Positions 1 to 64,000 of a stretch of DNA of 64,000 nt are shown here, in pieces. Source of the stretch: Lactobacillus amylolyticus DSM 11664 (GTDB lineage: Bacteria; Bacillota; Bacilli; Lactobacillales; Lactobacillaceae); the NCBI RefSeq assembly GCF_000178475.1, contig NZ_ADNY01000011.1, positions 1-64,000 on the forward strand, given 5' to 3'. Position numbers and translations under genes: made by a program. Position 1 is the stretch's first letter, and each line of letters opens with the position of its first letter. The notes below the pieces were generated by a model. It saw nothing but the letters and a program-made list of their open reading frames with translations, searched no databases and had not been told where the DNA came from.

Positions 1-444
1 GATTTCCTTAGTACGACAAACCAAGACATCGCAATTTGCAGTTCTAGTGACATATTCAGTGACACTACCGATCAATAAACGTTCAATCGCATTTAGACCA
101 GTTGCTCCGACAACGATTAAATCAATATTGTGCTTTTTAGGAAAATCATGAGCAATAATGGTCTTGGGTGAACCAAATTCTATTGAATAATGAACATCCT
201 TTACTCCAGCTTTTTGTGCACGTTGGTAATATTCTTCCATGTACTTTTTGGCATCTTCAGAAACTTGTTCAACCATAGCTGAATCAAAACTAGAAACATT
301 TTGGAATGATCTAGTATCAATTACGTGCAGAATTTCTAGTTTAGCACCATTACGTTTAGCGATAGCAACGGCTTTACTGAAAGCGAGATCAGCCTCTTTT
401 GAGCCATCAACAGAAACTTGAATGTGTTGATATTGTGTAAGCAT
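1..444 (-). CDS. Universal stress protein, UspA family (3' end outside window)
   Basis: The 148 readable residues begin MLTQYQHIQVSVDGSKEADL and run to the window edge without a stop, so the gene is complete at its start and cut at its end. It has the Usp fold: an N-terminal beta strand with VDGS, and near the C-terminus GATG, nine residues, then GS. This is the ATP-binding G-2x-G-9x-G(S/T) signature of ATP-binding Usp proteins. Usp proteins are cytoplasmic stress-responsive nucleotide binders with no single known reaction. An AGGAAGAGGTG ribosome site sits before the ATG at 444. It is the last gene of a minus-strand group that follows the 6S-type RNA and a small membrane-protein gene. Confidence 0.9.
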   Translation of the reverse strand, partial: MLTQYQHIQVSVDGSKEADLAFSKAVAIAKRNGAKLEILHVIDTRSFQNVSSFDSAMVEQVSEDAKKYMEEYYQRAQKAGVKDVHYSIEFGSPKTIIAHDFPKKHNIDLIVVGATGLNAIERLLIGSVTEYVTRTANCDVLVCRTKEI

Positions 445-494
445 TTATAAGCACCTCTTCCTACATCTATTTTACCAAATTTACTAACATGTTA

Positions 495-773
495 TTAATT
501 GTTTTGATTAAATAATAAGCCAAAAATTAAAATAGTCAAGCAGGCCAATGCAATGGTAATCAAATTCATATATTTGTTGCCAAAAAAGACGATAATCAGA
601 CCCAGCACACTTTCGCACATTAAGGCAATGGAAGTCCAGGTTAAGGCTTTTTCCAGTTCTGGATGACTTCCTACATCGTAGATTAAAAATTGACCGCTGC
701 GACGGTGCCACATGTACCATGCAGTCAAAAGCAGCAATATAATAAAGACTATCATTGCGATTTTAATGATCAT
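495..773 (-). CDS. Small membrane protein, unknown function (92 aa)
   Basis: I do not recognise a family. The protein has three hydrophobic segments, at about residues 2-19, 46-64 and 69-87. Between the first two lies a short basic and polar stretch (WHRRSGQFLIYDVGS), so it is probably an integral membrane protein with little outside the bilayer. The ATG at 773 follows a GGAG ribosome site. It lies 50 bp upstream of the usp gene and just downstream of the 6S-type RNA terminator. It may be co-transcribed with usp, or read through from the RNA promoter. No function can be inferred beyond its membrane location. Confidence 0.7.
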   Translation of the reverse strand: MIIKIAMIVFIILLLLTAWYMWHRRSGQFLIYDVGSHPELEKALTWTSIALMCESVLGLIIVFFGNKYMNLITIALACLTILIFGLLFNQNN

Positions 774-794
774 TAAAAATTCACTCCAATATAT

Positions 795-1030
795 AAAAAA
801 GGGCGGTCATCACGACCGTCCTCTTAATTATCTAAGGAAATCTGAGCTGACTGAACATAGCATAATGACGCTTGTTGAACCCGCAATGTTCAATTTCTGA
901 ACTAGTATCACAGCGAATATGGATCCTGAAACAAGTCAGTATTCCGATTCGGTAGTTATTTACTAGCTCCCACGTCTTATAGTTTGATCGGTCAACTTTA
1001 TACATTTAAGCTTGTCGATCAACTCAGATC
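795..1030 (-). ncRNA. ssrS: 6S RNA (ssrS-like), including terminator
   Basis: No gene lies between 774 and 1086, yet the minus strand has a good promoter (TTGACA, 17 bp, TAACAT) followed by about 200 nt that fold into a rod. The 5' end (1019-1029, ATCTGAGTTGA) pairs over 11 bp, with one wobble, with 840-850 near the 3' end. The middle is AU-rich and bubble-like. A GC-rich terminator with a T tract ends it at about 795. Size, closed-rod shape and position next to rarA fit 6S RNA, the RNA-polymerase-binding regulator of stationary phase, which in Firmicutes often sits near rarA. From memory, a lactobacillar motif upstream of usp genes (Lacto-usp) was later recognised as 6S RNA; this locus matches that arrangement. 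Confidence 0.72.
797..823 (-). terminator. Rho-independent terminator of the 6S-type RNA
   Basis: Read on the minus strand, GAGGACGGTC, a short loop, GACCGCCC and then a T6 tract. It ends the structured RNA before the ATG of the 92-aa membrane-protein gene. Confidence 0.75.
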
Positions 1031-1037
1031 ACTTATT

Positions 1038-1066
1038 ATGTTACGAAAGTTTATGTCGCTTGTCAA
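1038..1066 (-). promoter_or_regulatory. Promoter of the 6S-type RNA
   Basis: On the minus strand, TTGACA at 1061-1066, a 17-bp spacer and TAACAT at 1038-1043 form a near-consensus sigma-A promoter. Predicted transcription starts at about 1030, directly before the 11-bp closing stem of the RNA. Confidence 0.7.
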
Positions 1067-1086
1067 GAAAATAGAAAGCCTTTCCA

Positions 1087-2403
1087 TTATTGATTCTTAG
1101 TCTTTTTCATAAGTCCATCCGCTTGCATCTTTTTCAATGTTTTGTAAGTGGTGAGTAGACCTTTTTCAATTTTTGAATTGCCCTTTGGCTTAAAATAATG
1201 TGTATTTAATAAATTATCTGGCAAATATTGTTGCGCAATCCAATCATTAGGAAAGTCATGCGGATAAATATAATCGACACCATGATTTAACTTTTTTGCT
1301 CCTTTATAATGAGCATCCTTTAGACTGGCTGGAATAGAACCGACATTTTTATTTTGTACGTCAGCAATTGCTTCATCAATAGCAGAAATAGCGCTATTGC
1401 TTTTTGGCGAAAGAGCCAATTCAATCACTGCGTTTGCTAATGGAATTCTCGCTTCAGGAAAACCTAATTGTTGAGCAGCTTGAATAGCGATTACAGCATG
1501 TTGACACGCTGCAGGATTGGCTAAGCCAATATCTTCATAAGCAATTACTGAAAGACGGCGACAAATTGAGATTAAATCTCCAGAATCGATCAAACGTGCT
1601 AGATAATGCAAGGAAGCATCGACGTCGGATCCACGAATTGATTTTTGAAAAGCAGAAACCAGATCGTAATGACCATCTCCACTAGCGTCAAAATTTTGGC
1701 TCTTCATTTGAATTGAATTAGCCATTTCTTGTTGATTAATCGTAAAATACTGATTTTCTTTTCCAGCTTCCTGGAGTTCTTGTTTAGTTGATAAAACAGC
1801 CAATTCCAGGCCATTTAAGGTAGTACGCAGATCACCGTTTCCTTTTTCTATCAATAATTTTTCAGCATCCTTGGTTAAGGTAACATTATATTTGCCCAAG
1901 CCGTTTTCCTGATCATGCAACGCGCGTTGAATTGCCTTGTCTGCATCATCTTCTGACAGAGGCTTTAATTCAAAAATTTGACAGCGTGAACGAATAGCGG
2001 GAGAGATAGCAATATATGGATTCTCAGTTGTTGCACCAATAAGGATAATTTGTCCGGATTCTAGCAATGGCAATAAAAAATCCTGTTTTGTTTTGTCGAG
2101 ACGGTGAATTTCATCGAGCAGCAAAATTACTGTACCGCTCATTTTGCCTTCTTCTGCTACTTGTTGCAACTGCTTCTTGCTATCTGTGGCCGCGTTTAGT
2201 TTTCTAAAGGCATATTTGGTTGAACCGGCAATTGCACTGGCAATGCTGGTTTTTCCAATTCCAGGAGGACCATACAAGATCATGGATGATAGTAATTTGG
2301 CTTCGACCATCCGGCGAATGATTTTGCCTGGTCCAATTAAATGTTGCTGTCCAACAACTTCATCAAGATTTTGTGGTCGCATTCTGTAAGCTAATGGTTT
2401 CAT
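1087..2403 (-). CDS. rarA: Replication-associated recombination protein A (AAA+ ATPase)
   Basis: This 438-aa member of the RarA/MgsA/WRNIP1 family is an AAA+ ATPase related to clamp-loader subunits. It acts at stalled replication forks with SSB and RecA. Walker A is GPPGIGKT at residues 45-52 and Walker B is LLLDEIH at about 94-100. Sensor-1 (ATTENP) and an arginine-finger region (RSRC) follow. The C-terminal half is the tetramerisation and MgsA-type domain (HYLARLIDSGD, EDIGLANP). Length is normal. The ATG at 2403 overlaps the stop of yueI by one base, so the two are translationally coupled. The 6S-type RNA lies directly downstream on the same strand. Confidence 0.96.
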   Translation of the reverse strand: MKPLAYRMRPQNLDEVVGQQHLIGPGKIIRRMVEAKLLSSMILYGPPGIGKTSIASAIAGSTKYAFRKLNAATDSKKQLQQVAEEGKMSGTVILLLDEIHRLDKTKQDFLLPLLESGQIILIGATTENPYIAISPAIRSRCQIFELKPLSEDDADKAIQRALHDQENGLGKYNVTLTKDAEKLLIEKGNGDLRTTLNGLELAVLSTKQELQEAGKENQYFTINQQEMANSIQMKSQNFDASGDGHYDLVSAFQKSIRGSDVDASLHYLARLIDSGDLISICRRLSVIAYEDIGLANPAACQHAVIAIQAAQQLGFPEARIPLANAVIELALSPKSNSAISAIDEAIADVQNKNVGSIPASLKDAHYKGAKKLNHGVDYIYPHDFPNDWIAQQYLPDNLLNTHYFKPKGNSKIEKGLLTTYKTLKKMQADGLMKKTKNQ

Positions 2404-2876
2404 TATTTATTACCGTGGAAAAGACGATGCCAAAAGCTGCCTTTCTTTTGTGTACTTGATGAGGTCAGTTCTTCTTTAGGTAGTTCGGAAGGGTAAACCT
2501 GATTGATTTCAACGCGCATTTTATTAATTGCCGTCTTGGCGACAACCAACACAGCTGTATCCTGTGGACCTGTTTTAGCTGAATCATCATTAATTAATGT
2601 GAATGGAATATTTTTTTGGCTGCAAAGACCTTCGATTTTTCCTAAAAATGAATTATCTTCGATATTGCCATTGATTAAAACGGTATAGCCTTGATAGTCA
2701 TCAATATGTTCTAAAAACAAAGCTGTTAAATTTGGATCTTTAATTTCAGTATTATTCATTCTTACTAAAACTCGTTCGCGTAAAGAACCTAAATATCTTC
2801 TTCGCTCATCGGGTTTAGTTTGGGGAGTAATTCCTTGAGCAGCTTGCTCAACACGCTTACTTAAATCTTGCGTCAT
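2403..2876 (-). CDS. yueI: YueI family protein (DUF1694)
   Basis: A 157-aa soluble protein starting MTQDLSKRVEQAAQG. The body (YRVL-like region QGYTVLINGNI, then a central TAVLVVAKTAINKMRVEI) matches the DUF1694/YueI family of Firmicutes, whose function is unknown. I chose the ATG at 2876 because AGGTG lies 8-10 bases upstream; a longer frame to 2978 runs into the rpsD terminator and has no ribosome site. It precedes rarA with a one-base stop/start overlap. The C-terminal tail (STQKKGSFWHRLFHGNK) is basic and may be flexible. Confidence 0.85.
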   Translation of the reverse strand: MTQDLSKRVEQAAQGITPQTKPDERRRYLGSLRERVLVRMNNTEIKDPNLTALFLEHIDDYQGYTVLINGNIEDNSFLGKIEGLCSQKNIPFTLINDDSAKTGPQDTAVLVVAKTAINKMRVEINQVYPSELPKEELTSSSTQKKGSFWHRLFHGNK

Positions 2877-2906
2877 TTTTTTCACCTCGATTAAAATTAT
2901 AGCAAG

Positions 2907-2936
2907 AAAAAACCTTTCCCATAGGGGAAAGGTTTT
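2907..2936 (-). terminator. Terminator of rpsD
   Basis: The inverted repeat AAAACCTTTCCCC with GGGAAAGGTTTT and a short loop lies just after the rpsD stop on the minus strand and ends in a T-rich run. It separates rpsD from yueI-rarA. Confidence 0.75.
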
Positions 2937-2956
2937 CTTTGAATGTAACGTAAAAA

Positions 2957-3568
2957 TTAAAGTAACTTGTTGTACCATTCAACAACAAGAGCTTCGTTAA
3001 CGTTAGGATCCATTTCGTCACGTTCTGGTAAACGAACAAGGCTCCCTTCCATCTTGTTATCATCAAAGGCAACGTATGATGGACGTGCAGTAACCGCATC
3101 AAGGGCATCCTTAACTTGTTGCAAGTTCTTTGACTTTTCCTTCAAGCCGATTGTTTGACCAACCTTAACTTCGTATGAAGGAATATCAACACGCTTGCCA
3201 TCAACTGTGATGTGACCGTGGTTTACCAATTGTCTTGCTTGTTCTCTAGTAGTTGCCAAGCCAAGACGGTAAACGATGTTGTCCAAACGACGTTCAAGCA
3301 AAATCATGAAGTTAGTACCGTGTTGACCTTCACGAATCTTACCAGCACGAGCGAACAAAGCTCTAAATTGGCGTTCGTTCAAGCCGTATGCCCAACGTAA
3401 CTTTTGCTTTTCGTGTAATTGTTCACCATATTCTGATAAACGACCACGGCTGTTAGTACCATGTTGACCTGGAGCGTAGTTACGACGAGCAATTTCCTTA
3501 CCAGTACCAGAAAGTGAAACACCTAATCTTCTTGAACGTTTCCAACTTGGACCTGTATATCTTGACAT
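2957..3568 (-). CDS. rpsD: 30S ribosomal protein S4
   Basis: The 203-aa sequence starts [20 protein letters not shown] and contains the S4 RNA-binding domain ([20 protein letters not shown]) at about residues 92-111. S4 binds 16S rRNA early in 30S assembly and in Firmicutes represses its own mRNA. The ATG at 3568 is preceded by TTGGAGGATTT; an upstream in-frame start at 3583 lies inside that ribosome site and was rejected. It stands alone with its own promoter, a leader of about 178 nt and a terminator, as expected for an autoregulated unit in Firmicutes. This is the zinc-free form without the CxxC cluster. Confidence 0.98.
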
Positions 3569-3746
3569 AAATAAATCCTCCAATAAAATCTAATAATAAT
3601 TTTTGGAGTAAAATATCACAAATAAGTTCAACATTCGTGCATCTCAATTTTCATTTTCGCCCGTTGCAGCGTGGGTTACTCGTTCACTAGATAGCGTATT
3701 GAGATGTTGACGTTCTTGTCACTTATAGCTGCAAATATTTTACACG
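3569..3746 (-). promoter_or_regulatory. rpsD 5' leader, probable S4 autoregulatory RNA
   Basis: From the predicted start at about 3746 to the rpsD ATG there are about 178 untranslated bases. A perfect 8-bp stem (CATCTCAA at 3640-3647 with TTGAGATG at 3699-3706) closes a domain holding a GC-rich sub-hairpin, CCCACG...CGGG. An AU-rich single strand then leads to the ribosome site. Translational repression by S4 through a structured leader is established in Bacillus. That this leader does the same is inferred from position and structure. Confidence 0.55.
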
Positions 3747-3752
3747 AATACT

Positions 3753-3781
3753 ATTATAAAAGGCAGATAAGAATAAATCAA
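3753..3781 (-). promoter_or_regulatory. rpsD promoter
   Basis: On the minus strand, TTGATT at 3776-3781, a 17-bp spacer and a consensus TATAAT at 3753-3758. It lies divergently from, and just upstream of, the ezrA promoter. Confidence 0.75.
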
Positions 3782-3817
3782 GAAAAGGCTCGCTTTTATC
3801 CCGTTTTTTCTGTGTTT

Positions 3818-3826
3818 TGGTATAAT
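3818..3826 (+). promoter_or_regulatory. ezrA promoter (extended -10)
   Basis: TGGTATAAT is an extended -10 element, 25 bp before the ezrA start. The -35 region is weak. It is divergent from the rpsD promoter at 3753-3781. Confidence 0.5.
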
Positions 3827-3850
3827 TATGGTAGTTTTGGAGGATATACA

Positions 3851-5566
3851 ATGTCATCAGTTCAAACCTTAATTATAATTGCGATCATTATTTTAATAAT
3901 CTTGATTGTTGGATTTATTATTATTCAAAATCGCAAGCATTTGCATGAAATTGAAGCTATTGACAATTCAGTTGACAAAATTGCCAAAATGCATTTGGAA
4001 CGTGATATTAAACGACTGGATAAGATGGACTTAGCAGGTGAGAGTTTAACTACGCTCAACACTTGGCGCAAGTGCTATCAAGATGCCGCAACTTCTAAAA
4101 TACCGGAAGTACAGCATTTACTTGAACTAGCTGCTGACGAGAATGCTTCTTATCACTTGTTTAAGGCACGCAAAAATATTAAAAAAGCTCAAGAAATTAT
4201 TAATAGTACGCTTGATGATATGAAAAATACGCACGACGTCTTTAATGATCTACTTGAATCTAATCGGGAAAATCAGCTGCAATATGATGCTTTAATTAAA
4301 ACCTACCGTTCAATGCGAAAGAATATTCTTGCTGATTCTTTTAATTACGGTAGCGCACTTAATCAACTTGAAAATAAGTTAAGTTCAATGGAAAGCGATT
4401 TTGATGAAGCTAAAAACCTGTCTTCTCAAGGCGATCACGTCGAAGCTAAGCGGGTTTTAACCAAGATCAAAGTAGCCTTAAACGAGTTGAAAGAGCAATT
4501 GCCAAAAATCAAAGAAGCAGAGCACCAGCTTGAAACCGTCTTTCAAGATCAATTAAGTGAGCTTTCAGATGCCTACAAAAAGATGATTTCAGAAAAGTTT
4601 TACATTAATAAGGTTAATGTGCTTGATGAAATTAAAAAGATTCATGAAGAAATTGATTCAGCACGCAACCTGCTTGCTGGATTGAAGATTGATGAACTTG
4701 ATAAGGAAAATAAGAAGATTGCTTCTCAAATCGATGATTTATACAATGTTTTAGCAACAGAATATAAAGCACGGCCATTTGTCGAAGAAAACCAAAGCAA
4801 GATGTTCACGCTGATCTCACATCAACAAATTGCTTCTAAAAAATTAGTTGAAAAATTGCGTCATATTGATGAAAGCTATGAATTAACTCACGGTGAATTA
4901 GATGAAAGCAAACACCTAGAACAAGAAGTCAATGATATGAATCGGCAATATACCGTTGATACGCAAAATATTGCTGATGGTAAGGGCGTTTACTCAGAAA
5001 TTCAAAATTCATGGTTGGCTATGCTGGATCGTCTGCGTCAGATTGATGCCGAACAAAAGCAAATGTCACAAGATGTCGATGGCTTATATGATTCAGAAAA
5101 CGTCGCTAATGATTCAATCAAGCATTTTAAGCAAGAAGTTTCATTAGTATATCGTCGTTTGCAACGGCGCAAACTACCTGGAAATCCAGATAGCTTTGTT
5201 CAAATGTATACTTTAGTGGTTAATGAAATTGGTCATGTCAGTGAACAATTAAGCGAAGTTCGTATTAATATGGAAAAAATTTCAAATGAATTGATTCAAA
5301 TTTCTGATGACGTTGAACGGTTAAAACGCGAAGCTGATGATATTATTAATTCCGCTAATCTAGTTGAACTGACGATGCAATATTCCAACAAGTATTCTGA
5401 TCGGGATGCAATTCAAAAGGCACAAGATAAGGCAATGAAGCTATATCAAAGAAACTATGATTATAAGAACGCTCTTGATACTATCGCAACTGCGCTTGAA
5501 AAAGCTGAGCCAGGTGCTTACCAAAGATTGGAAAATTCATATTATTCAGAAAAGAATAACAAATAA
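3851..5566 (+). CDS. ezrA: Septation ring formation regulator EzrA
   Basis: A 571-aa protein with one N-terminal membrane helix (LIIIAIIILIILIVGFIII, residues about 6-24) and a long cytoplasmic region predicted to be almost entirely coiled coil. This is the spectrin-like architecture of EzrA. EzrA binds FtsZ, restricts Z-ring formation to midcell and helps link it to wall synthesis. The ATG at 3851 was chosen because TTTTGGAGGA lies just upstream; the frame is open further upstream, but that part overlaps the promoter region. The length matches the family. A terminator follows at 5607. The unit lies apart from the dcw cluster, beside rpsD and a cysteine desulfurase. Confidence 0.95.
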   Translation: MSSVQTLIIIAIIILIILIVGFIIIQNRKHLHEIEAIDNSVDKIAKMHLERDIKRLDKMDLAGESLTTLNTWRKCYQDAATSKIPEVQHLLELAADENASYHLFKARKNIKKAQEIINSTLDDMKNTHDVFNDLLESNRENQLQYDALIKTYRSMRKNILADSFNYGSALNQLENKLSSMESDFDEAKNLSSQGDHVEAKRVLTKIKVALNELKEQLPKIKEAEHQLETVFQDQLSELSDAYKKMISEKFYINKVNVLDEIKKIHEEIDSARNLLAGLKIDELDKENKKIASQIDDLYNVLATEYKARPFVEENQSKMFTLISHQQIASKKLVEKLRHIDESYELTHGELDESKHLEQEVNDMNRQYTVDTQNIADGKGVYSEIQNSWLAMLDRLRQIDAEQKQMSQDVDGLYDSENVANDSIKHFKQEVSLVYRRLQRRKLPGNPDSFVQMYTLVVNEIGHVSEQLSEVRINMEKISNELIQISDDVERLKREADDIINSANLVELTMQYSNKYSDRDAIQKAQDKAMKLYQRNYDYKNALDTIATALEKAEPGAYQRLENSYYSEKNNK

Positions 5567-5606
5567 TTGAAGCTTACTTTTATTTAAGTTACACTTTATA
5601 AGTCAT

Positions 5607-5635
5607 TAAACGGTCAATTTTTTGACCGCTTTTTT
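5607..5635 (+). terminator. Terminator after ezrA
   Basis: CGGTCAA (5611-5617) and TTGACCG (5622-5628) form a hairpin followed by CTTTTTT. It lies only a few bases before the nifS-type ribosome site, so some read-through into that operon is possible. Confidence 0.75.
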
Positions 5636-5651
5636 AGAGGAGTGACTAATT

Positions 5652-6812
5652 TTGATTTATTTTGATAATAGTGCAACGACTAAAATTGATCCTAGTGTTT
5701 TAGCTACTTATGATAAAGTTGCAACTGAAATTTGGGGCAATCCATCAAGTTTGCATAAGATGGGAGATCGTGCCCATCAGCTTTTGGAAGCTTCACGCAA
5801 GCAAATTGCTGATTTGTTGGGCGTTAAGCAACACGAAATTTTCTTTACTTCCGGTGGAACTGAGTCCAATAACACAGCAATTAAGGGAACAGCTTTTCAG
5901 AAACGCGAATTTGGTAAACACATTATTACTTCCAGTGTAGAACATGCTTCAGTGGCTAATGCTTTCACTAGTTTGCAAAATTTGGGCTACCGTGTAACTC
6001 GTCTGCCGGTTGATAAAGATGGCCGCGTTAATGTTAATGATTTACGCAATGCCATTGATTCAGACACAACGCTTGTTTCAATTATGGGTGTTAATAATGA
6101 AATCGGAACGATTCAACCGATTGAAGAAATTAGCGATTTATTAAGCAATTACCCGACAATTCAATTTCATGTTGATAATGTTCAGGCGTTAGGTAAAAAT
6201 ATTTGGGATAAAGTTTTTACGCCTAGAGTTGATTTAACGAGTTTATCTGCACATAAGTTTCATGCTCCACGAGGCATTGGAGTTCTGTATAAAAAAGAGG
6301 GCAAAATGCTGACTCCGCTTCACGATGGCGGCGGTCAAGAAAAAGGTCTGCGTTCAGGAACTGAAAATTTACCTGCGATCGCGGGCATGGCAAAAGCAAT
6401 TCGTCTTTTGTTAGAAAATGAGCCAGAAAAGGCTGCCAAAGAGGAAGCAATTAAGGAAAAGATCATTGACTACTTGCAAGATAAACCAGGAATTAAAATC
6501 TTCTCACCAGCCAATGCGGTTTTTGCACCACATATTCTTTGTTTTTCATTAGAAGGAATTAGAGGAGAAACTCTAGTCCATACCTTGGAAGATCAGGATA
6601 TATATGTTTCAACTACATCTGCTTGTGCATCCAAGACTGCAGATGAAGCTAGCACCTTGGTTGCAATGCGAGTTGATGATAAAATAGCAACAAGTGCAAT
6701 TCGTCTTAGTTTTGATGAAACAAATACTTTAGCAGAAGCTGATCAATTTATTGAAGTATTTGATAAGATATATCATCATTTTGCTAAAATAAATCACTTA
6801 GGAGAGAATTAA
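5652..6812 (+). CDS. Cysteine desulfurase (NifS/IscS-like) paired with thiI
   Basis: A 386-aa PLP enzyme of the class V aminotransferase family. It converts L-cysteine to alanine and leaves a persulfide on its active cysteine for transfer. The PLP lysine is K202 in [10 protein letters not shown]; the cofactor-contacting histidine lies in SSVEHAS (about residue 98); the mobile-loop cysteine is C325 in TTSACAS. It starts with TTG at 5652 behind AGAGGAGTG. Its stop overlaps the thiI start (TAATG), so it is the dedicated sulfur donor for ThiI, as with NifZ-ThiI in Bacillus. A second desulfurase at 35784 is a different protein paired with mnmA. The substrate pathway is inferred from this pairing. 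Confidence 0.93.
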
Positions 6813-8032
6813 TGATTAAGTATACTGAAGTTATGATTCGGTATGGAGAATTATCAACTAAGGGTAAAAACCGCAAAGATTTCATTGGCCGTTTAGCCGG
6901 CAATGTTACTAAAGTTTTGCGTGATTTTCCTGAAATTGAAATTCATCCACGCCATGATCGGATGCATATTGTTTTAAACGGTGCACCTTTTGAGCAAATT
7001 GATAAGCGATTAAAAAAGGTTTTCGGAATTCAAACATATTCGCCAGCTATTAAGGTACCCAGAACTTTAAAAGATATTGAAGAAACATCTTTGGCTTTGA
7101 TGCAGGAAACTTTTAAGGATGGCATGACTTTCAAAATCAATACCAAACGGGCTGATCACCGCTTTGAATATGATACCAATCAGCTAAACAACTTGGTTGG
7201 CGACTATCTGTATGACCATATGGATAATTTGAAGGCTGAAATGAAGCATCCAGATTTGGTTTTAAGAATCGAAGTCAGATCTGATGCAATCTATATTTCT
7301 AACCAAATGCTGCACGGAATTGGCGGAATGCCAGTAGGAACTGCAGGTAAAGCAGTTATGATGCTGTCTGGCGGAATTGACTCTCCTGTAGCATCATACC
7401 TTGCTATGAAACGTGGAGTAGAAATCGAAATGGTTCACTTCTTCAGTCCACCTTACACAACTGAAAAGGCATTGGCTAAGGCAAAGGAATTGACAGGGAT
7501 TTTGGCCAATTACTGTGGCAAGATCAACTTTATTGCTGTGCCGTTTGCTGAAATTCAGGAAACCATCAAAGAGAAGATTCCTGAAGGCTACTTAATGACA
7601 GTTCAGCGCCGCTTCATGCTTCAATTGGCAGATCGAATTAGAGCCAAAAGAGGCGGATTGGCAATCTTCAATGGTGAATCCGTGGGCCAAGTTGCTTCTC
7701 AGACTTTGCAATCTATGGTAGCAATTAATGATGTCACTACAACACCAGTTATTCGTCCAGTAGCTACAATGGACAAGACTGAAATCATTGACAGGGCGGA
7801 AAAAATTGGTACTTTTGATCTTTCAATTCAACCATTTGAAGATTGTTGTACGATTTTTGCTCCACCTCGTCCTAAGACTAAGCCAAAGTTGGATAAGGCT
7901 CGTGCCTATGAAGATCGTTTAGATGCTGAAGGCATGATTCAACGAGCAATGGATAGCATTGAGGTTACCCCAATTTATCCAAATCAAAAGTTTTTGGATG
8001 ACAAGGCTCAAGAAGATAAAGATCTATTATAA
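6812..8032 (+). CDS. thiI: tRNA 4-thiouridine synthetase ThiI
   Basis: A 406-aa protein that adenylates U8 of tRNA and transfers sulfur to make s4U8, a near-UV sensor base. An N-terminal ferredoxin-like plus THUMP region (to about residue 165) binds tRNA. The PP-loop ATPase motif SGGIDSP is at 186-192. The protein ends without the C-terminal rhodanese domain of the E. coli enzyme, the usual form in Firmicutes. A cysteine pair in EDCCTIF (about residue 345) could take part in persulfide relay; that role is inferred. Translation is coupled to the upstream cysteine desulfurase by a one-base overlap. A strong terminator follows. Confidence 0.95.
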
Positions 8033-8038
8033 AGATAA

Positions 8039-8067
8039 GGCTAGAAGGACAACTTCTAGCTTTTTTG
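8039..8067 (+). terminator. Terminator after thiI
   Basis: GCTAGAAG, loop, ACTTCTAGC and a T6 run directly after the thiI stop. Confidence 0.85.
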
Positions 8068-8081
8068 TTAGGTAAAGACGA

Positions 8082-8792
8082 ATGCGAATTGATAAGTATT
8101 TGGCCAATATGAATGTTGGTTCACGCAAGGACGTGCATAAATTAATTAAATCCGTGATTGTGAGTGTAAATGGGCACCCGGTAACAACGCCAAAAGAAAA
8201 AAGTAAACGAAAACGATCAGGTCTTGGTTGGTGAAGAAGAGATTGCCTATCAAAAGTTCCATTATTTTTAATGAATAAACCCAAAGACGTTTTATCTGCG
8301 ACAGAAGATCGAAGTCAGCGGACTGTGATTTCCTTACTAAAAAATACAGACCGCTATCAAGGAATTAGTCCGGTAGGATGCCTTGATAAAGATACAACTG
8401 GTCTGCTTTTACTTACTAATGATGGACAGCTAAATCATGAATTGCTAGCTCCAGGCAAGCATGTCGATAAAATTTATCGCGCCAAAATAGCCGGTCCGAT
8501 TAATGAAGAAACAGTCAAAACCTTTGCTTCCGGAATGACTTTGGGTGATGATACAAAACTAAAGCCAGCTACATTAAAGATTTTAAGTCAAGATGAAAAA
8601 GAAGATACTTCACAGATTGAAATCAAAATTCAGGAAGGAAAATACCATCAAATTAAGCGCATATTTGCTGCAGTGGGGATGAAGGCTATAGAATTAGATC
8701 GAATTGCGATGGGTAATTTGCGTTTGCCACCTGATTTAAAACGTGGTGAGTATTGTACTTTAAGTCCAGAAAGGATTCAGCAGATTAGATAA
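8082..8792 (+). pseudogene. rsuA: 16S rRNA pseudouridine(516) synthase RsuA, disrupted by two compensating frameshifts
   Basis: Reading from the ATG at 8082 gives an S4-type RNA-binding domain (MRIDKYLANMNVGSRKDVHK...) that hits TGA at 8232. If one A of the A6 run at 8197-8202 is dropped, the frame continues as VNENDQVLVGEEEIAYQKFHYF. One T added in the T5 run at 8265-8269 then returns it to LMNKPKDVLSATED and the catalytic domain to 8792. Together they make a family-length protein of about 236 aa. The catalytic aspartate is present in VGCLDKDTTGLLLL, but the arginine that normally precedes LD is cysteine, a second sign of decay. A catalytic-domain fragment could start at 8271. Sequencing error in homopolymers is the alternative. 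Confidence 0.85.
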
Positions 8793-8817
8793 TAAACTTT
8801 TTTCTTAAAAAGATTCA

Positions 8818-8826
8818 TGCTATAAT
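8818..8826 (+). promoter_or_regulatory. valS operon promoter (extended -10)
   Basis: TGCTATAAT, an extended -10 with a perfect TATAAT at 8821-8826, lies just upstream of the T-box leader. The -35 region is T-rich and poor. Confidence 0.6.
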
Positions 8827-8832
8827 CAAATG

Positions 8833-9056
8833 CAACAGCAATGATCAAGAGGTATCAACTTTATTAACAGAGAAAAGCCATACAGCTGAGAGGCCGAAAG
8901 TTGATTTGTAGCTTGATTAGCTGATCAGTTGAAATTCAGTAGGCTGATCCGGACACTTCAGCGCCGTTATCGCTTTAAGAGAAGCATTTTAAATGCTTAA
9001 CGTAGGTGGTACCGCGGTTAGTAAATCGTCCTAGACATTATGTCTAGGACTTTTTT
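8833..9056 (+). promoter_or_regulatory. T-box riboswitch controlling valS
   Basis: The leader carries the T-box core AGGTGGTACCGCG at 9004-9016. A terminator follows: GTCCTAGACA, loop, TGTCTAGGAC and T6, at 9028-9056. Stem I forms from TCAACTTT with AAAGTTGA and CAAG with CTTG. The internal loop between them has TTTGTAG on its 3' side, which places GTA (8908-8910) as specifier, a valine codon. Uncharged tRNA-Val would pair with the specifier and with the TGG bulge of the T-box and prevent termination. The element and terminator are seen directly; the specifier assignment is a hand fold. Confidence 0.9.
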
Positions 9057-9072
9057 ATTGGAGGAAAAATTA

Positions 9073-11712
9073 ATGACAGATTTAGCACCTAAATACAACC
9101 CAAATGAGGTTGAAAAAGGCAGATATCAAAAATGGCTTGATGAAGATTTATTTAAGCCATCTGGTGACAAAAAAGCTCACCCATATTCGATTGTTATTCC
9201 ACCACCAAATGTAACTGGCAAGTTGCACTTGGGTCACGCTTGGGATACGGCAATTCAAGATACTTTAATTAGATTTAAGAGAATGCAAGGCTATGATACT
9301 CTTTACCTTCCTGGCATGGACCATGCCGGCATTGCCACTCAAGCTAAGGTTGAGGCACGTTTGCGTGAACAAGGAATTGATCGGCACCAATTAGGTCGAG
9401 AAAAGTTCTTAAAGCAGGTCTGGGAATGGAAAGACGAATACGCAAATATTATTAAAGGTCAATGGGCCAAAATGGGTCTTTCACTTGATTATTCACGTGA
9501 AAGATTCACTCTTGATAAAGGTTTATCAAAAGCTGTTAGAAAGGTTTTCGTGCAGCTTTATAATGAAGGCCTGATTTATCGTGGTGAATATATCATTAAC
9601 TGGGATCCAAAGCTTGAAACTGCTTTGAGTGATATTGAGGTTATTCACAAGGATGACAAGGGTGACTTTTACCATATTAAGTATCCATTTGTTGATGGTT
9701 CCGGCTATGTAGAAATCGCTACTACTCGTCCTGAAACTATGTTTGGTGATACGGCAGTAGCCGTTGCTCCAGGGGATGAAAGATATAAAGATATTGTGGG
9801 CAAAGAGTTGATTTTGCCTTTAGTTGGTCGTCATATTCCAATTATCGAAGATCAACACGTAGATCCTGAATTTGGTACTGGTCTTGTAAAGATTACTCCA
9901 GCTCATGACCCTAACGACTTCCAAGTAGGTAATCGTCATAACTTGAGGAGAATCAACGTTATGAATGATGACGGTACAATGAATGAAGAATGTGGCAAAT
10001 ATGCTGGCATGGATCGTTTTGACTGCCGTAAACAATTAGTTGAAGACCTTAAAAAGCAAGGCTACTTAATTAAGGTTGACCCAATTGTCCACTCAGTTGG
10101 TCACTCAGAACGTTCGGGCGTTCAAGTAGAACCTCGTCTTTCAAAACAATGGTTTGTAAAGATGAAGCCCCTTGCTGAAAAAGTTCTAGAAAATCAAAAG
10201 ACTGAAGGCAAGGTTAACTTTGTCCCTGAAAGATTTGAACATACTTTGGAACAATGGATGGGTGATGTTCATGATTGGTGTATTTCACGTCAATTATGGT
10301 GGGGTCACCGAATTCCAGCTTGGTACAACAAGAAAACCGGTGAAACCTATGTAGGTGAGGAAGCACCTAAAGATATTGAAAATTGGGATCAAGATCCTGA
10401 TGTTCTTGATACTTGGTTCTCAAGTGCTTTATGGCCATTTTCTACTTTGGGTTGGCCAGACACTAATGCTGATGACTTTAAGCGTTACTTCCCAACCAAT
10501 GCTTTGGTAACTGGCTATGATATCATTTTCTTTTGGGTATCAAGAATGATTTTCCAAAGCTTGCACTTTACTCATGAGCGTCCATTTAAGGATGTCGTTC
10601 TTCACGGTTTAATGCGTGATCCACAAGGCCGCAAAATGAGTAAGTCATTAGGTAACGGTGTTGATCCAATGGACGTTGTTAACAAATACGGTTGTGACGC
10701 TCTTAGATGGTTCCTTCTTAACGGTACTGCTCCAGGACAGGATACTCGTTATGATCCAAAGAAGCTTTCTGCTGCTTGGAACTTTATTAATAAGATTTGG
10801 AATGCATCACGTTTCGTAATTATGAACTTGCCAGCAGATGCTAAGCCAGCCCATATGCCAGATACTTCAAAATTTGATTTGGCTGACAGTTGGATCTTTG
10901 ATCGCCTTAACCATGTTGTCGGCGAAGTAATTCGTTTGTTTGATGAATATAAATTCGGTGAAGCTGGTCGTGAGCTTTACAACTTTATCTGGAATGATTT
11001 CTGTGACTGGTACATCGAAATTTCTAAGGTTGCTTTAAATGGTGATGATCAAGAATTAAAGGCTAGAAAGCAAGAAAACTTAATTTGGATTCTTGACCAA
11101 ATCTTGCGTTTGATGCACCCAATTATGCCATTCGTAACTGAAAAATTGTGGTTATCAATGCCTCATGAAGGCAAATCAATCATGATTGCTAAATTCCCTG
11201 AAACTCATAAGGAATTTGAAAATAAGCAAGCAGATGAAGATATGGCCTTCTTAATTGAAGTAATTAAGGCTGTTCGTAATATTAGAATGGAAGTTAATGC
11301 TCCAATGTCATCACAAATTGATATTATGATTCAATTGGATGATGAAAAGGACAAGCATATTTTGGATGACAACGTCGAATATGTTGAAAACTTCTTACAC
11401 CCAAAGAAGCTTGATGTTGCTGAAAAGATTGAAGCACCAAAACTTGCTAAGACGGCTGTTATTCCAGGAGCACAAGTCTTTGTTCCATTAACTGAATTGG
11501 TCAATGTTGACGACGAATTAAAGAAGATGGAAAAAGAAGAAGCAAGATTAGTTGGCGAAGTTGAACGTTCAACTAAGAAACTTTCTAACCAAAGCTTTAT
11601 TGCTCATGCTCCTGAAGCTGTTGTTAATAAAGAAAAGGAAAAGAAAGCTGATTACGAAAGTCAATTAGCAGGTGTACGTGAAAGAATTCAAGAATTGAAA
11701 GAAAGTAAATAG
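9073..11712 (+). CDS. valS: Valyl-tRNA synthetase
   Basis: An 879-aa class Ia synthetase that charges tRNA-Val and edits mischarged threonine. The HIGH-type motif is HLGH in [15 protein letters not shown] (about residue 45) and KMSKS is in [10 protein letters not shown]. The CP1 editing domain ([15 protein letters not shown]) lies between them. The anticodon-binding domain and the C-terminal coiled-coil arm typical of ValRS ([19 protein letters not shown]) complete it. The ATG at 9073 follows TTGGAGGAAAAATTA; an upstream in-frame start at 9040 lies in the terminator stem. Expression is controlled by the T-box leader. folC begins two bases after the stop. Confidence 0.98.
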
Positions 11713-11713
11713 C

Positions 11714-12991
11714 GTGAAGTTTTTAACTGCTCATGATGTAATTAAACATCTTTATTCTTTGCCGCATCTTCATCCGAAAAATGACTTATCTTTTATTAAA
11801 CGGATTTTGTCATCTTTAGGTGATCCGCAAAACAAGGTGAAGACAATTCATGTGACAGGAACTAATGGGAAGGGCTCTACGTCTTACTATCTAAGCAATT
11901 TACTGCAAAAGGCAGGTCAAAAGACTGGTCTTTTTGTCTCACCTTATGTTCGTGAATTTAATGAGCGAATCCAGCTGAATGGTCAAGACATTCCAAATTC
12001 GGATTTAGTGAAGGTTGCCAATATTGTCGAGAGCAAAATCGAACTTTTGCAAAAAGACGATCCTAACTTTGCATTAGTTACTTTTGAATATGAAACAGCA
12101 CTTGCTTTTGAATATTTTTACTTAAACAGATGTGATTATGCCGTGATTGAAGTGGGAATTGGCGGCCAACATGACAAGACCAATGTTATTTGTCCTGAAG
12201 TTAGTGTAATTACAACCATTGGACTTGACCATGAAAAAATTATTGGGCCAACGATTGAAGACATTGCTCATGAAAAAAGCGGCATTATTAAGTCGAAAAA
12301 GCCTGTAGTTTTAGGTAATGTTCCGCAAACAGTTTTACCTATTTTGCTAAAAAAAGCTAACGAAACAAAGTCTTCAGTTTATCTGTTAGGCCGGGATTAT
12401 ACAGTTGAGACAACCAAAAATATTCAGTACTGTTTTAAAAATCATCAAATAGTTTTTGCCAAGCGACCATTAGTTGAAAGCTATGACATCGCTATTGCTG
12501 TTACCGCTTTTTATTTATTGCATCTCCCGCTGGAAGAAAAGATGATTGAAAAGGCAATTGATCAAACCAATATTCCAGGACGGTATCAGATCATTAGTAA
12601 GGCGCCGAAAATAGTTTTAGATGGTGCTCATAATATCCAAGCGATGAATAATTTGCTGTCGTTTTTGCATCAAGTTAAAAATAAAGATGGTCGCCTTTAT
12701 TGCCTAGTAACAATGATGAAAGATAAGGATCTAAAACAAGTTTTTGATTTGTTTGAAGACCAGGATAAAGTTACTTTAACTACTGTTCCATATCCTCGAG
12801 CAACAAAACTTAACGATTTTCCCGCTGAAGTAAGAGAAAAATATGCCTACGATGCAAATTATTGCCATGCTTACCAAAATTTAAAAAATAAATTGTCTAA
12901 AAATGATATTCTGTTAGTAACTGGTTCTTTTTATTTAGTAAGTGCAATATTGCAAGTGGAGGATCCAATCAATGCAAGTGCAAGGGATTAA
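11714..12991 (+). CDS. folC: Bifunctional folylpolyglutamate synthase / dihydrofolate synthase
   Basis: A 425-aa Mur-ligase-family ATPase that adds glutamate to folates. The P-loop is VTGTNGKGSTS (about residue 48) and the Mur-ligase central motif is VIEVGIGGQHDKTNV. The domain junction is ILDGAHN-like (IVLDGAHNIQAM). It starts with GTG at 11714, one base after the valS stop, without a strong ribosome site, so translation is probably coupled to valS. This valS-folC order is common in Firmicutes. Whether it has both activities or only polyglutamylation cannot be told from sequence alone. The start of the following HAD gene overlaps its end. Confidence 0.94.
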   Translation: MKFLTAHDVIKHLYSLPHLHPKNDLSFIKRILSSLGDPQNKVKTIHVTGTNGKGSTSYYLSNLLQKAGQKTGLFVSPYVREFNERIQLNGQDIPNSDLVKVANIVESKIELLQKDDPNFALVTFEYETALAFEYFYLNRCDYAVIEVGIGGQHDKTNVICPEVSVITTIGLDHEKIIGPTIEDIAHEKSGIIKSKKPVVLGNVPQTVLPILLKKANETKSSVYLLGRDYTVETTKNIQYCFKNHQIVFAKRPLVESYDIAIAVTAFYLLHLPLEEKMIEKAIDQTNIPGRYQIISKAPKIVLDGAHNIQAMNNLLSFLHQVKNKDGRLYCLVTMMKDKDLKQVFDLFEDQDKVTLTTVPYPRATKLNDFPAEVREKYAYDANYCHAYQNLKNKLSKNDILLVTGSFYLVSAILQVEDPINASARD

Positions 12992-13652
12992 TGATGAAAT
13001 TAAAGGCATTCTGTTTGATTTAGACGGATTATTGGTTAATTCCGAAAAATTATACTGGGATTCAAATATTCAAGCTGCAAAAGAGGCAAAGCTTGATATT
13101 CCCGAAGACAGCTATCTAAAATTGACAGGTGCGACTGTTCAGGAAATGCAAGATTTTTATCATAAGTATTTTAAAACGACTGCTGAGCGTGATCGTTTTA
13201 TCAAAAGGACTGATGAGTTAGTCTGGCAATGGACTGATGAAGGAAAATTGAAATTGCAGCCGGGTGTCCAAGCAGCCTTGGATCGTTTTCAAGCTTTAGG
13301 CCTGAAAATGGCAATTGCCTCAAGCAATTATGAGGATGTACTTGAACATGCATTATGGGCAACAGGAATTCGCAACTATTTTGATTTTCATTTGAGCTAT
13401 TTGGATGTCCAAAAGGGTAATATTAAAGCTAAACCGGCACCGGATATTTATCTAGCTGCTGCGAAAAGAATTAATTTACCTAAAGAAAATTTGCTTGTTT
13501 TTGAAGATTCATCAACTGGTGTGCAAGCTGCTAAAAATGCGGACATCAAAGTGGTTATGATTCCCGATTTAAAGGCACCTTCGGCAAAAGACCGTGCAAA
13601 TGCCACGATGATTTGCAAAAACTTTTTTGAATTTTTAGAAAAAATTAGATGA
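12972..13652 (+). CDS. HAD-superfamily phosphatase (beta-phosphoglucomutase-like)
   Basis: A 226-aa subclass I HAD hydrolase. Motif I is FDLDGLLVNSE (about residues 14-24), with the nucleophile and acid aspartates and a helical cap after it. Motif II is IASSN, motif III has the lysine in KAKPAPDIY, and motif IV is VFEDSSTGVQAA. The E following VNS is the pattern of beta-phosphoglucomutase-like phosphatases; the substrate is probably a small sugar or nucleoside phosphate but is not determined. The start at 12972 follows GTGGAGGATCC and overlaps folC by 20 bases; an upstream in-frame start at 12942 has no ribosome site. Confidence 0.88.
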   Translation: MQVQGINDEIKGILFDLDGLLVNSEKLYWDSNIQAAKEAKLDIPEDSYLKLTGATVQEMQDFYHKYFKTTAERDRFIKRTDELVWQWTDEGKLKLQPGVQAALDRFQALGLKMAIASSNYEDVLEHALWATGIRNYFDFHLSYLDVQKGNIKAKPAPDIYLAAAKRINLPKENLLVFEDSSTGVQAAKNADIKVVMIPDLKAPSAKDRANATMICKNFFEFLEKIR

Positions 13653-13683
13653 TTTTCCCGTATTTAATAATGAGGGGGTTTCT

Positions 13684-14307
13684 ATGGAAAAAACAAAACC
13701 AAATCATTATATTGTAAATACGGATCAAGAACTCTTGCTTCACCTTTTTCATCAATTGGAAGATGCAGGATATCAAACTTTACCGGAGCTAGAAGAAAAA
13801 ATTTTGCAGCTAAAACTGTATTCTTTCTCTGATTTGTTTAATTATATTTCAGGTCCTGCTTGCGATCAGGAGATTGCGGTTGCTATTGAAGAAGTAGCAG
13901 ATCGTTTGCGTCTGTCTGAGCCAAAAAGGAATACAGTTTTCACTTCTAGTCGAGAAGTTGGAAATTATTTAGCCAATAAACTAGTTGGTCATAAGCAAGA
14001 AGAGTTTTGGGTTTTATATATTGATAACGGCAATCATATTGTCGCGGAAAAGAAAATTTCGCAGGGAACTTTAGATCGTTCTTTAGTTCATCCGCGTGAT
14101 GTTTTTAGGTGGGCTGTTCTGTTTAATTGTGCTAGTATCATAGTTGCTCACAATCATCCGAGCGGAAAGCTGATGCCTTCACAAAGTGATCTTAAATTGA
14201 CGGATGATCTTATTAAAATAGCGGGTTTGATGAAAATTAATTTTTTAGATCATTTTATTTTGGGCAAAGGCCATTACTTAAGCATGAAAGAGAATGAATT
14301 GTTTTAA
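13684..14307 (+). CDS. radC: RadC family protein (MPN/JAB domain)
   Basis: A 207-aa protein with the RadC metal-binding MPN core: the conserved E in the region before HPRDVFRWAV, then the JAMM-type motif HNHPSGKLMPSQSD (about residues 157-170), where both histidines and the aspartate would bind zinc. The N-terminal helix-hairpin-helix region of longer RadC proteins is reduced here. Despite the old DNA repair name its biochemical role is not settled. A GGGGG-type ribosome site precedes the ATG. It lies directly upstream of mreB, the classic Firmicute radC-mreBCD arrangement. Confidence 0.93.
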   Translation: MEKTKPNHYIVNTDQELLLHLFHQLEDAGYQTLPELEEKILQLKLYSFSDLFNYISGPACDQEIAVAIEEVADRLRLSEPKRNTVFTSSREVGNYLANKLVGHKQEEFWVLYIDNGNHIVAEKKISQGTLDRSLVHPRDVFRWAVLFNCASIIVAHNHPSGKLMPSQSDLKLTDDLIKIAGLMKINFLDHFILGKGHYLSMKENELF

Positions 14308-14350
14308 ATCCTTTAAAATTTGAACGAAAATCAGCTTTAAGTAAACTTTA

Positions 14351-14359
14351 TGCTATAAT
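14351..14359 (+). promoter_or_regulatory. mreB promoter (extended -10)
   Basis: TGCTATAAT between radC and mreB is an extended -10 with consensus hexamer at 14354-14359; no clear -35 is seen. Predicted start at about 14366, with a short leader to the GTG. Confidence 0.6.
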
Positions 14360-14401
14360 TATTCAAGATTCAGAGACCGCAAGTATTAAGGAGAGATTTT
14401 C

Positions 14402-15406
14402 GTGTTTGGATTAGGTTCAAAAAATATTGGTATTGATTTAGGTACCGCAAATACTTTAGTTTATATGGAAGGCAAAGGGATTGTTTTAAGAGAGCCTTCC
14501 GTTGTTGCTAAAAATACGCAAACTGGTGAAGTTATTGCAATTGGTTCAGAAGCCAAGGAAATGATTGGTAGAACCCCAGGTACTATTCGTGCAATTCGTC
14601 CAATGAAGGATGGGGTAATTGCCGATTACGATACAACTGCTGCTATGCTTAAATACTTCATGGAAAAAACTGTTGGCAAGTCAAAGCCTTCAGTAATGAT
14701 TTGTGTTCCATCAGGCGTCACTGAAGTTGAAAAGCGTGCTGTTATTGATGCAGCCCGTGTTGCTGGTGCCCGTGAAGCTTTCGTAATTGAAGAGCCATTT
14801 GCTGCCGCTATTGGTGCCGGTCTTCCAGTTATGGATCCAACTGGTTCAATGGTTGTTGACATTGGTGGTGGTACTACTGATGTTGCTACTATTGGTTTAG
14901 GTGGTATTGTTTCATCAACTTCAATTCGTCAAGCTGGTGATAAATTTAATAGTGCAATCATTAACTTGATCCACTCAAAATTCAATTTATTGATTGGTGA
15001 AAGAACTGCAGAAGATATTAAGATTCAAATTGGTTCAGCTTCCGTAAAGAAAGCAGAAGAAATTGAATCAATGAATATTCGTGGACGTGATTTAGTAACT
15101 GGTTTGCCAAAATCAATTGATATTGAAGCAGTTGATGTTGCTAAAGCAATTCAAGACGTTGTTCAAGACATTATTGTTGCAATTAAGGAAACTCTTGAAC
15201 AAACATCTCCTGAAATTGCAGCTGATGTTATCGATCATGGTATTGTGTTAACTGGTGGTGGTGCTTTGTTAAAGAACTTGCCAGAAGTTATTTCAGAAGC
15301 TACCAAAGTTCCAGTATTTATTGCTCAAGATCCACTTGACTGTGTAGCCATCGGTACTGGTGAATCACTTAAGAATATTGAAGTAATGCGTAGAAGTCGT
15401 AAATAA
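14402..15406 (+). CDS. mreB: Rod-shape-determining protein MreB (actin homologue)
   Basis: A 334-aa actin-like ATPase. Phosphate-1 is [12 protein letters not shown] (about residues 9-20), phosphate-2 is [12 protein letters not shown], and the adenosine motif is [14 protein letters not shown]. MreB filaments under the membrane direct lateral peptidoglycan synthesis through MreC, MreD and RodA. It starts with GTG at 14402 behind AAGGAGAG. The first residues MFGLGSK are hydrophobic, as in MreB membrane-targeting tips. Codon use is biased to few codons, typical of a strongly expressed gene. A terminator-like hairpin follows before mreC. Confidence 0.97.
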
Positions 15407-15411
15407 AAGTT

Positions 15412-15437
15412 AAAAAATCCGGCTGAAGCCGGTTTTT
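15412..15437 (+). terminator. Terminator or attenuator between mreB and mreC
   Basis: AAAAATCCGGC, loop TGAA, GCCGGTTTTTCT forms a stable hairpin with a U-rich tail right after mreB. No separate promoter is obvious before mreC, 20 bp away. The hairpin therefore probably attenuates, giving more MreB than MreC and MreD, or it protects the mreB mRNA 3' end. Confidence 0.7.
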
Positions 15438-15455
15438 CTATAGGATCATTTCTGT

Positions 15456-16307
15456 ATGAAGAAATTTCTACAAAACAAAAAGTTATTATCTGCATTTATC
15501 ATTGTCATTGTTATTATTGCCGTTTTAGGCGGAAGCGTGAGCTTAAGAAATAAGAGAAATAGTCCTTTATTTATTCAAAGCTTCGGTAATGATATTGTCG
15601 CAGTTGGTTCGAGGATTGTCGATGTTCCGTTAGGTTTAATTTCTGGTGGTTTAAATAATGTAAATAGTCTTCTAAATACTCAACAGGAGAACGATTATTT
15701 AAAGAGCAAAGTCACTGATTTAGGACAAACTAAGGCAAGAAACCAAGCTTTAGCTGCAGAGAATAAGCAGTTAAAAGCAGCCTTAAAATTGAAGGATACG
15801 TTAACTGGATACAGTTTAATCAATGCATCTGTTATTTCTCGCTCTCCTGATACTTGGTCTGATCTGTTAGTGATTAATAAAGGATCATCAAGCGGTATTG
15901 CTAAGAATCAAGCCGTCATGTGTGGTGGAGGAGTCATTGGCCGTGTAATTGAGGTTAGTGCAGCTTCATCAAAAATCGAATTGATTACAACAACGGATAA
16001 GTCTGCCAACCGTTTTGCCGTACAAGCTACTGCTACCAATGGCAAGACTGTCCACGGACTTATTACCGTTAATACCAATGGCGGTTTAGCCTTTACCCAA
16101 GTAGTTGATAGCAACAAGCTGAAAAAGGGTACAAAAGTATATACCAGCGGTATGGGTGGCAATTCACCTAAAGGATTATTAATTGGAACAGTTGAGGCAA
16201 CTACGAGAGACTCCTTTGGCCTGTCAAACATGATTAATATTAAACCAGCTGGAGAAATCAATGATCCATCTGTTGTTTCAGTTATTGTCAGAAAGGTGGC
16301 AAAGTAA
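15456..16307 (+). CDS. mreC: Rod-shape-determining protein MreC
   Basis: A 283-aa bitopic membrane protein. It has a short cytoplasmic N-terminus, one membrane helix (AFIIVIVIIAVLGGSVSL, about residues 14-31), and a coiled coil (about 75-110) that mediates dimerisation. The extracellular beta-rich MreC domain follows (SRSPDTWSDLLVINKGSSSGI, GRVIEVSAASSKIELIT). It links MreB inside to the wall synthases outside. The stop overlaps the mreD ATG (TAATG). Length is usual for lactobacilli. Confidence 0.95.
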   Translation: MKKFLQNKKLLSAFIIVIVIIAVLGGSVSLRNKRNSPLFIQSFGNDIVAVGSRIVDVPLGLISGGLNNVNSLLNTQQENDYLKSKVTDLGQTKARNQALAAENKQLKAALKLKDTLTGYSLINASVISRSPDTWSDLLVINKGSSSGIAKNQAVMCGGGVIGRVIEVSAASSKIELITTTDKSANRFAVQATATNGKTVHGLITVNTNGGLAFTQVVDSNKLKKGTKVYTSGMGGNSPKGLLIGTVEATTRDSFGLSNMINIKPAGEINDPSVVSVIVRKVAK

Positions 16308-16846
16308 TGCGCATTTTTCGTGAGTGGGTATTAGCCATTGCTTTATTTGTGGCCTTAACTTTAGATGGCAGCATCTCACTATACTTACATCAGTTTATGA
16401 CTTGGAATACATACGGTGCTAGTTGCTGGATCATGCCGATTGGAATTATGCTGATTGGACTGTTTGATGATGTCAATAGCAAGGAAATCTGGTTAGCTCT
16501 TGGAGCAGGCATTGTGGCTGATATTTCTACATTAGGAATTATTGGTATTTATACAGTTTTCTTGCCACTTGCTTGTTGGGCTTGCCAAAGAGTTGCACGT
16601 TTTTTGCCAGAGGTATTTTGGTCACGTCTTTTGGTTGTCTTATTGGGTTTAACCTTGCTTGATCTTTATAGTTGGGTTGTTTTAAGTCTTGTTGGCATAA
16701 TTACAGTTTCAGTTCATATGATGTTAATGAGCTTATTGCTAAATCTAGGTTGGTCTATCATCTTTTTCGTTTTGACTTACTGGATTTGGGGAAATTTAGC
16801 AACTAACTACCCATTTATGGTTGATTTGAATGCTTATCGGCAATAA
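16307..16846 (+). CDS. mreD: Rod-shape-determining protein MreD
   Basis: A 179-aa polytopic membrane protein with five or six hydrophobic segments and the pattern of the MreD family (FDDVNSKEIWLALGAGIVADI near residue 49). MreD is the third component of the elongasome. It is translationally coupled to mreC and followed by a bidirectional terminator shared with the convergent small gene at 16893. Confidence 0.9.
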   Translation: MRIFREWVLAIALFVALTLDGSISLYLHQFMTWNTYGASCWIMPIGIMLIGLFDDVNSKEIWLALGAGIVADISTLGIIGIYTVFLPLACWACQRVARFLPEVFWSRLLVVLLGLTLLDLYSWVVLSLVGIITVSVHMMLMSLLLNLGWSIIFFVLTYWIWGNLATNYPFMVDLNAYRQ

Positions 16847-16847
16847 G

Positions 16848-16884
16848 AAAAAGACGCAGGAAATTATTTCCTACGTCTTTTTTG
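16848..16884. terminator. Bidirectional terminator between mreD and the DUF4044 gene
   Basis: AAAAAGACG(C)AGGAAAT and ATTTCCT(A)CGTCTTTTTT form a long stem with T tracts on both strands. It ends mreBCD on the plus strand and the convergent small gene on the minus strand. Confidence 0.85.
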
Positions 16885-16892
16885 TTTTGTTT

Positions 16893-17018
16893 TTAAAAAG
16901 CTCCAAGAGAAGCTAAAGCTTGCGCGATAATTGCGGCTAGCGTAATAAAGGCCATTAAGAGTGCCATTACAATAGTTAACTTTTGAAAAAAGGACTTCTT
17001 TTTCTTTCTACGTGCCAT
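16893..17018 (-). CDS. Small single-pass membrane protein, DUF4044 family (41 aa)
   Basis: A 41-aa protein starting MARRKKKKSFFQKLT, then one hydrophobic helix (VMALLMAFITLAAIIAQALAS). The strongly basic head should stay in the cytoplasm, giving a type II or positive-inside orientation. A very good ribosome site (TAGGAGG) precedes the ATG at 17018. The size, basic head and position beside mreBCD match the DUF4044 family of lactobacilli, whose function is unknown. It is convergent with mreD and divergent from the DUF3397 gene. Confidence 0.85.
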   Translation of the reverse strand: MARRKKKKSFFQKLTIVMALLMAFITLAAIIAQALASLGAF

Positions 17019-17110
17019 GAACTAAACCTCCTATTTGTTACATTTTATTCTTCTTACCAGTTTTTTTCAATGAAGTAAAAAGGTAGAATAGAAAAGATGG
17101 AGGAAAAATA

Positions 17111-17440
17111 ATGCTTTTGATAATTTTGATACCAGTAATAGGAATTTTAGCGGCCGGGTTAGTTACGAAGATTTTCCCAAAAGCTCAATTTAAAGGATAC
17201 GATGTTTTACCTTTTTTCTTTATCCCAAGTTGCAATTTAATTACTAATTTACAAAACAGACCATCATTTTTGCCGTATGGCTTTTTGCTTTTCTTTTTGT
17301 TGGCAATTGTCTTAACAATTGGAGCTGCAGTAAAGGAGAAAAATATTGCTTTAGGCAAGACTATCCATAAATTATGGGGCTACTTAAGTCTTTGCTCAGT
17401 GATGTGGTATTTGGGCTTAATTTGCATGATGATGGCTTAA
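17111..17440 (+). CDS. DUF3397 family membrane protein (109 aa)
   Basis: A 109-aa protein with four hydrophobic segments (about residues 2-20, 31-46, 54-73 and 88-107). It matches the DUF3397 membrane family, which in lactobacilli sits directly upstream of mraZ. GGAGG precedes the ATG at 17111. Function is unknown; the conserved position between mre and dcw genes hints at an envelope role, which is inference only. A terminator follows. Confidence 0.8.
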   Translation: MLLIILIPVIGILAAGLVTKIFPKAQFKGYDVLPFFFIPSCNLITNLQNRPSFLPYGFLLFFLLAIVLTIGAAVKEKNIALGKTIHKLWGYLSLCSVMWYLGLICMMMA

Positions 17441-17470
17441 AATCCCCACATTTAGATTAGAATGATCATT

Positions 17471-17504
17471 AACCTTGAAGTATCAAGCTTCAAGGTTTTT
17501 TTAT
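17471..17504 (+). terminator. Terminator before the dcw cluster
   Basis: AACCTTGAAG, loop, CTTCAAGGTT and T7 form a perfect 10-bp hairpin that insulates the mraZ promoter region from the DUF3397 gene. Confidence 0.88.
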
Positions 17505-17546
17505 TTATTCAAAAAAGCTAAATCAAAATAAAAATATTTAAAAATT

Positions 17547-17605
17547 TGACCTTTTTAGGTCATTGTGTGGTAGGAAGTGGTGAATTGTGGTAAATTATTC
17601 TGTGG
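17547..17605 (+). promoter_or_regulatory. Probable MraZ operator and mraZ promoter region
   Basis: GTGGT occurs at 17567-17571, 17577-17581 and 17587-17591, exactly 10 bp apart, with a further GTGGG at 17602-17606 overlapping the ribosome site. MraZ is known to bind tandem TGGG/GTGG-type repeats at 10-bp period upstream of its own gene. Just upstream TGACCT-TTTT-AGGTCA (17547-17562) is a perfect inverted repeat that contains a -35-like TTGACC. A matching -10 is not obvious, so exact promoter placement is uncertain. Confidence 0.72.
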
Positions 17606-17619
17606 GAGGGGGCTAGACC

Positions 17620-18051
17620 ATGTTCATGGGTGAATACCATCATAATTTGGACAGTAAAGGTCGCTTGATTATACCAGCGAAACTGCGTAATCAAATTGGT
17701 GACAAAATGGTATTTACCAGAGGAATGGAAGGCTGCATTTTCGGCTATACATTAGATGTATGGCATGAAATTGAAGCCAAATTAGCGCAACTTCCGTTGA
17801 CTAAGAGAAATGTACGTAATTTTATGCGTTTATTTTATTCTGGTGCGATGGAAAGCGAATTTGACAAGCAAGGTCGTGTTAATCTGACCAAGACATTAAA
17901 ACAACACGCCGGGCTTGAAAAAGAATGTGTTATCGTAGGTGTTTCTAACCGAATCGAAATTTGGTCTAAGGAACGTTGGGAAGACTTTTCACAGTCTGCT
18001 AATGAAAACTATGATGACATCGCAGAAGATTTGGACGACATTGGACTATAA
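17620..18051 (+). CDS. mraZ: Transcriptional regulator / division protein MraZ
   Basis: A 143-aa protein with two tandem SpoVT-AbrB-like half domains. The first is MGEYHHNLDSKGRLIIPAKL and the second carries the repeated pattern SEFDKQGRVNLTKTLKQHA. MraZ forms a ring-shaped oligomer and represses or tunes the dcw operon by binding GTGG repeats, which are present just upstream. The ATG at 17620 follows GGGAGGGGG; a second in-frame ATG is two codons later. It is the first gene of the dcw cluster, and rsmH begins two bases after its stop. Confidence 0.96.
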   Translation: MFMGEYHHNLDSKGRLIIPAKLRNQIGDKMVFTRGMEGCIFGYTLDVWHEIEAKLAQLPLTKRNVRNFMRLFYSGAMESEFDKQGRVNLTKTLKQHAGLEKECVIVGVSNRIEIWSKERWEDFSQSANENYDDIAEDLDDIGL

Positions 18052-18052
18052 T

Positions 18053-19000
18053 ATGAAATTCAAACACACCAGTGTACTCTTACACGAAACTATAGATAAT
18101 TTAAAACCAAAAGACGGTGGTCTTTACGTCGATGCAACTTTCGGCGGTGGTGGACATGCGAAATATCTGCTAAGCAAGTTGAATACGGGGACACTAATTG
18201 GTTTTGATCAAGATGAATATGCAATAAAGGCAGCAAAGTTGAACTTTACTGATTTATTACAAGAGGATAGTAATCCTAGGTTACAACTCGTACATGACAA
18301 CTTTAGTCATTTGGAGCAGGACCTAGTAAAGCTGGGCTATCCAGATGGCATTGATGGCATTTATTATGACTTAGGTGTATCTTCACCACAATTTGATCAA
18401 GCTGAGCGGGGTTTTTCGTATCGATATAATGCAAGATTAGATATGAGAATGGATCAAAGCAAAGAGCTTGATGCATATCAATTAGTAAATCAAAGCAGTC
18501 AACGAGATTTGGCAAATATTTTGTACAAATATGGCGATGAAAAATTTTCACGTCAAATTGCTCATCGAATCGTTGAAAAACGCAGAGAAAAGCCAATTGA
18601 AACTACCTTCGAACTGGTAGATATCATCAAAGAAGCAATTCCTGCTTATGCACGAAGGACTGGCGGGCATCCAGCAAAGAAAAGTTTTCAGGCTCTAAGA
18701 GTGGCGGTTAACCATGAATTAGAAGTCTTGCAAACTTCTCTTGAGGAAGCAGTTAAGCTTTTACGTCCGAAAGGGCGGATCAGCGTAATAACGTTCCAGT
18801 CTGATGAAGACAAAATCGTTAAAAAAATATTTAAGAAATACTCTGAAGTAGAAGTACCCAGAGGGATGCCGATGATTCCAGATGGAATGAAACCAACACT
18901 TCGTTTGGTGAATCGCAAACCTATTACTGCTTCTGCTTTGGAATTGGAAAACAACAACCGCTCACACAGTGCAAAACTACGGGTTGCAGAGAAGATATAA
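18053..19000 (+). CDS. rsmH: 16S rRNA (cytosine(1402)-N4)-methyltransferase RsmH
   Basis: A 315-aa SAM-dependent methyltransferase. The SAM-binding motif VDATFGGGGHAKYLL lies near residue 24-38, and the DLGVSSPQFDQAERGFSYR segment is the conserved substrate region. HPAKKSFQALRVAVNHE and the C-terminal PTLRLVNRKPI motifs are also present. It methylates N4 of C1402 in the 30S P-site. The ATG at 18053 directly follows the mraZ stop; the frame is open further upstream inside mraZ but has no family homology there. ftsL begins 13 bases after its stop. Confidence 0.97.
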   Translation: MKFKHTSVLLHETIDNLKPKDGGLYVDATFGGGGHAKYLLSKLNTGTLIGFDQDEYAIKAAKLNFTDLLQEDSNPRLQLVHDNFSHLEQDLVKLGYPDGIDGIYYDLGVSSPQFDQAERGFSYRYNARLDMRMDQSKELDAYQLVNQSSQRDLANILYKYGDEKFSRQIAHRIVEKRREKPIETTFELVDIIKEAIPAYARRTGGHPAKKSFQALRVAVNHELEVLQTSLEEAVKLLRPKGRISVITFQSDEDKIVKKIFKKYSEVEVPRGMPMIPDGMKPTLRLVNRKPITASALELENNNRSHSAKLRVAEKI

Positions 19001-19013
19001 AGAGGAAATGTTT

Positions 19014-19376
19014 ATGGCTGATAGTTCTGCAAGAAGAATTGAATTTGAACCAAACAGAGAACCAAAATCTGTTAAAGTTAGGCGGATTGCTCCGAATCCA
19101 CATCAAGTGCGTTGGACTGGTCTAGAAAGAACTTTAGTTGTATTGGGAAGCGCCATTACCTTAGGAATGATGGTTTTCCTAGTTTCTTCAAGTATTTCTG
19201 CGACCTCAGCGCAGCAAAAGCTCTCAGGTGTTGAACAATCCATTACCAATAAACAAAACAATATCACTAGTCTCAATCAAGAGATTGGTGAATTGACTTC
19301 CATTTCACGCTTGAAGAAGATTGCTCGCAGTAAAGGTCTAACGTTAATTGAAAAAAACATTAGGACAGTTCGCTAA
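19014..19376 (+). CDS. ftsL: Cell division protein FtsL
   Basis: A 120-aa bitopic protein. It has a basic cytoplasmic N-terminus, one membrane helix (ERTLVVLGSAITLGMMVFLV, about residues 39-58), then an extracellular leucine-zipper-like coiled coil (KLSGVEQSITNKQNNITSL). FtsL bridges FtsQ(DivIB) and DivIC to activate FtsW and the division PBP. The ATG at 19014 is 9 bases after AGAGGA. Sequence conservation in this family is low; identity rests on architecture and position between rsmH and the PBP gene. The stop overlaps the pbp ATG by one base. Confidence 0.9.
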   Translation: MADSSARRIEFEPNREPKSVKVRRIAPNPHQVRWTGLERTLVVLGSAITLGMMVFLVSSSISATSAQQKLSGVEQSITNKQNNITSLNQEIGELTSISRLKKIARSKGLTLIEKNIRTVR

Positions 19377-21547
19377 TGAAAAAGAAAAATAATAGTTTAA
19401 AACTACAAAAATCCAAAGCCCACGGCTACCGCTTTACGGTGGGGAGAATTCTCCAACTAGCCGTGGCTTTGGTTTTTCTTGTGTTTGTGGGAAGATTTTT
19501 ATATATCGGTATTTCAAAAACAGTCCAAGGTCAAAATTTGTCGACTCGTACAAAACAGCTTTATATGCGCAATCAAGTGCTTAAAGCTAATCGAGGCACG
19601 ATTTATGATCGCAATGGTTTGGTAATTGCAGAGGACTCGCATCTTTATACAATTTACGCGATATTAGACAAGTCTTCGATTAATTATAAAAATAAACCAG
19701 AATACGTTGTTAACAAACAAAAAACAGCGAAGCAATTGGCAAAGGTTTTGCCGATTTCGGAAAAGAAGATTCTACAGTATCTTTCACCCAAGTCTAAAGC
19801 CTTTCAAGTTCAATTTGGTTCTGCCGGTAGCGGCTTAACTAAAGATCAAAAAGAAAAAATTGAAGCGATGAAATTGCCAGGAATTAAATTTATCGAAACT
19901 CCTTCACGGCTTTACCCGAATGGTGTTTTTGCATCGCACGTTGTTGGTTTAGCTCAACCAGAATACAACAAGAAGACTAATTCGCAGACAATTGTCGGAA
20001 CAATGGGACTAGAAGCGTGGTTCAATAAAACTTTGACTGGAACAGACGGTTATGAAATCTCTTCATTTGATGCTTCAGAGAATCAAACGCCTAATTCAAC
20101 TCAGACCTTTAAAGCTGCAAAGAACGGAAACAATTTATATTTGACGCTTGATTCGCAACTTCAGAGTCTATTGGAAGAAAAACTGAGTGAAGTTCAAAAA
20201 GCTTATGATCCAGTAAGTATGACGGCAGTCGTTGAAGATATGAAAACTGGGAAAGTAATGGCCGCTTCTCAAAGACCGACTTTTAATCCGCAAACCAAAA
20301 AGGGATTAACTAAATCATATCGAGATATATTGGTTCAAGATACCTATGAACCTGGTTCGGTCTTCAAAATCTTGACTTTGGCTGCGGCTATTAATAGTGG
20401 CAATTATCACCCTAACCAGTACTACAATTCAGGATCTGTAAATGTTGGTGGCTCGACAATCCATGACTGGCTCACTTCTGGTTGGGGAAGTATTCCTTTG
20501 TCTCAAGCATTCCCACGTTCAAGTAACGTTGGTTTCGTTCATATTGAGCAAGCAATGGGTGCCAAAACTTGGCGCAAATATTTGAATCGTTTTAGAATTG
20601 GTAAAAAGACGGACGTAACATTGCCAGGCGAACAAGCAGGACTGATTTCCTTTAAAGGAGTTACCGACCAAGCCGTAACGAGTTTTGGTCAGGGTGTTAA
20701 TGTCAATGTCATGCAAATTATGCAAGCATTCAGTAGTTTGGGCAATAATGGTCAAATGGTTAAACCACAATTTGTTGATAAGATTACTGATGCAAATGGC
20801 AAGACGATTAAATCCTACCAAGTTAAAAAAGTTGGAAAACCTGTTTATAGCAAAGCTACTCGTAAATTGTTGATTAAGAATATGAAACGAGTTTTAAACA
20901 AACAAATTGGTACCGGTTATGCATACAAGATGTCAGGTATTAGTTTGGGAGTAAAAACCGGTACGGCGCAAATTGCTAAACCAAATGGTGGCGGCTATTT
21001 AACTGGTGACAGCAACTATATCTTCTCAGTAGTCGGTGTTACGCCAACTAAGAATCCACGTTATTGCGTTTATTTGACATTAAAGCAACCAAGAAAGATG
21101 ACGGTATCTGCTGAAAAGATTCTTGCATCGATTTTCAAGCCAGTTATGCGTCTGGTTGTCATTATGTCTAAAAGTGAAAGTTCGGCTTCTAGTTCTTCAG
21201 TAGTTAAAACACCTAGCTTAACGCAGACGTCTTATGCTAAAGCCAAGAAAAAGGCAACTGCTGCTGGATTAAACGTTTTAAAGATTTCTAGTGGCGACAA
21301 AATTGTTAAACAGGGTGTCAAAAAGGAACAAAAAGTATCTTCCGGTTCAACTATCCTTCTTCTAGGTGATGGTACAGCTAAATGTCCAAACATGAAGGGT
21401 TGGAGCCTAGAAGAGCTGAATCAGTTTGCAAACTTGACTGGAGTTAAATTAACGATTAAAGGCTCAGGTACCGTTAATAAACAGAGTCTAAAAGTTGGTA
21501 CCAAGATAAAAACAGGGCAAAAGATTAGTATTAATTTAAAGGAGTAA
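19376..21547 (+). CDS. pbpX: Division-specific class B penicillin-binding protein with PASTA domains (PBP2x/FtsI)
   Basis: A 723-aa septal transpeptidase. Membrane helix at about 26-47, then the PBP dimer domain ([14 protein letters not shown]). The transpeptidase domain has S328-x-x-K331 (EPGSVFK), S382-S-N384 and K527-T-G529. Two PASTA domains follow from about residue 607, as in PBP2x. It cross-links septal peptidoglycan with FtsW. It starts on the last base of the ftsL stop. Its first 30 codons contain a strong inverted repeat (19413-19472) with a T tract, and the codons there are unusually GC-rich for this genome. The gene symbol is by analogy with pbp2x/ftsI. Confidence 0.95.
19406..19479 (+). 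terminator. Intragenic terminator-like cruciform inside the pbp 5' coding region
   Basis: CCAAAGCCCACGGCTA (19413-19428) pairs with TAGCCGTGGCTTTGG (19458-19472), giving 15 bp with one bulged C. TTTTTCTT follows directly, and an A5 run precedes the left arm. The loop contains CCG-CTTTA-CGG and the perfect 12-bp palindrome GGAGAATTCTCC (19443-19454). It lies 31-103 bases into the coding sequence. The geometry is that of a Rho-independent terminator, but it sits inside an essential ORF, so partial attenuation, mRNA stabilisation or translation-coupled antitermination are the likely roles. Confidence 0.6.
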
Positions 21548-21551
21548 CAAG

Positions 21552-22511
21552 ATGGTAATAAGCTTTATTGCACTAGTGAGTTCACTGGTATTAACGGCTA
21601 TTTTCTTGCCATGGTTAATTATGTTTATGCATTCTCATCATGAAGGACAAGAAGTTCGTGATGAAGGACCTAAATGGCACAAAAAGAAATCCGGCACTCC
21701 AACAATGGGAGGTACGATTTTTGTAATTGCCGCAGTTATTTCCACTATTTGGGTTTCGGCTTGGCAACATCAAATTAATAAAACAGTTTGGATTTTGATT
21801 ATTTCATTATTGGGGTACGGTATTATCGGCTTCCTGGATGATGGTATTAAACTTTATTACAAGCGTAATCTTGGCTTACGTGCATGGCAAAAATTAGCTT
21901 TGCAAATTGTGACTGCGATTGCAATTGTTTTAATTGCTGCTAGTGACAATTTCAGCTTTGGCTTATACATTCCATTTGCTGGCATTGTTAAGAGTGCTGT
22001 ATTGTTCACTATTTTTATCATTTTCTGGTTGGTTGGCTTCTCAAATGCTGTTAACCTTTCAGATGGATTGGATGGTTTAGCAACAGGTTTATCAATCGTA
22101 GCTTATGGTACATATGCTTATCTTGCCTTTAAGCAACACAATTCAGCTATCTTAATCTTTTGTATGAGTGTAATTGGTGGTTTAATTGCATTCTTCATCT
22201 TCAACCATAAACCTGCTAAAATCTTTATGGGAGATGCTGGTTCATTGGCCCTTGGTGGTGGTTTAGCAGCTGTAAGTATCTTTCTTAACAGACCATGGTC
22301 CTTGCTTTTAGTTGGTATTGTCTTTGTTTGTGAAACTGCAAGTGTAATTCTGCAGGTTATTTCTTTCCAAACTACAGGGAAGAGAATTTTTAAAATGACG
22401 CCAATCCACCACCACTTTGAAATGTTAGGCTGGTCAGAATGGAAAGTCGATATTGTCTTTTGGATCATAGGTTTGATTGGCAGTATTATTTACTTATGTA
22501 TTTGGGGATAA
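21552..22511 (+). CDS. mraY: Phospho-N-acetylmuramoyl-pentapeptide-transferase MraY
   Basis: A 319-aa polytopic membrane enzyme that transfers phospho-MurNAc-pentapeptide from UDP to undecaprenyl phosphate, forming lipid I. Conserved features include [10 protein letters not shown] (about residue 48), the acidic motifs [16 protein letters not shown] and [16 protein letters not shown], and the HHHFE motif ([11 protein letters not shown]) near the C-terminus. About ten membrane helices are visible. An AAAGGAG ribosome site overlaps the end of the PBP gene four bases upstream. Confidence 0.98.
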
Positions 22512-22519
22512 AACAATAA

Positions 22520-23899
22520 ATGAAACAGATCGATACATATAAAGATAAAAATATTCTAGTTTTAGGTTTAGGAAAAAGTGGCTTTGCAGTTAGCAAAGTG
22601 CTTCTTCAATTAGGCGCCAAGTTGACTTTAAATGATAAGGCTGATCTGGACAAAAATGATAAAGCACAAGAACTCAAAAAGTTAGGCGTAAGAGTAATTG
22701 GCGGACATCATCCCGTTGAATTATTCGATCAAGAGCATTTTGACTACATGGTTAAAAACCCAGGAATTCCTTATGAAAATCCAATGGTGCAAAAAGCTGA
22801 GGAAAAGAAAGTTCCCATTATCACAGAACCTGAGATTGCTTTAAGCTGCAGTGAAGCACCTTATGTTTGCGTAACTGGTTCAAATGGTAAAACTACTACA
22901 GTTATGCTGACGCAAAGAATTTTGGATCATCATTTGCAAAAGTCTGGGCATCATGCATATGCTGTTGGCAACATTGGTGTCCCAATTTCCGAGGTAGTTC
23001 CTAAAGCCACAAAGGATGACATCTTGGTGGTTGAAATTTCAAGTTTCCAATTATTGGGTGTCACTGATATCGATCCTAAAGTGGCAGCAATTATAGATAT
23101 TTATCATAATGTTCACTTGGATTATCACAAGACTTTCGAAAATTATGTAAATGCTAAATTGAATGTTACTCGTTTCCAAAATTCAGCAGATTATTTCATT
23201 GCAAACTTTGATCAAAAAGATATTTTGAAGAAGGAAAAAGAAACTACTAAAGCAAAAATTCAAACCTTCTCTGAAAAAGATAATTCAGCGGACTACTTTA
23301 TTGGTGATGAATACCTTGAAAGTCAAAGCGAAAAGATTATGAAGATCGATGACATTAAATTGCCAGGTATTCATAACCAACAAAACTGTTTAGTTGCCAT
23401 TGCTATTTCCAAATTAATGGGTGCCGAAAATGATGATATTCAAGCTGTTTTAAGCACTTTTGCTGGTGCTAAGCACCGTCTGCAATATGTCATGACTTTG
23501 GATGGCAGAAAAATTTATAATGATTCAAAATCAACCAATATTGAAGCAGCCACTGTGGCTATTCCATCATTTAAGCAGCCAGAGGTTTTGATTGCAGGTG
23601 GACTTGATCGTGGCTTTACTTTTGATTCATTGGTTCCGCTTTTTAAAGAGCATGTTAAGGCCATTGTCTTGTATGGTGAAACAAAGTATTTGTTGGCTGA
23701 TGCAGCAAGAAAAGCTGGCATTAAAGATATTGTAATCGAAAATACTTTACAAGAGGCAGTACCAAAGGCATATGAATTAACCGAACCTGGTGATGTTTTA
23801 TTGTTCTCACCAGCATGTGCATCATGGGACCAATTTAGAACATTCGAAGAACGTGGAGACTATTTCGTAAGTTTTGTAAAGGAATTAAAGACTAAATAA
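22520..23899 (+). CDS. murD: UDP-N-acetylmuramoylalanine--D-glutamate ligase MurD
   Basis: A 459-aa cytoplasmic Mur ligase that adds D-glutamate to UDP-MurNAc-L-Ala. Domain 1 has the UMA-binding Rossmann motif VLGLGKSGFAV. The ATP P-loop is VTGSNGKTTTVML (about residue 116), and VVEISSFQLLG, IYHNVHLDYHK and YNDSKSTNIEA are Mur-ligase signatures. Length is normal. Eight bases separate it from mraY and murG starts one base after its stop. Confidence 0.97.
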   Translation: MKQIDTYKDKNILVLGLGKSGFAVSKVLLQLGAKLTLNDKADLDKNDKAQELKKLGVRVIGGHHPVELFDQEHFDYMVKNPGIPYENPMVQKAEEKKVPIITEPEIALSCSEAPYVCVTGSNGKTTTVMLTQRILDHHLQKSGHHAYAVGNIGVPISEVVPKATKDDILVVEISSFQLLGVTDIDPKVAAIIDIYHNVHLDYHKTFENYVNAKLNVTRFQNSADYFIANFDQKDILKKEKETTKAKIQTFSEKDNSADYFIGDEYLESQSEKIMKIDDIKLPGIHNQQNCLVAIAISKLMGAENDDIQAVLSTFAGAKHRLQYVMTLDGRKIYNDSKSTNIEAATVAIPSFKQPEVLIAGGLDRGFTFDSLVPLFKEHVKAIVLYGETKYLLADAARKAGIKDIVIENTLQEAVPKAYELTEPGDVLLFSPACASWDQFRTFEERGDYFVSFVKELKTK

Positions 23900-23900
23900 A

Positions 23901-25007
23901 ATGAGAGTTATTTTTACTGGTGGCGGTACTGGCGGTCACATTTATCCAATTATGGCAATTATCGAACGTTTGAAAGAACGCGGAATTTGTACTAATGATG
24001 AAATTCTTTTTGTCGGAACACAAAAGGGATTGGAATCAAAGATTGTTCCAGCAGCGGGTGTTAACTTTAAAACAATAAAAATTCAAGGATTTAACCGTAA
24101 GCATCCTTTGAAGAATTTTGAAACAATCGAATTGTTTTTCAAAGCAACCAAACGTGCTAAAGAAATTTTAGATGATTTTAAGCCTGATGTTGTTTTAGGA
24201 ACCGGTGGCTACGTTTCAGGTGCTCTTGTTTATGAAGCAGCCAAAATGCATATTCCAACGATGATCCATGAATCTAACTCTGTTGTTGGTTTAGCAAATA
24301 AGTTTTTAGGTCACTATGTAGATAAAATCTGCTACACTTTCGATGACGCTGCTAAACAATTTTCTGAAAAGAAGAAATTGGTTAAAACAGGCAACCCTCG
24401 TTCTCAACAAGTTTTAGGTCTTAATAATAAAAAAATTGATTTAGTCGAAAAATGGAATTTAAGTGCAAATATTCCAACTGTTTTAGTCTTTGGTGGTTCA
24501 CGTGGTGCTCTTGCAATTAACCGCATCATGTTGAAATCACTGATGGAATTGAAGAAAAAACCATATCAAGTAATTTGGGCAACTGGTACTTATTATTTCG
24601 ATGCAGTTCAAAAGAAAATAAATGGGATCGACATTGGCAGCAACATTAAAATTTTGCCATATATTAAAGATATGCCAGCACTTTTGCCAGAGATAACCTG
24701 TGTAGTTGCCAGATCCGGAGCTACTAGTATTGCTGAGTTTACTGCCCTAGGTGTTCCTGCAATTTTAATTCCAAGTCCAAATGTTACTCATAATCACCAA
24801 ATGAAGAACGCTTTGGATCTTGAAAAAGCAGGTGCTGCTTTAGTATTGCCAGAAGATGATTTGAACCCTAATAATTTCGTTTCTTCTGTCGATCATATTT
24901 TACTCGATGAAAAATATGCTAAGAAGATGTCTGAAGCTTCAAAGGCCTTAGGTGTTCCTAATGCTTCAGATCAAGTTATTAAAGTAATGAAAGAGATTTC
25001 TCGTTAG
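23901..25007 (+). CDS. murG: UDP-GlcNAc:lipid I N-acetylglucosaminyltransferase MurG
   Basis: A 368-aa GT28 glycosyltransferase that converts lipid I to lipid II on the inner membrane face. The N-terminal glycine-rich loop GGGTGGHIYP (about residues 6-15), GTGGYVSGALVYEA, HESNSVVGLANK and the C-terminal donor-site motif ARSGATSIAEFTALG are present. It starts one base after the murD stop and so depends on coupling. Confidence 0.97.
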   Translation: MRVIFTGGGTGGHIYPIMAIIERLKERGICTNDEILFVGTQKGLESKIVPAAGVNFKTIKIQGFNRKHPLKNFETIELFFKATKRAKEILDDFKPDVVLGTGGYVSGALVYEAAKMHIPTMIHESNSVVGLANKFLGHYVDKICYTFDDAAKQFSEKKKLVKTGNPRSQQVLGLNNKKIDLVEKWNLSANIPTVLVFGGSRGALAINRIMLKSLMELKKKPYQVIWATGTYYFDAVQKKINGIDIGSNIKILPYIKDMPALLPEITCVVARSGATSIAEFTALGVPAILIPSPNVTHNHQMKNALDLEKAGAALVLPEDDLNPNNFVSSVDHILLDEKYAKKMSEASKALGVPNASDQVIKVMKEISR

Positions 25008-25023
25008 AAAGAAGGTGAGGCAG

Positions 25024-25878
25024 ATGCCTAAAAAAAGAGTGACAAAGATAGATCCACGAAAAGAATTATCACCATATCTTAATCACCAAGAAAATCAAAA
25101 TCGCAATCATAAAAAGAAGAGCAAGGTTTCTGCCTCATTATCTAAACTAAAAAGTTATCGTCGGAAATCGCTTTTTAAAAACTTAGGTATCATTGTTGGT
25201 ACTTCACTTATAGCTGTCCTCATCTTAGGCTATTATGTTTCTCCACTAGCTAATGTTAATAATGTTCAAGTGGTAGGAGCTGATGACTTATCCTCGAAGA
25301 AAGTTGTGTCCAGTTCAGGGATAAAAGCCTCAGATAAATTAATCGATTATCGGCTCAATTCTAAAAAATTGAATAGCAATTTGGAACAGAAATATCCAGA
25401 AATTCAGCACGTCAGTGTTGAAATAAGTCATATTAATCGATTAGTATTAAATGTTAAAGAATACCCGACAATAGCTTATATCAAAGTTAAAGATGGCTAT
25501 CGCAAGCTTTTATCTAATGGAAAGATTGGCAGCAATGCTCTTGCCTGGTCAAAAATTGATCAGGGCAAACCGCTTTTTATTGGCTATAGCAAGAAGACAT
25601 CTTTGATAGATGATTTGGAGCTCTTTAACAGTTTACCTGCTTCTTTTCGTAATCAAGTCAAGCTGCTGAGTGGGAGTGCCATTAGAAAATCACAGATTAT
25701 TCTAGTGATGAAAGATGGCAATGTCGTTATCGGCGATATCTCTACCTTTAAGCAAAAAATCAAATATTATAATGCGATCAAGAAGAAAGCTGGCAAAAAC
25801 AGTTTAATTGATCTTGAAGTCGGTGCTTTTAGTAGACCTTTAACAAAGAGTGAAATGAAGGCTTATGGCATATCATAG
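25024..25878 (+). CDS. ftsQ: Cell division protein DivIB/FtsQ
   Basis: A 284-aa bitopic protein. A basic cytoplasmic region of about 57 residues is followed by a membrane helix (LGIIVGTSLIAVLILGYYV). An extracellular POTRA domain (NVNNVQVVGADDLSSKKV) and the beta domain come next. It is a scaffold with FtsL and DivIC for septal wall synthesis. The ATG at 25024 follows GAAGGTGAGG; an alternative GTG at 25015 is inside that ribosome site. It ends the first part of the dcw cluster; an extended -10 promoter precedes ftsA. Confidence 0.93.
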   Translation: MPKKRVTKIDPRKELSPYLNHQENQNRNHKKKSKVSASLSKLKSYRRKSLFKNLGIIVGTSLIAVLILGYYVSPLANVNNVQVVGADDLSSKKVVSSSGIKASDKLIDYRLNSKKLNSNLEQKYPEIQHVSVEISHINRLVLNVKEYPTIAYIKVKDGYRKLLSNGKIGSNALAWSKIDQGKPLFIGYSKKTSLIDDLELFNSLPASFRNQVKLLSGSAIRKSQIILVMKDGNVVIGDISTFKQKIKYYNAIKKKAGKNSLIDLEVGAFSRPLTKSEMKAYGIS

Positions 25879-25898
25879 CTGTATTGAATCCACTTTTA

Positions 25899-25907
25899 TG
25901 TTAAAAT
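25899..25907 (+). promoter_or_regulatory. Possible ftsA-ftsZ promoter (extended -10)
   Basis: TGTTAAAAT in the 62-bp gap between ftsQ and ftsA is an extended -10 match without a clear -35. A separate ftsAZ promoter is common in Firmicutes. Confidence 0.4.
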
Positions 25908-25940
25908 TTTTGCAATGCAATTATTAATGGGGGCTTAATT

Positions 25941-27290
25941 TTGGATTATTCAAATCTTTTGGTCGGCTTAGATATTGGTACCACCAGTATAAAAGCAGTT
26001 GTTGCCGATGACGGTAAAGTAATTGGTGCAGTAGCAACACCAAACACAGGGATGCGGCACGGTAAAATAGTTGATATTGATCAAACCGCAGCTGCAATCA
26101 GTCAAACGCTTAAAGAAGTGGCAGAGAAGACCAATTCTAATATTTATCGAGTAGTAACTGGCATACCTGTAGGCTTATTGCAATTAGAGACAGCTACCGG
26201 AATTACAACTGTCAGCGATAACGGTCAAGAAGTTGGCAATGAAGATGTTAAACGTGTTTTGCAATCTGCAATTAAGTCAGCCGTTAAAGACGGCTACGAT
26301 CCAATTGCTTTCTTGCCAAGCAGATTTATGATTGATGGTAAAACGGATGTTGACGACCCACGTAAGATGATTGCACACAGCTTGGCTGTTCGTGGCATTA
26401 TTTTAACTGCACCATCGGGTTCATTGCACAATATTAGAAAGGCAATTGAAAGAGCAGGCTATAAGAACAATTTCTTCGTTCCAACTCCATTAGCTATAGC
26501 TAGCGTTGCCTTAGATGAAGGTGAAAGAACCTTTGGCTCTATTATTCTTGACTTAGGTGGCGGTACTTCCACTGCAACAAGTATTCATGAAGGTCAAATC
26601 AAATACGCTAAGACTGATCTTGAAGGTGGTAGCGACATCAGCAATGATATTTCCGTTGTATTAAGTACCTCCAAGAAAGATGCAGAGCAAATCAAATTAG
26701 ATTATGGCTTTGCTGAACCAAGTTTAGCTTCAAAGAATGACAAGTTTGCCGTTAATAGTGTTGGTTCGAATGGACAACAAATGGTAGATGAGGTTTACTT
26801 AAGCGAAATTATTAATGCTCGGTTAATGCAAATTATTAAGAGAATTGGTAAAGGATTAGTCAAAACCAATGCTCTTAAATTGCCAGGCGGCATAATTATC
26901 ACCGGTGGAGGCAGTTTGCTTCAAGGCATTGATAGTTTGGTTGCTAATACCTTAAATATCAAGACGCGGATCTATCAACCAGAACAAATGGGAATGAGAA
27001 GTCCAATTTATACTGCTGCATACGGCATTGTAAATTATGTTTATAAAATGTCTGATATTGACTTTTTGGTAAATACCGCTATTTATGGTGGACCGGTCAG
27101 TGCTGAACCAAGTCGTTCTTCAGAAAAAGAGAGTAATAATTTGAAAAGAACGGTTACTTCTAGTGAAACTGAAGCAAAAGAAGCTTATAATAAAGATAAA
27201 ATGCCAAGAAGAGATCATTCTTCTGAGAAAAAAGAAAATAAAAACAGAACAGGAAGAATAAAAGACTTCTTCAAAAAGTTCTTTGCCTAA
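25941..27290 (+). CDS. ftsA: Cell division protein FtsA
   Basis: A 449-aa actin-family ATPase that tethers FtsZ to the membrane. Phosphate-1 is VGLDIGTTSIKAVV (about residues 8-21), phosphate-2 is LDLGGGTSTAT, and the adenosine motif is IITGGGSLLQGI. The last residues (GRIKDFFKKFFA) form the amphipathic membrane-targeting helix, joined by a charged, variable linker from about residue 390. It starts with TTG at 25941 behind a GGGGG ribosome site. ftsZ follows 14 bases after the stop. Confidence 0.96.
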   Translation: MDYSNLLVGLDIGTTSIKAVVADDGKVIGAVATPNTGMRHGKIVDIDQTAAAISQTLKEVAEKTNSNIYRVVTGIPVGLLQLETATGITTVSDNGQEVGNEDVKRVLQSAIKSAVKDGYDPIAFLPSRFMIDGKTDVDDPRKMIAHSLAVRGIILTAPSGSLHNIRKAIERAGYKNNFFVPTPLAIASVALDEGERTFGSIILDLGGGTSTATSIHEGQIKYAKTDLEGGSDISNDISVVLSTSKKDAEQIKLDYGFAEPSLASKNDKFAVNSVGSNGQQMVDEVYLSEIINARLMQIIKRIGKGLVKTNALKLPGGIIITGGGSLLQGIDSLVANTLNIKTRIYQPEQMGMRSPIYTAAYGIVNYVYKMSDIDFLVNTAIYGGPVSAEPSRSSEKESNNLKRTVTSSETEAKEAYNKDKMPRRDHSSEKKENKNRTGRIKDFFKKFFA

Positions 27291-27304
27291 AGGTGGTTAA
27301 TTAG

Positions 27305-28636
27305 ATGGATTTTACATTCGATTCAGACGACAATAAAAATGCTGTTATTAAAGTAATCGGTGTTGGTGGCGCCGGTGGTAATGCTGTTAACCGAATGATT
27401 GATGATGGTGTTCAAGGTGTTTCATTTATTGCAGCTAATACAGATGTACAAGCACTTAATAGTAATAAAGCAGAGGAAAAAATTCAATTAGGGCCTAAAT
27501 TGACAAGAGGTTTAGGTGCTGGTTCACATCCTGAGGTTGGTCAAAAAGCCGCTGAAGAAAGTGAGCAAACGATTGAAGATGCCTTAAAAGGTGCAGATAT
27601 GATCTTTATCACTGCCGGAATGGGTGGTGGTACTGGTACCGGGGCTGCTCCAGTTGTTGCTAAGATTGCAAGAGAAACTGGTGCTTTAACTGTTGGTGTT
27701 GTTACTAGACCATTTAGTTTTGAAGGCCCGAAGCGTTCCAGAAATGCCGCTGAAGGTATCACTCAATTAAAGCAATATGTTGATACTCTAGTTATTATTG
27801 CCAACAACCGCTTACTTGAAATGGTTGATAAGAAGACTCCAATGATGGATGCCTTTAAAGAAGCAGACAATGTCTTAAAGCAAGGTGTTCAAGGTATTTC
27901 AGACTTGATTACTTCTACAGACTACGTTAACTTGGACTTTGCTGATGTTAAGACAGTTATGGAAAACCAGGGTGCTGCCTTGATGGGTATTGGTCGTGCT
28001 AGTGGTGAAAACAGAACTGTTGAAGCTACTAAATTGGCTATTTCATCACCATTGCTTGAAGTCTCAATCGATGGTGCTAAACAAGTGTTGCTTAACATTA
28101 CTGGTGGACCAGATTTGACATTATTTGAAGCTCAAGATGCATCTGAAATTGTTTCTAAGGCAGCTGGTGACGATGTTAACATTATCTTTGGTACTTCAAT
28201 TAATCCTAACTTGGGTGACGAAGTAGTTGTCACAGTTATTGCTACAGGAATTGATTCGGCTACAGAAGAAGCTGCTTCAAAACAATTGCCAGGCAGAAGC
28301 CACCAAATCAAGTCTCAACCTAAGAAGACTGAAGAAGCTCAAGCTACTAAGCCAACGATTGGTCAAACTGTTCAACCAACAGTAAATCAAAGTACCAATA
28401 ATACGACTGCTGAACACGAGAGTATGGTTGATCCAACTAGTGTTTGGGGCTTAAATAACGATGACCAAACTACTAGAAGAACTACACCAACTAACACAAA
28501 CGCTGGTCAAGATGACAGCTTTGACTATTTCAGCAGCGAAGATCAAAATAGTATTTCACAAATTGAAACCAGTGCACAAGATGATGACGATGATAATAAT
28601 GACATCCCATTTTTCAAGCACCGCGGTGAAAACTAA
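27305..28636 (+). CDS. ftsZ: Cell division GTPase FtsZ
   Basis: A 443-aa tubulin homologue that forms the Z-ring. The nucleotide loop [11 protein letters not shown] (about residues 18-28), the tubulin signature [11 protein letters not shown] and the T7 loop region ([12 protein letters not shown]) are intact. A Thr/Gln-rich disordered linker from about residue 320 leads to the acidic run [15 protein letters not shown], the C-terminal peptide that binds FtsA and SepF. Codon use is strongly biased, as expected for high expression. Confidence 0.98.
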
Positions 28637-28652
28637 TAGGGGGGAAAGAAAG

Positions 28653-29093
28653 ATGGCTTTTGATAAATTAGGTAGATTCTTCGGAATTTCCGACGATGAT
28701 GATAATGTAGTGGATGAAGAAGAATATACTCAAGATCAAGAAAACGATGATACTCAAATTCCACTGAATACAGTTAACCGCGATAATGTGGTTTCTATTA
28801 AATCTGGAATGAATTCAAGCAAGAGTCAAATCGTTTTATATGAACCTCGTGTATATTCTGATGCTAAAGATGTTGCACAAAACTTATTGCAAAATAAGGC
28901 TGTTGTAATTAACTTTAGCGGAATGGAAGATAGCTCAGCTAGAAGAATCGTTGATTTTATTACCGGTACTGTTTATGCTCTAAATGGTAAAATTCAAAGA
29001 ATTGGCGACAAGATCTTCTTAGCTACACCTCCAAAATTCGTTACTGATGGCAAGATCAGTGAATTAGTTGATAAGAAAGATAATTTGGACTAG
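28653..29093 (+). CDS. sepF: Cell division protein SepF
   Basis: A 146-aa protein. The N-terminal amphipathic membrane-binding segment is MAFDKLGRFFGIS. An acidic linker and the SepF (DUF552) domain follow, with YEPRVYSDAKDVAQNLLQ, VVINFSGM and RRIVDFITGTVYALNG. SepF rings align FtsZ and act as an alternative FtsA-like anchor. The ATG at 28653 follows AGGGGGGAAAG; the frame is open upstream inside ftsZ but shows no homology. yggT starts three bases after the stop. Confidence 0.95.
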   Translation: MAFDKLGRFFGISDDDDNVVDEEEYTQDQENDDTQIPLNTVNRDNVVSIKSGMNSSKSQIVLYEPRVYSDAKDVAQNLLQNKAVVINFSGMEDSSARRIVDFITGTVYALNGKIQRIGDKIFLATPPKFVTDGKISELVDKKDNLD

Positions 29094-29096
29094 TTA

Positions 29097-29378
29097 ATGA
29101 TTGGTTACTACATTTTTATTGGAATATCCTATATTATTTGGATTTATAGCATTATTTTGGTAATTGATGCAATTATGAGCTGGCTTCCTTTTTTAGCCAA
29201 TTCATTTGTTGGCAGATTGCTTAATAGAATTGTGAATCCATATCTGAATCTGTTTAGAAGAGGACCAGTTGCTAAATTAGCTTTTAGTACAGGAATTGAT
29301 ATTTCGCCTGTAATTGGTATTTTTATTCTTTATTTGATTCAAGGATTAATCCAAAATATTGCATACAGATTTATTTAA
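29097..29378 (+). CDS. ylmG: YggT family membrane protein (YlmG)
   Basis: A 93-aa protein with two membrane helices (about residues 3-27 and 68-88). Between them is the conserved loop SWLPFLANSFVGRLLNRIVNPYLN, broken here as SWLPF, VGRLL and NPYLNLFRR. YggT/YlmG proteins sit between sepF and ylmH in most Firmicutes and are linked to envelope and division processes, without a defined reaction. Confidence 0.92.
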   Translation: MIGYYIFIGISYIIWIYSIILVIDAIMSWLPFLANSFVGRLLNRIVNPYLNLFRRGPVAKLAFSTGIDISPVIGIFILYLIQGLIQNIAYRFI

Positions 29379-29388
29379 TGGTGGGTTA

Positions 29389-30189
29389 ATGGAAAAAAGA
29401 CAAGCGAGTAGTTTTTACCCACATTTTCAATTAGATGAAAGACCAACAGTTGATAAACTTGTTGGTCTTTTTAATAACTTAGTATTTAAGCATGAAAGCT
29501 TATTAACAGATTTCTTAGATCCCGGACAACGGGAAATATTAAAAATAATTGTTGGTAATGAGGCTTTTTTGCAAGATTTTGGCGGTTATCTAAATTCTGA
29601 GAAAAGAAGAGTTTATCTAAGTGAAGAGTGGGAAAATTTTAGAACAACTGACTTTCAAGTCCAAGCTTTTGAAATACAATATCCAACCAAATTTTATAAG
29701 TTGACACATAGCTCAATTTTAGGAACATTAGCTAATTCTGGGATTAAAACTGATACTTTTGGCGATATTATTACAGATGGACATGGCAAATGGCAATTTT
29801 TTGCAAAAAAGGAATTGCAAAGCTATTTTGAAGAGCAAATCGTTAGAATTGGTAAAAGCAAGGTAAAATTGCAGCCAATTTCTTTTAAAGAAGTACTTGT
29901 TCCTGAAGATGATTCAATTGAAAAGGTTGAAATTGTTTCTTCATTAAGATTAGATGCAATTTTGGCTGGCATCAGTAAGCAAAGCAGAACGCAATTAAAA
30001 ACGCAAATTGAAGACGGAACAGTCAAATTAAATTGGCATGATATTGTAAATTCTAATATAATGATTAAAGAAAATGATGTGATCAGTTTGCGCCATTTTG
30101 GTCGGTTACAAATTACGAGCATTGCTTCTACAAGAAAAGGAAAATTTAGGGTGGTGTTGAAGCTTTGGCAAACGAAGAAAAAAAGGTAA
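29389..30189 (+). CDS. ylmH: RNA-binding protein YlmH (S4 domain)
   Basis: A 266-aa protein. The N-terminal region (about 1-170) is the YlmH-specific fold, and the C-terminal S4 RNA-binding domain starts near SLRLDAILAGISKQSRTQ (about residue 188). Recent work in Bacillus links YlmH to rescue of stalled 50S subunits; that is family knowledge, not visible here. The ATG at 29389 follows GGTGGG; the frame extends upstream into yggT. divIVA starts inside its last 25 bases. Confidence 0.92.
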   Translation: MEKRQASSFYPHFQLDERPTVDKLVGLFNNLVFKHESLLTDFLDPGQREILKIIVGNEAFLQDFGGYLNSEKRRVYLSEEWENFRTTDFQVQAFEIQYPTKFYKLTHSSILGTLANSGIKTDTFGDIITDGHGKWQFFAKKELQSYFEEQIVRIGKSKVKLQPISFKEVLVPEDDSIEKVEIVSSLRLDAILAGISKQSRTQLKTQIEDGTVKLNWHDIVNSNIMIKENDVISLRHFGRLQITSIASTRKGKFRVVLKLWQTKKKR

Positions 30190-30953
30190 GTCAAATTACT
30201 CCGATGGATATTCATAACAAAGAGTTCAAACGTCGGGGCAGAAATGGGTATGATCGTTATGAAGTCGACAAATTCTTAGATGAGATTGTTGACGATTATG
30301 GTGACGCTCTTGATCAAGTGGTTGATCTTAAGAATAAAGAAGTTGATCTCAACAAGAAACTGGATCAATTTGAAGATGAAAATGAAAATCTTAAGAATGA
30401 ATTGCAACAATATCGTCAACGTGAACAAGAAGTAAACGAGGTATCGGTTTCAGCACAAGAATCAGCTACGCGAATTAAAAAAGAAGCTCAAGAAAAAGCA
30501 GACAGTATTATTAACGATGCCAAAAATCAAATTGCTACAGATACTAAATTTGAGCAGCAACAGAAAGATACTCTAGCTGAAGATTACGATCGTCTTAAAG
30601 AAGAAGTAGGTTCTTTTAGAGCACAATTACAAGAGATGCTCAAAAAGCAGATTACTATTTTAAATGATGATCAATGGCAAAAGGCTTTAGACAAATATTT
30701 TGATACTGATCGTTATTACCCAGAGGATGGTTCTGAACCTATTCCAACTGCTAATGATGAGTCAAAGAAAGTTGACAAATCTGCTGAAGATGCTTTAGAA
30801 TCTTCTCATAAGCCTACTAATGACGATACAAAACCAATTGTGGGCGATAGTCCAAGTGAAGAGACAATTGATGTTAAACCACAGAGAAGAACCAGATTAA
30901 ACGCTGGTCCTACAATTATCTTTCCCGACGACTATAAAGATCGAAAGAATTAA
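30165..30953 (+). CDS. divIVA: Cell division initiation protein DivIVA
   Basis: A 262-aa coiled-coil protein that senses negative membrane curvature at poles and septa. The N-terminal lipid-binding domain holds the conserved ITPMDIHNKEFKRRGRNGYD (about residues 11-30) and VDKFLDEIV. Coiled coils (about 55-160) and an acidic variable tail follow. It starts with TTG at 30165 after GGGTGGTG, overlapping the end of ylmH by 25 bases, so it is coupled to it. The basic C-terminus (RRTRLNAGPTIIFPDDYKDR) is probably unstructured. Confidence 0.95.
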   Translation: MANEEKKVSQITPMDIHNKEFKRRGRNGYDRYEVDKFLDEIVDDYGDALDQVVDLKNKEVDLNKKLDQFEDENENLKNELQQYRQREQEVNEVSVSAQESATRIKKEAQEKADSIINDAKNQIATDTKFEQQQKDTLAEDYDRLKEEVGSFRAQLQEMLKKQITILNDDQWQKALDKYFDTDRYYPEDGSEPIPTANDESKKVDKSAEDALESSHKPTNDDTKPIVGDSPSEETIDVKPQRRTRLNAGPTIIFPDDYKDRKN

Positions 30954-30959
30954 TTAGAC

Positions 30960-31152
30960 TGACAGTAAAACTTAAGGGCAATTCAGCGAGTTAGCGATGG
31001 TGGAAGGCTAACAAAAGAGCCTAAAAGTTGATCAGCTGCCGATTGGGTCTAAGCGTTTAGTTGCATGATACGCAACGATAAGTGGAGCTTTTGGCTCAAA
31101 TTAGGTGGTACCACGGTTAACCTCGTCCTAAATTAGGGACGAGGCTTTTTTG
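30960..31152 (+). promoter_or_regulatory. T-box riboswitch controlling ileS (short Stem I)
   Basis: The T-box core AGGTGGTACCACGG is at 31103-31116. It is followed by the terminator CCTCGTCCTAAA, loop, TTAGGGACGAGG and T6 (31120-31152). Upstream, GGCA...TGCC closes a short Stem I in which ATC (31031-31033) sits on the 3' side of the internal loop. ATC is an isoleucine codon and the likely specifier. The whole leader is about 190 nt, shorter than the valS one. T-box and terminator are certain; the specifier is a hand fold. Confidence 0.88.
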
Positions 31153-31169
31153 CTAGAAAGGAATTTTGA

Positions 31170-33953
31170 ATGAGAATCAAGGATACTTTGAATTTAGGCA
31201 AAACTAAATTTAAGATGCGCGGCAATCTTCCTGTCCGTGAAGCTCAATGGCAAAAACAATGGGAAGAAAATAAATTATATGAACAAAGATTAAAGTTAAA
31301 CGAAGGCAAGCCTCGTTTTGACTTGCATGATGGCCCTCCATTTGCTAACGGCAACATTCATATGGGCCATGCCTTAAACAAGATTTCCAAGGATATCATT
31401 GTTCGTTACAAGAACATGGATGGCTATTACGCACCTTATGTTCCTGGATGGGATACTCACGGCCTTCCTGTTGAACAACAACTTGCTAAAAAGGGCGTAG
31501 ATCGTAAGACAATGGATCGTGCAAAGTATCGTGAACTTTGTCATGAATACGCTGAAAAGCAAATTAAAAAGCAAATGACCGACTTCAAGCGCTTAGGTGT
31601 AATGGCTGACTGGGATCATCCTTACATTACTTTACAACCTGAATTCGAAGCTGAAGAAATCAGGATTTTTGGCGAAATGTATAAGAAGGGCTACATCTAT
31701 AAGGGTAAGAAGCCTGTTTACTGGTCATGGTCAAGTGAATCAACTTTAGCAGAGGCCGAAGTTGAATATAAAGACGTTAAAGCAAATTCAATTTTCGTTG
31801 CCTTCCCAGTTAAAGATGGCAAAGGAATTATCGATCCAGAAAATACCTATTTTGTAATCTGGACTACTACTCCTTGGACTATTCCAGCTAATGAAGCAAT
31901 TTGTGTAAACCCTAAGTTTGATTACGTAGTAGTAAACGTTGGCGACAAGAACTACGTTGTAGCTGCAGGCTTGCTTGATAGCGTTGCTGAACAAATTGGT
32001 TGGAAAGATTATAAAGTAATCAAGACTATCAAGGGTGCAGACATGGAATACATGACTGCTAAGCATCCTCTTTACGATAAAGAAAGCTTGGTTATTGAAG
32101 GCTTCCATGTAACTTTGGATGATGGTACTGGTTTGGTTCATACTGCACCTGGCTTTGGTGAAGATGACTTTAATGTTGGTCAAAAGTACCACTTGCCAAT
32201 TTTTAGTCCAGTTGATGCACAAGGAAAATATACTGATGAAGTACCTGAATTAGCCGGCATGTTTTATCAGGATGTCGATAAGTTAATGGTGCAAAAGCTT
32301 AAGGACTGTGGAGCTTTGCTTAAGCTCAAAGTCTTTACCCACTCATACCCACATGATTGGCGTACTAAGAAACCAGTTATTTTCAGGGCTACTACGCAAT
32401 GGTTTGCTTCAATTGAACCATTCAGAAAACAAATTCTTGATCAAATTGACAAGGCCAGCTTCATTCCTTCATGGGGTAAAACTCGTCTTTACAACATGAT
32501 TAAAGATCGTGGCGACTGGGTAATTTCCCGTCAACGTGCTTGGGGTGTTCCACTTCCAATTTTCTACGCAGAAGATGGCACTCCAATTGTTGCTCCTGAA
32601 ACTATTGAACATGTAGCTAAGATCGTTGAAAAAGAAGGAACAATTGCTTGGTACAAGCACACTGCTAAAGAATTGCTTCCAGAAGGCTTTACTTCAGAAC
32701 ATTCACCAAATGGCGAATATACTAAAGAAAAAGATATCTTGGATGTTTGGTTTGACTCTGGGACATCATGGGCTGGTGTCATGAGAAAACGCGATGGGCT
32801 TCATTTCCCAGCTGATCTCTATCTTGAAGGCTCTGACCAATACCGTGGCTGGTTCAACTCTAGTTTAATTACTTCAGTTGCTACCACTGGCTTGGCACCT
32901 TACAAACAAGTTTTATCACAAGGCTTTGTGTTGGATGACAAGGGCCACAAGATGTCTAAATCACTTGGCAATGTTATTTCACCAAATGACGTTATCAAGA
33001 AGATGGGTGCCGAAATTATTCGTCTCTGGGTAGCTCAAGCAGATACTTCTTCTGACGTTGCCGTATCTTATGATATTTTGAGTCAATCTGCAGAAAGCTA
33101 CCGTAAGATTAGAAATACCTTCCGTTACATGTTGGCCAACACAAGCGATTTTGATCCAGAAAAAAATAGGATTGCTTATGAAGATTTGCGTTCTGTCGAC
33201 CAATACATGGAAGTAAAGCTCAATGATTTGATTAGAGACTGTCTTGCTGCTTACGATAAATATGACTTCTCAACTGTCTTCAAGAAGGTCTTTAACTTTA
33301 TTTCAAATGATCTTTCATCATTCTACTTAGACTTTGCTAAGGATGTTCTTTATATTGAAGCTAAAGACAGTCATGCACGTCGTTCAATGCAAACTGTAAT
33401 TTACGATGCAGCAGTTAAATTAGCTAAAATTTTGACACCAATCTTGCCACACACGATGGAAGAAGTATGGAGCTTTTTGAAAGAAAAAGAAAACTATGTC
33501 CAACTTGCTAACATGCCAGAAGTTGTAACTTACGAAAATCGTGAAGAATTGCTTGAAAACTGGCATAAATTCATGAATCTTCGTGATGATGTTTTGAAGG
33601 CATTGGAAGACGCAAGAAATAATAAACTGATTGGTAAATCATTTGAAGCAGCTGTTACGATCTATCCTGATAAAGAAACTAAGTCAATGCTCGATGATTT
33701 GAAGGCAAACTTCAGAGAAATCTTGATTGTTTCTAAGCTAACAATTGTTTATGGTGAAGCTCCAGCAAATGCTGAAAAGCTTAATAATGCTGCAATTGTT
33801 GTTGAACACGCAGAAGGCGAAGTTTGTCCACGTTGTCGAATGATCAGAAACGACATCGGCAAGGATCCAAAATTGCCAATGCTTTGTGGTCGTTGTGCTG
33901 AAATTGTTGAGGCTAATTTCCCAGAAGCTGCCGAAGAGGGACTTGAAAAATAA
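31170..33953 (+). CDS. ileS: Isoleucyl-tRNA synthetase
   Basis: A 927-aa class Ia synthetase. The HIGH motif is HMGH in [17 protein letters not shown], the KMSKS motif is [11 protein letters not shown], and the editing domain has [14 protein letters not shown]. The C-terminus has a zinc-binding cluster, CPRCR...CGRCAE, typical of bacterial IleRS with four cysteines. It charges tRNA-Ile and edits valine. A T-box leader controls it. The stop overlaps the next ATG (TAATG). This is the short-branch bacterial form, expected to be mupirocin sensitive by family. Confidence 0.98.
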
Positions 33954-34159
33954 TGCGTTTAGGAACAGTAAAACAGTTTGATGAAGGAAGCAGCTATGGT
34001 TTTATCACCGATGAGCAGAACCATAAGTCTTACTTTGTCTTTTATACTGCTATTAAAGAAGAAGGATATAAACGATTAGAGGTTGGCCAAAGAGTGAAAT
34101 ATCAATTAGCACAAGGCAAAAATGGTTTGCAATGCGTGAATGTATATTTGGCTGACTAA
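33953..34159 (+). CDS. Divergent cold-shock-domain protein (68 aa)
   Basis: The small OB-fold protein starts [20 protein letters not shown]. It aligns with cold-shock domains, but RNP1 (normally KGFGFI) reads SSYGFI and RNP2 (normally VFVHFSAI) reads YFVFYTAI. Several nucleic-acid-stacking aromatics are kept. It overlaps the ileS stop by one base, so it is translated from the ileS transcript rather than as a cold-induced gene with a long leader. It probably binds RNA or single-stranded DNA; its specific role is unknown. Confidence 0.8.
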   Translation: MRLGTVKQFDEGSSYGFITDEQNHKSYFVFYTAIKEEGYKRLEVGQRVKYQLAQGKNGLQCVNVYLAD

Positions 34160-34180
34160 TTAAGATAGGTGGAAGTTTGA

Positions 34181-34756
34181 ATGGATTTAAAAGAAACAGA
34201 AATTTCTTCTCAACCCATCTTTAAGGGTAGAATTGTTGAGTTATATGTTAGAACAATTAAGCTCCCAAACGGAGAAACTTCAACGCGAGAAGTAGTTAAG
34301 CACCAGCCTGCAGCGGCAGCAATTGCAATTAATGATAAAAAGCAGATGCTGCTGGTTAAGCAATGGCGTGAGCCAATTAAAGCCTTAACTCTTGAAATTC
34401 CGGCTGGTTTAATTGACGAAACAGATAATAGTCCGCTAGATGCAATTAAGCGTGAGCTTAATGAAGAAGGCGGCTATGAAGCTGATTATTGGGAAAAAGT
34501 AGCAGAATTTTATTCTTCTGTTGGTTTTACCGATGAAAAGCTGTATCTTTTCTATTGTGATACTTTAACCAAGCTGCAAGAAAAGCGTTCGCTTGATGCA
34601 GACGAGTTTTTGACTGCAGACTGGTATAGTTTGGATGATTTAAAAAAGTTAATGTCTGAAGGCAAAATTGTTGATGCTAAAACGGTTTATGCCATTACAT
34701 TTTGGGAGAATATGTTATTAACTAGTGCCCAAGATACGAAGGAAAAAGATGGCTGA
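34181..34756 (+). CDS. nudF: Nudix hydrolase, ADP-ribose pyrophosphatase type
   Basis: A 191-aa protein. The Nudix helix core is AIKRELNEEGGY with the metal-binding REL..EE.G intact. The upstream part (GLIDETDNSPLD) has one residue more than the textbook spacing between the first glycine and the REL core. The N-terminal part (QPIFKGRIVELYVRTIKLPNG) matches the ADP-ribose pyrophosphatase NudF/YqkG subgroup, which splits ADP-ribose to AMP and ribose 5-phosphate. The stop overlaps the next gene by eight bases. Substrate is by family, not by visible specificity residues. Confidence 0.87.
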   Translation: MDLKETEISSQPIFKGRIVELYVRTIKLPNGETSTREVVKHQPAAAAIAINDKKQMLLVKQWREPIKALTLEIPAGLIDETDNSPLDAIKRELNEEGGYEADYWEKVAEFYSSVGFTDEKLYLFYCDTLTKLQEKRSLDADEFLTADWYSLDDLKKLMSEGKIVDAKTVYAITFWENMLLTSAQDTKEKDG

Positions 34757-35069
34757 AAAACGTTCTGATTATCGCAGACAACAATCAAGAAAAAAAGGTA
34801 AAAAACTTTTACATCATATCAGATCGGCTTTTGCTGATCAAGATAGCACCGAAGAGAAAGTAGACGTCAATCCGGAATTTCAAAGAACTCAAACGGAGAG
34901 ACGATCCTTTACTGATGATTGTCAAGAATTTGCAAATAATTCTGAACCAATTGATACTGGCTTGTCGCGAGAAGATAAGAGTTTAAGACTGAAAAAGAGA
35001 TTGAATCGTGCTATTCTGATAGTGTTCGTTCTGATCATATTGGTGCTTTTGGCACTGTTTCATTTATAA
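34749..35069 (+). CDS. Tail-anchored small protein, unknown function (106 aa)
   Basis: I do not recognise a family. The first 80 residues are highly charged and basic at the start (MAEKRSDYRRQQSRKKGKKL). The last 22 form one hydrophobic helix (AILIVFVLIILVLLALF) with almost nothing after it, so it is probably a tail-anchored or C-in membrane protein with a cytoplasmic basic domain. The ATG at 34749 follows AAGGAAAAAG and overlaps the Nudix gene by eight bases. mtnN follows 18 bases after the stop, which suggests one operon. Confidence 0.75.
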   Translation: MAEKRSDYRRQQSRKKGKKLLHHIRSAFADQDSTEEKVDVNPEFQRTQTERRSFTDDCQEFANNSEPIDTGLSREDKSLRLKKRLNRAILIVFVLIILVLLALFHL

Positions 35070-35087
35070 AAAGAATAGAGGAAAAGT

Positions 35088-35783
35088 ATGAAGATTGCGA
35101 TTATTGCCCCAATGGAAATTGAGGCTGCTTATTACCGCAAATACTTTCACTCAGAAGATAAGGAAATGTTCGGATCAACTGTATTCGAACATTTTTCTGT
35201 TAATGGTAACGATGTTTACCTTGGCTTGAGTGGAATTGGCAAAGTGCAAGCAGCTATGAATTTGGCTAGTTTATTGAGCAACGTTGATATTGACATGATT
35301 TTTATGACAGGTTCAGCTGGTTCAATGAATCCCGACGTTCATAAAGAAGATTTGATTCTTCCTAGCGAATTTGCATACCATGATGCGCATAATACGATGG
35401 CGGGTGATTATGTTGAAGGACAGATTCCACAAGAACCTGCACGCTTTAAGCTTGATTCACCTGAAAGAGCAAAATTTGGCCAATATTTAAAGTCTAAGGG
35501 CGTTGATTATAAGGAAGGCTTAGTTGTAACTGGTGACTCATTTATTGCGTCTGATGCACAAAAGAAGACAATTAAGAAGAATTTTCCAGATGCACTTGGC
35601 GTAGAAATGGAAGGAGCAGCTTTCGCACAAGTCGCATATCACTTCAATAAGCCTTTGATTGCGATGCGAGCAATCTCTGATAACGGTGATGAAGACGCCA
35701 ATGAAGACTTTGACGCTTTTGTTAAAAAAGTTGGAGCTAAGGCTGCAAAATTAATCTGTGATTATGTAGAGGAGATTGATTAA
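35088..35783 (+). CDS. mtnN: 5'-methylthioadenosine/S-adenosylhomocysteine nucleosidase
   Basis: A 231-aa PNP-superfamily hydrolase that removes adenine from MTA and SAH, recycling SAM by-products and, with LuxS, allowing AI-2 formation. The N-terminal IAPMEIEAAYY carries the catalytic-base glutamate region, GLSGIGKVQAAMN is the phosphate-site-like loop, and VEMEGAAFAQVAY plus the aspartate in ISDNGDED are the ribose and adenine sites. GAGG precedes the ATG. The desulfurase gene begins directly at the next base after its stop. Confidence 0.95.
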   Translation: MKIAIIAPMEIEAAYYRKYFHSEDKEMFGSTVFEHFSVNGNDVYLGLSGIGKVQAAMNLASLLSNVDIDMIFMTGSAGSMNPDVHKEDLILPSEFAYHDAHNTMAGDYVEGQIPQEPARFKLDSPERAKFGQYLKSKGVDYKEGLVVTGDSFIASDAQKKTIKKNFPDALGVEMEGAAFAQVAYHFNKPLIAMRAISDNGDEDANEDFDAFVKKVGAKAAKLICDYVEEID

Positions 35784-36941
35784 ATGAGTGAGATTTACTT
35801 AGATAACGCTGCTACGACGCCAATGTCGCCAAAAGTAATCGATGTGATCACTGACCAAATGAAAAATGATTTTGGCAATGCTTCTAGTACGTATCAACTG
35901 GGCAGACAGGCAAGACATGTTATCGATCAGGCACGTCATCAGATTGCGCAGGCGATTAATGCTCAAGATGGTGAGATCATCTTTACTTCTGGCGGCTCAG
36001 AAAGCAATAATACAGCTATTTTTGGTACAGCTTACAGTCGCAAAGATATCGGCAAAAAAATAATTACCACTAAAATTGAACACCCTTCCGTTTTAAATCC
36101 GATGAAGAGATTAGAGAAACAAGGCTACGAAGTGGTTTATCTTGATGTCGACGAAAGCGGACATATTTCTCTTGATCAGTTGAAAAAGGAACTAACTCCG
36201 GACACGATTTTGGTTTCAATCATGGCTGTCAATAATGAAGTAGGCTCAATTATGCCAATTCAAAAAATTGGTGAGCTAGTGGCTGATAGCAATGCTTATT
36301 TTCATGTAGATGCCGTTCAAGGGATGGGCTCAATTGATTTAGACGTTAAGAAGATGAAGATTGATTTCTTGTCCGTTTCTGCGCATAAAATTAATGGACC
36401 TAAATTCTTAGGCTTTTTATATGAAAATAGCAAGATAACGATTCCTGACCTGGTACTTGGTGGGGAGCAGGAGATGAAGCGAAGAGCCGGAACGGAAAAC
36501 GTTCCTGGTATTGCCGGCTTTGGCGAAGCTGTTAAAGAGTTAATGACGATTGGCCATGCCTCTCTGCAAAAGAAATATAAGCATTTTCAAGATATTATTT
36601 TGAATACGCTTGATAAAGCAGGGATCAAGTATCATATTAATGGTGGACGAGGAGAAAATGTCTCTCATCACGTCTTGAATTTGCAGATTGATGGTGTCTC
36701 CACTACTGTTTTGCAAACGATGCTTGATTTAAATGGCTATGCAGTGTCTGGCGGATCAGCATGTACAGCAGGTTCACTAGAGCCTTCACATGTTTTGATT
36801 GCTTGTTTTGGAGCTGATTCTCCTAGAATCAAGGAATCTATCCGGATTTCTTTTGGTCGTTACAATACAGATGAAGAAGTCAGCCGGTTTGCAAAGAAAT
36901 TGGCAGAAATTGCTCAAGAAAAACAATCCAGTGAAAAATAG
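35784..36941 (+). CDS. Cysteine desulfurase (IscS-like) paired with mnmA
   Basis: A 385-aa class V PLP enzyme. The PLP lysine is K202 in SAHKINGPKFLG, the conserved HVDAVQG precedes it, and the active-loop cysteine is C327 in GGSACTAG. It is distinct from the desulfurase at 5652. The order desulfurase, DUF1831, mnmA is the usual low-GC arrangement (YrvO-MnmA in Bacillus), so it most likely feeds sulfur to MnmA for 2-thiouridine at tRNA wobble U34. It starts immediately after mtnN. Confidence 0.94.
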   Translation: MSEIYLDNAATTPMSPKVIDVITDQMKNDFGNASSTYQLGRQARHVIDQARHQIAQAINAQDGEIIFTSGGSESNNTAIFGTAYSRKDIGKKIITTKIEHPSVLNPMKRLEKQGYEVVYLDVDESGHISLDQLKKELTPDTILVSIMAVNNEVGSIMPIQKIGELVADSNAYFHVDAVQGMGSIDLDVKKMKIDFLSVSAHKINGPKFLGFLYENSKITIPDLVLGGEQEMKRRAGTENVPGIAGFGEAVKELMTIGHASLQKKYKHFQDIILNTLDKAGIKYHINGGRGENVSHHVLNLQIDGVSTTVLQTMLDLNGYAVSGGSACTAGSLEPSHVLIACFGADSPRIKESIRISFGRYNTDEEVSRFAKKLAEIAQEKQSSEK

Positions 36942-36989
36942 TTGCTTTCAAAAAGAAAGTAACTTATTATTAATAAGCGAGGAATTAAA

Positions 36990-37331
36990 ATGGCAAATAC
37001 AGTTGTGATTAATGGTGATAAACGAAAATTCACTTTGAGTCCGGATATTAAGTTATATGCTTTAATTGATGCAGGCTTTATGAAGACTGCTAAAGGCAAT
37101 TTTAACTATGAACATCCCTTGTATAATGATTCACCTTATAATGCGCCAACTAAGCTCAAGATTACAATCAACAAGGAATTGTCACATCTGACCATGGTTG
37201 TTACTGATCGCAATGGTTTGCAAAAGGTTAATATTTTTAAGAACAAGCAATTGGCCCCAACTGTCGATCTTTTAAATTATATTTTGAAAGATTTGGAGGA
37301 GCGTAAAATTATTGTTCCAGTAAAGGATTGA
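36990..37331 (+). CDS. DUF1831 family protein (113 aa)
   Basis: A 113-aa soluble alpha/beta protein (VVINGDKRKFTLSPDIKLYA...) of the DUF1831 family. This family is found in lactobacilli between a cysteine desulfurase and mnmA; its function is unknown. Conserved features include the FMKTAKGNFNYEHPLY segment. AGCGAGGAATT precedes the ATG at 36990. mnmA begins within six bases after its stop. A role helping sulfur transfer is suggested only by this fixed context. Confidence 0.85.
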   Translation: MANTVVINGDKRKFTLSPDIKLYALIDAGFMKTAKGNFNYEHPLYNDSPYNAPTKLKITINKELSHLTMVVTDRNGLQKVNIFKNKQLAPTVDLLNYILKDLEERKIIVPVKD

Positions 37332-38465
<1,134 letters not shown>

Positions 38466-38474
38466 TTAGAACAA

Positions 38475-38515
38475 ACAGAGATAAAACGAGCAAAGTTTTA
38501 TCTCTGTTTTTTTTT
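38475..38515 (+). terminator. Terminator after mnmA
   Basis: ACAGAGATAAAAC, loop GAGCAAA, GTTTTATCTCTGT and T9 form a perfect 13-bp stem. Confidence 0.92.
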
Positions 38516-38575
38516 AAAGAAAAATTTTGATGGTAAACTAATATTGTATAGACCAATATGTGAGAAAGGAAATCA

Positions 38576-39406
38576 ATGATGTATAAACTTATTGCCTGTG
38601 ACCTTGATGAAACCTTAATCAGTGATGATTCAACAATTTGTGAACGTAACCGCGAGGCAATCAAAAAGGCACTGTCACTAGGAGTAAAATTTGTTCCGGC
38701 AACGGGCAGAGGCTATGTTGCAATTGCTAATATTTTAAGAGAGTTGAACTTGTACAATAAGGCTGATGAATACGTGATTTCTTTTAATGGTGGCTGCATT
38801 AGTGAAAACAAGGATAATCAGATTTTAAAATTTACTGGCATCCCTTTTAAGAAGGCAGAAGAGTTATTTAATATTGGCAAGAACTTTGACGTCTGCATTC
38901 ACGTTTATACTAAGGAAAAAGTATACTTGTACCATGCTAGCGATGATGAATTTGATTATATGAAAGTACGTCATCCTGTTGAAAAGATTGATGATCAAAC
39001 TGATCTTAGCTTCTTAAAAGGTGAAAAAATTGCCAAGATGATTTATGGCAATCAAAATATGAACTATCTTCATGAAGTAGCAGATAAGATCAAAAACGAA
39101 ACCGCTGATTTAGATGTTTCATATTCATCTAACAGATTTTTGGAATTAAATCATGCTGGCATCAATAAGGGTACCGGTTTAATCTGGTTAGCTGATAAGC
39201 TTGGCATTAAGCCTGAAGAAACAATGGCGCTTGGTGATAACTGGAATGATCTGTCAATGATTCAAGCTGCTGGTTTAGGAATTGGGATGCAAAATGCCGT
39301 TCCTGATATGAAAAAGGACTGTGATTTTATTACTGCAGCTAATAACAATCAAGGCGGGGTTGGCGAAGCAATTGAACGGTTTATTTTAAAGTCAGCTAAG
39401 GATTAA
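38576..39406 (+). CDS. Cof-type HAD-IIB phosphatase
   Basis: A 276-aa HAD subclass IIB hydrolase. Motif I is ACDLDETLISDD (about residues 7-18), motif II is PATGRG, motif III is the lysine in NKGTGL, and motif IV is ALGDNWNDLSMIQAAG. The large C2B cap lies between motifs II and III. Such proteins dephosphorylate sugar phosphates, FMN or pyridoxal phosphate; the substrate here is open. It has its own short upstream region after the mnmA terminator, and AGAAAGGA precedes the ATG. Confidence 0.92.
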   Translation: MMYKLIACDLDETLISDDSTICERNREAIKKALSLGVKFVPATGRGYVAIANILRELNLYNKADEYVISFNGGCISENKDNQILKFTGIPFKKAEELFNIGKNFDVCIHVYTKEKVYLYHASDDEFDYMKVRHPVEKIDDQTDLSFLKGEKIAKMIYGNQNMNYLHEVADKIKNETADLDVSYSSNRFLELNHAGINKGTGLIWLADKLGIKPEETMALGDNWNDLSMIQAAGLGIGMQNAVPDMKKDCDFITAANNNQGGVGEAIERFILKSAKD

Positions 39407-39422
39407 ACTTAAGTCATATTTT

Positions 39423-39431
39423 TGCTACAAT
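39423..39431 (+). promoter_or_regulatory. Promoter of the phosphatase-TPR-recD2 operon
   Basis: TGCTACAAT is an extended -10 element about 23 bp before the ATG at 39454. Confidence 0.5.
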
Positions 39432-39453
39432 GGTCTCTAAGGAGATAAAAATT

Positions 39454-40113
39454 ATGCAAATTTATTTTGTTCGTCATGGAAAAACTGAATGGAATTTAGC
39501 CAGTCGCTTTCAAGGTGGTCACGGAGATTCACCCCTATTGCCCCAAAGTCTAAAAGATATCCAAAAACTTGGAAAGTATTTAAAAGGCACCAAGTTTCGT
39601 GGTATTTTTGCTAGTCCTCTTCAAAGAGCTTTTAATACGGCTCAGGGCATAGATGATGCAATGAACGCTAAGTTGCCAGTAGTGATTGATGAACGCTTGC
39701 GTGAGTTCAATTTGGGCGATATAGAAGGCATGAAGTTCGACGATGCTGCCAAAAAGTATCCTAAACAAATTGATAACTTTTGGCATCATCCTGATCAATA
39801 CGATCCACGAGAATTGCATGGCGAAACCTACGAACATGTTATTGCACGCGGCAAAGATTTTGCTACAGAAATGGCTCAGCGCTTTCCAGAAGATGACGAT
39901 AAAATCTTGGCAGTTAGTCATGGTGCTGCTTTATCAGCAATCATGGGTGGTTTATTAGGCTATCCTTTAAAAGACGTACGTAAACGTGGCGGCTTGAGCA
40001 ACACCAGTTTGACGGTTCTGGAGACTAAAGATGGTGGCAAAACTTTCCATTCGGTAATCTGGAATGAGACGGATTATTTAGGAAGAAAACTTTCAAAAAC
40101 TGATTCACTTTAA
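39454..40113 (+). CDS. Histidine phosphatase family protein (phosphoglycerate-mutase-like)
   Basis: A 219-aa branch-1 histidine phosphatase. The catalytic RHG is in YFVRHGKTEWN (about residues 5-15), the second histidine in AVSHGAAL, and the acid E in LREFNLGDIEG. It is cofactor-independent in style (GpmB/PhoE-like) and more likely a phosphatase than glycolytic mutase. The ATG at 39454 follows AAGGAGAT; the in-frame start at 39430 lies in the promoter region. The TPR gene starts at the base after next from its stop. Confidence 0.9.
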   Translation: MQIYFVRHGKTEWNLASRFQGGHGDSPLLPQSLKDIQKLGKYLKGTKFRGIFASPLQRAFNTAQGIDDAMNAKLPVVIDERLREFNLGDIEGMKFDDAAKKYPKQIDNFWHHPDQYDPRELHGETYEHVIARGKDFATEMAQRFPEDDDKILAVSHGAALSAIMGGLLGYPLKDVRKRGGLSNTSLTVLETKDGGKTFHSVIWNETDYLGRKLSKTDSL

Positions 40114-40114
40114 A

Positions 40115-40753
40115 ATGGATAAAAAAATAGCAGACTTATATGACGCGGGCAAAGTTGACCGCGCCATTCACTTATTAATTAAAAAAATTGATGATCACCC
40201 GCAAAATGTTGAAAACTATTTGCAGTTATCGACATACTTGCTTGAGCAGGGCAGCAGCGATCAAGCACAAAAGCTGCTTGAACAGGCTGAACATTTGGTA
40301 AAAAAGCCTCAAGAGCTCTACTATAATCTGGCTGTTTGTTATTACAGTCAAGGTGATTTTGATAAAGCTTTGGCTTTGCTTGATCAAATTGAAAATGATG
40401 ATTTGACTTTATATCAAAAAGCACTAGTTTATTTAAAACTGGGACAGGGTCAAAAGGCACTTGCATATGCATTAACCATCAAAAAAATTGACGAGCGAGT
40501 TTTAGAACTGATTGGCGATATTTGGCTTAGTCTAGGCAATTTAAAACAGGCTGAGACAAGCTATCTAAAAATTCCAGAAGAAAAAAGAACAGCAAAAGTT
40601 TATTTTCTTTTAGGAGTTAGTTTATTCGCTGATAATCGTGATCAAGCAGAAAAGTATTTTGCTCAGGCAAAACAAATGGATCCAAAATATTATCAAGAAA
40701 CGCAGCAGCAATATGGTAATTTACTAGGCTTAATAAGCGGCAAGGACAATTAA
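40115..40753 (+). CDS. TPR-repeat protein (YrrB-like)
   Basis: A 212-aa protein made of about six tetratricopeptide repeats (for example ENYLQLSTYLLEQGSSDQAQ and LYYNLAVCYYSQGDFDKALA), a soluble helical scaffold for protein contacts. In Bacillus the order trmU(mnmA)-yrrB(TPR)-recD2 is the same apart from the phosphatase genes here, so it corresponds to YrrB. The partner is unknown. recD2 begins one base after its stop. Confidence 0.85.
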   Translation: MDKKIADLYDAGKVDRAIHLLIKKIDDHPQNVENYLQLSTYLLEQGSSDQAQKLLEQAEHLVKKPQELYYNLAVCYYSQGDFDKALALLDQIENDDLTLYQKALVYLKLGQGQKALAYALTIKKIDERVLELIGDIWLSLGNLKQAETSYLKIPEEKRTAKVYFLLGVSLFADNRDQAEKYFAQAKQMDPKYYQETQQQYGNLLGLISGKDN

Positions 40754-40754
40754 A

Positions 40755-43109
40755 ATGGTTAAATTTACAGGAAAAGTCAACGGCATTGTCTTTGAAAATG
40801 ATCAGGATATGTTCAAAATCCTTGATGTAGAAATACTTGGCAAACTTGAAGGCTATCCTCGTGATGAAATAAAGGTCACCGGCAGCTTTGGCGAAATCCA
40901 GATTGCAGGACGCTATCAATTTGATGGTCGCCTGATTATGCATGACAAATTTGGCCTGCAATTTCGTTCAGATAGCTATCAACAAGTGATGCCACATGAG
41001 GAAGGCAGTTTGACCAAATATTTAAGTTCAAACAAATTTCCTGGCATCGGCTTAAAAGCAGCAGGAAAAATTATTGATGAACTTGGAATTAATGCCTTGG
41101 ATGTTTTGAAAAATAATCCTGCTAAGATCGATACCTTGGCCTTAACGCAAAAGCAGAAGGACAGTCTTTTATCAGGAATTAATTCAATGGACTCCTTTTC
41201 AGAGATAATTTTAAAATTAGCCCAATATGGCGTTAAGAAGAAGGTTGCCACTCGTCTATATCAGTTCTATCATGGCGAGGCCTTAAAAAAGCTGCAGCAA
41301 AATCCCTATGCAGCGATTGCTGAAGTGCAAGGCTATGGCTTTAAAACGGCAGATATCATTGGTCGTGAATTAAATATTAAGGCCGATGATCCTAAGAGAA
41401 TCCAAGGGGCAGTTTATCAAGTTTTAATTGATGCTTTAACCAGCAGTGGCGATACTTATGTTGGATTAGCTGAATTGTTAACTGAAAGCAGTAAAATGCT
41501 TGATATTTCGGCCTTTGATCCAATTGCTAAAGAAGTAAATACGCTGCAAAAGAACGGTAAAGTTGTCGTTGATGGTGAAAATGTAGCTATATCTAATATT
41601 TATGAAACTGAAGTAAATATTGCCCGAACGCTAAAAAATTTAGTACAACGCCGGCAAGACCAGCATGACGAAACATACTCTGATAGCGAGATGGAAGATG
41701 CTATTGAAGAAGCCGAAAAAAAGTTAAAAATCAAGTATGATGATACACAAAAGGCTGCAATCAAAAATGCTTTGAATAATCCAGTTTCGATTTTGACAGG
41801 TGGTCCCGGAACTGGAAAAACAACGATTATTAACGGTATCTTGCTGTCTTTACGGCAGTTGGCCGATATTCCAGCTTCTGCATTATACAGTGAAGACCCA
41901 CCGTTTTTACTAGCTGCACCAACAGGCAGAGCAGCTAAAAGAATGGGTGAAATCACCGGCATTGCTGCAAAAACTATTCACCGGTTGCTTGGTCTAGGAA
42001 TTGGCGAAACTGATGAAGCCGAACTCAACGAATTGAATGGAGAAATTTTAATTATTGATGAGATGTCAATGGTTGACATGTTCCTGTTTAAGCAATTGGT
42101 CTCTAGCATCAATCAAACTCGGCATATCGTCTTTGTTGGAGATAAGGATCAGCTGCCATCAGTCGGAGCTGGGAATGTTTTTAGTGATCTGATCAAATCA
42201 CATGCTTTTCCAACAACGATTTTGAAACAAATTCACCGTCAAGGCGATGATTCGACGATTATTACCTTAGCCCATGACGTAAATGACGGCAAAAATCAGG
42301 ATGAGCTGTTCAAGAAAACCAAAAACTATTCATTTATCCCTTGTCAGCCGCAATTAGTCGGCGAAGCTGTCGGACAAATTGTCGAATTGGCGTTAAAACG
42401 GGGGTTTTCTAAAGATGATATTCAAGTCCTCGGTGCAATGTATCACGGCAATGGTGGCATTATTAATTTGAATGATATTTTGCAGGAAATTATGAATCCA
42501 CCAAAAGCCAAAAGCAAACAGGTTGAGGCTCATAACGAAAATTTCCGTATTGGTGATCGAGTTTTGCAGCTGCAGAACAATCCTGAAAAAGACATTTACA
42601 ACGGACAGATTGGTAAAGTCGTCGGCATTGATGATCACAGTTCCGATAAATGTTTGATTGCCAATTTTGATGAACGTGAGGTTGAATTTAATAAAAAAGA
42701 CCTGTCTGATTTGACACGGGCTTACGCAATTACTATTCATAAATCACAAGGGTCTGAGTTTCCGCTGGTAGTTTTGAATTTAACTATGCAAAATTACGTC
42801 ATGCTAAAAAGAAATCTTCTTTATACAGCAATTACGCGAGCGGAGAAGAATCTCGTGCTAGTAGGTGAGCCGCGAGCATATATTACGGCTTTAAATACTC
42901 CTGGCAATGATCGAAAGACCGGCTTAACTGCAAAGTTGCAAAAAGAACTGAAAGTTGATCAGTCAAATGATGATGCTGCAAAAACTGCAAAAAAGCTGCC
43001 ACCAAAATCAGCAGAACAAGAAGATTATATTTTAACTAAAGAAAAAATCTATTCAGGTGAAATTGATCCAATGATTGGGATGCAGGATATTAGCTTAAAA
43101 GCTCGTTAA
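40755..43109 (+). CDS. recD2: RecD2-type ATP-dependent DNA helicase
   Basis: A 784-aa SF1B 5'-3' helicase independent of RecBC. The N-terminal OB-like and helix-hairpin-helix region (FPGIGLKAAGKII) precedes the motor. Walker A is GGPGTGKT at about residues 349-356. Motif II (IIDEMSMVDMFLF), motif III (FVGDKDQLPSVGAG) and the C-terminal UvrD-like region (AITIHKSQGSEFP, YTAITRAEK) follow. RecD2 acts in replication-fork maintenance and repair. Length is normal. A terminator follows at 43176. Confidence 0.96.
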   Translation: MVKFTGKVNGIVFENDQDMFKILDVEILGKLEGYPRDEIKVTGSFGEIQIAGRYQFDGRLIMHDKFGLQFRSDSYQQVMPHEEGSLTKYLSSNKFPGIGLKAAGKIIDELGINALDVLKNNPAKIDTLALTQKQKDSLLSGINSMDSFSEIILKLAQYGVKKKVATRLYQFYHGEALKKLQQNPYAAIAEVQGYGFKTADIIGRELNIKADDPKRIQGAVYQVLIDALTSSGDTYVGLAELLTESSKMLDISAFDPIAKEVNTLQKNGKVVVDGENVAISNIYETEVNIARTLKNLVQRRQDQHDETYSDSEMEDAIEEAEKKLKIKYDDTQKAAIKNALNNPVSILTGGPGTGKTTIINGILLSLRQLADIPASALYSEDPPFLLAAPTGRAAKRMGEITGIAAKTIHRLLGLGIGETDEAELNELNGEILIIDEMSMVDMFLFKQLVSSINQTRHIVFVGDKDQLPSVGAGNVFSDLIKSHAFPTTILKQIHRQGDDSTIITLAHDVNDGKNQDELFKKTKNYSFIPCQPQLVGEAVGQIVELALKRGFSKDDIQVLGAMYHGNGGIINLNDILQEIMNPPKAKSKQVEAHNENFRIGDRVLQLQNNPEKDIYNGQIGKVVGIDDHSSDKCLIANFDEREVEFNKKDLSDLTRAYAITIHKSQGSEFPLVVLNLTMQNYVMLKRNLLYTAITRAEKNLVLVGEPRAYITALNTPGNDRKTGLTAKLQKELKVDQSNDDAAKTAKKLPPKSAEQEDYILTKEKIYSGEIDPMIGMQDISLKAR

Positions 43110-43175
43110 TCGATTCTAAAAGCCAGTAAAATAAGTTAAAATATTAGATGTTAGAGTCAAAGTCCAATGTTATTC

Positions 43176-43205
43176 GCCCTAAGTTTAGCTTGGGGCTTTT
43201 GTTTT
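43176..43205 (+). terminator. Terminator after recD2
   Basis: GCCC(T)AAG, loop, CTT(G)GGGC and TTTTGTTTT form a moderate hairpin just ahead of the gene at 43224. Confidence 0.6.
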
Positions 43206-43223
43206 GGGAAAAGAAGAATTGCA

Positions 43224-43838
43224 ATGAGTTCATATTATGAATTAAAATGGCACGATGAAGATTTATCTAAATATTCAACAGATAAGCTCTACTTTATTTG
43301 GAATGTAGTTAAGCAGCCGCTTCGCCCTGAATATCGACAAATGCTAGGAGAATTAAAGTGGCGTCAAGCTAAGAAGAAGCAAACGAATACTTTAGCCAAA
43401 ATTAAAGAGATTATTTCTTTGCGGACAGATAGAAATGAATTACGTAAAGCTTGGTTGAAGTTGCATCCGCAAGCTAAAAAAGAAAGAACAGGGAAAACCA
43501 TCTCCGAATTAGCGCAGATGCTGCCAGAAATTTCGAAGCAATTAGGGGCTTTTATTGAATTAGAAAATATCGAAATAAAATACTTTGGCAATGATGGTGA
43601 ACCTTATTATGAATTGACAGATTTTAGGGATGTCTTTCCGAATAATTACTTAAAGAGTGGTTTTAAAAAATATGGAATTGCCGAAAAGAAGTTTTTACAA
43701 CTAATAGGTAAAGCGCATCAAGAACAATATCGAAAATTACGCCAGCAAATTGAGCTTGAAGAAGACGAAAATGGCGAAATCATTATTCCATATTATGATG
43801 CGGTTGAGTTAAAACATATTTTGGAAGAAGCAGGTTAG
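43224..43838 (+). CDS. Hypothetical protein (204 aa)
   Basis: I do not recognise a family. The protein starts MSSYYELKWHDEDLSKYSTD and is soluble, basic in the first half (WRQAKKKQTNTLAKIKEII) and acidic near the C-terminus (LEEDENGEIIIPYYDAVE). There is no signal peptide or membrane segment. A central region SELAQMLPEISKQLGAFIE could be helical. The ATG at 43224 was chosen where the charged, soluble sequence begins; the open frame upstream crosses the recD2 terminator. The ribosome site (GAAAAGAAG) is weak. It is followed 32 bp later by the DUF1828 gene. Confidence 0.65.
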   Translation: MSSYYELKWHDEDLSKYSTDKLYFIWNVVKQPLRPEYRQMLGELKWRQAKKKQTNTLAKIKEIISLRTDRNELRKAWLKLHPQAKKERTGKTISELAQMLPEISKQLGAFIELENIEIKYFGNDGEPYYELTDFRDVFPNNYLKSGFKKYGIAEKKFLQLIGKAHQEQYRKLRQQIELEEDENGEIIIPYYDAVELKHILEEAG

Positions 43839-43870
43839 AGCAAAATATTTTTAAGGAGTGCGAACAAAAG

Positions 43871-44248
43871 GTGAAGCTTAAAGCAGAATTTATTCAAAGT
43901 GAACTTGGCAATTGGGTTGCAAGAAATACCGCTGTTATTCCGGTTAGTTCAGATATCTTTGAAGTGGCGACAACTGAAATTGATTCTTATGGTGACACGA
44001 TTTATTGCTTTGTTAAACAGGTTGATAATTTGTATCAAATTAGCGATGAGGGCCGAATGCTTTTTAAACTGGATCCAGGTGCAAGCGATCAAGAACTTTA
44101 TGAAACAGCAGAAGCAATTGCGATAGGGGCCGGTTTTGATTATGATGAAAAGCATTGTGAAATCTCGGTAACAACCGATCAAGATAATTTAGCGCAAGCG
44201 ATTGTTAAATTATCACAGCTTCAATTGGCAATATCATATTTGGGTTAA
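43871..44248 (+). CDS. DUF1828-domain protein (125 aa)
   Basis: A 125-aa soluble acidic protein. IDSYGDTIYCFVKQVDNLYQ followed by ISDEGRMLFKL is the pattern of the DUF1828 domain (GD.I.F......Y.L.D.G). In many bacteria DUF1828 is the N-terminal half of a protein of about 250 aa joined to DUF1829; here only the first half plus a short helical tail exists. It starts with GTG at 43871 behind AAGGAGTG, about 10 bases upstream. No function is known to me. It lies after a hypothetical gene on the same strand, possibly as an operon. Confidence 0.7.
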   Translation: MKLKAEFIQSELGNWVARNTAVIPVSSDIFEVATTEIDSYGDTIYCFVKQVDNLYQISDEGRMLFKLDPGASDQELYETAEAIAIGAGFDYDEKHCEISVTTDQDNLAQAIVKLSQLQLAISYLG

Positions 44249-44249
44249 A

Positions 44250-44283
44250 AAAAAGCTTGGTTATAAAATAACCAAGCTTTTTA
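44250..44283. terminator. Bidirectional terminator between DUF1828 gene and the dagK-like pseudogene
   Basis: AAGCTTGGTTA, loop, TAACCAAGCTT with A- and T-runs on both sides ends both convergent genes. Confidence 0.88.
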
Positions 44284-45225
44284 TTGTCTTAGATTAAATG
44301 AGTCAATTTGAAATGCAACTTTGAATTTTTGCTTTTTTTGATCTTCGCCGTCAATTTGGTCATATTCTAGCTTAGAAGTGACAATATCAATTTTACTGCC
44401 GGCAATGTCATGAAAATGCGGATCATAAACATGAGAGCCGTCCTTTAACAATTTAGCAAAAAGGCGAATAAACTTATGCAAACTCGGCTTTTGAACAACG
44501 ACCACATCTAAATGATGGCTGTGAATGTTAGCTGAAGGCAAAATTGCAAATCCACCGCCAAAATATGGATGATTTGTGGTAGTGACAAAGTAGACATCAT
44601 CGTATTGCAATATATGATTGTCCTTTGTTACTTTGACGGAGAAAGTGTCCTGTCGGCAAAGTACATAATAATATTAGACGCGTAAATTAAATTGCCGAGA
44701 TGAAGCTTATTCAATTTTTCCTTCATTTTTTGATGATTGCTGCTGTATATGACAAAAGCATCAAACCCAATCCCAAAATTATTTACAAAATAATATGGTC
44801 GGTTGTTTTTTAACGAAGAAATAAACTTGCCACAGTCAACTGGATGATAATCTAAATTTTGTAAAAGTCGATTTACCAATTCTTCCGGCTTTTTTGATAA
44901 ATGAGCAGCACGTGCAAAATCATTGCCAGAACCAGCAGGGAGATAGGTAATTGGCGTTTCGGGATGATTTGAAGTTTTAATTCCATTGAGAATTTCGTTT
45001 AAAGATCCATCTCCGCCAATAACAATCAAAATTTCATTTTCTAGATGGGCGAGGTTGCCATAGTTTTTAGCTAAGCTGATTAATTCTCCAGAATAATTGC
45101 TTATTGGTAATCAAAGGGTAGGAGCTTCTCCTGCAAAACTTTGCTAAGCTCGGAAAAAGTCTCACAAGCTTGGCCATTGCCCGCCACGGGATTCAAAAGT
45201 AAATGTATTTTTTAATATTTTGCAT
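44281..45225 (-). pseudogene. Diacylglycerol kinase / lipid kinase family gene with three frameshifts
   Basis: On the minus strand the start MQNIKKYIYF at 45225 runs into TGA. One base more gives LNPVAGNGQACETFSELSK, then TAA. A second added base gives NYSGELISLAKNYGN and the kinase signature IGGDGSLNEILNG with PAGSGNDFARA. That frame stops at 44628. A third single-base shift near 44640 gives TFSVKVTKDNH, then the C-terminus to 44281. The parts together make a full DagK/YegS/LCB5-type kinase of about 315 aa, which would phosphorylate diacylglycerol or a related lipid. Each break is a one-base loss. The N-terminal NPVAG motif is cut from the GGDG motif, so no fragment should be active. Confidence 0.88.
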
Positions 45226-45242
45226 TTTTGACTTGTTTTTCT

Positions 45243-45273
45243 AAAAAAAAGAAAACCCTTGCGGGCTTCTTTT
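45243..45273 (-). terminator. Terminator of rpoY-rnjA
   Basis: On the minus strand, AAAGAAGCCC, loop GCAA, GGGTTTTCTTT followed by a T-rich run, directly after the rnjA stop. Confidence 0.75.
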
Positions 45274-45277
45274 AAAT

Positions 45278-46957
45278 TTATTTCTTTTCAACAATCATTG
45301 GTAAAATCATCGGTCTTCTTTCTGTCTTGGAATATAAAAAGTCAGAAAGGTTTTCAATAATTGCCTTACGAATATCGCTATCTTTAGGCTTATCCGTTTT
45401 AGCCATTTCATTTCTGAGAACGTGGTAAACATGTTTTTGTGCCTGACTAATTAATTCAGTAGATTCGCGCATATAAACAAATCCACGACTTAAAATATCA
45501 GGTCCAGCTAAAACGCGCTTATGTTTATAATCGACAGTAGCAACAGCTACAACTAATCCTTCTTCAGATAGAATTTGTCGATCATGAACAACTACGTTGC
45601 CTACATCTGCTTTACCTGAAGTATCAACATAGACATCACCAGCTGGAATATGACCAGCAATTCTTGCTCCTTCAGGCCCAAAGCAGACTACTTCACCATT
45701 TGATAAAACAAATGTGTTGTCAGCTGGAACGCCAGCTTCTTGTGCAAGTTCGGTATGAATAACCTGCATTCTGTATTCACCGTGAACAGGAATCATGTAC
45801 TTAGGTTTAGTTAACCGAACCATCATCTTTAATTCTTCTTGACCACCATGTCCAGAAGTGTGGACGTTGTTTACACGACCATGAATTACATGTGCGCCAC
45901 CTTCCATTAACTTGTTAATTAAGTGGTTAACGCTTAATGTGTTTCCTGGAATTGGGTTAGATGAAAAGATAACTGTGTCATCAGGCTGTAAACTGATTTG
46001 ACGGTGAGTACCATTAGCAATTCTGGATAGGGCAGCTAATGGTTCACCCTGTGATCCAGTACATAAAATCATTACCTTTTCAGGTGGCGTATGATTAATT
46101 TCATCCGCATCGACAATCAAACCTTCAGGCAAATTAAGATAGCCTAAATCAATCCCATTTTGTACGCCATTTTCCATGCTTCGACCAAATATGGCAACTT
46201 TTCTGCCAGTATCAATTGCAGCTTGAATAGCTGTTGATACACGGTAAAGATTTGAAGCAAAGGTAGCAAAAATGATTCTGCCTTTAATTCCAGTGATCAT
46301 GTCATGTAAAGATTTAGCAACAAATCTTTCAGACTTAGTAAATTGCTGTACTTCGGCGTTGGTTGAATCAGACAATAAAGCTAGGACGCCTTCATCGCCA
46401 AGCTTGGCCATTTTTTGAAAGTCTGGAGCCGGCTGATCCATTACTGGTGTTAAGTCAAACTTAAAGTCACCAGTAAAGACTACTACTCCAAGTGGAGTAT
46501 GAACAGCAATTCCCAAAGTGTCAGGAATAGAGTGAGTAGTTCTAAAGAAGGAAACACTTAATTTATTGAATTTTAAAACTGTATCTTCATGTTCTTCATG
46601 AAGCTCAGTTGTATTCAAAATACCGTGTTCTTCTAACTTGCCTTTGATTAAAGCTAAAGCAAATGGAGTTGCGTAAACAGGAATTTCAGGAATTTTTTCC
46701 AATAAAAATGGAATGCCTCCGATGTGGTCTTCATGTCCGTGACTAACAACTAGTGCTTTAATCTTTTTACGATTTTTAACCAGGTAGGAATAATCAGAAA
46801 TAACATAATTGATACCTAGTAAATTGTCTTCGGGAAACTTAATGCCACAATCCATGATAATAATTTCATCTTGGTATTGGACACAGTACATATTTCTACC
46901 GATTTCGTGCAGACCCCCGATGGCGAAAACGGCAACTTCATTATTTTTTATTCGCAC
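45278..46957 (-). CDS. rnjA: Ribonuclease J1
   Basis: A 559-aa metallo-beta-lactamase/beta-CASP nuclease with 5'-3' exo- and endoribonuclease activity, central to mRNA decay in Firmicutes. The zinc motif HGHEDH is intact at residues 73-78. Other metal ligands lie in RTTHSIPDTLG and FTGDFKFD, and the beta-CASP motif in VNNVHTSGHGGQEEL. It starts with GTG at 46957, behind AAGAAG; this spacing and the family start support it. The gene follows rpoY with five bases between them, the standard rpoY-rnjA pair. A second paralogue lies at 58847. Confidence 0.96.
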   Translation of the reverse strand: MRIKNNEVAVFAIGGLHEIGRNMYCVQYQDEIIIMDCGIKFPEDNLLGINYVISDYSYLVKNRKKIKALVVSHGHEDHIGGIPFLLEKIPEIPVYATPFALALIKGKLEEHGILNTTELHEEHEDTVLKFNKLSVSFFRTTHSIPDTLGIAVHTPLGVVVFTGDFKFDLTPVMDQPAPDFQKMAKLGDEGVLALLSDSTNAEVQQFTKSERFVAKSLHDMITGIKGRIIFATFASNLYRVSTAIQAAIDTGRKVAIFGRSMENGVQNGIDLGYLNLPEGLIVDADEINHTPPEKVMILCTGSQGEPLAALSRIANGTHRQISLQPDDTVIFSSNPIPGNTLSVNHLINKLMEGGAHVIHGRVNNVHTSGHGGQEELKMMVRLTKPKYMIPVHGEYRMQVIHTELAQEAGVPADNTFVLSNGEVVCFGPEGARIAGHIPAGDVYVDTSGKADVGNVVVHDRQILSEEGLVVAVATVDYKHKRVLAGPDILSRGFVYMRESTELISQAQKHVYHVLRNEMAKTDKPKDSDIRKAIIENLSDFLYSKTERRPMILPMIVEKK

Positions 46958-46962
46958 TCTTA

Positions 46963-47184
46963 TTACTTCTTATCGAACGACGTTAATTTAAAATCAGCGT
47001 GTTCTTTTTCGTACTTTAAAGAGTTTCCAGTTAATTCTTGGATGAGTTCAATGTTGTAGGGGGTATTATCCTCAACCAATGTTCTTGCTTCGACTTGGTT
47101 GTCTGCCTCCATGTAAAGAGTTTGTGTTGTTTCTCTACGTGGGTTAACAATCTTGTCTTTTTGATACAAAACTTTGTAGATCAT
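46963..47184 (-). CDS. rpoY: RNA polymerase epsilon subunit RpoY
   Basis: A 73-aa protein ([20 protein letters not shown]...) of the RpoY/YkzG family. It is a small auxiliary RNA polymerase subunit of Firmicutes that resembles phage Gp2 and binds between the beta' jaw and alpha. Conserved features are the [14 protein letters not shown] strand and [17 protein letters not shown] precedes the ATG at 47184. It forms an operon with rnjA, as in other Firmicutes. The exact promoter is unclear in the AT-rich upstream region. Confidence 0.94.
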
Positions 47185-47370
47185 ATTTATAATCTCCTTA
47201 ATTTATTGTAAAAAACGTTCTCAAAATGAATATTTATAAAAAATATTCCATAGCTAATAAAAATTTTATCATAATTAATAAGGTAAGTATAGAAACAAGC
47301 TAAGTGTTATGACTTTTTTTAAAACAGAGAATATGTTGACTATAAATAACAAAAGGACTACCATAAGACA

Positions 47371-47483
47371 TGGTAAATGCCTTTTATAACTCATTTACTT
47401 GAAACAAAGAAGCCTCTTCGATCTTCTTAATTCCTACATAAGCAAAAAAGCTGTTGGCTCAGTCATCCAGCGGCTTTTTTCTT
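47371..47483 (+). ncRNA. Candidate small RNA between rpoY and def
   Basis: On the plus strand, TTGACT (47336-47341), 17 bp and TACCAT (47359-47364) predict a start at about 47371. The next 110 nt contain GTAAATG/CATTTAC (47373-47379 with 47392-47398) and AAGAAG/CTTCTT (47407-47412 with 47423-47428). A 14-bp terminator follows: AAAAAAGCTGTTGG (47444-47457) with CCAGCGGCTTTTTT (47467-47480). Both flanking genes are on the other strand, so this terminator serves neither. A ten-codon ORF at the start has no ribosome site at the right distance. I do not recognise the RNA family; this is a prediction. Confidence 0.5.
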
Positions 47484-47500
47484 TATGAAATTTTTAATCT

Positions 47501-47535
47501 AAAAGAGCACTGACCTAAATCATTGGTTAGTGCCT
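47501..47535 (-). terminator. Probable terminator of def
   Basis: On the minus strand, GGCACTAACC, loop, GGTCAGTGC and CTCTTTTAG; one mismatch in the stem. It follows the def stop by about 30 bases. Confidence 0.6.
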
Positions 47536-47564
47536 TGTTATTTTATTGTCTTAAAAATAACATA

Positions 47565-48119
47565 TTAAGAAATGACGATGGTGTTTTCGTCCAAATGGAA
47601 TGGGTCTTGCTTGTTGATCCGATCGTAAAAAAGGTGACCGTTAAGGTGGTCAATTTCATGACTGGCAACAATTGCAGGATAGTCTTTTAAGCGAATTGTT
47701 TTTTCTTCACCATCTACAGTGAAATAGTGAATAGTTAATTTATCTGGACGAGGAACGTAACCATCAATTTCTTTATCAACACTTAAGCAGCCTTCACCTT
47801 CACTTAAACAAACTTTTCTGACAGACTCAGAAATAATTTCTGGATTTACAAACGTTTCTTTAAAAAGAATGTTTCCCTTGTCATCTGGAACAAGCAAGGA
47901 AGCCATTTGCACGCTTTCATCGACTTGAGGAGCGGCCAAACCAACGCCGGCACGAAGTTGATGTTTTTCAGCAATTTTAGGATCTTGTGAATTAATTAAA
48001 TATTCCATCATATCTTTTGCTAATTGCTTGTAATGATCGCTAAGTGGAAAAGTAAGTGGTTGCGCAACTTTACGTAAAACGGGATTTCCGTCACGCGTAA
48101 TATCTTTCATTAAAATCAA
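47565..48119 (-). CDS. def: Peptide deformylase
   Basis: A 184-aa Fe(II)/Zn enzyme that removes the formyl group from nascent N-formylmethionine. The three motifs are visible: GVGLAAPQV (G-x-G-x-A-A-x-Q), EGCLSV with the metal cysteine, and HEIDHLNG (HExxH) with two metal histidines. It is the type II, Gram-positive form with an insertion between motifs. I chose the TTG at 48119 (reading [16 protein letters not shown]) because AAAGGAG lies eight bases upstream and the length fits the family; an in-frame start at 48167 precedes this ribosome site. It forms its own minus-strand unit, divergent from typA. Confidence 0.95.
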
Positions 48120-48232
48120 TTTGATATCTCCTTTATAATCATTTTGTCTCAATATTATTTTTACCATAAATTAATAAGCAATGGCTAATTTTTGCCAATA
48201 AAAAAGATAAAATGCAAAATTAGTCTTAAACG

Positions 48233-48261
48233 TTGACCACCATAAGCTTAGGTGGTAAAAT
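48233..48261 (+). promoter_or_regulatory. typA promoter with operator-like palindrome in the spacer
   Basis: TTGACC (48233-48238), 17 bp, TAAAAT (48256-48261). ACCACC (48236-48241) and GGTGGT (48251-48256) flank the palindrome TAAGCTTA and form an almost perfect 21-bp inverted repeat that reaches into both hexamers. A dimeric repressor bound here would block polymerase. The promoter is well supported; the operator role is inferred. Confidence 0.65.
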
Positions 48262-48267
48262 TACAAG

Positions 48268-48347
48268 ACGTAACTATACAGATAGAAATGCACTTCGATA
48301 AAGCGTAATGCGCTACCGAAACTGTGACCGGGTCACAGTTTTTTTAT
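48268..48347 (+). promoter_or_regulatory. Structured typA leader ending in an attenuator (or short sRNA)
   Basis: The predicted transcript first forms a nested hairpin, TTCG/AGCG with CGCT/CGAA (about 48294-48320). It then forms the terminator ACTGTGACC-G-GGTCACAGT (48321-48339) followed by T8. The terminator lies between the promoter and the typA ribosome site at about 48356. It should therefore stop most transcripts unless relieved, or yield an RNA of about 80 nt. What would control read-through is not visible. Confidence 0.65.
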
Positions 48348-48368
48348 TGAAGATGGGGAGGAATACTT

Positions 48369-50210
48369 TTGTCAGAAAAAAGAAGAGACGATCTTAGAAA
48401 TATCGCTATTATTGCCCACGTTGACCACGGTAAAACTACTTTGGTTAACCAATTATTGAAGCAATCCGATACTTTGCCAGAACACATGAATCTGGAAGAT
48501 CGTGCAATGGACTCAAATGCTATTGAACGTGAACGTGGTATTACTATTTTGTCAAAGAATACTGCTGTTAAGTACAAGGATACTACTATCAACATTTTGG
48601 ATACGCCAGGACACGCCGACTTCGGTGGTGAAGTAGAACGTATCATGCACATGGTTGACGGAGCTCTTTTGCTTGTTGATGCATACGAAGGTCCAATGCC
48701 ACAGACTCGTTTCGTTTTGAAAAAGGCTCTCGAAGCTGGTGTTAAGCCAATCGTTGTCTTAAACAAGATTGACCGTCCAGGTGCACGTCCTAAGGAAGTT
48801 TTGGATGAAGTTCTTGAACTTTTTATTGAATTAGGAGCTAATGATGAACAGATTGACTTCCCAGTAGTATATGCTTCAGCTTTGAACGGTACTTCATCTT
48901 ATGATCCAGATCCAGCAAAGCAAGAACATACTATGGATCCTATTTTTGATACTGTTATCAAGAATATTCCAGCCCCAGTTGATAATTCAGACGAACCTCT
49001 TCAATTCCAAATTACTATGCTTGATTGGGATGACTACGTAGGTCGTATCGGTGTTGGTCGTATTTACCGTGGTAAGGTAAAGGTTGGCGACAACATCACT
49101 GTTATGAAGCGTGATGGCTCAACGCAAAACTTCCGTGTTACTAAGTTGTTTGGTTTCTTCGGTTTAAAGCGTAATGAAATTAAAGAAGCTAAAGCAGGCG
49201 ACATTATCGCTATTAGTGGTATTAACGATATCTATGTTGGTGAAACGATTGCTTCAGCTGATCACCCAGAAGCTTTGCCTCTTCTTAAGATTGATCCACC
49301 AACACTTCAAATGGACTTTGTTGCTAATGATTCACCATTTGCTGGTCGTGAAGGTGACCAAGTAACTCCTAAAAAGCTTGAAGATCGTTTGATTCGCCAA
49401 ACTCGTACTGATGTTTCATTAAAGGTTGAACCAACTGACCAATTAAACGCTTGGACTGTTTCTGGTCGTGGTGAACTTCACCTTTCAATTTTGGTTGAAG
49501 AATTACGTCGTGAAGGCTTTGAATTACAACTTTCACGTCCTAAGGTAATTTATCGTGAAATCGACGGCGTCAAGTGTGAACCATTTGAAGCTGTTCAAGT
49601 TGATACTCCAGATGAATACGTGGGTGGCGTTATTGACTCACTTTCACAAAGAAAAGGTACCATGCAAAACATGGAAGCAATAGGAAATGGGCAAACTCGT
49701 TTGGAATTTCTTGTTCCTTCACGTGGTTTAATTGGTTACAATAACGAATTTATGTCACAAACTGGTGGTTATGGTATTTTGAACCACAGCTTTGACTCAT
49801 ACAAACCAATGATTAAGAACTGGGAACCAGGCCGTCGTAACGGTGCTTTGGTTTCAATCAACCAAGGTCAATCAACTACTTACGCACTTCAATCAGTTGA
49901 ACAACGTGGTGTATTGTTCATTGGTGCCGGTGTTGAAGTTTACGAAGGTATGATCGTAGGTCAATCTTCTCGTGAACGTGATATCGCAGTTAACGTAACT
50001 AAGGGTAAGAACTTAACTAACACCCGTGCTTCAGGTAAAGACCACGCAGCTGCCATTAAGACTCCAAAGAAGATGACTTTGGAAGAAGCTATCGAATTCT
50101 TGAACGATGATGAATACTGTGAAGTAACTCCTAAGTCAATTCGTCTTCGTAAGAAGATTTTGAACACTTCAGAGCGTCAAAAGGCAGACAAGAGACGTAA
50201 CCGCGCTTAA
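48369..50210 (+). CDS. typA: Ribosome-associated GTPase TypA/BipA
   Basis: A 613-aa translational GTPase of the EF-G family that aids 50S assembly and growth at low temperature or under stress. G1 is [10 protein letters not shown] (about residues 15-24), G2 ERGITI, G3 DTPGHADFGGEV and G4 NKIDRP. The C-terminal TypA-specific domain (GKNLTNTRASGKDHAA) is complete. It starts with TTG at 48369 behind GGGGAGGAA. The leader carries a promoter, an inverted repeat and a terminator-like hairpin. Codon bias indicates strong expression. A terminator follows before ftsW. Confidence 0.97.
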   Translation: MSEKRRDDLRNIAIIAHVDHGKTTLVNQLLKQSDTLPEHMNLEDRAMDSNAIERERGITILSKNTAVKYKDTTINILDTPGHADFGGEVERIMHMVDGALLLVDAYEGPMPQTRFVLKKALEAGVKPIVVLNKIDRPGARPKEVLDEVLELFIELGANDEQIDFPVVYASALNGTSSYDPDPAKQEHTMDPIFDTVIKNIPAPVDNSDEPLQFQITMLDWDDYVGRIGVGRIYRGKVKVGDNITVMKRDGSTQNFRVTKLFGFFGLKRNEIKEAKAGDIIAISGINDIYVGETIASADHPEALPLLKIDPPTLQMDFVANDSPFAGREGDQVTPKKLEDRLIRQTRTDVSLKVEPTDQLNAWTVSGRGELHLSILVEELRREGFELQLSRPKVIYREIDGVKCEPFEAVQVDTPDEYVGGVIDSLSQRKGTMQNMEAIGNGQTRLEFLVPSRGLIGYNNEFMSQTGGYGILNHSFDSYKPMIKNWEPGRRNGALVSINQGQSTTYALQSVEQRGVLFIGAGVEVYEGMIVGQSSRERDIAVNVTKGKNLTNTRASGKDHAAAIKTPKKMTLEEAIEFLNDDEYCEVTPKSIRLRKKILNTSERQKADKRRNRA

Positions 50211-50224
50211 TTAAAGATTTGAAC

Positions 50225-50259
50225 AAAAGCCATCACTGTTATGCGGTGTTGGCTTTTTT
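50225..50259 (+). terminator. Terminator after typA
   Basis: AAAAGCCATCAC, loop, GGTGTTGGCTTTTTT forms a hairpin with T tract after the typA stop. Confidence 0.8.
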
Positions 50260-50306
50260 GTTTTATAATTAAACAAGCATATTTATTTAAAAAGGAGACG
50301 GCAGCG

Positions 50307-51491
50307 GTGCGTCGAAAAATACATTATCTGAATTACAATATTTTTATTCCATATTTGCTTTTAGTGATTATGGGTGTGATCTTAGTTTACTCAGCTAGTT
50401 CTGACATTTTGTTGCAAAATGGTTTTAAACCTTCAACATATGGAATTAAACAAGCAATTTACGCTGCCGTAGCCTTTTTCATATTTGGAATTCCATTTTT
50501 TGCTTTAAAATTGGAAGTTTTCAAGAATAAAAAGTTTGTTATGTACTTCCTGTTGATTAGTTTGGCTATGCTGGCCTTCTTGGTTGGATTAAAAATTGTT
50601 AAAGGCTCAAGCGCTGCCGTTAATGGGGCTGTTGGATGGATAAATTTAGGTTTCATTAACTTGCAGCCGCTTGAAGTAGCTAAGCTTTCGCTTGTTCTTT
50701 ATTTAGCCTATGTCTTAGATCGACGCGATGGCAAATTAGTGAAAGGACATATTTGGTCAAATTTAGTTCACCCTGCTTTAATGACTGCAATTATGATGGC
50801 TTTGGTCATCGTTGAACCAGATTTTGGGGGAACAGCAATTTTATTCGTGATTGCATTGGTAATGTTTTCTGTTTCTGGTATTCCAACTTCTCTAGCTATT
50901 CGCTGGTTGATTGCAATCGTAATCGCTGTTTTTGCAGTCTTTTTCCTAGTTATTTTCTGGAATCCTAAATTTTTGCAAACCAGTTATCAATTTCAAAGAC
51001 TACTTTCCTTTTTGCATCCCTTTGAATTGGAACGTAAGGGCGGTGCCCAGTTGGTAAACTCTTATTATGCAATTCATAATGGCGGACTCTTTGGCGTAGG
51101 GTTAGGAAACAGTATGGAAAAACGGGGATATTTGCCAGAACCATATACTGATTTCATTTTATCGATTACCGCAGAAGAACTTGGAGTAATTGGAGCTATT
51201 CTTATAATTGGATTATTATTTTACTTAATGTGGAATATTATGGAGGTTGGTATCCATGCTACCTCGCAGTTCAACGCTCTAGTTTGCTTCGGTGTCACGA
51301 CAATTATTTTCACTGAATCACTCTTTAATATCGGTGCTGTAGTTGGTTTATTGCCGATCACGGGGGTTACGCTGCCGTTTATTTCTTATGGTGGTTCATC
51401 TATGATTGTTTTGACTTGCTGTATTGCATTAGTACTGAATATTTCAACCAATGAAAAAATTAAGAAGGAGGAAGATGAGACAGTCGCATGA
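50307..51491 (+). CDS. ftsW: SEDS peptidoglycan polymerase FtsW/RodA
   Basis: A 394-aa polytopic membrane protein with about ten helices. SEDS-family motifs include GAVGWINLGFINLQPLEVAK with the R/K-rich loop after it, VEPDFGGTA, the YAIHNGGLFGVGLGNS region, and the C-terminal GVTLPFISYGGSS. SEDS proteins polymerise lipid II glycan strands with a class B PBP. The neighbours (typA upstream, ylbG-rsmD-coaD downstream) match the Bacillus ftsW locus, so FtsW is favoured over RodA. The GTG at 50307 follows AAAAAGGAGACGG. Confidence 0.92.
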   Translation: MRRKIHYLNYNIFIPYLLLVIMGVILVYSASSDILLQNGFKPSTYGIKQAIYAAVAFFIFGIPFFALKLEVFKNKKFVMYFLLISLAMLAFLVGLKIVKGSSAAVNGAVGWINLGFINLQPLEVAKLSLVLYLAYVLDRRDGKLVKGHIWSNLVHPALMTAIMMALVIVEPDFGGTAILFVIALVMFSVSGIPTSLAIRWLIAIVIAVFAVFFLVIFWNPKFLQTSYQFQRLLSFLHPFELERKGGAQLVNSYYAIHNGGLFGVGLGNSMEKRGYLPEPYTDFILSITAEELGVIGAILIIGLLFYLMWNIMEVGIHATSQFNALVCFGVTTIIFTESLFNIGAVVGLLPITGVTLPFISYGGSSMIVLTCCIALVLNISTNEKIKKEEDETVA

Positions 51492-51823
51492 GCATCGATG
51501 AAGAATTGAAAGGAGCCGGTTTGCAGCAGCGTACTTGCTTATTGATCTACTTGTACAATGTTGGCGATCAATATAAGCTGAGAAAATATGGCGATATTGT
51601 CTATTTTTCTAAGAAGATGAAATATTGCGTACTTTACCTAGATAGTGAAGAAGCAAATAAAGTAAAAAATGAATTGGCTCATTTAGATTTTGTTGAGCGA
51701 GTTGAATTTTCTGATGAAGAAGACGTTGATTTAAGCAGCAGTCATATCGAACAGCAGATTGCAGATATGGCTAAAGAAGCTGAGATAAAATTACAATCAA
51801 AAAATGAGGATTTGTTGAAGTGA
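51488..51823 (+). CDS. ylbG: YlbG family protein (DUF2129)
   Basis: A 111-aa cytoplasmic protein. The core LLIYLYNVGDQYKLRKYGDI, then YFSKKMKYCVLYLD and FVERVEFS, is the YlbG/DUF2129 fold. Function is unknown; it always sits ahead of rsmD (ylbH) and coaD in Bacilli. It overlaps the ftsW stop by four bases (ATGA) and is itself overlapped four bases by rsmD, so the three are co-translated. Confidence 0.88.
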   Translation: MSIDEELKGAGLQQRTCLLIYLYNVGDQYKLRKYGDIVYFSKKMKYCVLYLDSEEANKVKNELAHLDFVERVEFSDEEDVDLSSSHIEQQIADMAKEAEIKLQSKNEDLLK

Positions 51824-52368
51824 GAATCATATCAGGCAAATATGCAAAGCGTAATTTATTTACTTTAAAAAGTCGAAAAACCAGACCTACTAGTGATAAA
51901 GTTAAGGAATCACTTTTTAATTCTTTAGGTCAATTTTTTAACGGCGGTGAAGTACTGGATTTGTATGCGGGCAGTGGAGCATTAGGAATTGAAGCTGTTT
52001 CTCGCGGGTATAGTCATGCAACTTTAGTTGATATTAATTACGCTGCTGTTGAGATAATCAAGAAGAACGTTGCTTTAACGAAAGAAGAAGATAAGTTCTC
52101 TGTTTTTAAAATGCCAAGCAAAGTGGCATTAAAAAAATTCGCTGAAAGCGGTAAAAAATTTGATTTGGTCTTTTTGGATCCGCCATATGCTAAACAGAAA
52201 ATGAAGTCCGATATGATTGAGATGCTGAATAATAATCTTTTAAATGAGCGCGCAATTGTTGTTGCCGAAACTGATGATCAAACTATTTTGCCAGAAATCG
52301 CTGGTTTTACTTTGATTAAAGACCATCATTTGGGCAAAACCATTGTCAGAATTTACCGAAAGGATTAA
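51820..52368 (+). CDS. rsmD: 16S rRNA (guanine(966)-N2)-methyltransferase RsmD
   Basis: A 182-aa Rossmann methyltransferase. SAM motif I is DLYAGSGALGIEAVSRG (about residues 47-63) and the catalytic N-methylase motif is FLDPPYAK (DPPY). N-terminal RIISGKYAKRNLF and RPTSDKVKESLFN are typical. It modifies G966 in helix 31 of 16S rRNA. It starts with GTG at 51820, overlapping ylbG by four bases. Confidence 0.95.
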   Translation: MRIISGKYAKRNLFTLKSRKTRPTSDKVKESLFNSLGQFFNGGEVLDLYAGSGALGIEAVSRGYSHATLVDINYAAVEIIKKNVALTKEEDKFSVFKMPSKVALKKFAESGKKFDLVFLDPPYAKQKMKSDMIEMLNNNLLNERAIVVAETDDQTILPEIAGFTLIKDHHLGKTIVRIYRKD

Positions 52369-52371
52369 ATT

Positions 52372-52851
52372 ATGACGATTGCTTTATTTCCAGGAAGTTT
52401 TGATCCAATTACTAATGGACATTTGGATGTCGCTAAGAAGGCAGCGACAATGTTTGATAAAGTCTATGTAGTAATTATGACCAATACCAATAAACATTAT
52501 CTTTTTAATTCGCAAGAACGTACTCAAATGGCTCAGGAAACTCTTAAAGACATCCCCAATATCGAAGTTTTAGCAAAGCCTGACCAATTAACGGTTGATG
52601 TTGCCAGGCATTTAAAGGCTTCGGCTATCATTAGGGGAGTCAGAAACACTGAGGATTTTTTATATGAGCAGCAAATAGCAGGGATCAATGAACGACTTAA
52701 CGATCAAGTTCACACAGTACTGCTGTTTACAGATCCTGAGAATAGTTTTGTTGCTTCAAGCATGATTAAAGAAGTAGCACGATTTAATGGTGATATTGAA
52801 CAATTTTTGCCTGCTAATGTTGCGGATGCACTTAAAAAGAAATTGAGATGA
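52372..52851 (+). CDS. coaD: Phosphopantetheine adenylyltransferase
   Basis: A 159-aa nucleotidyltransferase that makes dephospho-CoA from 4'-phosphopantetheine and ATP. The motif PGSFDPITNGHLD carries the (T/H)xGH-type signature; AIIRGVRNTEDFLYE and VASSMIKEVA (ISSS/T equivalent) complete the active site. Three bases separate it from rsmD and four from the next gene, so it belongs to the same operon. Confidence 0.97.
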   Translation: MTIALFPGSFDPITNGHLDVAKKAATMFDKVYVVIMTNTNKHYLFNSQERTQMAQETLKDIPNIEVLAKPDQLTVDVARHLKASAIIRGVRNTEDFLYEQQIAGINERLNDQVHTVLLFTDPENSFVASSMIKEVARFNGDIEQFLPANVADALKKKLR

Positions 52852-52855
52852 TTTT

Positions 52856-53902
52856 ATGAGTCAATCCAAGAATGATAAGACAAAAAAAGTAAGACGCAAT
52901 TGGCTGATTGCTATCATTGTTGTCATTCTTTTAGCAATTATCGGCTGTTTGCCAACTAACTATTACATTGAAAGTCCCGGAGAAGTTTTCCCAGTTAGTG
53001 AATTTATTAAAACAAATAAGAAAAAAGCAAATAATTTAAACATGGTAACGGTAAGCATCAGTGCGCAACCGGTTAATGTTTTTCAATATTTATGGAGTTT
53101 TACTCAGCAATACGATACTCGCGTTCCAAGTAAAGAACTTCTTGGAGGACAGACGAATAGTCAATATGAAGAATTGCAAAATTGGTATATGGAAACGTCT
53201 CAGCAGAACGCAATTTATTATGCTGCTAAAAAAGCAGGTTTAAAACCAAAATTGCATTATATTGGCGTTTATGTAATGGCGATTCAAAATAATTCAAGCT
53301 TCAAAGGCAAATTGCAAATCGGCGATACGGTTTTAGGTGCTAACGGTCATCGCTTCCATTCAACCAAACAAATGATGACTTATTTAAATAAACAGAAAGT
53401 TGGCTCTAAAGTTACAATCACTGTTTTAAGAAACAAAGTAAAAAAGAATTACAGTGGGAAGATTGTCAAATTAAAGAATAGTACGCGTAAAGGTATCGGC
53501 ATTCAATTAGTAGAGCATTTAACGGTAACAACCAATCCGAAAATTGAAATTAATGCAGGTGCGATCGGCGGTCCAAGTGCTGGATTAATGTTCACGCTTG
53601 AAAGTTACGAAATTTTTACTCATCAAAATCTGGCTAAGAATCATAAAATAGCAGGTACTGGTACCATTGATACTACTGGAAAAGTCGGAATTATCGGTGG
53701 GGTTGATAAGAAAGTAGTTGCTGCCGATAGAGCGGGGGCAGAAGTATTCTTTGCGCCAACAGATTCAACAGGGGTCAAAAAATCAAATACTAATTATGAA
53801 GTAGCCAAAAGAACGGCTAAGCGAATTCACAGTAAGATGAAGATTGTTCCAGTTGCTACTTTTTCAGACGCATTAAACTATCTGAAGAAAAATTATAAAT
53901 AA
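52856..53902 (+). CDS. ylbL: Membrane-anchored PDZ-Lon serine protease YlbL/SepM-like
   Basis: A 348-aa protein. One N-terminal membrane helix (LIAIIVVILLAIIGCL, about 17-32), a PDZ domain (GKLQIGDTVLGANGHRFHS) and a C-terminal Lon-type S16 protease domain. The catalytic serine lies in GAIGGPSAGLMFTL and the lysine in IIGGVDKKVVAADRAG. The domain faces outside. In streptococci the relative SepM trims a competence peptide; in Bacillus YlbL cleaves the division inhibitor YneA. The target here is unknown. comEA and comEC follow after a terminator. Confidence 0.92.
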   Translation: MSQSKNDKTKKVRRNWLIAIIVVILLAIIGCLPTNYYIESPGEVFPVSEFIKTNKKKANNLNMVTVSISAQPVNVFQYLWSFTQQYDTRVPSKELLGGQTNSQYEELQNWYMETSQQNAIYYAAKKAGLKPKLHYIGVYVMAIQNNSSFKGKLQIGDTVLGANGHRFHSTKQMMTYLNKQKVGSKVTITVLRNKVKKNYSGKIVKLKNSTRKGIGIQLVEHLTVTTNPKIEINAGAIGGPSAGLMFTLESYEIFTHQNLAKNHKIAGTGTIDTTGKVGIIGGVDKKVVAADRAGAEVFFAPTDSTGVKKSNTNYEVAKRTAKRIHSKMKIVPVATFSDALNYLKKNYK

Positions 53903-53910
53903 AAACAAAA

Positions 53911-53948
53911 AAAATTAGGCTCAGAAAAAAATTCTGAGCCTTTTTTTC
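53911..53948 (+). terminator. Terminator after ylbL
   Basis: AGGCTCAGA (53917-53925), A/T-rich loop, TCTGAGCCT (53933-53941) and T7. Confidence 0.9.
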
Positions 53949-53973
53949 GTATTTAAATAATGGGAGGTAGTTT

Positions 53974-54663
53974 ATGAGTTTTGAAAAAATTAAAAATTGG
54001 ATTATTGAAAAGAAAAATATTCTATTGATTGTTGGTGCAATTGTAGGCGTCATTTTCTTTTTACAGAAAAATGATCAATCAAATAGCAGCGAAGCTAATA
54101 CCCTAATGTCTGAACAAGAAAAAAGTTCGAGCAGTTTTAGCAGTGCGGCTTCAAGCAGTTCATCCGTTTCTCAGGCAAGCAGCTATTCTTCATCACAAAA
54201 TAAAGAAGTTACTTGTGATATTTCTGGTGCTGTAAAGCATCAAGGCGTTTATACCTTAAAAAATGGTGCCAGACTGCAAGAATTGATTGAAGCAGCAGGG
54301 GGGTTAAAAAGCAATGCGCAGCTAAAAGCAATAAACAGGGCCATGACTTTAAAGGATCAAGATAAGATTCATATTCCCTATAAGGGTGAAAAAGTAGATC
54401 CGGCAACGACCGTTTCTGGGAACAGCACTAGTGAAAAAAATGATGCTTCAAGCAGCAGTTCTAGTGATGGCGAAAAAATAAACATTAATACTGCAAGTGC
54501 GGCCGATCTGCAAAAATTAAATGGAATTGGAGAAAAAAGAGCAGAACAAATAATTGCTTATCGTGAACAAAATGGCGATTTTAAGAAGATTGAAGATCTA
54601 ATGCAGGTCTCAGGAATTGGGGAAAAGACTTTTGCAGCACTCAAAGACCAATTGGCTATTTAA
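53974..54663 (+). CDS. comEA: Competence protein ComEA (DNA receptor)
   Basis: A 229-aa membrane-anchored DNA-binding protein. One N-terminal helix (ILLIVGAIVGVIFFL), a serine-rich linker (SSSFSSAASSSSSVSQASS), a SLBB-type domain (CDISGAVKHQGVYTLKNG) and a C-terminal double helix-hairpin-helix (ININTASAADLQKLNGIG...). It binds incoming double-stranded DNA outside the membrane and hands it to ComEC. GGGAGG precedes the ATG. A second Ser-rich linker separates the two folded domains. Confidence 0.95.
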   Translation: MSFEKIKNWIIEKKNILLIVGAIVGVIFFLQKNDQSNSSEANTLMSEQEKSSSSFSSAASSSSSVSQASSYSSSQNKEVTCDISGAVKHQGVYTLKNGARLQELIEAAGGLKSNAQLKAINRAMTLKDQDKIHIPYKGEKVDPATTVSGNSTSEKNDASSSSSSDGEKININTASAADLQKLNGIGEKRAEQIIAYREQNGDFKKIEDLMQVSGIGEKTFAALKDQLAI

Positions 54664-54664
54664 T

Positions 54665-56914
54665 TTGCTTCAGCCAGGATATTTGCTGCTTTTTTGTTTT
54701 TTGACCGCCTCGGTTTCAATGCTATTTTTTATAGCTAAAAGCAAGTGTCAGCGAATAATTGTCTGTTTGTTGCTCATATATTTTGGTTATCTGTTATTTA
54801 AAAAATATGGACAGAATTTATTAGTCTCAGTGGCTTTTTTAGCGATATTTTTCTTATTTGCATTCAAAAATAGTCAAATTAATGAAGTTTCTTTAAATGA
54901 AGATACCGTAGTTAAAGTGTATCCTGATCAAGTTAAGATTAGTGATGACTGGATGTCTGCAACTGGTAGAGTTGGCAAAACTTCAATTTTAATTAGTGGA
55001 AAAATTGCCGCGGAACAAAAGCGCTTGCTAGCATCAGGCAAAACAGTACAAATAAATCATTTAAATGGTGAAGTATCTCAAATATTGCCGGCAACAAATT
55101 TAGGAGAGGTAGATTATCGCAAATACTATGCCGAAAAGAGAATTACTCAAAAAATAGAATTCAAAAATTGTCAGATGCAGCCGGTCAGCTTCGGCTTCAA
55201 GGAAAAGTTGCATCATTTAAGGTTTAATTTGCAACAATATTTTAGCCAGATGCCACCATTGTTGAGCTTTTTTACTAGCGAGTTGCTTTTGGCAGAAAAT
55301 CCATCTTCTGATAAAACTATTATGAATAATTATCGTGATCTTGGTATCATCCATTTGCTTAGCATTTCAGGATTGCATGTTGGCATTTATACCTTAGTGA
55401 TCAGTACGATTCTTTATTTACTGAAATTCACTGATCGACAAGTCTTTTTTGTCTGTGTGCTATTTTTATTCATTGGAATTTTCTTAAGTGCTGGACAGGC
55501 AGGCTTTGTGCGCGCTAGTTTGACTTATTTGCTGGAAGAAATCTTTTCTTTGCGCAAATGGAAGATTACAGGATTTGATCTCTTAGGATTAACCTGTCTT
55601 ATACATTTGTTGTTTTTGCCACGTTTATTTATGAGCAGTGGAGCTATTTTAAGTTATATATTAGCTTTTGGTTTGCAATTAACCCAAGATAAGCAGGGAC
55701 TGATGCAATCCTTTTTAATGAATCTTTTATTGACGCCATTTCTGCTCTTTTTCTTTTTTCAAGTAAATGTGTTAACAATTATTTTTAATAGTTTGGCAAT
55801 ACCATATTTTAATTTTGTGGTGATGCCGGCCTCGTTTTTAAACTTGGTAATTTTTAAGCTAAACCCAAGTTTAAGCTTGAAAATTGAACTGTTGCTAAAG
55901 AGTACGGAAGAAATTATTGGAAAAATTTCGCAAACAAAATTAGGATTAATTGTTTTTGGCAAAATTAATTGGTGGGAATGCTTAATAACTGTGCTGATTG
56001 CAATTGTTTTGATAGCTTATTTATCGAAGAAGAACGCAAAAAGAAAGTGGAAGCTGAGTTTAGCTGCCGGATTAATGGCTACTTATGGAATGGGTTTTTG
56101 CTTAATTCATTTTCCATTAGAAGGTCAGGTTACTTTCATCGATGTTGGACAGGGCGATAGCATTTTAATCACGACGCCATTTCCTAGAAAGGTATATTTG
56201 ATCGATACCGGGGGAAAGCTTAATTTTTCAGGCAAAAAAATCACCCCGCAAGTGAACCGCATAACTTTGCCTTTATTGAAAGCACAGGGAATTAATCAAA
56301 TTGATGGCTTGTTTGTTTCCCATCAGGATGCCGATCACGTTGGGGATGTAGGTCCATTGCTGGAGCAAATTAAAGTGAAAAAACTGTATATGGCAAAAGG
56401 ATTGCTTAATAATCCATCTTTTTGTAAACGAATTGCCGGTAAAACCAGTCAAACCAAGTTGGTTGAATTGCTGGCGGGGATGCAGATCAAAGAACCCAAG
56501 ATTAATTTTCAGGTAGTATATCCTTTTAAGCCCGGTGAGGGGAAAAATGAAGATTCATTATCGCTGACTTTTGAAGTTGCCCATAAACGCTGGCTTTTTA
56601 CCGGAGATTTGGGTCAAGATGGTGAAAAGGAAATTGCAGCAAATTATCCATTAAAAGTTGATTATTTCAAACTGGGCCATCATGGGAGCAAAACTTCTTC
56701 TAATCCGGATTTTTTGAAAGCAATTTCGCCGAGCATGGTTTTTATTTCGGCAGGCAGAAACAATCGCTTTGGTCATCCGCATCAGGAAACCTTGAGCACA
56801 TTGCGCAGTTTGCGTATTCCGTGGGCTTCAACACAAGACTGTGGTATGATTAGCTGGTACTATGGCTTTAAAAAGCCTCACTTTGAACGTTTTGTCATGG
56901 AGAAAATGGAATGA
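54665..56914 (+). CDS. comEC: DNA internalisation channel ComEC
   Basis: A protein of about 749 aa. The N-terminal membrane part, an OB-like DUF4131 region (TAT-like VRVGKTSILISGKIAAE), and the Competence domain with many helices (LLSISGLHVGIYTLV, the H in SGLHVG conserved) come first. The C-terminal metallo-beta-lactamase-like domain has VGQGDSILI, SHQDADHVGD, FTGDLG and KLGHHGSKTSS. It imports single-stranded DNA. All lactamase-like metal motifs are intact. The start is uncertain: TTG at 54665 directly after comEA is used here, without a clear ribosome site; in-frame starts exist upstream within comEA. Confidence 0.93.
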   Translation: MLQPGYLLLFCFLTASVSMLFFIAKSKCQRIIVCLLLIYFGYLLFKKYGQNLLVSVAFLAIFFLFAFKNSQINEVSLNEDTVVKVYPDQVKISDDWMSATGRVGKTSILISGKIAAEQKRLLASGKTVQINHLNGEVSQILPATNLGEVDYRKYYAEKRITQKIEFKNCQMQPVSFGFKEKLHHLRFNLQQYFSQMPPLLSFFTSELLLAENPSSDKTIMNNYRDLGIIHLLSISGLHVGIYTLVISTILYLLKFTDRQVFFVCVLFLFIGIFLSAGQAGFVRASLTYLLEEIFSLRKWKITGFDLLGLTCLIHLLFLPRLFMSSGAILSYILAFGLQLTQDKQGLMQSFLMNLLLTPFLLFFFFQVNVLTIIFNSLAIPYFNFVVMPASFLNLVIFKLNPSLSLKIELLLKSTEEIIGKISQTKLGLIVFGKINWWECLITVLIAIVLIAYLSKKNAKRKWKLSLAAGLMATYGMGFCLIHFPLEGQVTFIDVGQGDSILITTPFPRKVYLIDTGGKLNFSGKKITPQVNRITLPLLKAQGINQIDGLFVSHQDADHVGDVGPLLEQIKVKKLYMAKGLLNNPSFCKRIAGKTSQTKLVELLAGMQIKEPKINFQVVYPFKPGEGKNEDSLSLTFEVAHKRWLFTGDLGQDGEKEIAANYPLKVDYFKLGHHGSKTSSNPDFLKAISPSMVFISAGRNNRFGHPHQETLSTLRSLRIPWASTQDCGMISWYYGFKKPHFERFVMEKME

Positions 56915-57897
56915 ATTTACTTTCTTTATTTAAGAATACGAATAACAATAATCCGCATACGCTAATATGGGGAGACGATGATTTCCTGAATGATTATTTG
57001 GCTCGTTCATATGTAAAAGATGAGCGTTTTGCTTCTTTAGATCATGTAATTGTTGATTGTGAAAATGATGGCCTTGACGAACTGATTGCTGCTTTGACCG
57101 AATCAAGCCTTTTTTCCAATCAAAAAATTATTACGGTTAAACAGCCATTCTTTTTAACAACTAAGGTTGCCAAAAAATATCAAAAGCAGCTAAAACAGCT
57201 GCAGGATATTTTTTCTCATTTGAAAGAATTGGAAGATGTTGTTGTAATTGTTGCTTCATATGAAAAAATTGACCGGCGTAAAAAATTAACCAAAACAATC
57301 ATGGGATCATTTAATGTAGTTGAACCCCTTGTTAGACCATATGAGGTAGCAGCAATTGCGAAGGCGCTCATAAAAGCGGAGGGATATACAATTTCTCAGT
57401 CTGCGTTGCAGATTTTAGTAGAGCGCAGCGATCAAGTGATGGACACGATCTTAAGTAATTATGAAAAGCTGAAAATGGCTTGTGTGGACAAAAAAATCAC
57501 AGAAGAAGCCGTTAAAACGAATGTTGATCTATCGCTAGCTCAAAATATTTTTGCAATTCTAGAGGCAGCCTTAAATCATAACTATCAAGAAGCAATTATC
57601 AGATTAAATGATCAGTTGCGCGAAGGTACGAATGCAATTCAATTGCTGGCTGTTTTTGAAAATCAAATCGAACTTCTACTGGTTGTAAAAATTTTGGCAA
57701 AACGAGGAAGAAGCGAACCGCAAATAGTTAAAGAATTAGGCGTACATCCATATCGAGTTAAGCTCGCACTTAGAAGCCGGATTCAAATTAACAAATTAGA
57801 AAATCTTTTAGCAGAGGCAATTAAGCTGGAATATAACTATAAAAATGGAAATTATCATGACGATAACTTTATTAAAATGTATATTTTGAATGTTTAG
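56911..57897 (+). CDS. holA: DNA polymerase III delta subunit
   Basis: A 328-aa clamp-loader subunit that opens the beta clamp. The N-terminal region HTLIWGDDDFLNDYLARSYV (about 16-35) is the typical F/L-x-G-E/D-D start. LFSNQKIITVKQPFFL and the C-terminal AIQLLAVFENQIELLL and HPYRVKLALRSR segments follow the HolA pattern. There is no P-loop, as expected for delta. The ATG overlaps the comEC stop (ATGA). The usual Firmicute order comEC-holA-rpsT is conserved, with rpsT convergent. Confidence 0.95.
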   Translation: MNLLSLFKNTNNNNPHTLIWGDDDFLNDYLARSYVKDERFASLDHVIVDCENDGLDELIAALTESSLFSNQKIITVKQPFFLTTKVAKKYQKQLKQLQDIFSHLKELEDVVVIVASYEKIDRRKKLTKTIMGSFNVVEPLVRPYEVAAIAKALIKAEGYTISQSALQILVERSDQVMDTILSNYEKLKMACVDKKITEEAVKTNVDLSLAQNIFAILEAALNHNYQEAIIRLNDQLREGTNAIQLLAVFENQIELLLVVKILAKRGRSEPQIVKELGVHPYRVKLALRSRIQINKLENLLAEAIKLEYNYKNGNYHDDNFIKMYILNV

Positions 57898-57903
57898 AAA
57901 TAA

Positions 57904-57945
57904 AAAAAGAAGGCCAGGGGCGTTAACCTCTGACCTTCTTTTGGT
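57904..57945. terminator. Bidirectional terminator between holA and rpsT
   Basis: AAGAAGGCCAGGGG, loop, CCTCTGACCTTCTT with A- and T-tracts on both sides; it serves convergent holA and rpsT. Confidence 0.88.
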
Positions 57946-57951
57946 TTTTAA

Positions 57952-58203
57952 TTACTTAGCTAATTTGCTCAAACGACTCTTATCACGAGAAGCTTTGTTC
58001 TTGTGGATCAAACCCTTTGAAACGGCCTTGTCCAAAGCCTTTTCTGCTTCTATGCGTAACTTGGAGGCGTCTTCTTCGCCAGCTTCTGCGGCAGCCTTGA
58101 ACTTCTTAACAGCAGTTCTTAACTTGTTTAATTGAGCAGCATTACGTTTGTTAGCAGCGTTTTGAGTTTTAACACGCTTAATAGCTGATTTAATTTGTGG
58201 CAT
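57952..58203 (-). CDS. rpsT: 30S ribosomal protein S20
   Basis: An 83-aa, lysine- and alanine-rich three-helix protein starting [20 protein letters not shown], the family signature. It binds 16S rRNA helices 6 and 44. The ATG at 58203 is placed by GGAGGTG eight bases upstream; an in-frame GTG at 58212 lies inside that site. It has its own near-consensus promoter and is divergent from rpsO. Confidence 0.97.
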
Positions 58204-58240
58204 CAAATTCACCTCCGGATAATGACTTTTTACTTAATTG

Positions 58241-58269
58241 ATTATACTTAAGAATAAAGCTCGATGCAA
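58241..58269 (-). promoter_or_regulatory. rpsT promoter
   Basis: On the minus strand, TTGCAT (58264-58269), 17 bp, TATAAT (58241-58246). Confidence 0.78.
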
Positions 58270-58281
58270 GGTAAATTATAC

Positions 58282-58309
58282 TTGCTTTTTAAAAAAATAA
58301 TTGTATCAT
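58282..58309 (+). promoter_or_regulatory. rpsO promoter
   Basis: TTGCTT (58282-58287), 16 bp, TATCAT (58304-58309), giving a leader of about 90 nt for rpsO. Confidence 0.6.
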
Positions 58310-58315
58310 AGTAAA

Positions 58316-58407
58316 TGTTGTGAACCATTGACGCTGTTTTTTTGCTCACACCTGACGATTAACGTTGTCAATGGCAATTATTTTTAATTTTTGAAAGGTG
58401 AAAATTT
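58316..58407 (+). promoter_or_regulatory. rpsO leader hairpin, possible S15 autoregulatory RNA
   Basis: CCATTGAC (58325-58332) and GTCAATGG (58367-58374) form a perfect 8-bp stem with a structured 34-nt interior. The stem ends about 20 bases before the ribosome site AAAGGTG. S15 represses its own translation through different leader folds in different bacterial groups. This structure is in the right place for such control but is unproven. Confidence 0.5.
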
Positions 58408-58677
58408 ATGGCAATTTCAAAAGAAAAGAAAGACCAACTTATTAAAGAATACGCAACCCACGAAGGTGACACTGGTTCTGTTGAAGTACAAGTTGCACTT
58501 TTAACTGAAGATATCAATAACTTGACTGATCACATGAAGAGTCACAAGCATGACCACCACTCATACGTTGGTTTGCTTAAGAAGATTGGTCACCGTCGTA
58601 ACTTGCTTCGTTACTTACAAGATAACGATCTTGACCGTTACCGTGCATTGATCAAGAAGTTAGGTTTGCGTCGTTAA
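58408..58677 (+). CDS. rpsO: 30S ribosomal protein S15
   Basis: An 89-aa protein with the S15 signature [20 protein letters not shown] and the rRNA-contacting [19 protein letters not shown] segment (residues about 47-65), ending LGLRR. It organises the 16S central domain. AAAGGTG precedes the ATG at 58408. It is a single-gene unit with its own leader and terminator. Codon use is that of a highly expressed gene. Confidence 0.98.
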
Positions 58678-58697
58678 TCTTAACTTTAGAAAATCAT

Positions 58698-58733
58698 AGA
58701 AAGCTAGTCCTTTTGGGACTAGCTTTCTTGTTT
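58698..58733 (+). terminator. Terminator after rpsO
   Basis: AAAGCTAGTCC, TTTT loop, GGGACTAGCTTT followed by CTTGTTTTT. Confidence 0.88.
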
Positions 58734-58763
58734 TTGTCATCTATATATCTTTTATGCTAAAAT
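58734..58763 (+). promoter_or_regulatory. rnjB promoter
   Basis: TTGTCA (58734-58739), 18 bp and an extended -10 TGCTAAAAT with TAAAAT at 58758-58763. Confidence 0.6.
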
Positions 58764-58846
58764 TAATAAATACTATAAGTTCGTTTTGATCGTAAGATCC
58801 TTAAAAATGAAAAATCACAAATTAAATAAAGAGAAAAGGAAGTAAA

Positions 58847-60700
58847 ATGGCTGATCAAATTAAAATTATGATTTTGAGTGGCGTACGTGAACAAGGAAAG
58901 GATATGTTCGCTGTTCAAGTCAACGATGAAATATTTGTTTTAGATGCGGGATTAAAGTACCCAGATAGTTCTTTATTCGGGATTGATGTTGTAATTCCTG
59001 ATTTAGACTTCTTTGAGCAATATGGTGACCGGGTTGCAGGAATTTTCTTAACTCACGGTCATGCTGATTCAATTGGAGCACTGCCTTATATTTTGCGCAA
59101 ATATGATATTCCTGTCTTCGGTTCACAATTGACGATTGAATTAGCAAAAATCGACGTTAAGCGCGAGAATAAAAAGCTTAAAAATAGTCTGTTTCATGTC
59201 ATTGATGCTCATACTGAAATTGATTTCAAAAATGCCAGCATCTCATTTTTCCATACAACGCACTCAATTGCTGACTCATTGGGAATTGTTGTTCATACTC
59301 CTGCCGGTGAAGTGGTTTATACAGGTGACTTTAAATTTGATCCATCCGCAGCACCAAATTATCGGACCGATATGGATCGCTTGGCTGAAATTGAAACTAA
59401 ACATGTTTTGGCATTATTAAGCGATTCCTCTAATGCAGAAGCTTGGTTCCCAAGTGCATCGGAACAGGATTTGGAAAAATACGTAACCGATGTCTTTAGA
59501 AACGCTAAAGGTCGAATTATTGTTGCAGCTAAGGCTTCAAACCTTAATAGAGTGCAAGAAGTACTCAATGCGGCAGCTGCTACAGGTCGAAGAGTGCTTT
59601 TAACTGGCCGTGATTTTGCTAAAATCGTTCGGACAGCTATGAAATTAGGTTATCTCGATGTTCCTGATGGCCTTTTAATGAGAGTAAAAGACCTTAAGAC
59701 AACACCTGATGATAAGACAGTTATTTTGGAAACCGGTCGGATGGGTGATCCTTTGAATTCATTGCAAAAAATGGCAAATAAGCGCCACAGTATGATTCGA
59801 ATTCATAAAGGAGATTTGGTCTTTATTGCTACGACACCATCACACGCCGTTGAGACAATGGTGGCTGAAACTAGCGATATGGTTTACCGTGCAGGCGGAA
59901 CAGTAATTCAGCTTGGTCGTGATAAGCATACTAGCGGCCACGCAACTGGAAGAGATTTGCAACTGCTAATCGATATTCTTAAGCCTGATTTCTTATTCCC
60001 AGTTATTGGTGAATATCGTTTAATGGAAATTCATAAGAACTTGGCAATTAAGACAGGAATGAAGAAAGAAGACGTCTTTATTTCTAAGAACGGCGATTGC
60101 TATAATTATGATTTCAAGAAAAAGCGCTTCTATTTAACTGATCCGGTTCCTGGTGAGGATACTATGATTGATGGTTCCGGAGTAGGTGACGTAGGTAATA
60201 TTGTTTTACGTGATCGTGAAATCTTATCAGACGATGGTATTTTTCTTGCGGTTGTAACAATTGACCGCAAGAAGGAAAAGATTGTGGCTAGACCTCAAGT
60301 AACCAGTCGCGGATTTGTTTATATCAAGGCAAATCATAAGTTAATGCACGATTCAATTGAAGTTATTGAGAAAGCAATCAACAATAACTTTGAACATAAG
60401 AAGTTTGATTGGACTGAATTAAAGCAAGATGTAAGAAATGATCTTGAAAAGTTCTTGTACAAGCAAACAAATCTACGCCCTGTAGTTTTGCCGGTTGTGA
60501 TGGAAGTCAACCAAAATCGCCACCGTGCTATGCAGAAGCTTAAAGAAAATAAGACGGATAACAATACGCAAGGTGAGAATGGCACACCAAATAAGCGTAA
60601 GAATTCTCGTAGTTCACAAAATCATAAAGCCGTTAAACCAAGAAAATGGAAAATAGTTAAAAAGAATTCTAAGCCAACAAAGGAAACGAAGGATAATTAA
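58847..60700 (+). CDS. rnjB: Ribonuclease J2
   Basis: A 617-aa paralogue of RNase J1 with the same beta-lactamase/beta-CASP layout. The catalytic zinc motif is degenerate: HGHADS at residues 70-75 instead of HGHEDH, while THSIADSLG, TGDFKFD and HTSGHATGRDLQ remain. RNase J2 of Bacillus has little activity and acts mainly as partner of J1; the same is expected here. The C-terminus carries an extra tail of about 60 basic, Asn/Lys-rich residues (ENKTDNNTQGENGTPNKRKN...), probably unstructured and RNA-binding. AAAAGGAAG precedes the ATG. The next gene starts on the base of its stop. Confidence 0.94.
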   Translation: MADQIKIMILSGVREQGKDMFAVQVNDEIFVLDAGLKYPDSSLFGIDVVIPDLDFFEQYGDRVAGIFLTHGHADSIGALPYILRKYDIPVFGSQLTIELAKIDVKRENKKLKNSLFHVIDAHTEIDFKNASISFFHTTHSIADSLGIVVHTPAGEVVYTGDFKFDPSAAPNYRTDMDRLAEIETKHVLALLSDSSNAEAWFPSASEQDLEKYVTDVFRNAKGRIIVAAKASNLNRVQEVLNAAAATGRRVLLTGRDFAKIVRTAMKLGYLDVPDGLLMRVKDLKTTPDDKTVILETGRMGDPLNSLQKMANKRHSMIRIHKGDLVFIATTPSHAVETMVAETSDMVYRAGGTVIQLGRDKHTSGHATGRDLQLLIDILKPDFLFPVIGEYRLMEIHKNLAIKTGMKKEDVFISKNGDCYNYDFKKKRFYLTDPVPGEDTMIDGSGVGDVGNIVLRDREILSDDGIFLAVVTIDRKKEKIVARPQVTSRGFVYIKANHKLMHDSIEVIEKAINNNFEHKKFDWTELKQDVRNDLEKFLYKQTNLRPVVLPVVMEVNQNRHRAMQKLKENKTDNNTQGENGTPNKRKNSRSSQNHKAVKPRKWKIVKKNSKPTKETKDN

Positions 60701-61533
60701 TGACGACGTTGAGCCAAAAAAACTTGTTAAAGTTAGCTCAGGAAGATGAAGAAAAGGGCCAGATTTCTAATGCTATTCAACTTTTGGAAGAAGCATTGTC
60801 TTATGGTCGTTCGTCAGAAATTGTGATGTCGCTATGTCGGCTGTATCGCAAAAATAACCAAGAAGATCAGGCATACACCCTAATAAAGGAAGAACCTGAT
60901 CTTTTTTCTGAGCCAGAAATATTTGAAGAATACAATAAAATCTTAGCAGCCAACCATTATTTGATTGAAGCATTACAAATTGAGAATCTTTTAGGCAAAA
61001 AAATGCCAATCAAAGTTTTTCCGGAAAAGTTAGATGCTCAGAATAATTTGATGCAGAAATTCAAAAGTAAAAAAGAAGTCAGTCAGTTTGATTACCAAAG
61101 CTTGCTTAAACTGGATTTGGTTAATTATAAAAATTTTGCTCAAAGTCTTTTACTAGACCCAACGCAGAATTTCGCTGTTAGACTTTGTTTATGCGAAGAT
61201 TTTGTTAGATTAGGAATAAGCGATAGAATTCAAGTTTGGGCCCTTGGACAAGTCGAAGAATTCATTCCCAAAGAAACAGAGCTTTTAGAAAAAACAACGG
61301 TTTATCGTGAAGTTATCGGCGGAATCGGGGATCGCTTTAGAAACAATCCAAGTCAACTGCCATTAATGTTAGGCGAAACAAACATCGTGTTAGGCAGTCT
61401 TTACCCTAAACTGAACAAATATATTAAAGATACGGATAGCTTTACTAGCGATTTGATTTCGTATCTTGAAACTAAGGACGGTCGAACACATCAGAAACTT
61501 CTTGACCGCGTTTATGCAAATTTACCAAAATAA
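60700..61533 (+). CDS. TPR-like helical-repeat protein (277 aa)
   Basis: A soluble 277-aa protein. The first 90 residues have TPR-like helix pairs (LAQEDEEKGQISNAIQLLEE, VMSLCRLYRKNNQEDQAYTL). The rest shows no family I can name, though it remains helical. Its ATG overlaps the rnjB stop by one base, so it is co-translated with RNase J2. It lies just upstream of tuf and has no clear terminator of its own. A role beside RNase J2 or in translation is only suggested by position. Confidence 0.75.
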   Translation: MTTLSQKNLLKLAQEDEEKGQISNAIQLLEEALSYGRSSEIVMSLCRLYRKNNQEDQAYTLIKEEPDLFSEPEIFEEYNKILAANHYLIEALQIENLLGKKMPIKVFPEKLDAQNNLMQKFKSKKEVSQFDYQSLLKLDLVNYKNFAQSLLLDPTQNFAVRLCLCEDFVRLGISDRIQVWALGQVEEFIPKETELLEKTTVYREVIGGIGDRFRNNPSQLPLMLGETNIVLGSLYPKLNKYIKDTDSFTSDLISYLETKDGRTHQKLLDRVYANLPK

Positions 61534-61547
61534 TTTTTGCAAAAAGG

Positions 61548-61575
61548 TTTACTTTTTAAATCTATTTAGTATAAT
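61548..61575 (+). promoter_or_regulatory. tuf promoter
   Basis: TTTACT (61548-61553), 16 bp, TATAAT (61570-61575). Predicted start at about 61582. Confidence 0.65.
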
Positions 61576-61581
61576 TAGCTA

Positions 61582-61718
61582 AGGTTGTTTTCATTAGGGC
61601 ATAGCACTAGCATTTTTTACTAGGCATTTGCCGATGAAAGTAGTACAATATTCAACAGAGAATTATCCGTTAACTTATCTCAACGGACTTCTTGCAAATT
61701 TACAGGAGGGTCATTTTA
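61582..61718 (+). promoter_or_regulatory. Structured tuf leader
   Basis: The untranslated leader is about 137 nt. GGCA (61598-61601) and TGCC (61629-61632) enclose a CTAG/CTAG inner stem. Further down, TTATCCGTTAAC and the CAACGGACTT region can pair partly. No T tract follows, so it is not a terminator; it may affect mRNA stability or translation. No known riboswitch class is recognised. Confidence 0.4.
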
Positions 61719-62909
61719 ATGGCAGAAAAAGAACATTATGTTAGAACTAAGCCACACGTAAACATTGGTACTATCGGTCACGTTGACCACGGTAAGACTA
61801 CTTTGACAGCAGCTATCACTACTGTTTTGGCAAAAAAAGGTCTGGCAAAAGCTGAAGACTATCACCAAATCGATGCTGCTCCAGAAGAAAAGGAACGTGG
61901 TATTACTATTAACACCGCCCACGTAGAATACGAAACTGAATATCGTCACTACGCTCACATGGACGCTCCAGGTCACGCCGACTACATCAAGAACATGATT
62001 ACTGGTGCTGCACAAATGGATGGTGCCATCTTGGTTGTTGCCGCAACTGATGGTCCAATGCCACAGACTCGTGAGCACATCTTGCTTGCTCGTCAGGTTG
62101 GTGTTCAATACATCGTTGTATTCTTGAACAAGTGTGATTTGGTTGATGATCCAGAACTTATCGACTTGGTGGAAATGGAAGTTCGTGACTTGTTAACTGA
62201 GTACGATTACCCTGGTGACGACATTCCAGTTGTTCGTGGTTCAGCTTTGAAGGCTTTACAAGGTGACAAGGAAGCTCAAGATCAAATCTTGAAGTTGATG
62301 GAAGTTGTTGATGAATACATCCCAACTCCAGAACGTCAAACTGATAAGCCATTCTTGATGCCAGTTGAAGACGTATTTACTATTACTGGTCGTGGTACTG
62401 TTGCTTCTGGTCGTATTGACCGTGGTACTGTTAAGATCGGTGACGAAGTTGAAATCGTTGGTTTGGTAGACAAGGTTCTTAAGTCAGTTGTTACTGGTTT
62501 GGAAATGTTCCACAAGACTTTGGACGTGGGTGAAGCCGGCGATAACGTTGGTATCTTACTTCGTGGTATTAACCGTGACCAAGTTGTTCGTGGTCAAGTA
62601 TTGGCTGCACCTGGCTCAATTAAAACCCACAAGGAATTCAAGGGTCAAGTTTATATCTTGAAGAAAGAAGAAGGTGGACGTCACACCCCATTCTTCTCAG
62701 ATTACCGTCCACAATTCTACTTCCACACCACTGATATCACTGGTGAAATCGAATTGCCAGAAGGTACTGAAATGGTTATGCCTGGTGATAACACAGAATT
62801 TACTGTTAAGTTAATCAAGCCAGCTGCCATCGAAAAGGGTACTAAGTTCACTATTCGTGAAGGTGGTCGTACCGTTGGTGCTGGTCAGGTTACTGAAATC
62901 CTTGACTAA
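61719..62909 (+). CDS. tuf: Elongation factor Tu
   Basis: A 396-aa translational GTPase that brings aminoacyl-tRNA to the ribosome. G1 GHVDHGKT (about residues 19-26), effector [15 protein letters not shown]3 [13 protein letters not shown]4 NKCDLVDD and the C-terminal barrel ([13 protein letters not shown]) are intact. The ATG at 61719 follows AGGAGGG; an upstream in-frame start at 61692 lies before this site. Very strong codon bias. It stands as a single gene, away from the str operon, followed by a terminator and then tig, as is usual in lactobacilli. Confidence 0.99.
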
Positions 62910-62925
62910 TTTCTAACGATATAGC

Positions 62926-62964
62926 AAAAAGATGTACTTCTGGAAAGAAGTGCATCTTTTTTTG
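62926..62964 (+). terminator. Terminator after tuf
   Basis: AAAAAGATGTACTTC, loop, GAAGTGCATCTTTTTTT; one mismatch in a 15-bp stem. Confidence 0.9.
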
Positions 62965-62972
62965 CTCAAAAT

Positions 62973-63001
62973 TTGTTTTTTGTTTCCTTTTAAGGTAAGA
63001 T
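62973..63001 (+). promoter_or_regulatory. tig promoter
   Basis: TTGTTT (62973-62978), 17 bp, TAAGAT (62996-63001), about 50 bp before the tig ATG. Confidence 0.6.
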
Positions 63002-63053
63002 AACTTAGTATGCAAGTAGCAAACTCAAACTTGACATTGGAGGTATTTAATTA

Positions 63054-64000
63054 ATGTCTGTAAAATGGGAAAAAACCGGTAAGACAACCGGCGAACTTAC
63101 TTTTGATATTTCACAAGATGAAATTAAATTAGGTTTAGACCAAGCATTTAGAAGAGTTAAAAAGAATTTGCGTGTTCCTGGTTTTAGAAAAGGTCACGTA
63201 TCACGTGTAATCTTTGATCAATACTATGGTGAAGAAGCTTTATACGAAGACGCTTTAAACATTGTTTTGCCAAATGCTTATGCTGCTGCTGTAAAAGAAG
63301 CTAAGATTAAAGCAGTTGGTCAACCACAAATTCAAGCCGTATCAATGGATAAGGGTAAGGATTGGACTATGAAAGCTATCGTTTCAGTTCAACCAGAAGT
63401 TAAATTAGGTGACTACAAGGGTCTTGAAGTTCCTAAGCAAAACACCCGTGTTTATGCAAAAGATATCGATGCCGAACTCAACAAGCGTCGTGAACAAAAT
63501 GCTGAACTTGTTCTTAAGAAAGACAAAGCAGCTAAAGGTGATACTGTAACTATCGACTACAAAGGTACTATCGATGGTAAGGCTTTTGAAGGTGGCTCAG
63601 CACAAAACTACTCACTTGAATTAGGTTCAGGTGCATTTATTCCTGGCTTTGAAGATCAACTTATTGGTCACAAAGCAGGTGATGAAGTTGATGTTGTTGT
63701 AACTTTCCCTAAGGATTACGGTGCTAAGGATTTAGCAGGTAAAGAAGCACACTTTGCTACTAAGTTACACGAAGTTAAGTCAAAGCAACTTCCTAAGTTG
63801 GATGATGAGTTTGCAAAAGACGTTGATGATTCTGTAGATACTCTTGATGATTTGAAGGCTAAGATCAAGAAGAACTTAAAGGATCAAAAAGAAAAGGAAG
63901 CTAAGAATGCTATCCAACAAGCCGCTGTTGAAGCAGCTGTAAAGAATGCTGAAATCGACGAAATTCCTGATGCAATGATCCAAGAAGACATTGATACTCA
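63054..64000 (+). CDS. tig: Trigger factor (3' end outside window)
   Basis: The 315 readable residues start [20 protein letters not shown] and continue to the window edge. The ribosome-binding domain has the signature GFRKGHVSR (GFRxGxxP type, about residues 44-52). The FKBP-type PPIase domain ([21 protein letters not shown]...) spans about 158-245, and the beginning of the C-terminal chaperone domain follows. Trigger factor binds L23 at the ribosome exit and protects nascent chains. TTGGAGGT precedes the ATG at 63054. Confidence 0.97.

Follow-up and report, generated by a model that had tools for sequence, protein, structure and literature searches.

The question raised by this locus is why a terminator-like hairpin lies inside the reading frame of an essential division gene, and whether it is kept there as RNA. 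The window, that is, the whole stretch of Lactobacillus amylolyticus DNA that was analysed (64,000 nt), carries at this place the junction between ftsL and the gene of a septal penicillin-binding protein, here called pbp, in the following setting:

17471-17497, + strand: canonical terminator upstream of mraZ
19014-19376, + strand: ftsL (TIGR02209, 47.1 bits against a cut-off of 42.45; start codon read by eye)
19376-21547, + strand: septal class B PBP gene (FtsI / PBP2X / PbpB-like), which contains the hairpin; its product has PBP dimer, transpeptidase and PASTA domains (PF00905, PF03717, PF03793)

The best NCBIfam match of the pbp product is strep_PBP2X, at 549 bits and thus under the cut-off of 1050 of that model. 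rsmH (PF01795) lies directly before ftsL. From sequence and order, we take the further dcw neighbours to be, probably, mraZ, mraY, murD, murG, divIB, ftsA and ftsZ. The terminator at 17471-17497 is likely the upstream boundary of the operon. GTGG-type repeats are present before mraZ (17560-17619), and we presume that they resemble MraZ boxes. The hairpin and its surroundings consist of the following parts:

19409-19504, + strand: synonymous-constraint block, about codons 12-43, ending about 30 nt beyond the stem
19413-19428, + strand: 5' arm of the stem, CCAAAGCCCACGGCTA, codons 13-18, base 19421 bulged in the preferred register
19429-19439, + strand: inner hairpin 1, CCG...CGG, in the loop of the main stem
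19443-19454, + strand: inner hairpin 2, GGAG/CTCC within the palindrome GGAGAATTCTCC, in the loop of the main stem
19458-19472, + strand: 3' arm of the stem, TAGCCGTGGCTTTGG
19473-19480, + strand: T-run TTTTTCTT, directly after the stem, codons 33-35

The two arms form 15 pairs with a single bulged base, and the 5' arm starts 37 nt past the pbp AUG. The RNA of 19400-19485 folds at -36.8 kcal/mol, compared with -19.0 +/- 3.1 for dinucleotide shuffles (z -5.74), and 0 of 200 shuffles equal it. A sequence-only reading of the window had described this hairpin as a 15-bp stem with one bulge, a palindrome in the loop and a T-run behind, all of which is borne out; the codons 11-34 that it gave hold for the wider interval and not for the arms, which occupy codons 13-33. 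When both strands of the 64 kb were scored by the energy of a hairpin closed immediately before a T-run, the pbp hairpin ranked first among the terminator-like sites (+ strand, -33.1 kcal/mol) and its own - strand reading second (-30.7); the next other place, outside the called ORFs, reaches -23.6. It is absent from a simple terminator scan, probably because that scan allows only loops of 3-8 bases. Rfam matched no family at the site. A promoter just behind the T-run was considered by eye and dropped; the promoter scan shows none on the + strand of 18015-19665.

Elsewhere in the window, the only Rfam match at gathering score is a Lacto-usp RNA (RF01710; 899-989, - strand, 91.7 bits). At 31080-31147 (+ strand, -21.9), a strong terminator-like hairpin that no called ORF covers stands shortly ahead of a large ORF (31170-33950), with no Rfam family at gathering score. 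A hairpin at 16848-16882, between an A-run and a T-run after an ORF ending at 16846, is a candidate bidirectional terminator; its weak Rfam matches, on both strands, are far under the gathering scores.

Relatives were collected in several searches. The pbp gene was found in 397 of 397 Lactobacillaceae genomes (family search), in 74 of 75 Lactobacillus genomes (genus search) and in all 118 genomes of an order search. A first scan of GTDB contigs had given 25 loci; more came with the later searches, and 140 further stretches (80 + 60) were fetched. In all, 160 loci and the window yielded 130 distinct pbp genes once genes identical over most of their length had been dropped. These divide into 75 whose product is at least 55% identical to the PBP of the window (window included), meaning Lactobacillus plus one neighbour, L055, whose genome G031 is outside the genus list, and 55 of other Lactobacillaceae. 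Another 60 pbp genes from other Lactobacillales come from the order search and are outside both sets. For rate work, 60 representatives of the 75 with less than 93% mutual nucleotide identity were used; for pair counts, the 75 genes were reduced to 54 distinct gap-free blocks by removal of identical ones (column 1 = 19406). In 58 of the 60 representatives, ftsL and pbp share 1 nt, the ftsL stop codon running into the pbp ATG.

A hairpin in a coding sequence may simply follow from the protein. Lys, Arg and Asn codons before a membrane helix are complementary to the Phe, Leu and Val codons of that helix, so that pairing could be a by-product of coding. We compared the best hairpin plus T-run at about codons 14-40 with 200 resamplings in which the protein was kept and codons were drawn from the same gene. 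Weaker hairpins do arise in this way: across the 75 genes the median of the null means is -11.3 kcal/mol. The median energy of the natural hairpins, however, is -24.8 kcal/mol; at most 2 of 200 resamplings matched the natural hairpin in 63 of the 75 genes and at most 10 in 70, and in 73 none of the other windows of the gene, out of about 26, does as well. The weak members are L078, L075, L080, L107 and L055. Among the 60 representatives the corresponding counts are 49 and 55, whereas the FtsL membrane segment of the same 60 gave 0 and 4, and 120 windows drawn at random from these pbp genes gave 0 and 7. The resampling counts treat related genes as independent, so binomial p values from them are only indicative. 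For the genus, the resampling and its two controls exclude the coding by-product, to which we give next to no credence there.

Outside the genus, at most 2 of 200 resamplings matched in 20 of the 55 pbp genes of other Lactobacillaceae, with 35 above this, and in 11 of the 60 of other Lactobacillales, with 49 above it. The hairpin is thus near-universal in the genus and shows in roughly one gene in three of the other Lactobacillaceae and one in five of the other Lactobacillales. For many of the non-significant lineages, pairing as a by-product of coding stays likely. A hairpin-only score, with the T-run condition removed, was matched by at most 1 of 60 resamplings in 17 of the 20 representatives obtained by taking every third of the 60, in 22 of the 55 and in 13 of the 60 genes.

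The codons themselves are held as well. Codon sharing between representatives, measured at positions with the same amino acid, shows an excess of +0.27 to +0.28 in the top 24-codon windows (starts 10-23), compared with a baseline of -0.020 (sd 0.016) in 642 windows beyond codon 45. The codons in the arms had been called GC-rich for this genome, and the block does hold unusual codons: Ser13 is TCC in 52 of 52 (7% of usage beyond codon 60), Leu26 CTC in 42 of 54 (4%), Gly23 GGG in 48 of 60 (13%) and Arg24 AGA in 56 of 60 (20%). In the 3' arm, Ala31 is GCT in 60 of 60 (usage 41%) and Leu32 TTG in 58 of 59 (26%). The T-run is encoded by Val33 GTT in 60 of 60 (49%), Phe34 TTT in 59 of 60 (74%) and Leu35 CTT in 54 of 58 (15%); this fixed CTT puts a C into the T-run, which TTA would lengthen. 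Past the T-run, codons 36-43 (19481-19504) prefer GTA, AGA, TTT and TTA, for example Arg40 AGA (47 of 60), Phe41 TTT (51 of 51) and Leu42 TTA (45 of 56). The constraint, running to about codon 43, reaches beyond what a terminator needs. An overlapping reading frame was rejected as its cause: the five alternative frames are open over 120 nt in 3, 11, 1, 3 and 0 of the 60.

The pairing has been kept while the bases changed. Across the 54 blocks, 90.9% of the cells of the 22-pair structure are paired, and sliding the structure by 1-3 columns leaves 25-46%. Two-sided changes occur in 10 pairs (4.7 +/- 1.0 when shuffled, 0 of 500 reaching it) and 44 cells (19.0 +/- 4.9). An alternative register with base 19420 bulged gives 90.0% paired and likewise 10 pairs with two-sided changes; the register with 19421 bulged, used for the counts given here, was preferred after RNAalifold. 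There are 146 departures from the stem of the window, 87 of which keep the pair (51 G-U, 36 two-sided) and 59 of which break it (45 one-sided, 14 two-sided). The best kept part is next to the T-run, where all 7 stem pairs are intact in 52 of the 54 blocks and 6 in the other 2, and TTTTT follows the stem in 53 of 54. The best covarying pairs are 19424/19462 (GC26 AU15 GU8, other 5) and 19420/19465 (CG20 UA7 AU6 UG5, other 16), the two bases of the latter being third codon positions. The sequence-only reading had proposed checking whether the pairing persists in related Lactobacillus genomes; the stem does not mutate freely there, and the arms carry compensatory changes. In keeping its pairing by compensatory change, the hairpin agrees with a conserved structured RNA element.

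Shared ancestry was considered with a quick tree of the first and second positions of codons 61-600, and the tree-aware figures exclude pair 19425/19461. On this tree, built from other codons, the two sides of pair 19424/19462 changed 13 and 12 times; of 9 independent comparisons, 5.8 show them changing together and 0.1 against each other (p 0.031 at the median, from 0.031 to 0.22). Other pairs were not significant: 19420/19465 (together 3.3, against 0.4, of 11 in C/G coding; 1.1 and 1.0 of 8 in T/A coding; 1.9 and 0.6 of 5 in A/T coding), 19444/19453 (2.5 and 0.0 of 7), 19426/19460 (2.1 and 1.0 of 4) and 19427/19459 (1.0 and 0.6 of 3). Tree-aware support is clear for pair 19424/19462 only. 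No other stem pair comes near the top after APC correction, where this one is 4th of 3160; relatedness still shows in the covariation, because the top three APC pairs are non-structural. RNAalifold, unaided, supports part of the stem only, retaining 13 pairs, and its covariation term is small (-0.37).

Within the loop, the two inner hairpins fare differently. Inner hairpin 1 is weakly kept, with 82.7% of cells paired and the middle pair failing in 26 of the 54 blocks; inner hairpin 2 has 90.3% of cells paired (19444/19453: GC34 AU6 GU5, other 9). The mostly kept inner hairpin 2 and the long constrained block are what one may expect if the mRNA were bound here by a regulatory protein or sRNA that autoregulates division and wall genes. 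However, inner hairpin 1 is poorly kept, the site matches no Rfam family and has no known partner, and we regard such a binding site as very improbable.

To see how far the element extends, a covariance (structure) model, R1, and a sequence-only model of the same alignment, R2, were used; their figures are for complete sets (55 loci of other Lactobacillaceae, and R1 alone on 60 more) and supersede those for 35 chosen loci. R1 has a strong match at pbp in 74 of 75 Lactobacillus genomes (61.5-108.5 bits; pbp identity by coordinate comparison by eye), and the one genome lacking it also lacks a pbp match. These genus matches are mostly by construction, as their own blocks built the model, and they show one strong place per genome. 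Since this place is always pbp, a mobile or repeated element was rejected. Thirteen weaker R1 matches were listed under stricter filters, 8 being the reverse strand of the pbp site and 5 elsewhere; the best R1 match away from pbp reaches 39.2 bits in one Lactobacillus genome (G406:C22:19017-19085).

R1 was built without the 55 loci of other Lactobacillaceae; among these it matched 8 at E<0.01, with E-values that are rough (L117, L134, L112, L140, L154, L129, L123 and L114), all on the right strand and at the homologous codons, and R2 matched 1, L114. R1 gave 0 matches at E<0.01 in the 60 loci of other Lactobacillales. Several groups carry hairpins of other sequence at the same place, given here with the genes in which at most 2 of 200 resamplings matched:

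AGTAGGAG/CTCCTGCT-TTTTT: L118, L144, L147; 3 of 3
AAGGCA/TGCCTT: L117 group; 3 of 6
GAACAAYC/GRTTGTTC-TTTTT and variants: L185, L189, L205 group; 4 of 8
GGCAATAGA/TCTATTGC: L203, L204, L212; 1 of 3

Other clusters gave no hairpin signal in the resampling, such as ten genes around L172 (0 of 10). Taken together, the synonymous resampling, the synonymous constraint, the compensatory changes and the same register in other genera uphold the earlier proposal that RNA structure is selected; in the genus, selection acts on the RNA over and above the protein that it encodes.

What is the structure for? A stable stem with a U-run immediately behind it is the form of an intrinsic terminator, and this is what the fold, the window ranking and the TTTTT in 53 of 54 blocks show. 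That the stem pairs beside the T-run are the best kept fits what a terminator needs. We therefore consider it fairly likely, judging from these sequence features, that transcription terminates at the hairpin, which would probably set the output of the cell-wall genes that follow. The pbp stem is branched and long for a terminator. In addition, T-richness over the 36 nt that surround and follow the end of the stem does not exceed that of synonymous resampling (p<=0.2 in 0 of 20 genes of the genus, 11 of 55 and 0 of 60 others), so that within a single genome only the hairpin, and not the T-run, stands out.

This bears on a role other than termination, namely an RNA processing, stability or ribosome-pausing element, such as a place between ftsL and pbp where an RNase cuts, or a ribosome pause ahead of the membrane helix. 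Besides the T-richness that is not in excess, such a role would accommodate the codon constraint extending about 30 nt beyond the stem. It would also suit L162, L174 and L176 of another Lactobacillales group, whose pbp genes, viewed by eye, have at the same codons a long pairing of the GAGGAGAGGCGC/GCGCTTTTCCTC type with no T-run directly behind it; at 59, 5 and 48 of 200, these genes do not stand clear of resampling. However, few parts are as fixed in the genus as the T-run codons and the foot of the stem beside them, and we hold a non-terminator role to be improbable.

For termination, we propose the following. RNA polymerase coming from mraZ-rsmH-ftsL would transcribe the first 105 nt of pbp, whereupon the 15-bp stem would fold; the U-run behind it would free some of the polymerases, and the mRNA would then end about 100 nt past ftsL. 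A ribosome reinitiating at the overlapping pbp AUG, if at about codon 9 in time, would cover the 5' arm, and the polymerase would proceed into pbp-mraY-murD-murG and the division genes beyond. With its start 37 nt past the AUG that runs into the ftsL stop, the hairpin is at a place where melting by ribosomes could occur. By default the RNA would take the terminating form: when the wider context is folded, the minimum-energy structure includes the arm-arm stem in 57 of the 60 representatives. No conserved antiterminator was found in the minimum-energy folds of the 150 nt upstream in the 60 representatives: the 5' arm is without any upstream-paired base in 27 of them, and the commonest partner base is seen 7 times. 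Gating of the putative terminator by ribosomes may be offered only tentatively, and we put its chances somewhat below even. The sequence-only reading had suggested a translation-coupled attenuator that would lower PBP, mraY, murD and murG together; this suggestion is supported in part, namely for the selected RNA structure and for its position within reach of ribosomes.

The same structural evidence would be given by a constitutive operon-internal terminator that does not sense ribosomes, keeps FtsL (with MraZ and RsmH) above PBP, MraY, MurD and MurG, and leaves a stable 3' end on the upstream mRNA. Its position in the next ORF would follow from the 1-nt overlap in 58 of 60 representatives, because overlapping genes leave no spacer. 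In clostridial ABC-importer operons, intergenic internal terminators reportedly set the ratios of flanking transcripts (PMC9045158). In many low-GC Gram-positives RNA polymerase runs ahead of the ribosomes (PMC13323073), and this would speak for partial termination of the constitutive kind and against gating by ribosomes. On the other hand, the 5' arm is within reach of a ribosome from the pbp AUG, and translation should matter if coupling exists. We judge the constitutive terminator unlikely, and rank it second to ribosome-dependent read-through. Our preferred reading stands at about even chances: a selected intrinsic terminator inside pbp would end some of the transcription once mraZ-rsmH-ftsL has been passed, and ribosomes would melt it.

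No Rho above the cut-off was found in the 75 genomes of the genus, where Rho polarity is therefore probably unavailable; the weak Rho-like matches there (up to 43.5 bits) are probably F1-ATPase subunits. Rho is present in 6 of 56 other Lactobacillaceae (the 55-gene set and G031) and in 49 of 60 other Lactobacillales. The hairpin shows no association with Rho in the other Lactobacillaceae (2 of 6 with Rho, 18 of 49 without) or in the other Lactobacillales (8 of 49 with, 3 of 11 without). The idea of the hairpin as a substitute for Rho accordingly found no support within either set.

A wider and more doubtful possibility is that, in this Rho-less genus, a ribosome-melted terminator in the septal PBP frame serves as a polarity checkpoint of the dcw operon, with other lineages keeping or re-evolving such hairpins. 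If this were true, division and wall-synthesis genes would be transcribed only while ftsL-pbp is translated, and other Lactobacillales would keep or re-evolve terminator-like hairpins of unrelated sequence at the same codons. It would be a conserved point of transcription control that separates FtsL from the septal transpeptidase and lies in essential coding sequence, in a genus without recognisable Rho. The hairpin offers a concrete place at which to ask how division and wall genes of one operon are balanced in low-GC Gram-positives, and it bears on ribosome protection of in-gene terminators where polymerase may outrun ribosomes.

A literature search, mainly of the main texts of open articles (including PMC2965389, PMC12207403 and PMC7724050), found no terminator or attenuator at the ftsL-pbp junction. 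Like an intrinsic (Rho-independent) terminator, the pbp hairpin has a stable stem and then a U-run; it differs in being within essential coding sequence, branched, 60 nt long and with a conserved C in the T-run, and it is known here from sequence. The trp and his leaders are ribosome-mediated transcription attenuators, and bmrC/bmrD of Bacillus subtilis reportedly has another. In these, as is proposed for pbp, a terminator is near a start codon and a ribosome could decide its fate. In the pbp case, however, the leader would be ftsL and the first codons of the regulated gene itself, with no conserved antiterminator and no control codons identified. The clostridial terminators are operon-internal and set the ratio of flanking genes, as the pbp hairpin would, but are described as intergenic (PMC9045158), whereas the pbp hairpin is in a reading frame and constrains its codons. 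Like the putative pbp terminator, the UpsM terminator of Rhodobacter sphaeroides is Rho-independent and in a division and cell-wall cluster; UpsM derives from the 5' UTR of the dcw cluster in Rhodobacteraceae (PMC5089854), in contrast to a hairpin within coding sequence in Lactobacillales. Finally, although the abstract of an E. coli EF-P study mentions no conserved element at a fixed codon position, unlike the pbp hairpin, it describes premature termination when coupling is lost, and there, as is proposed for pbp, the position of the ribosome decides the fate of a hairpin in translated RNA (PMC5021804).
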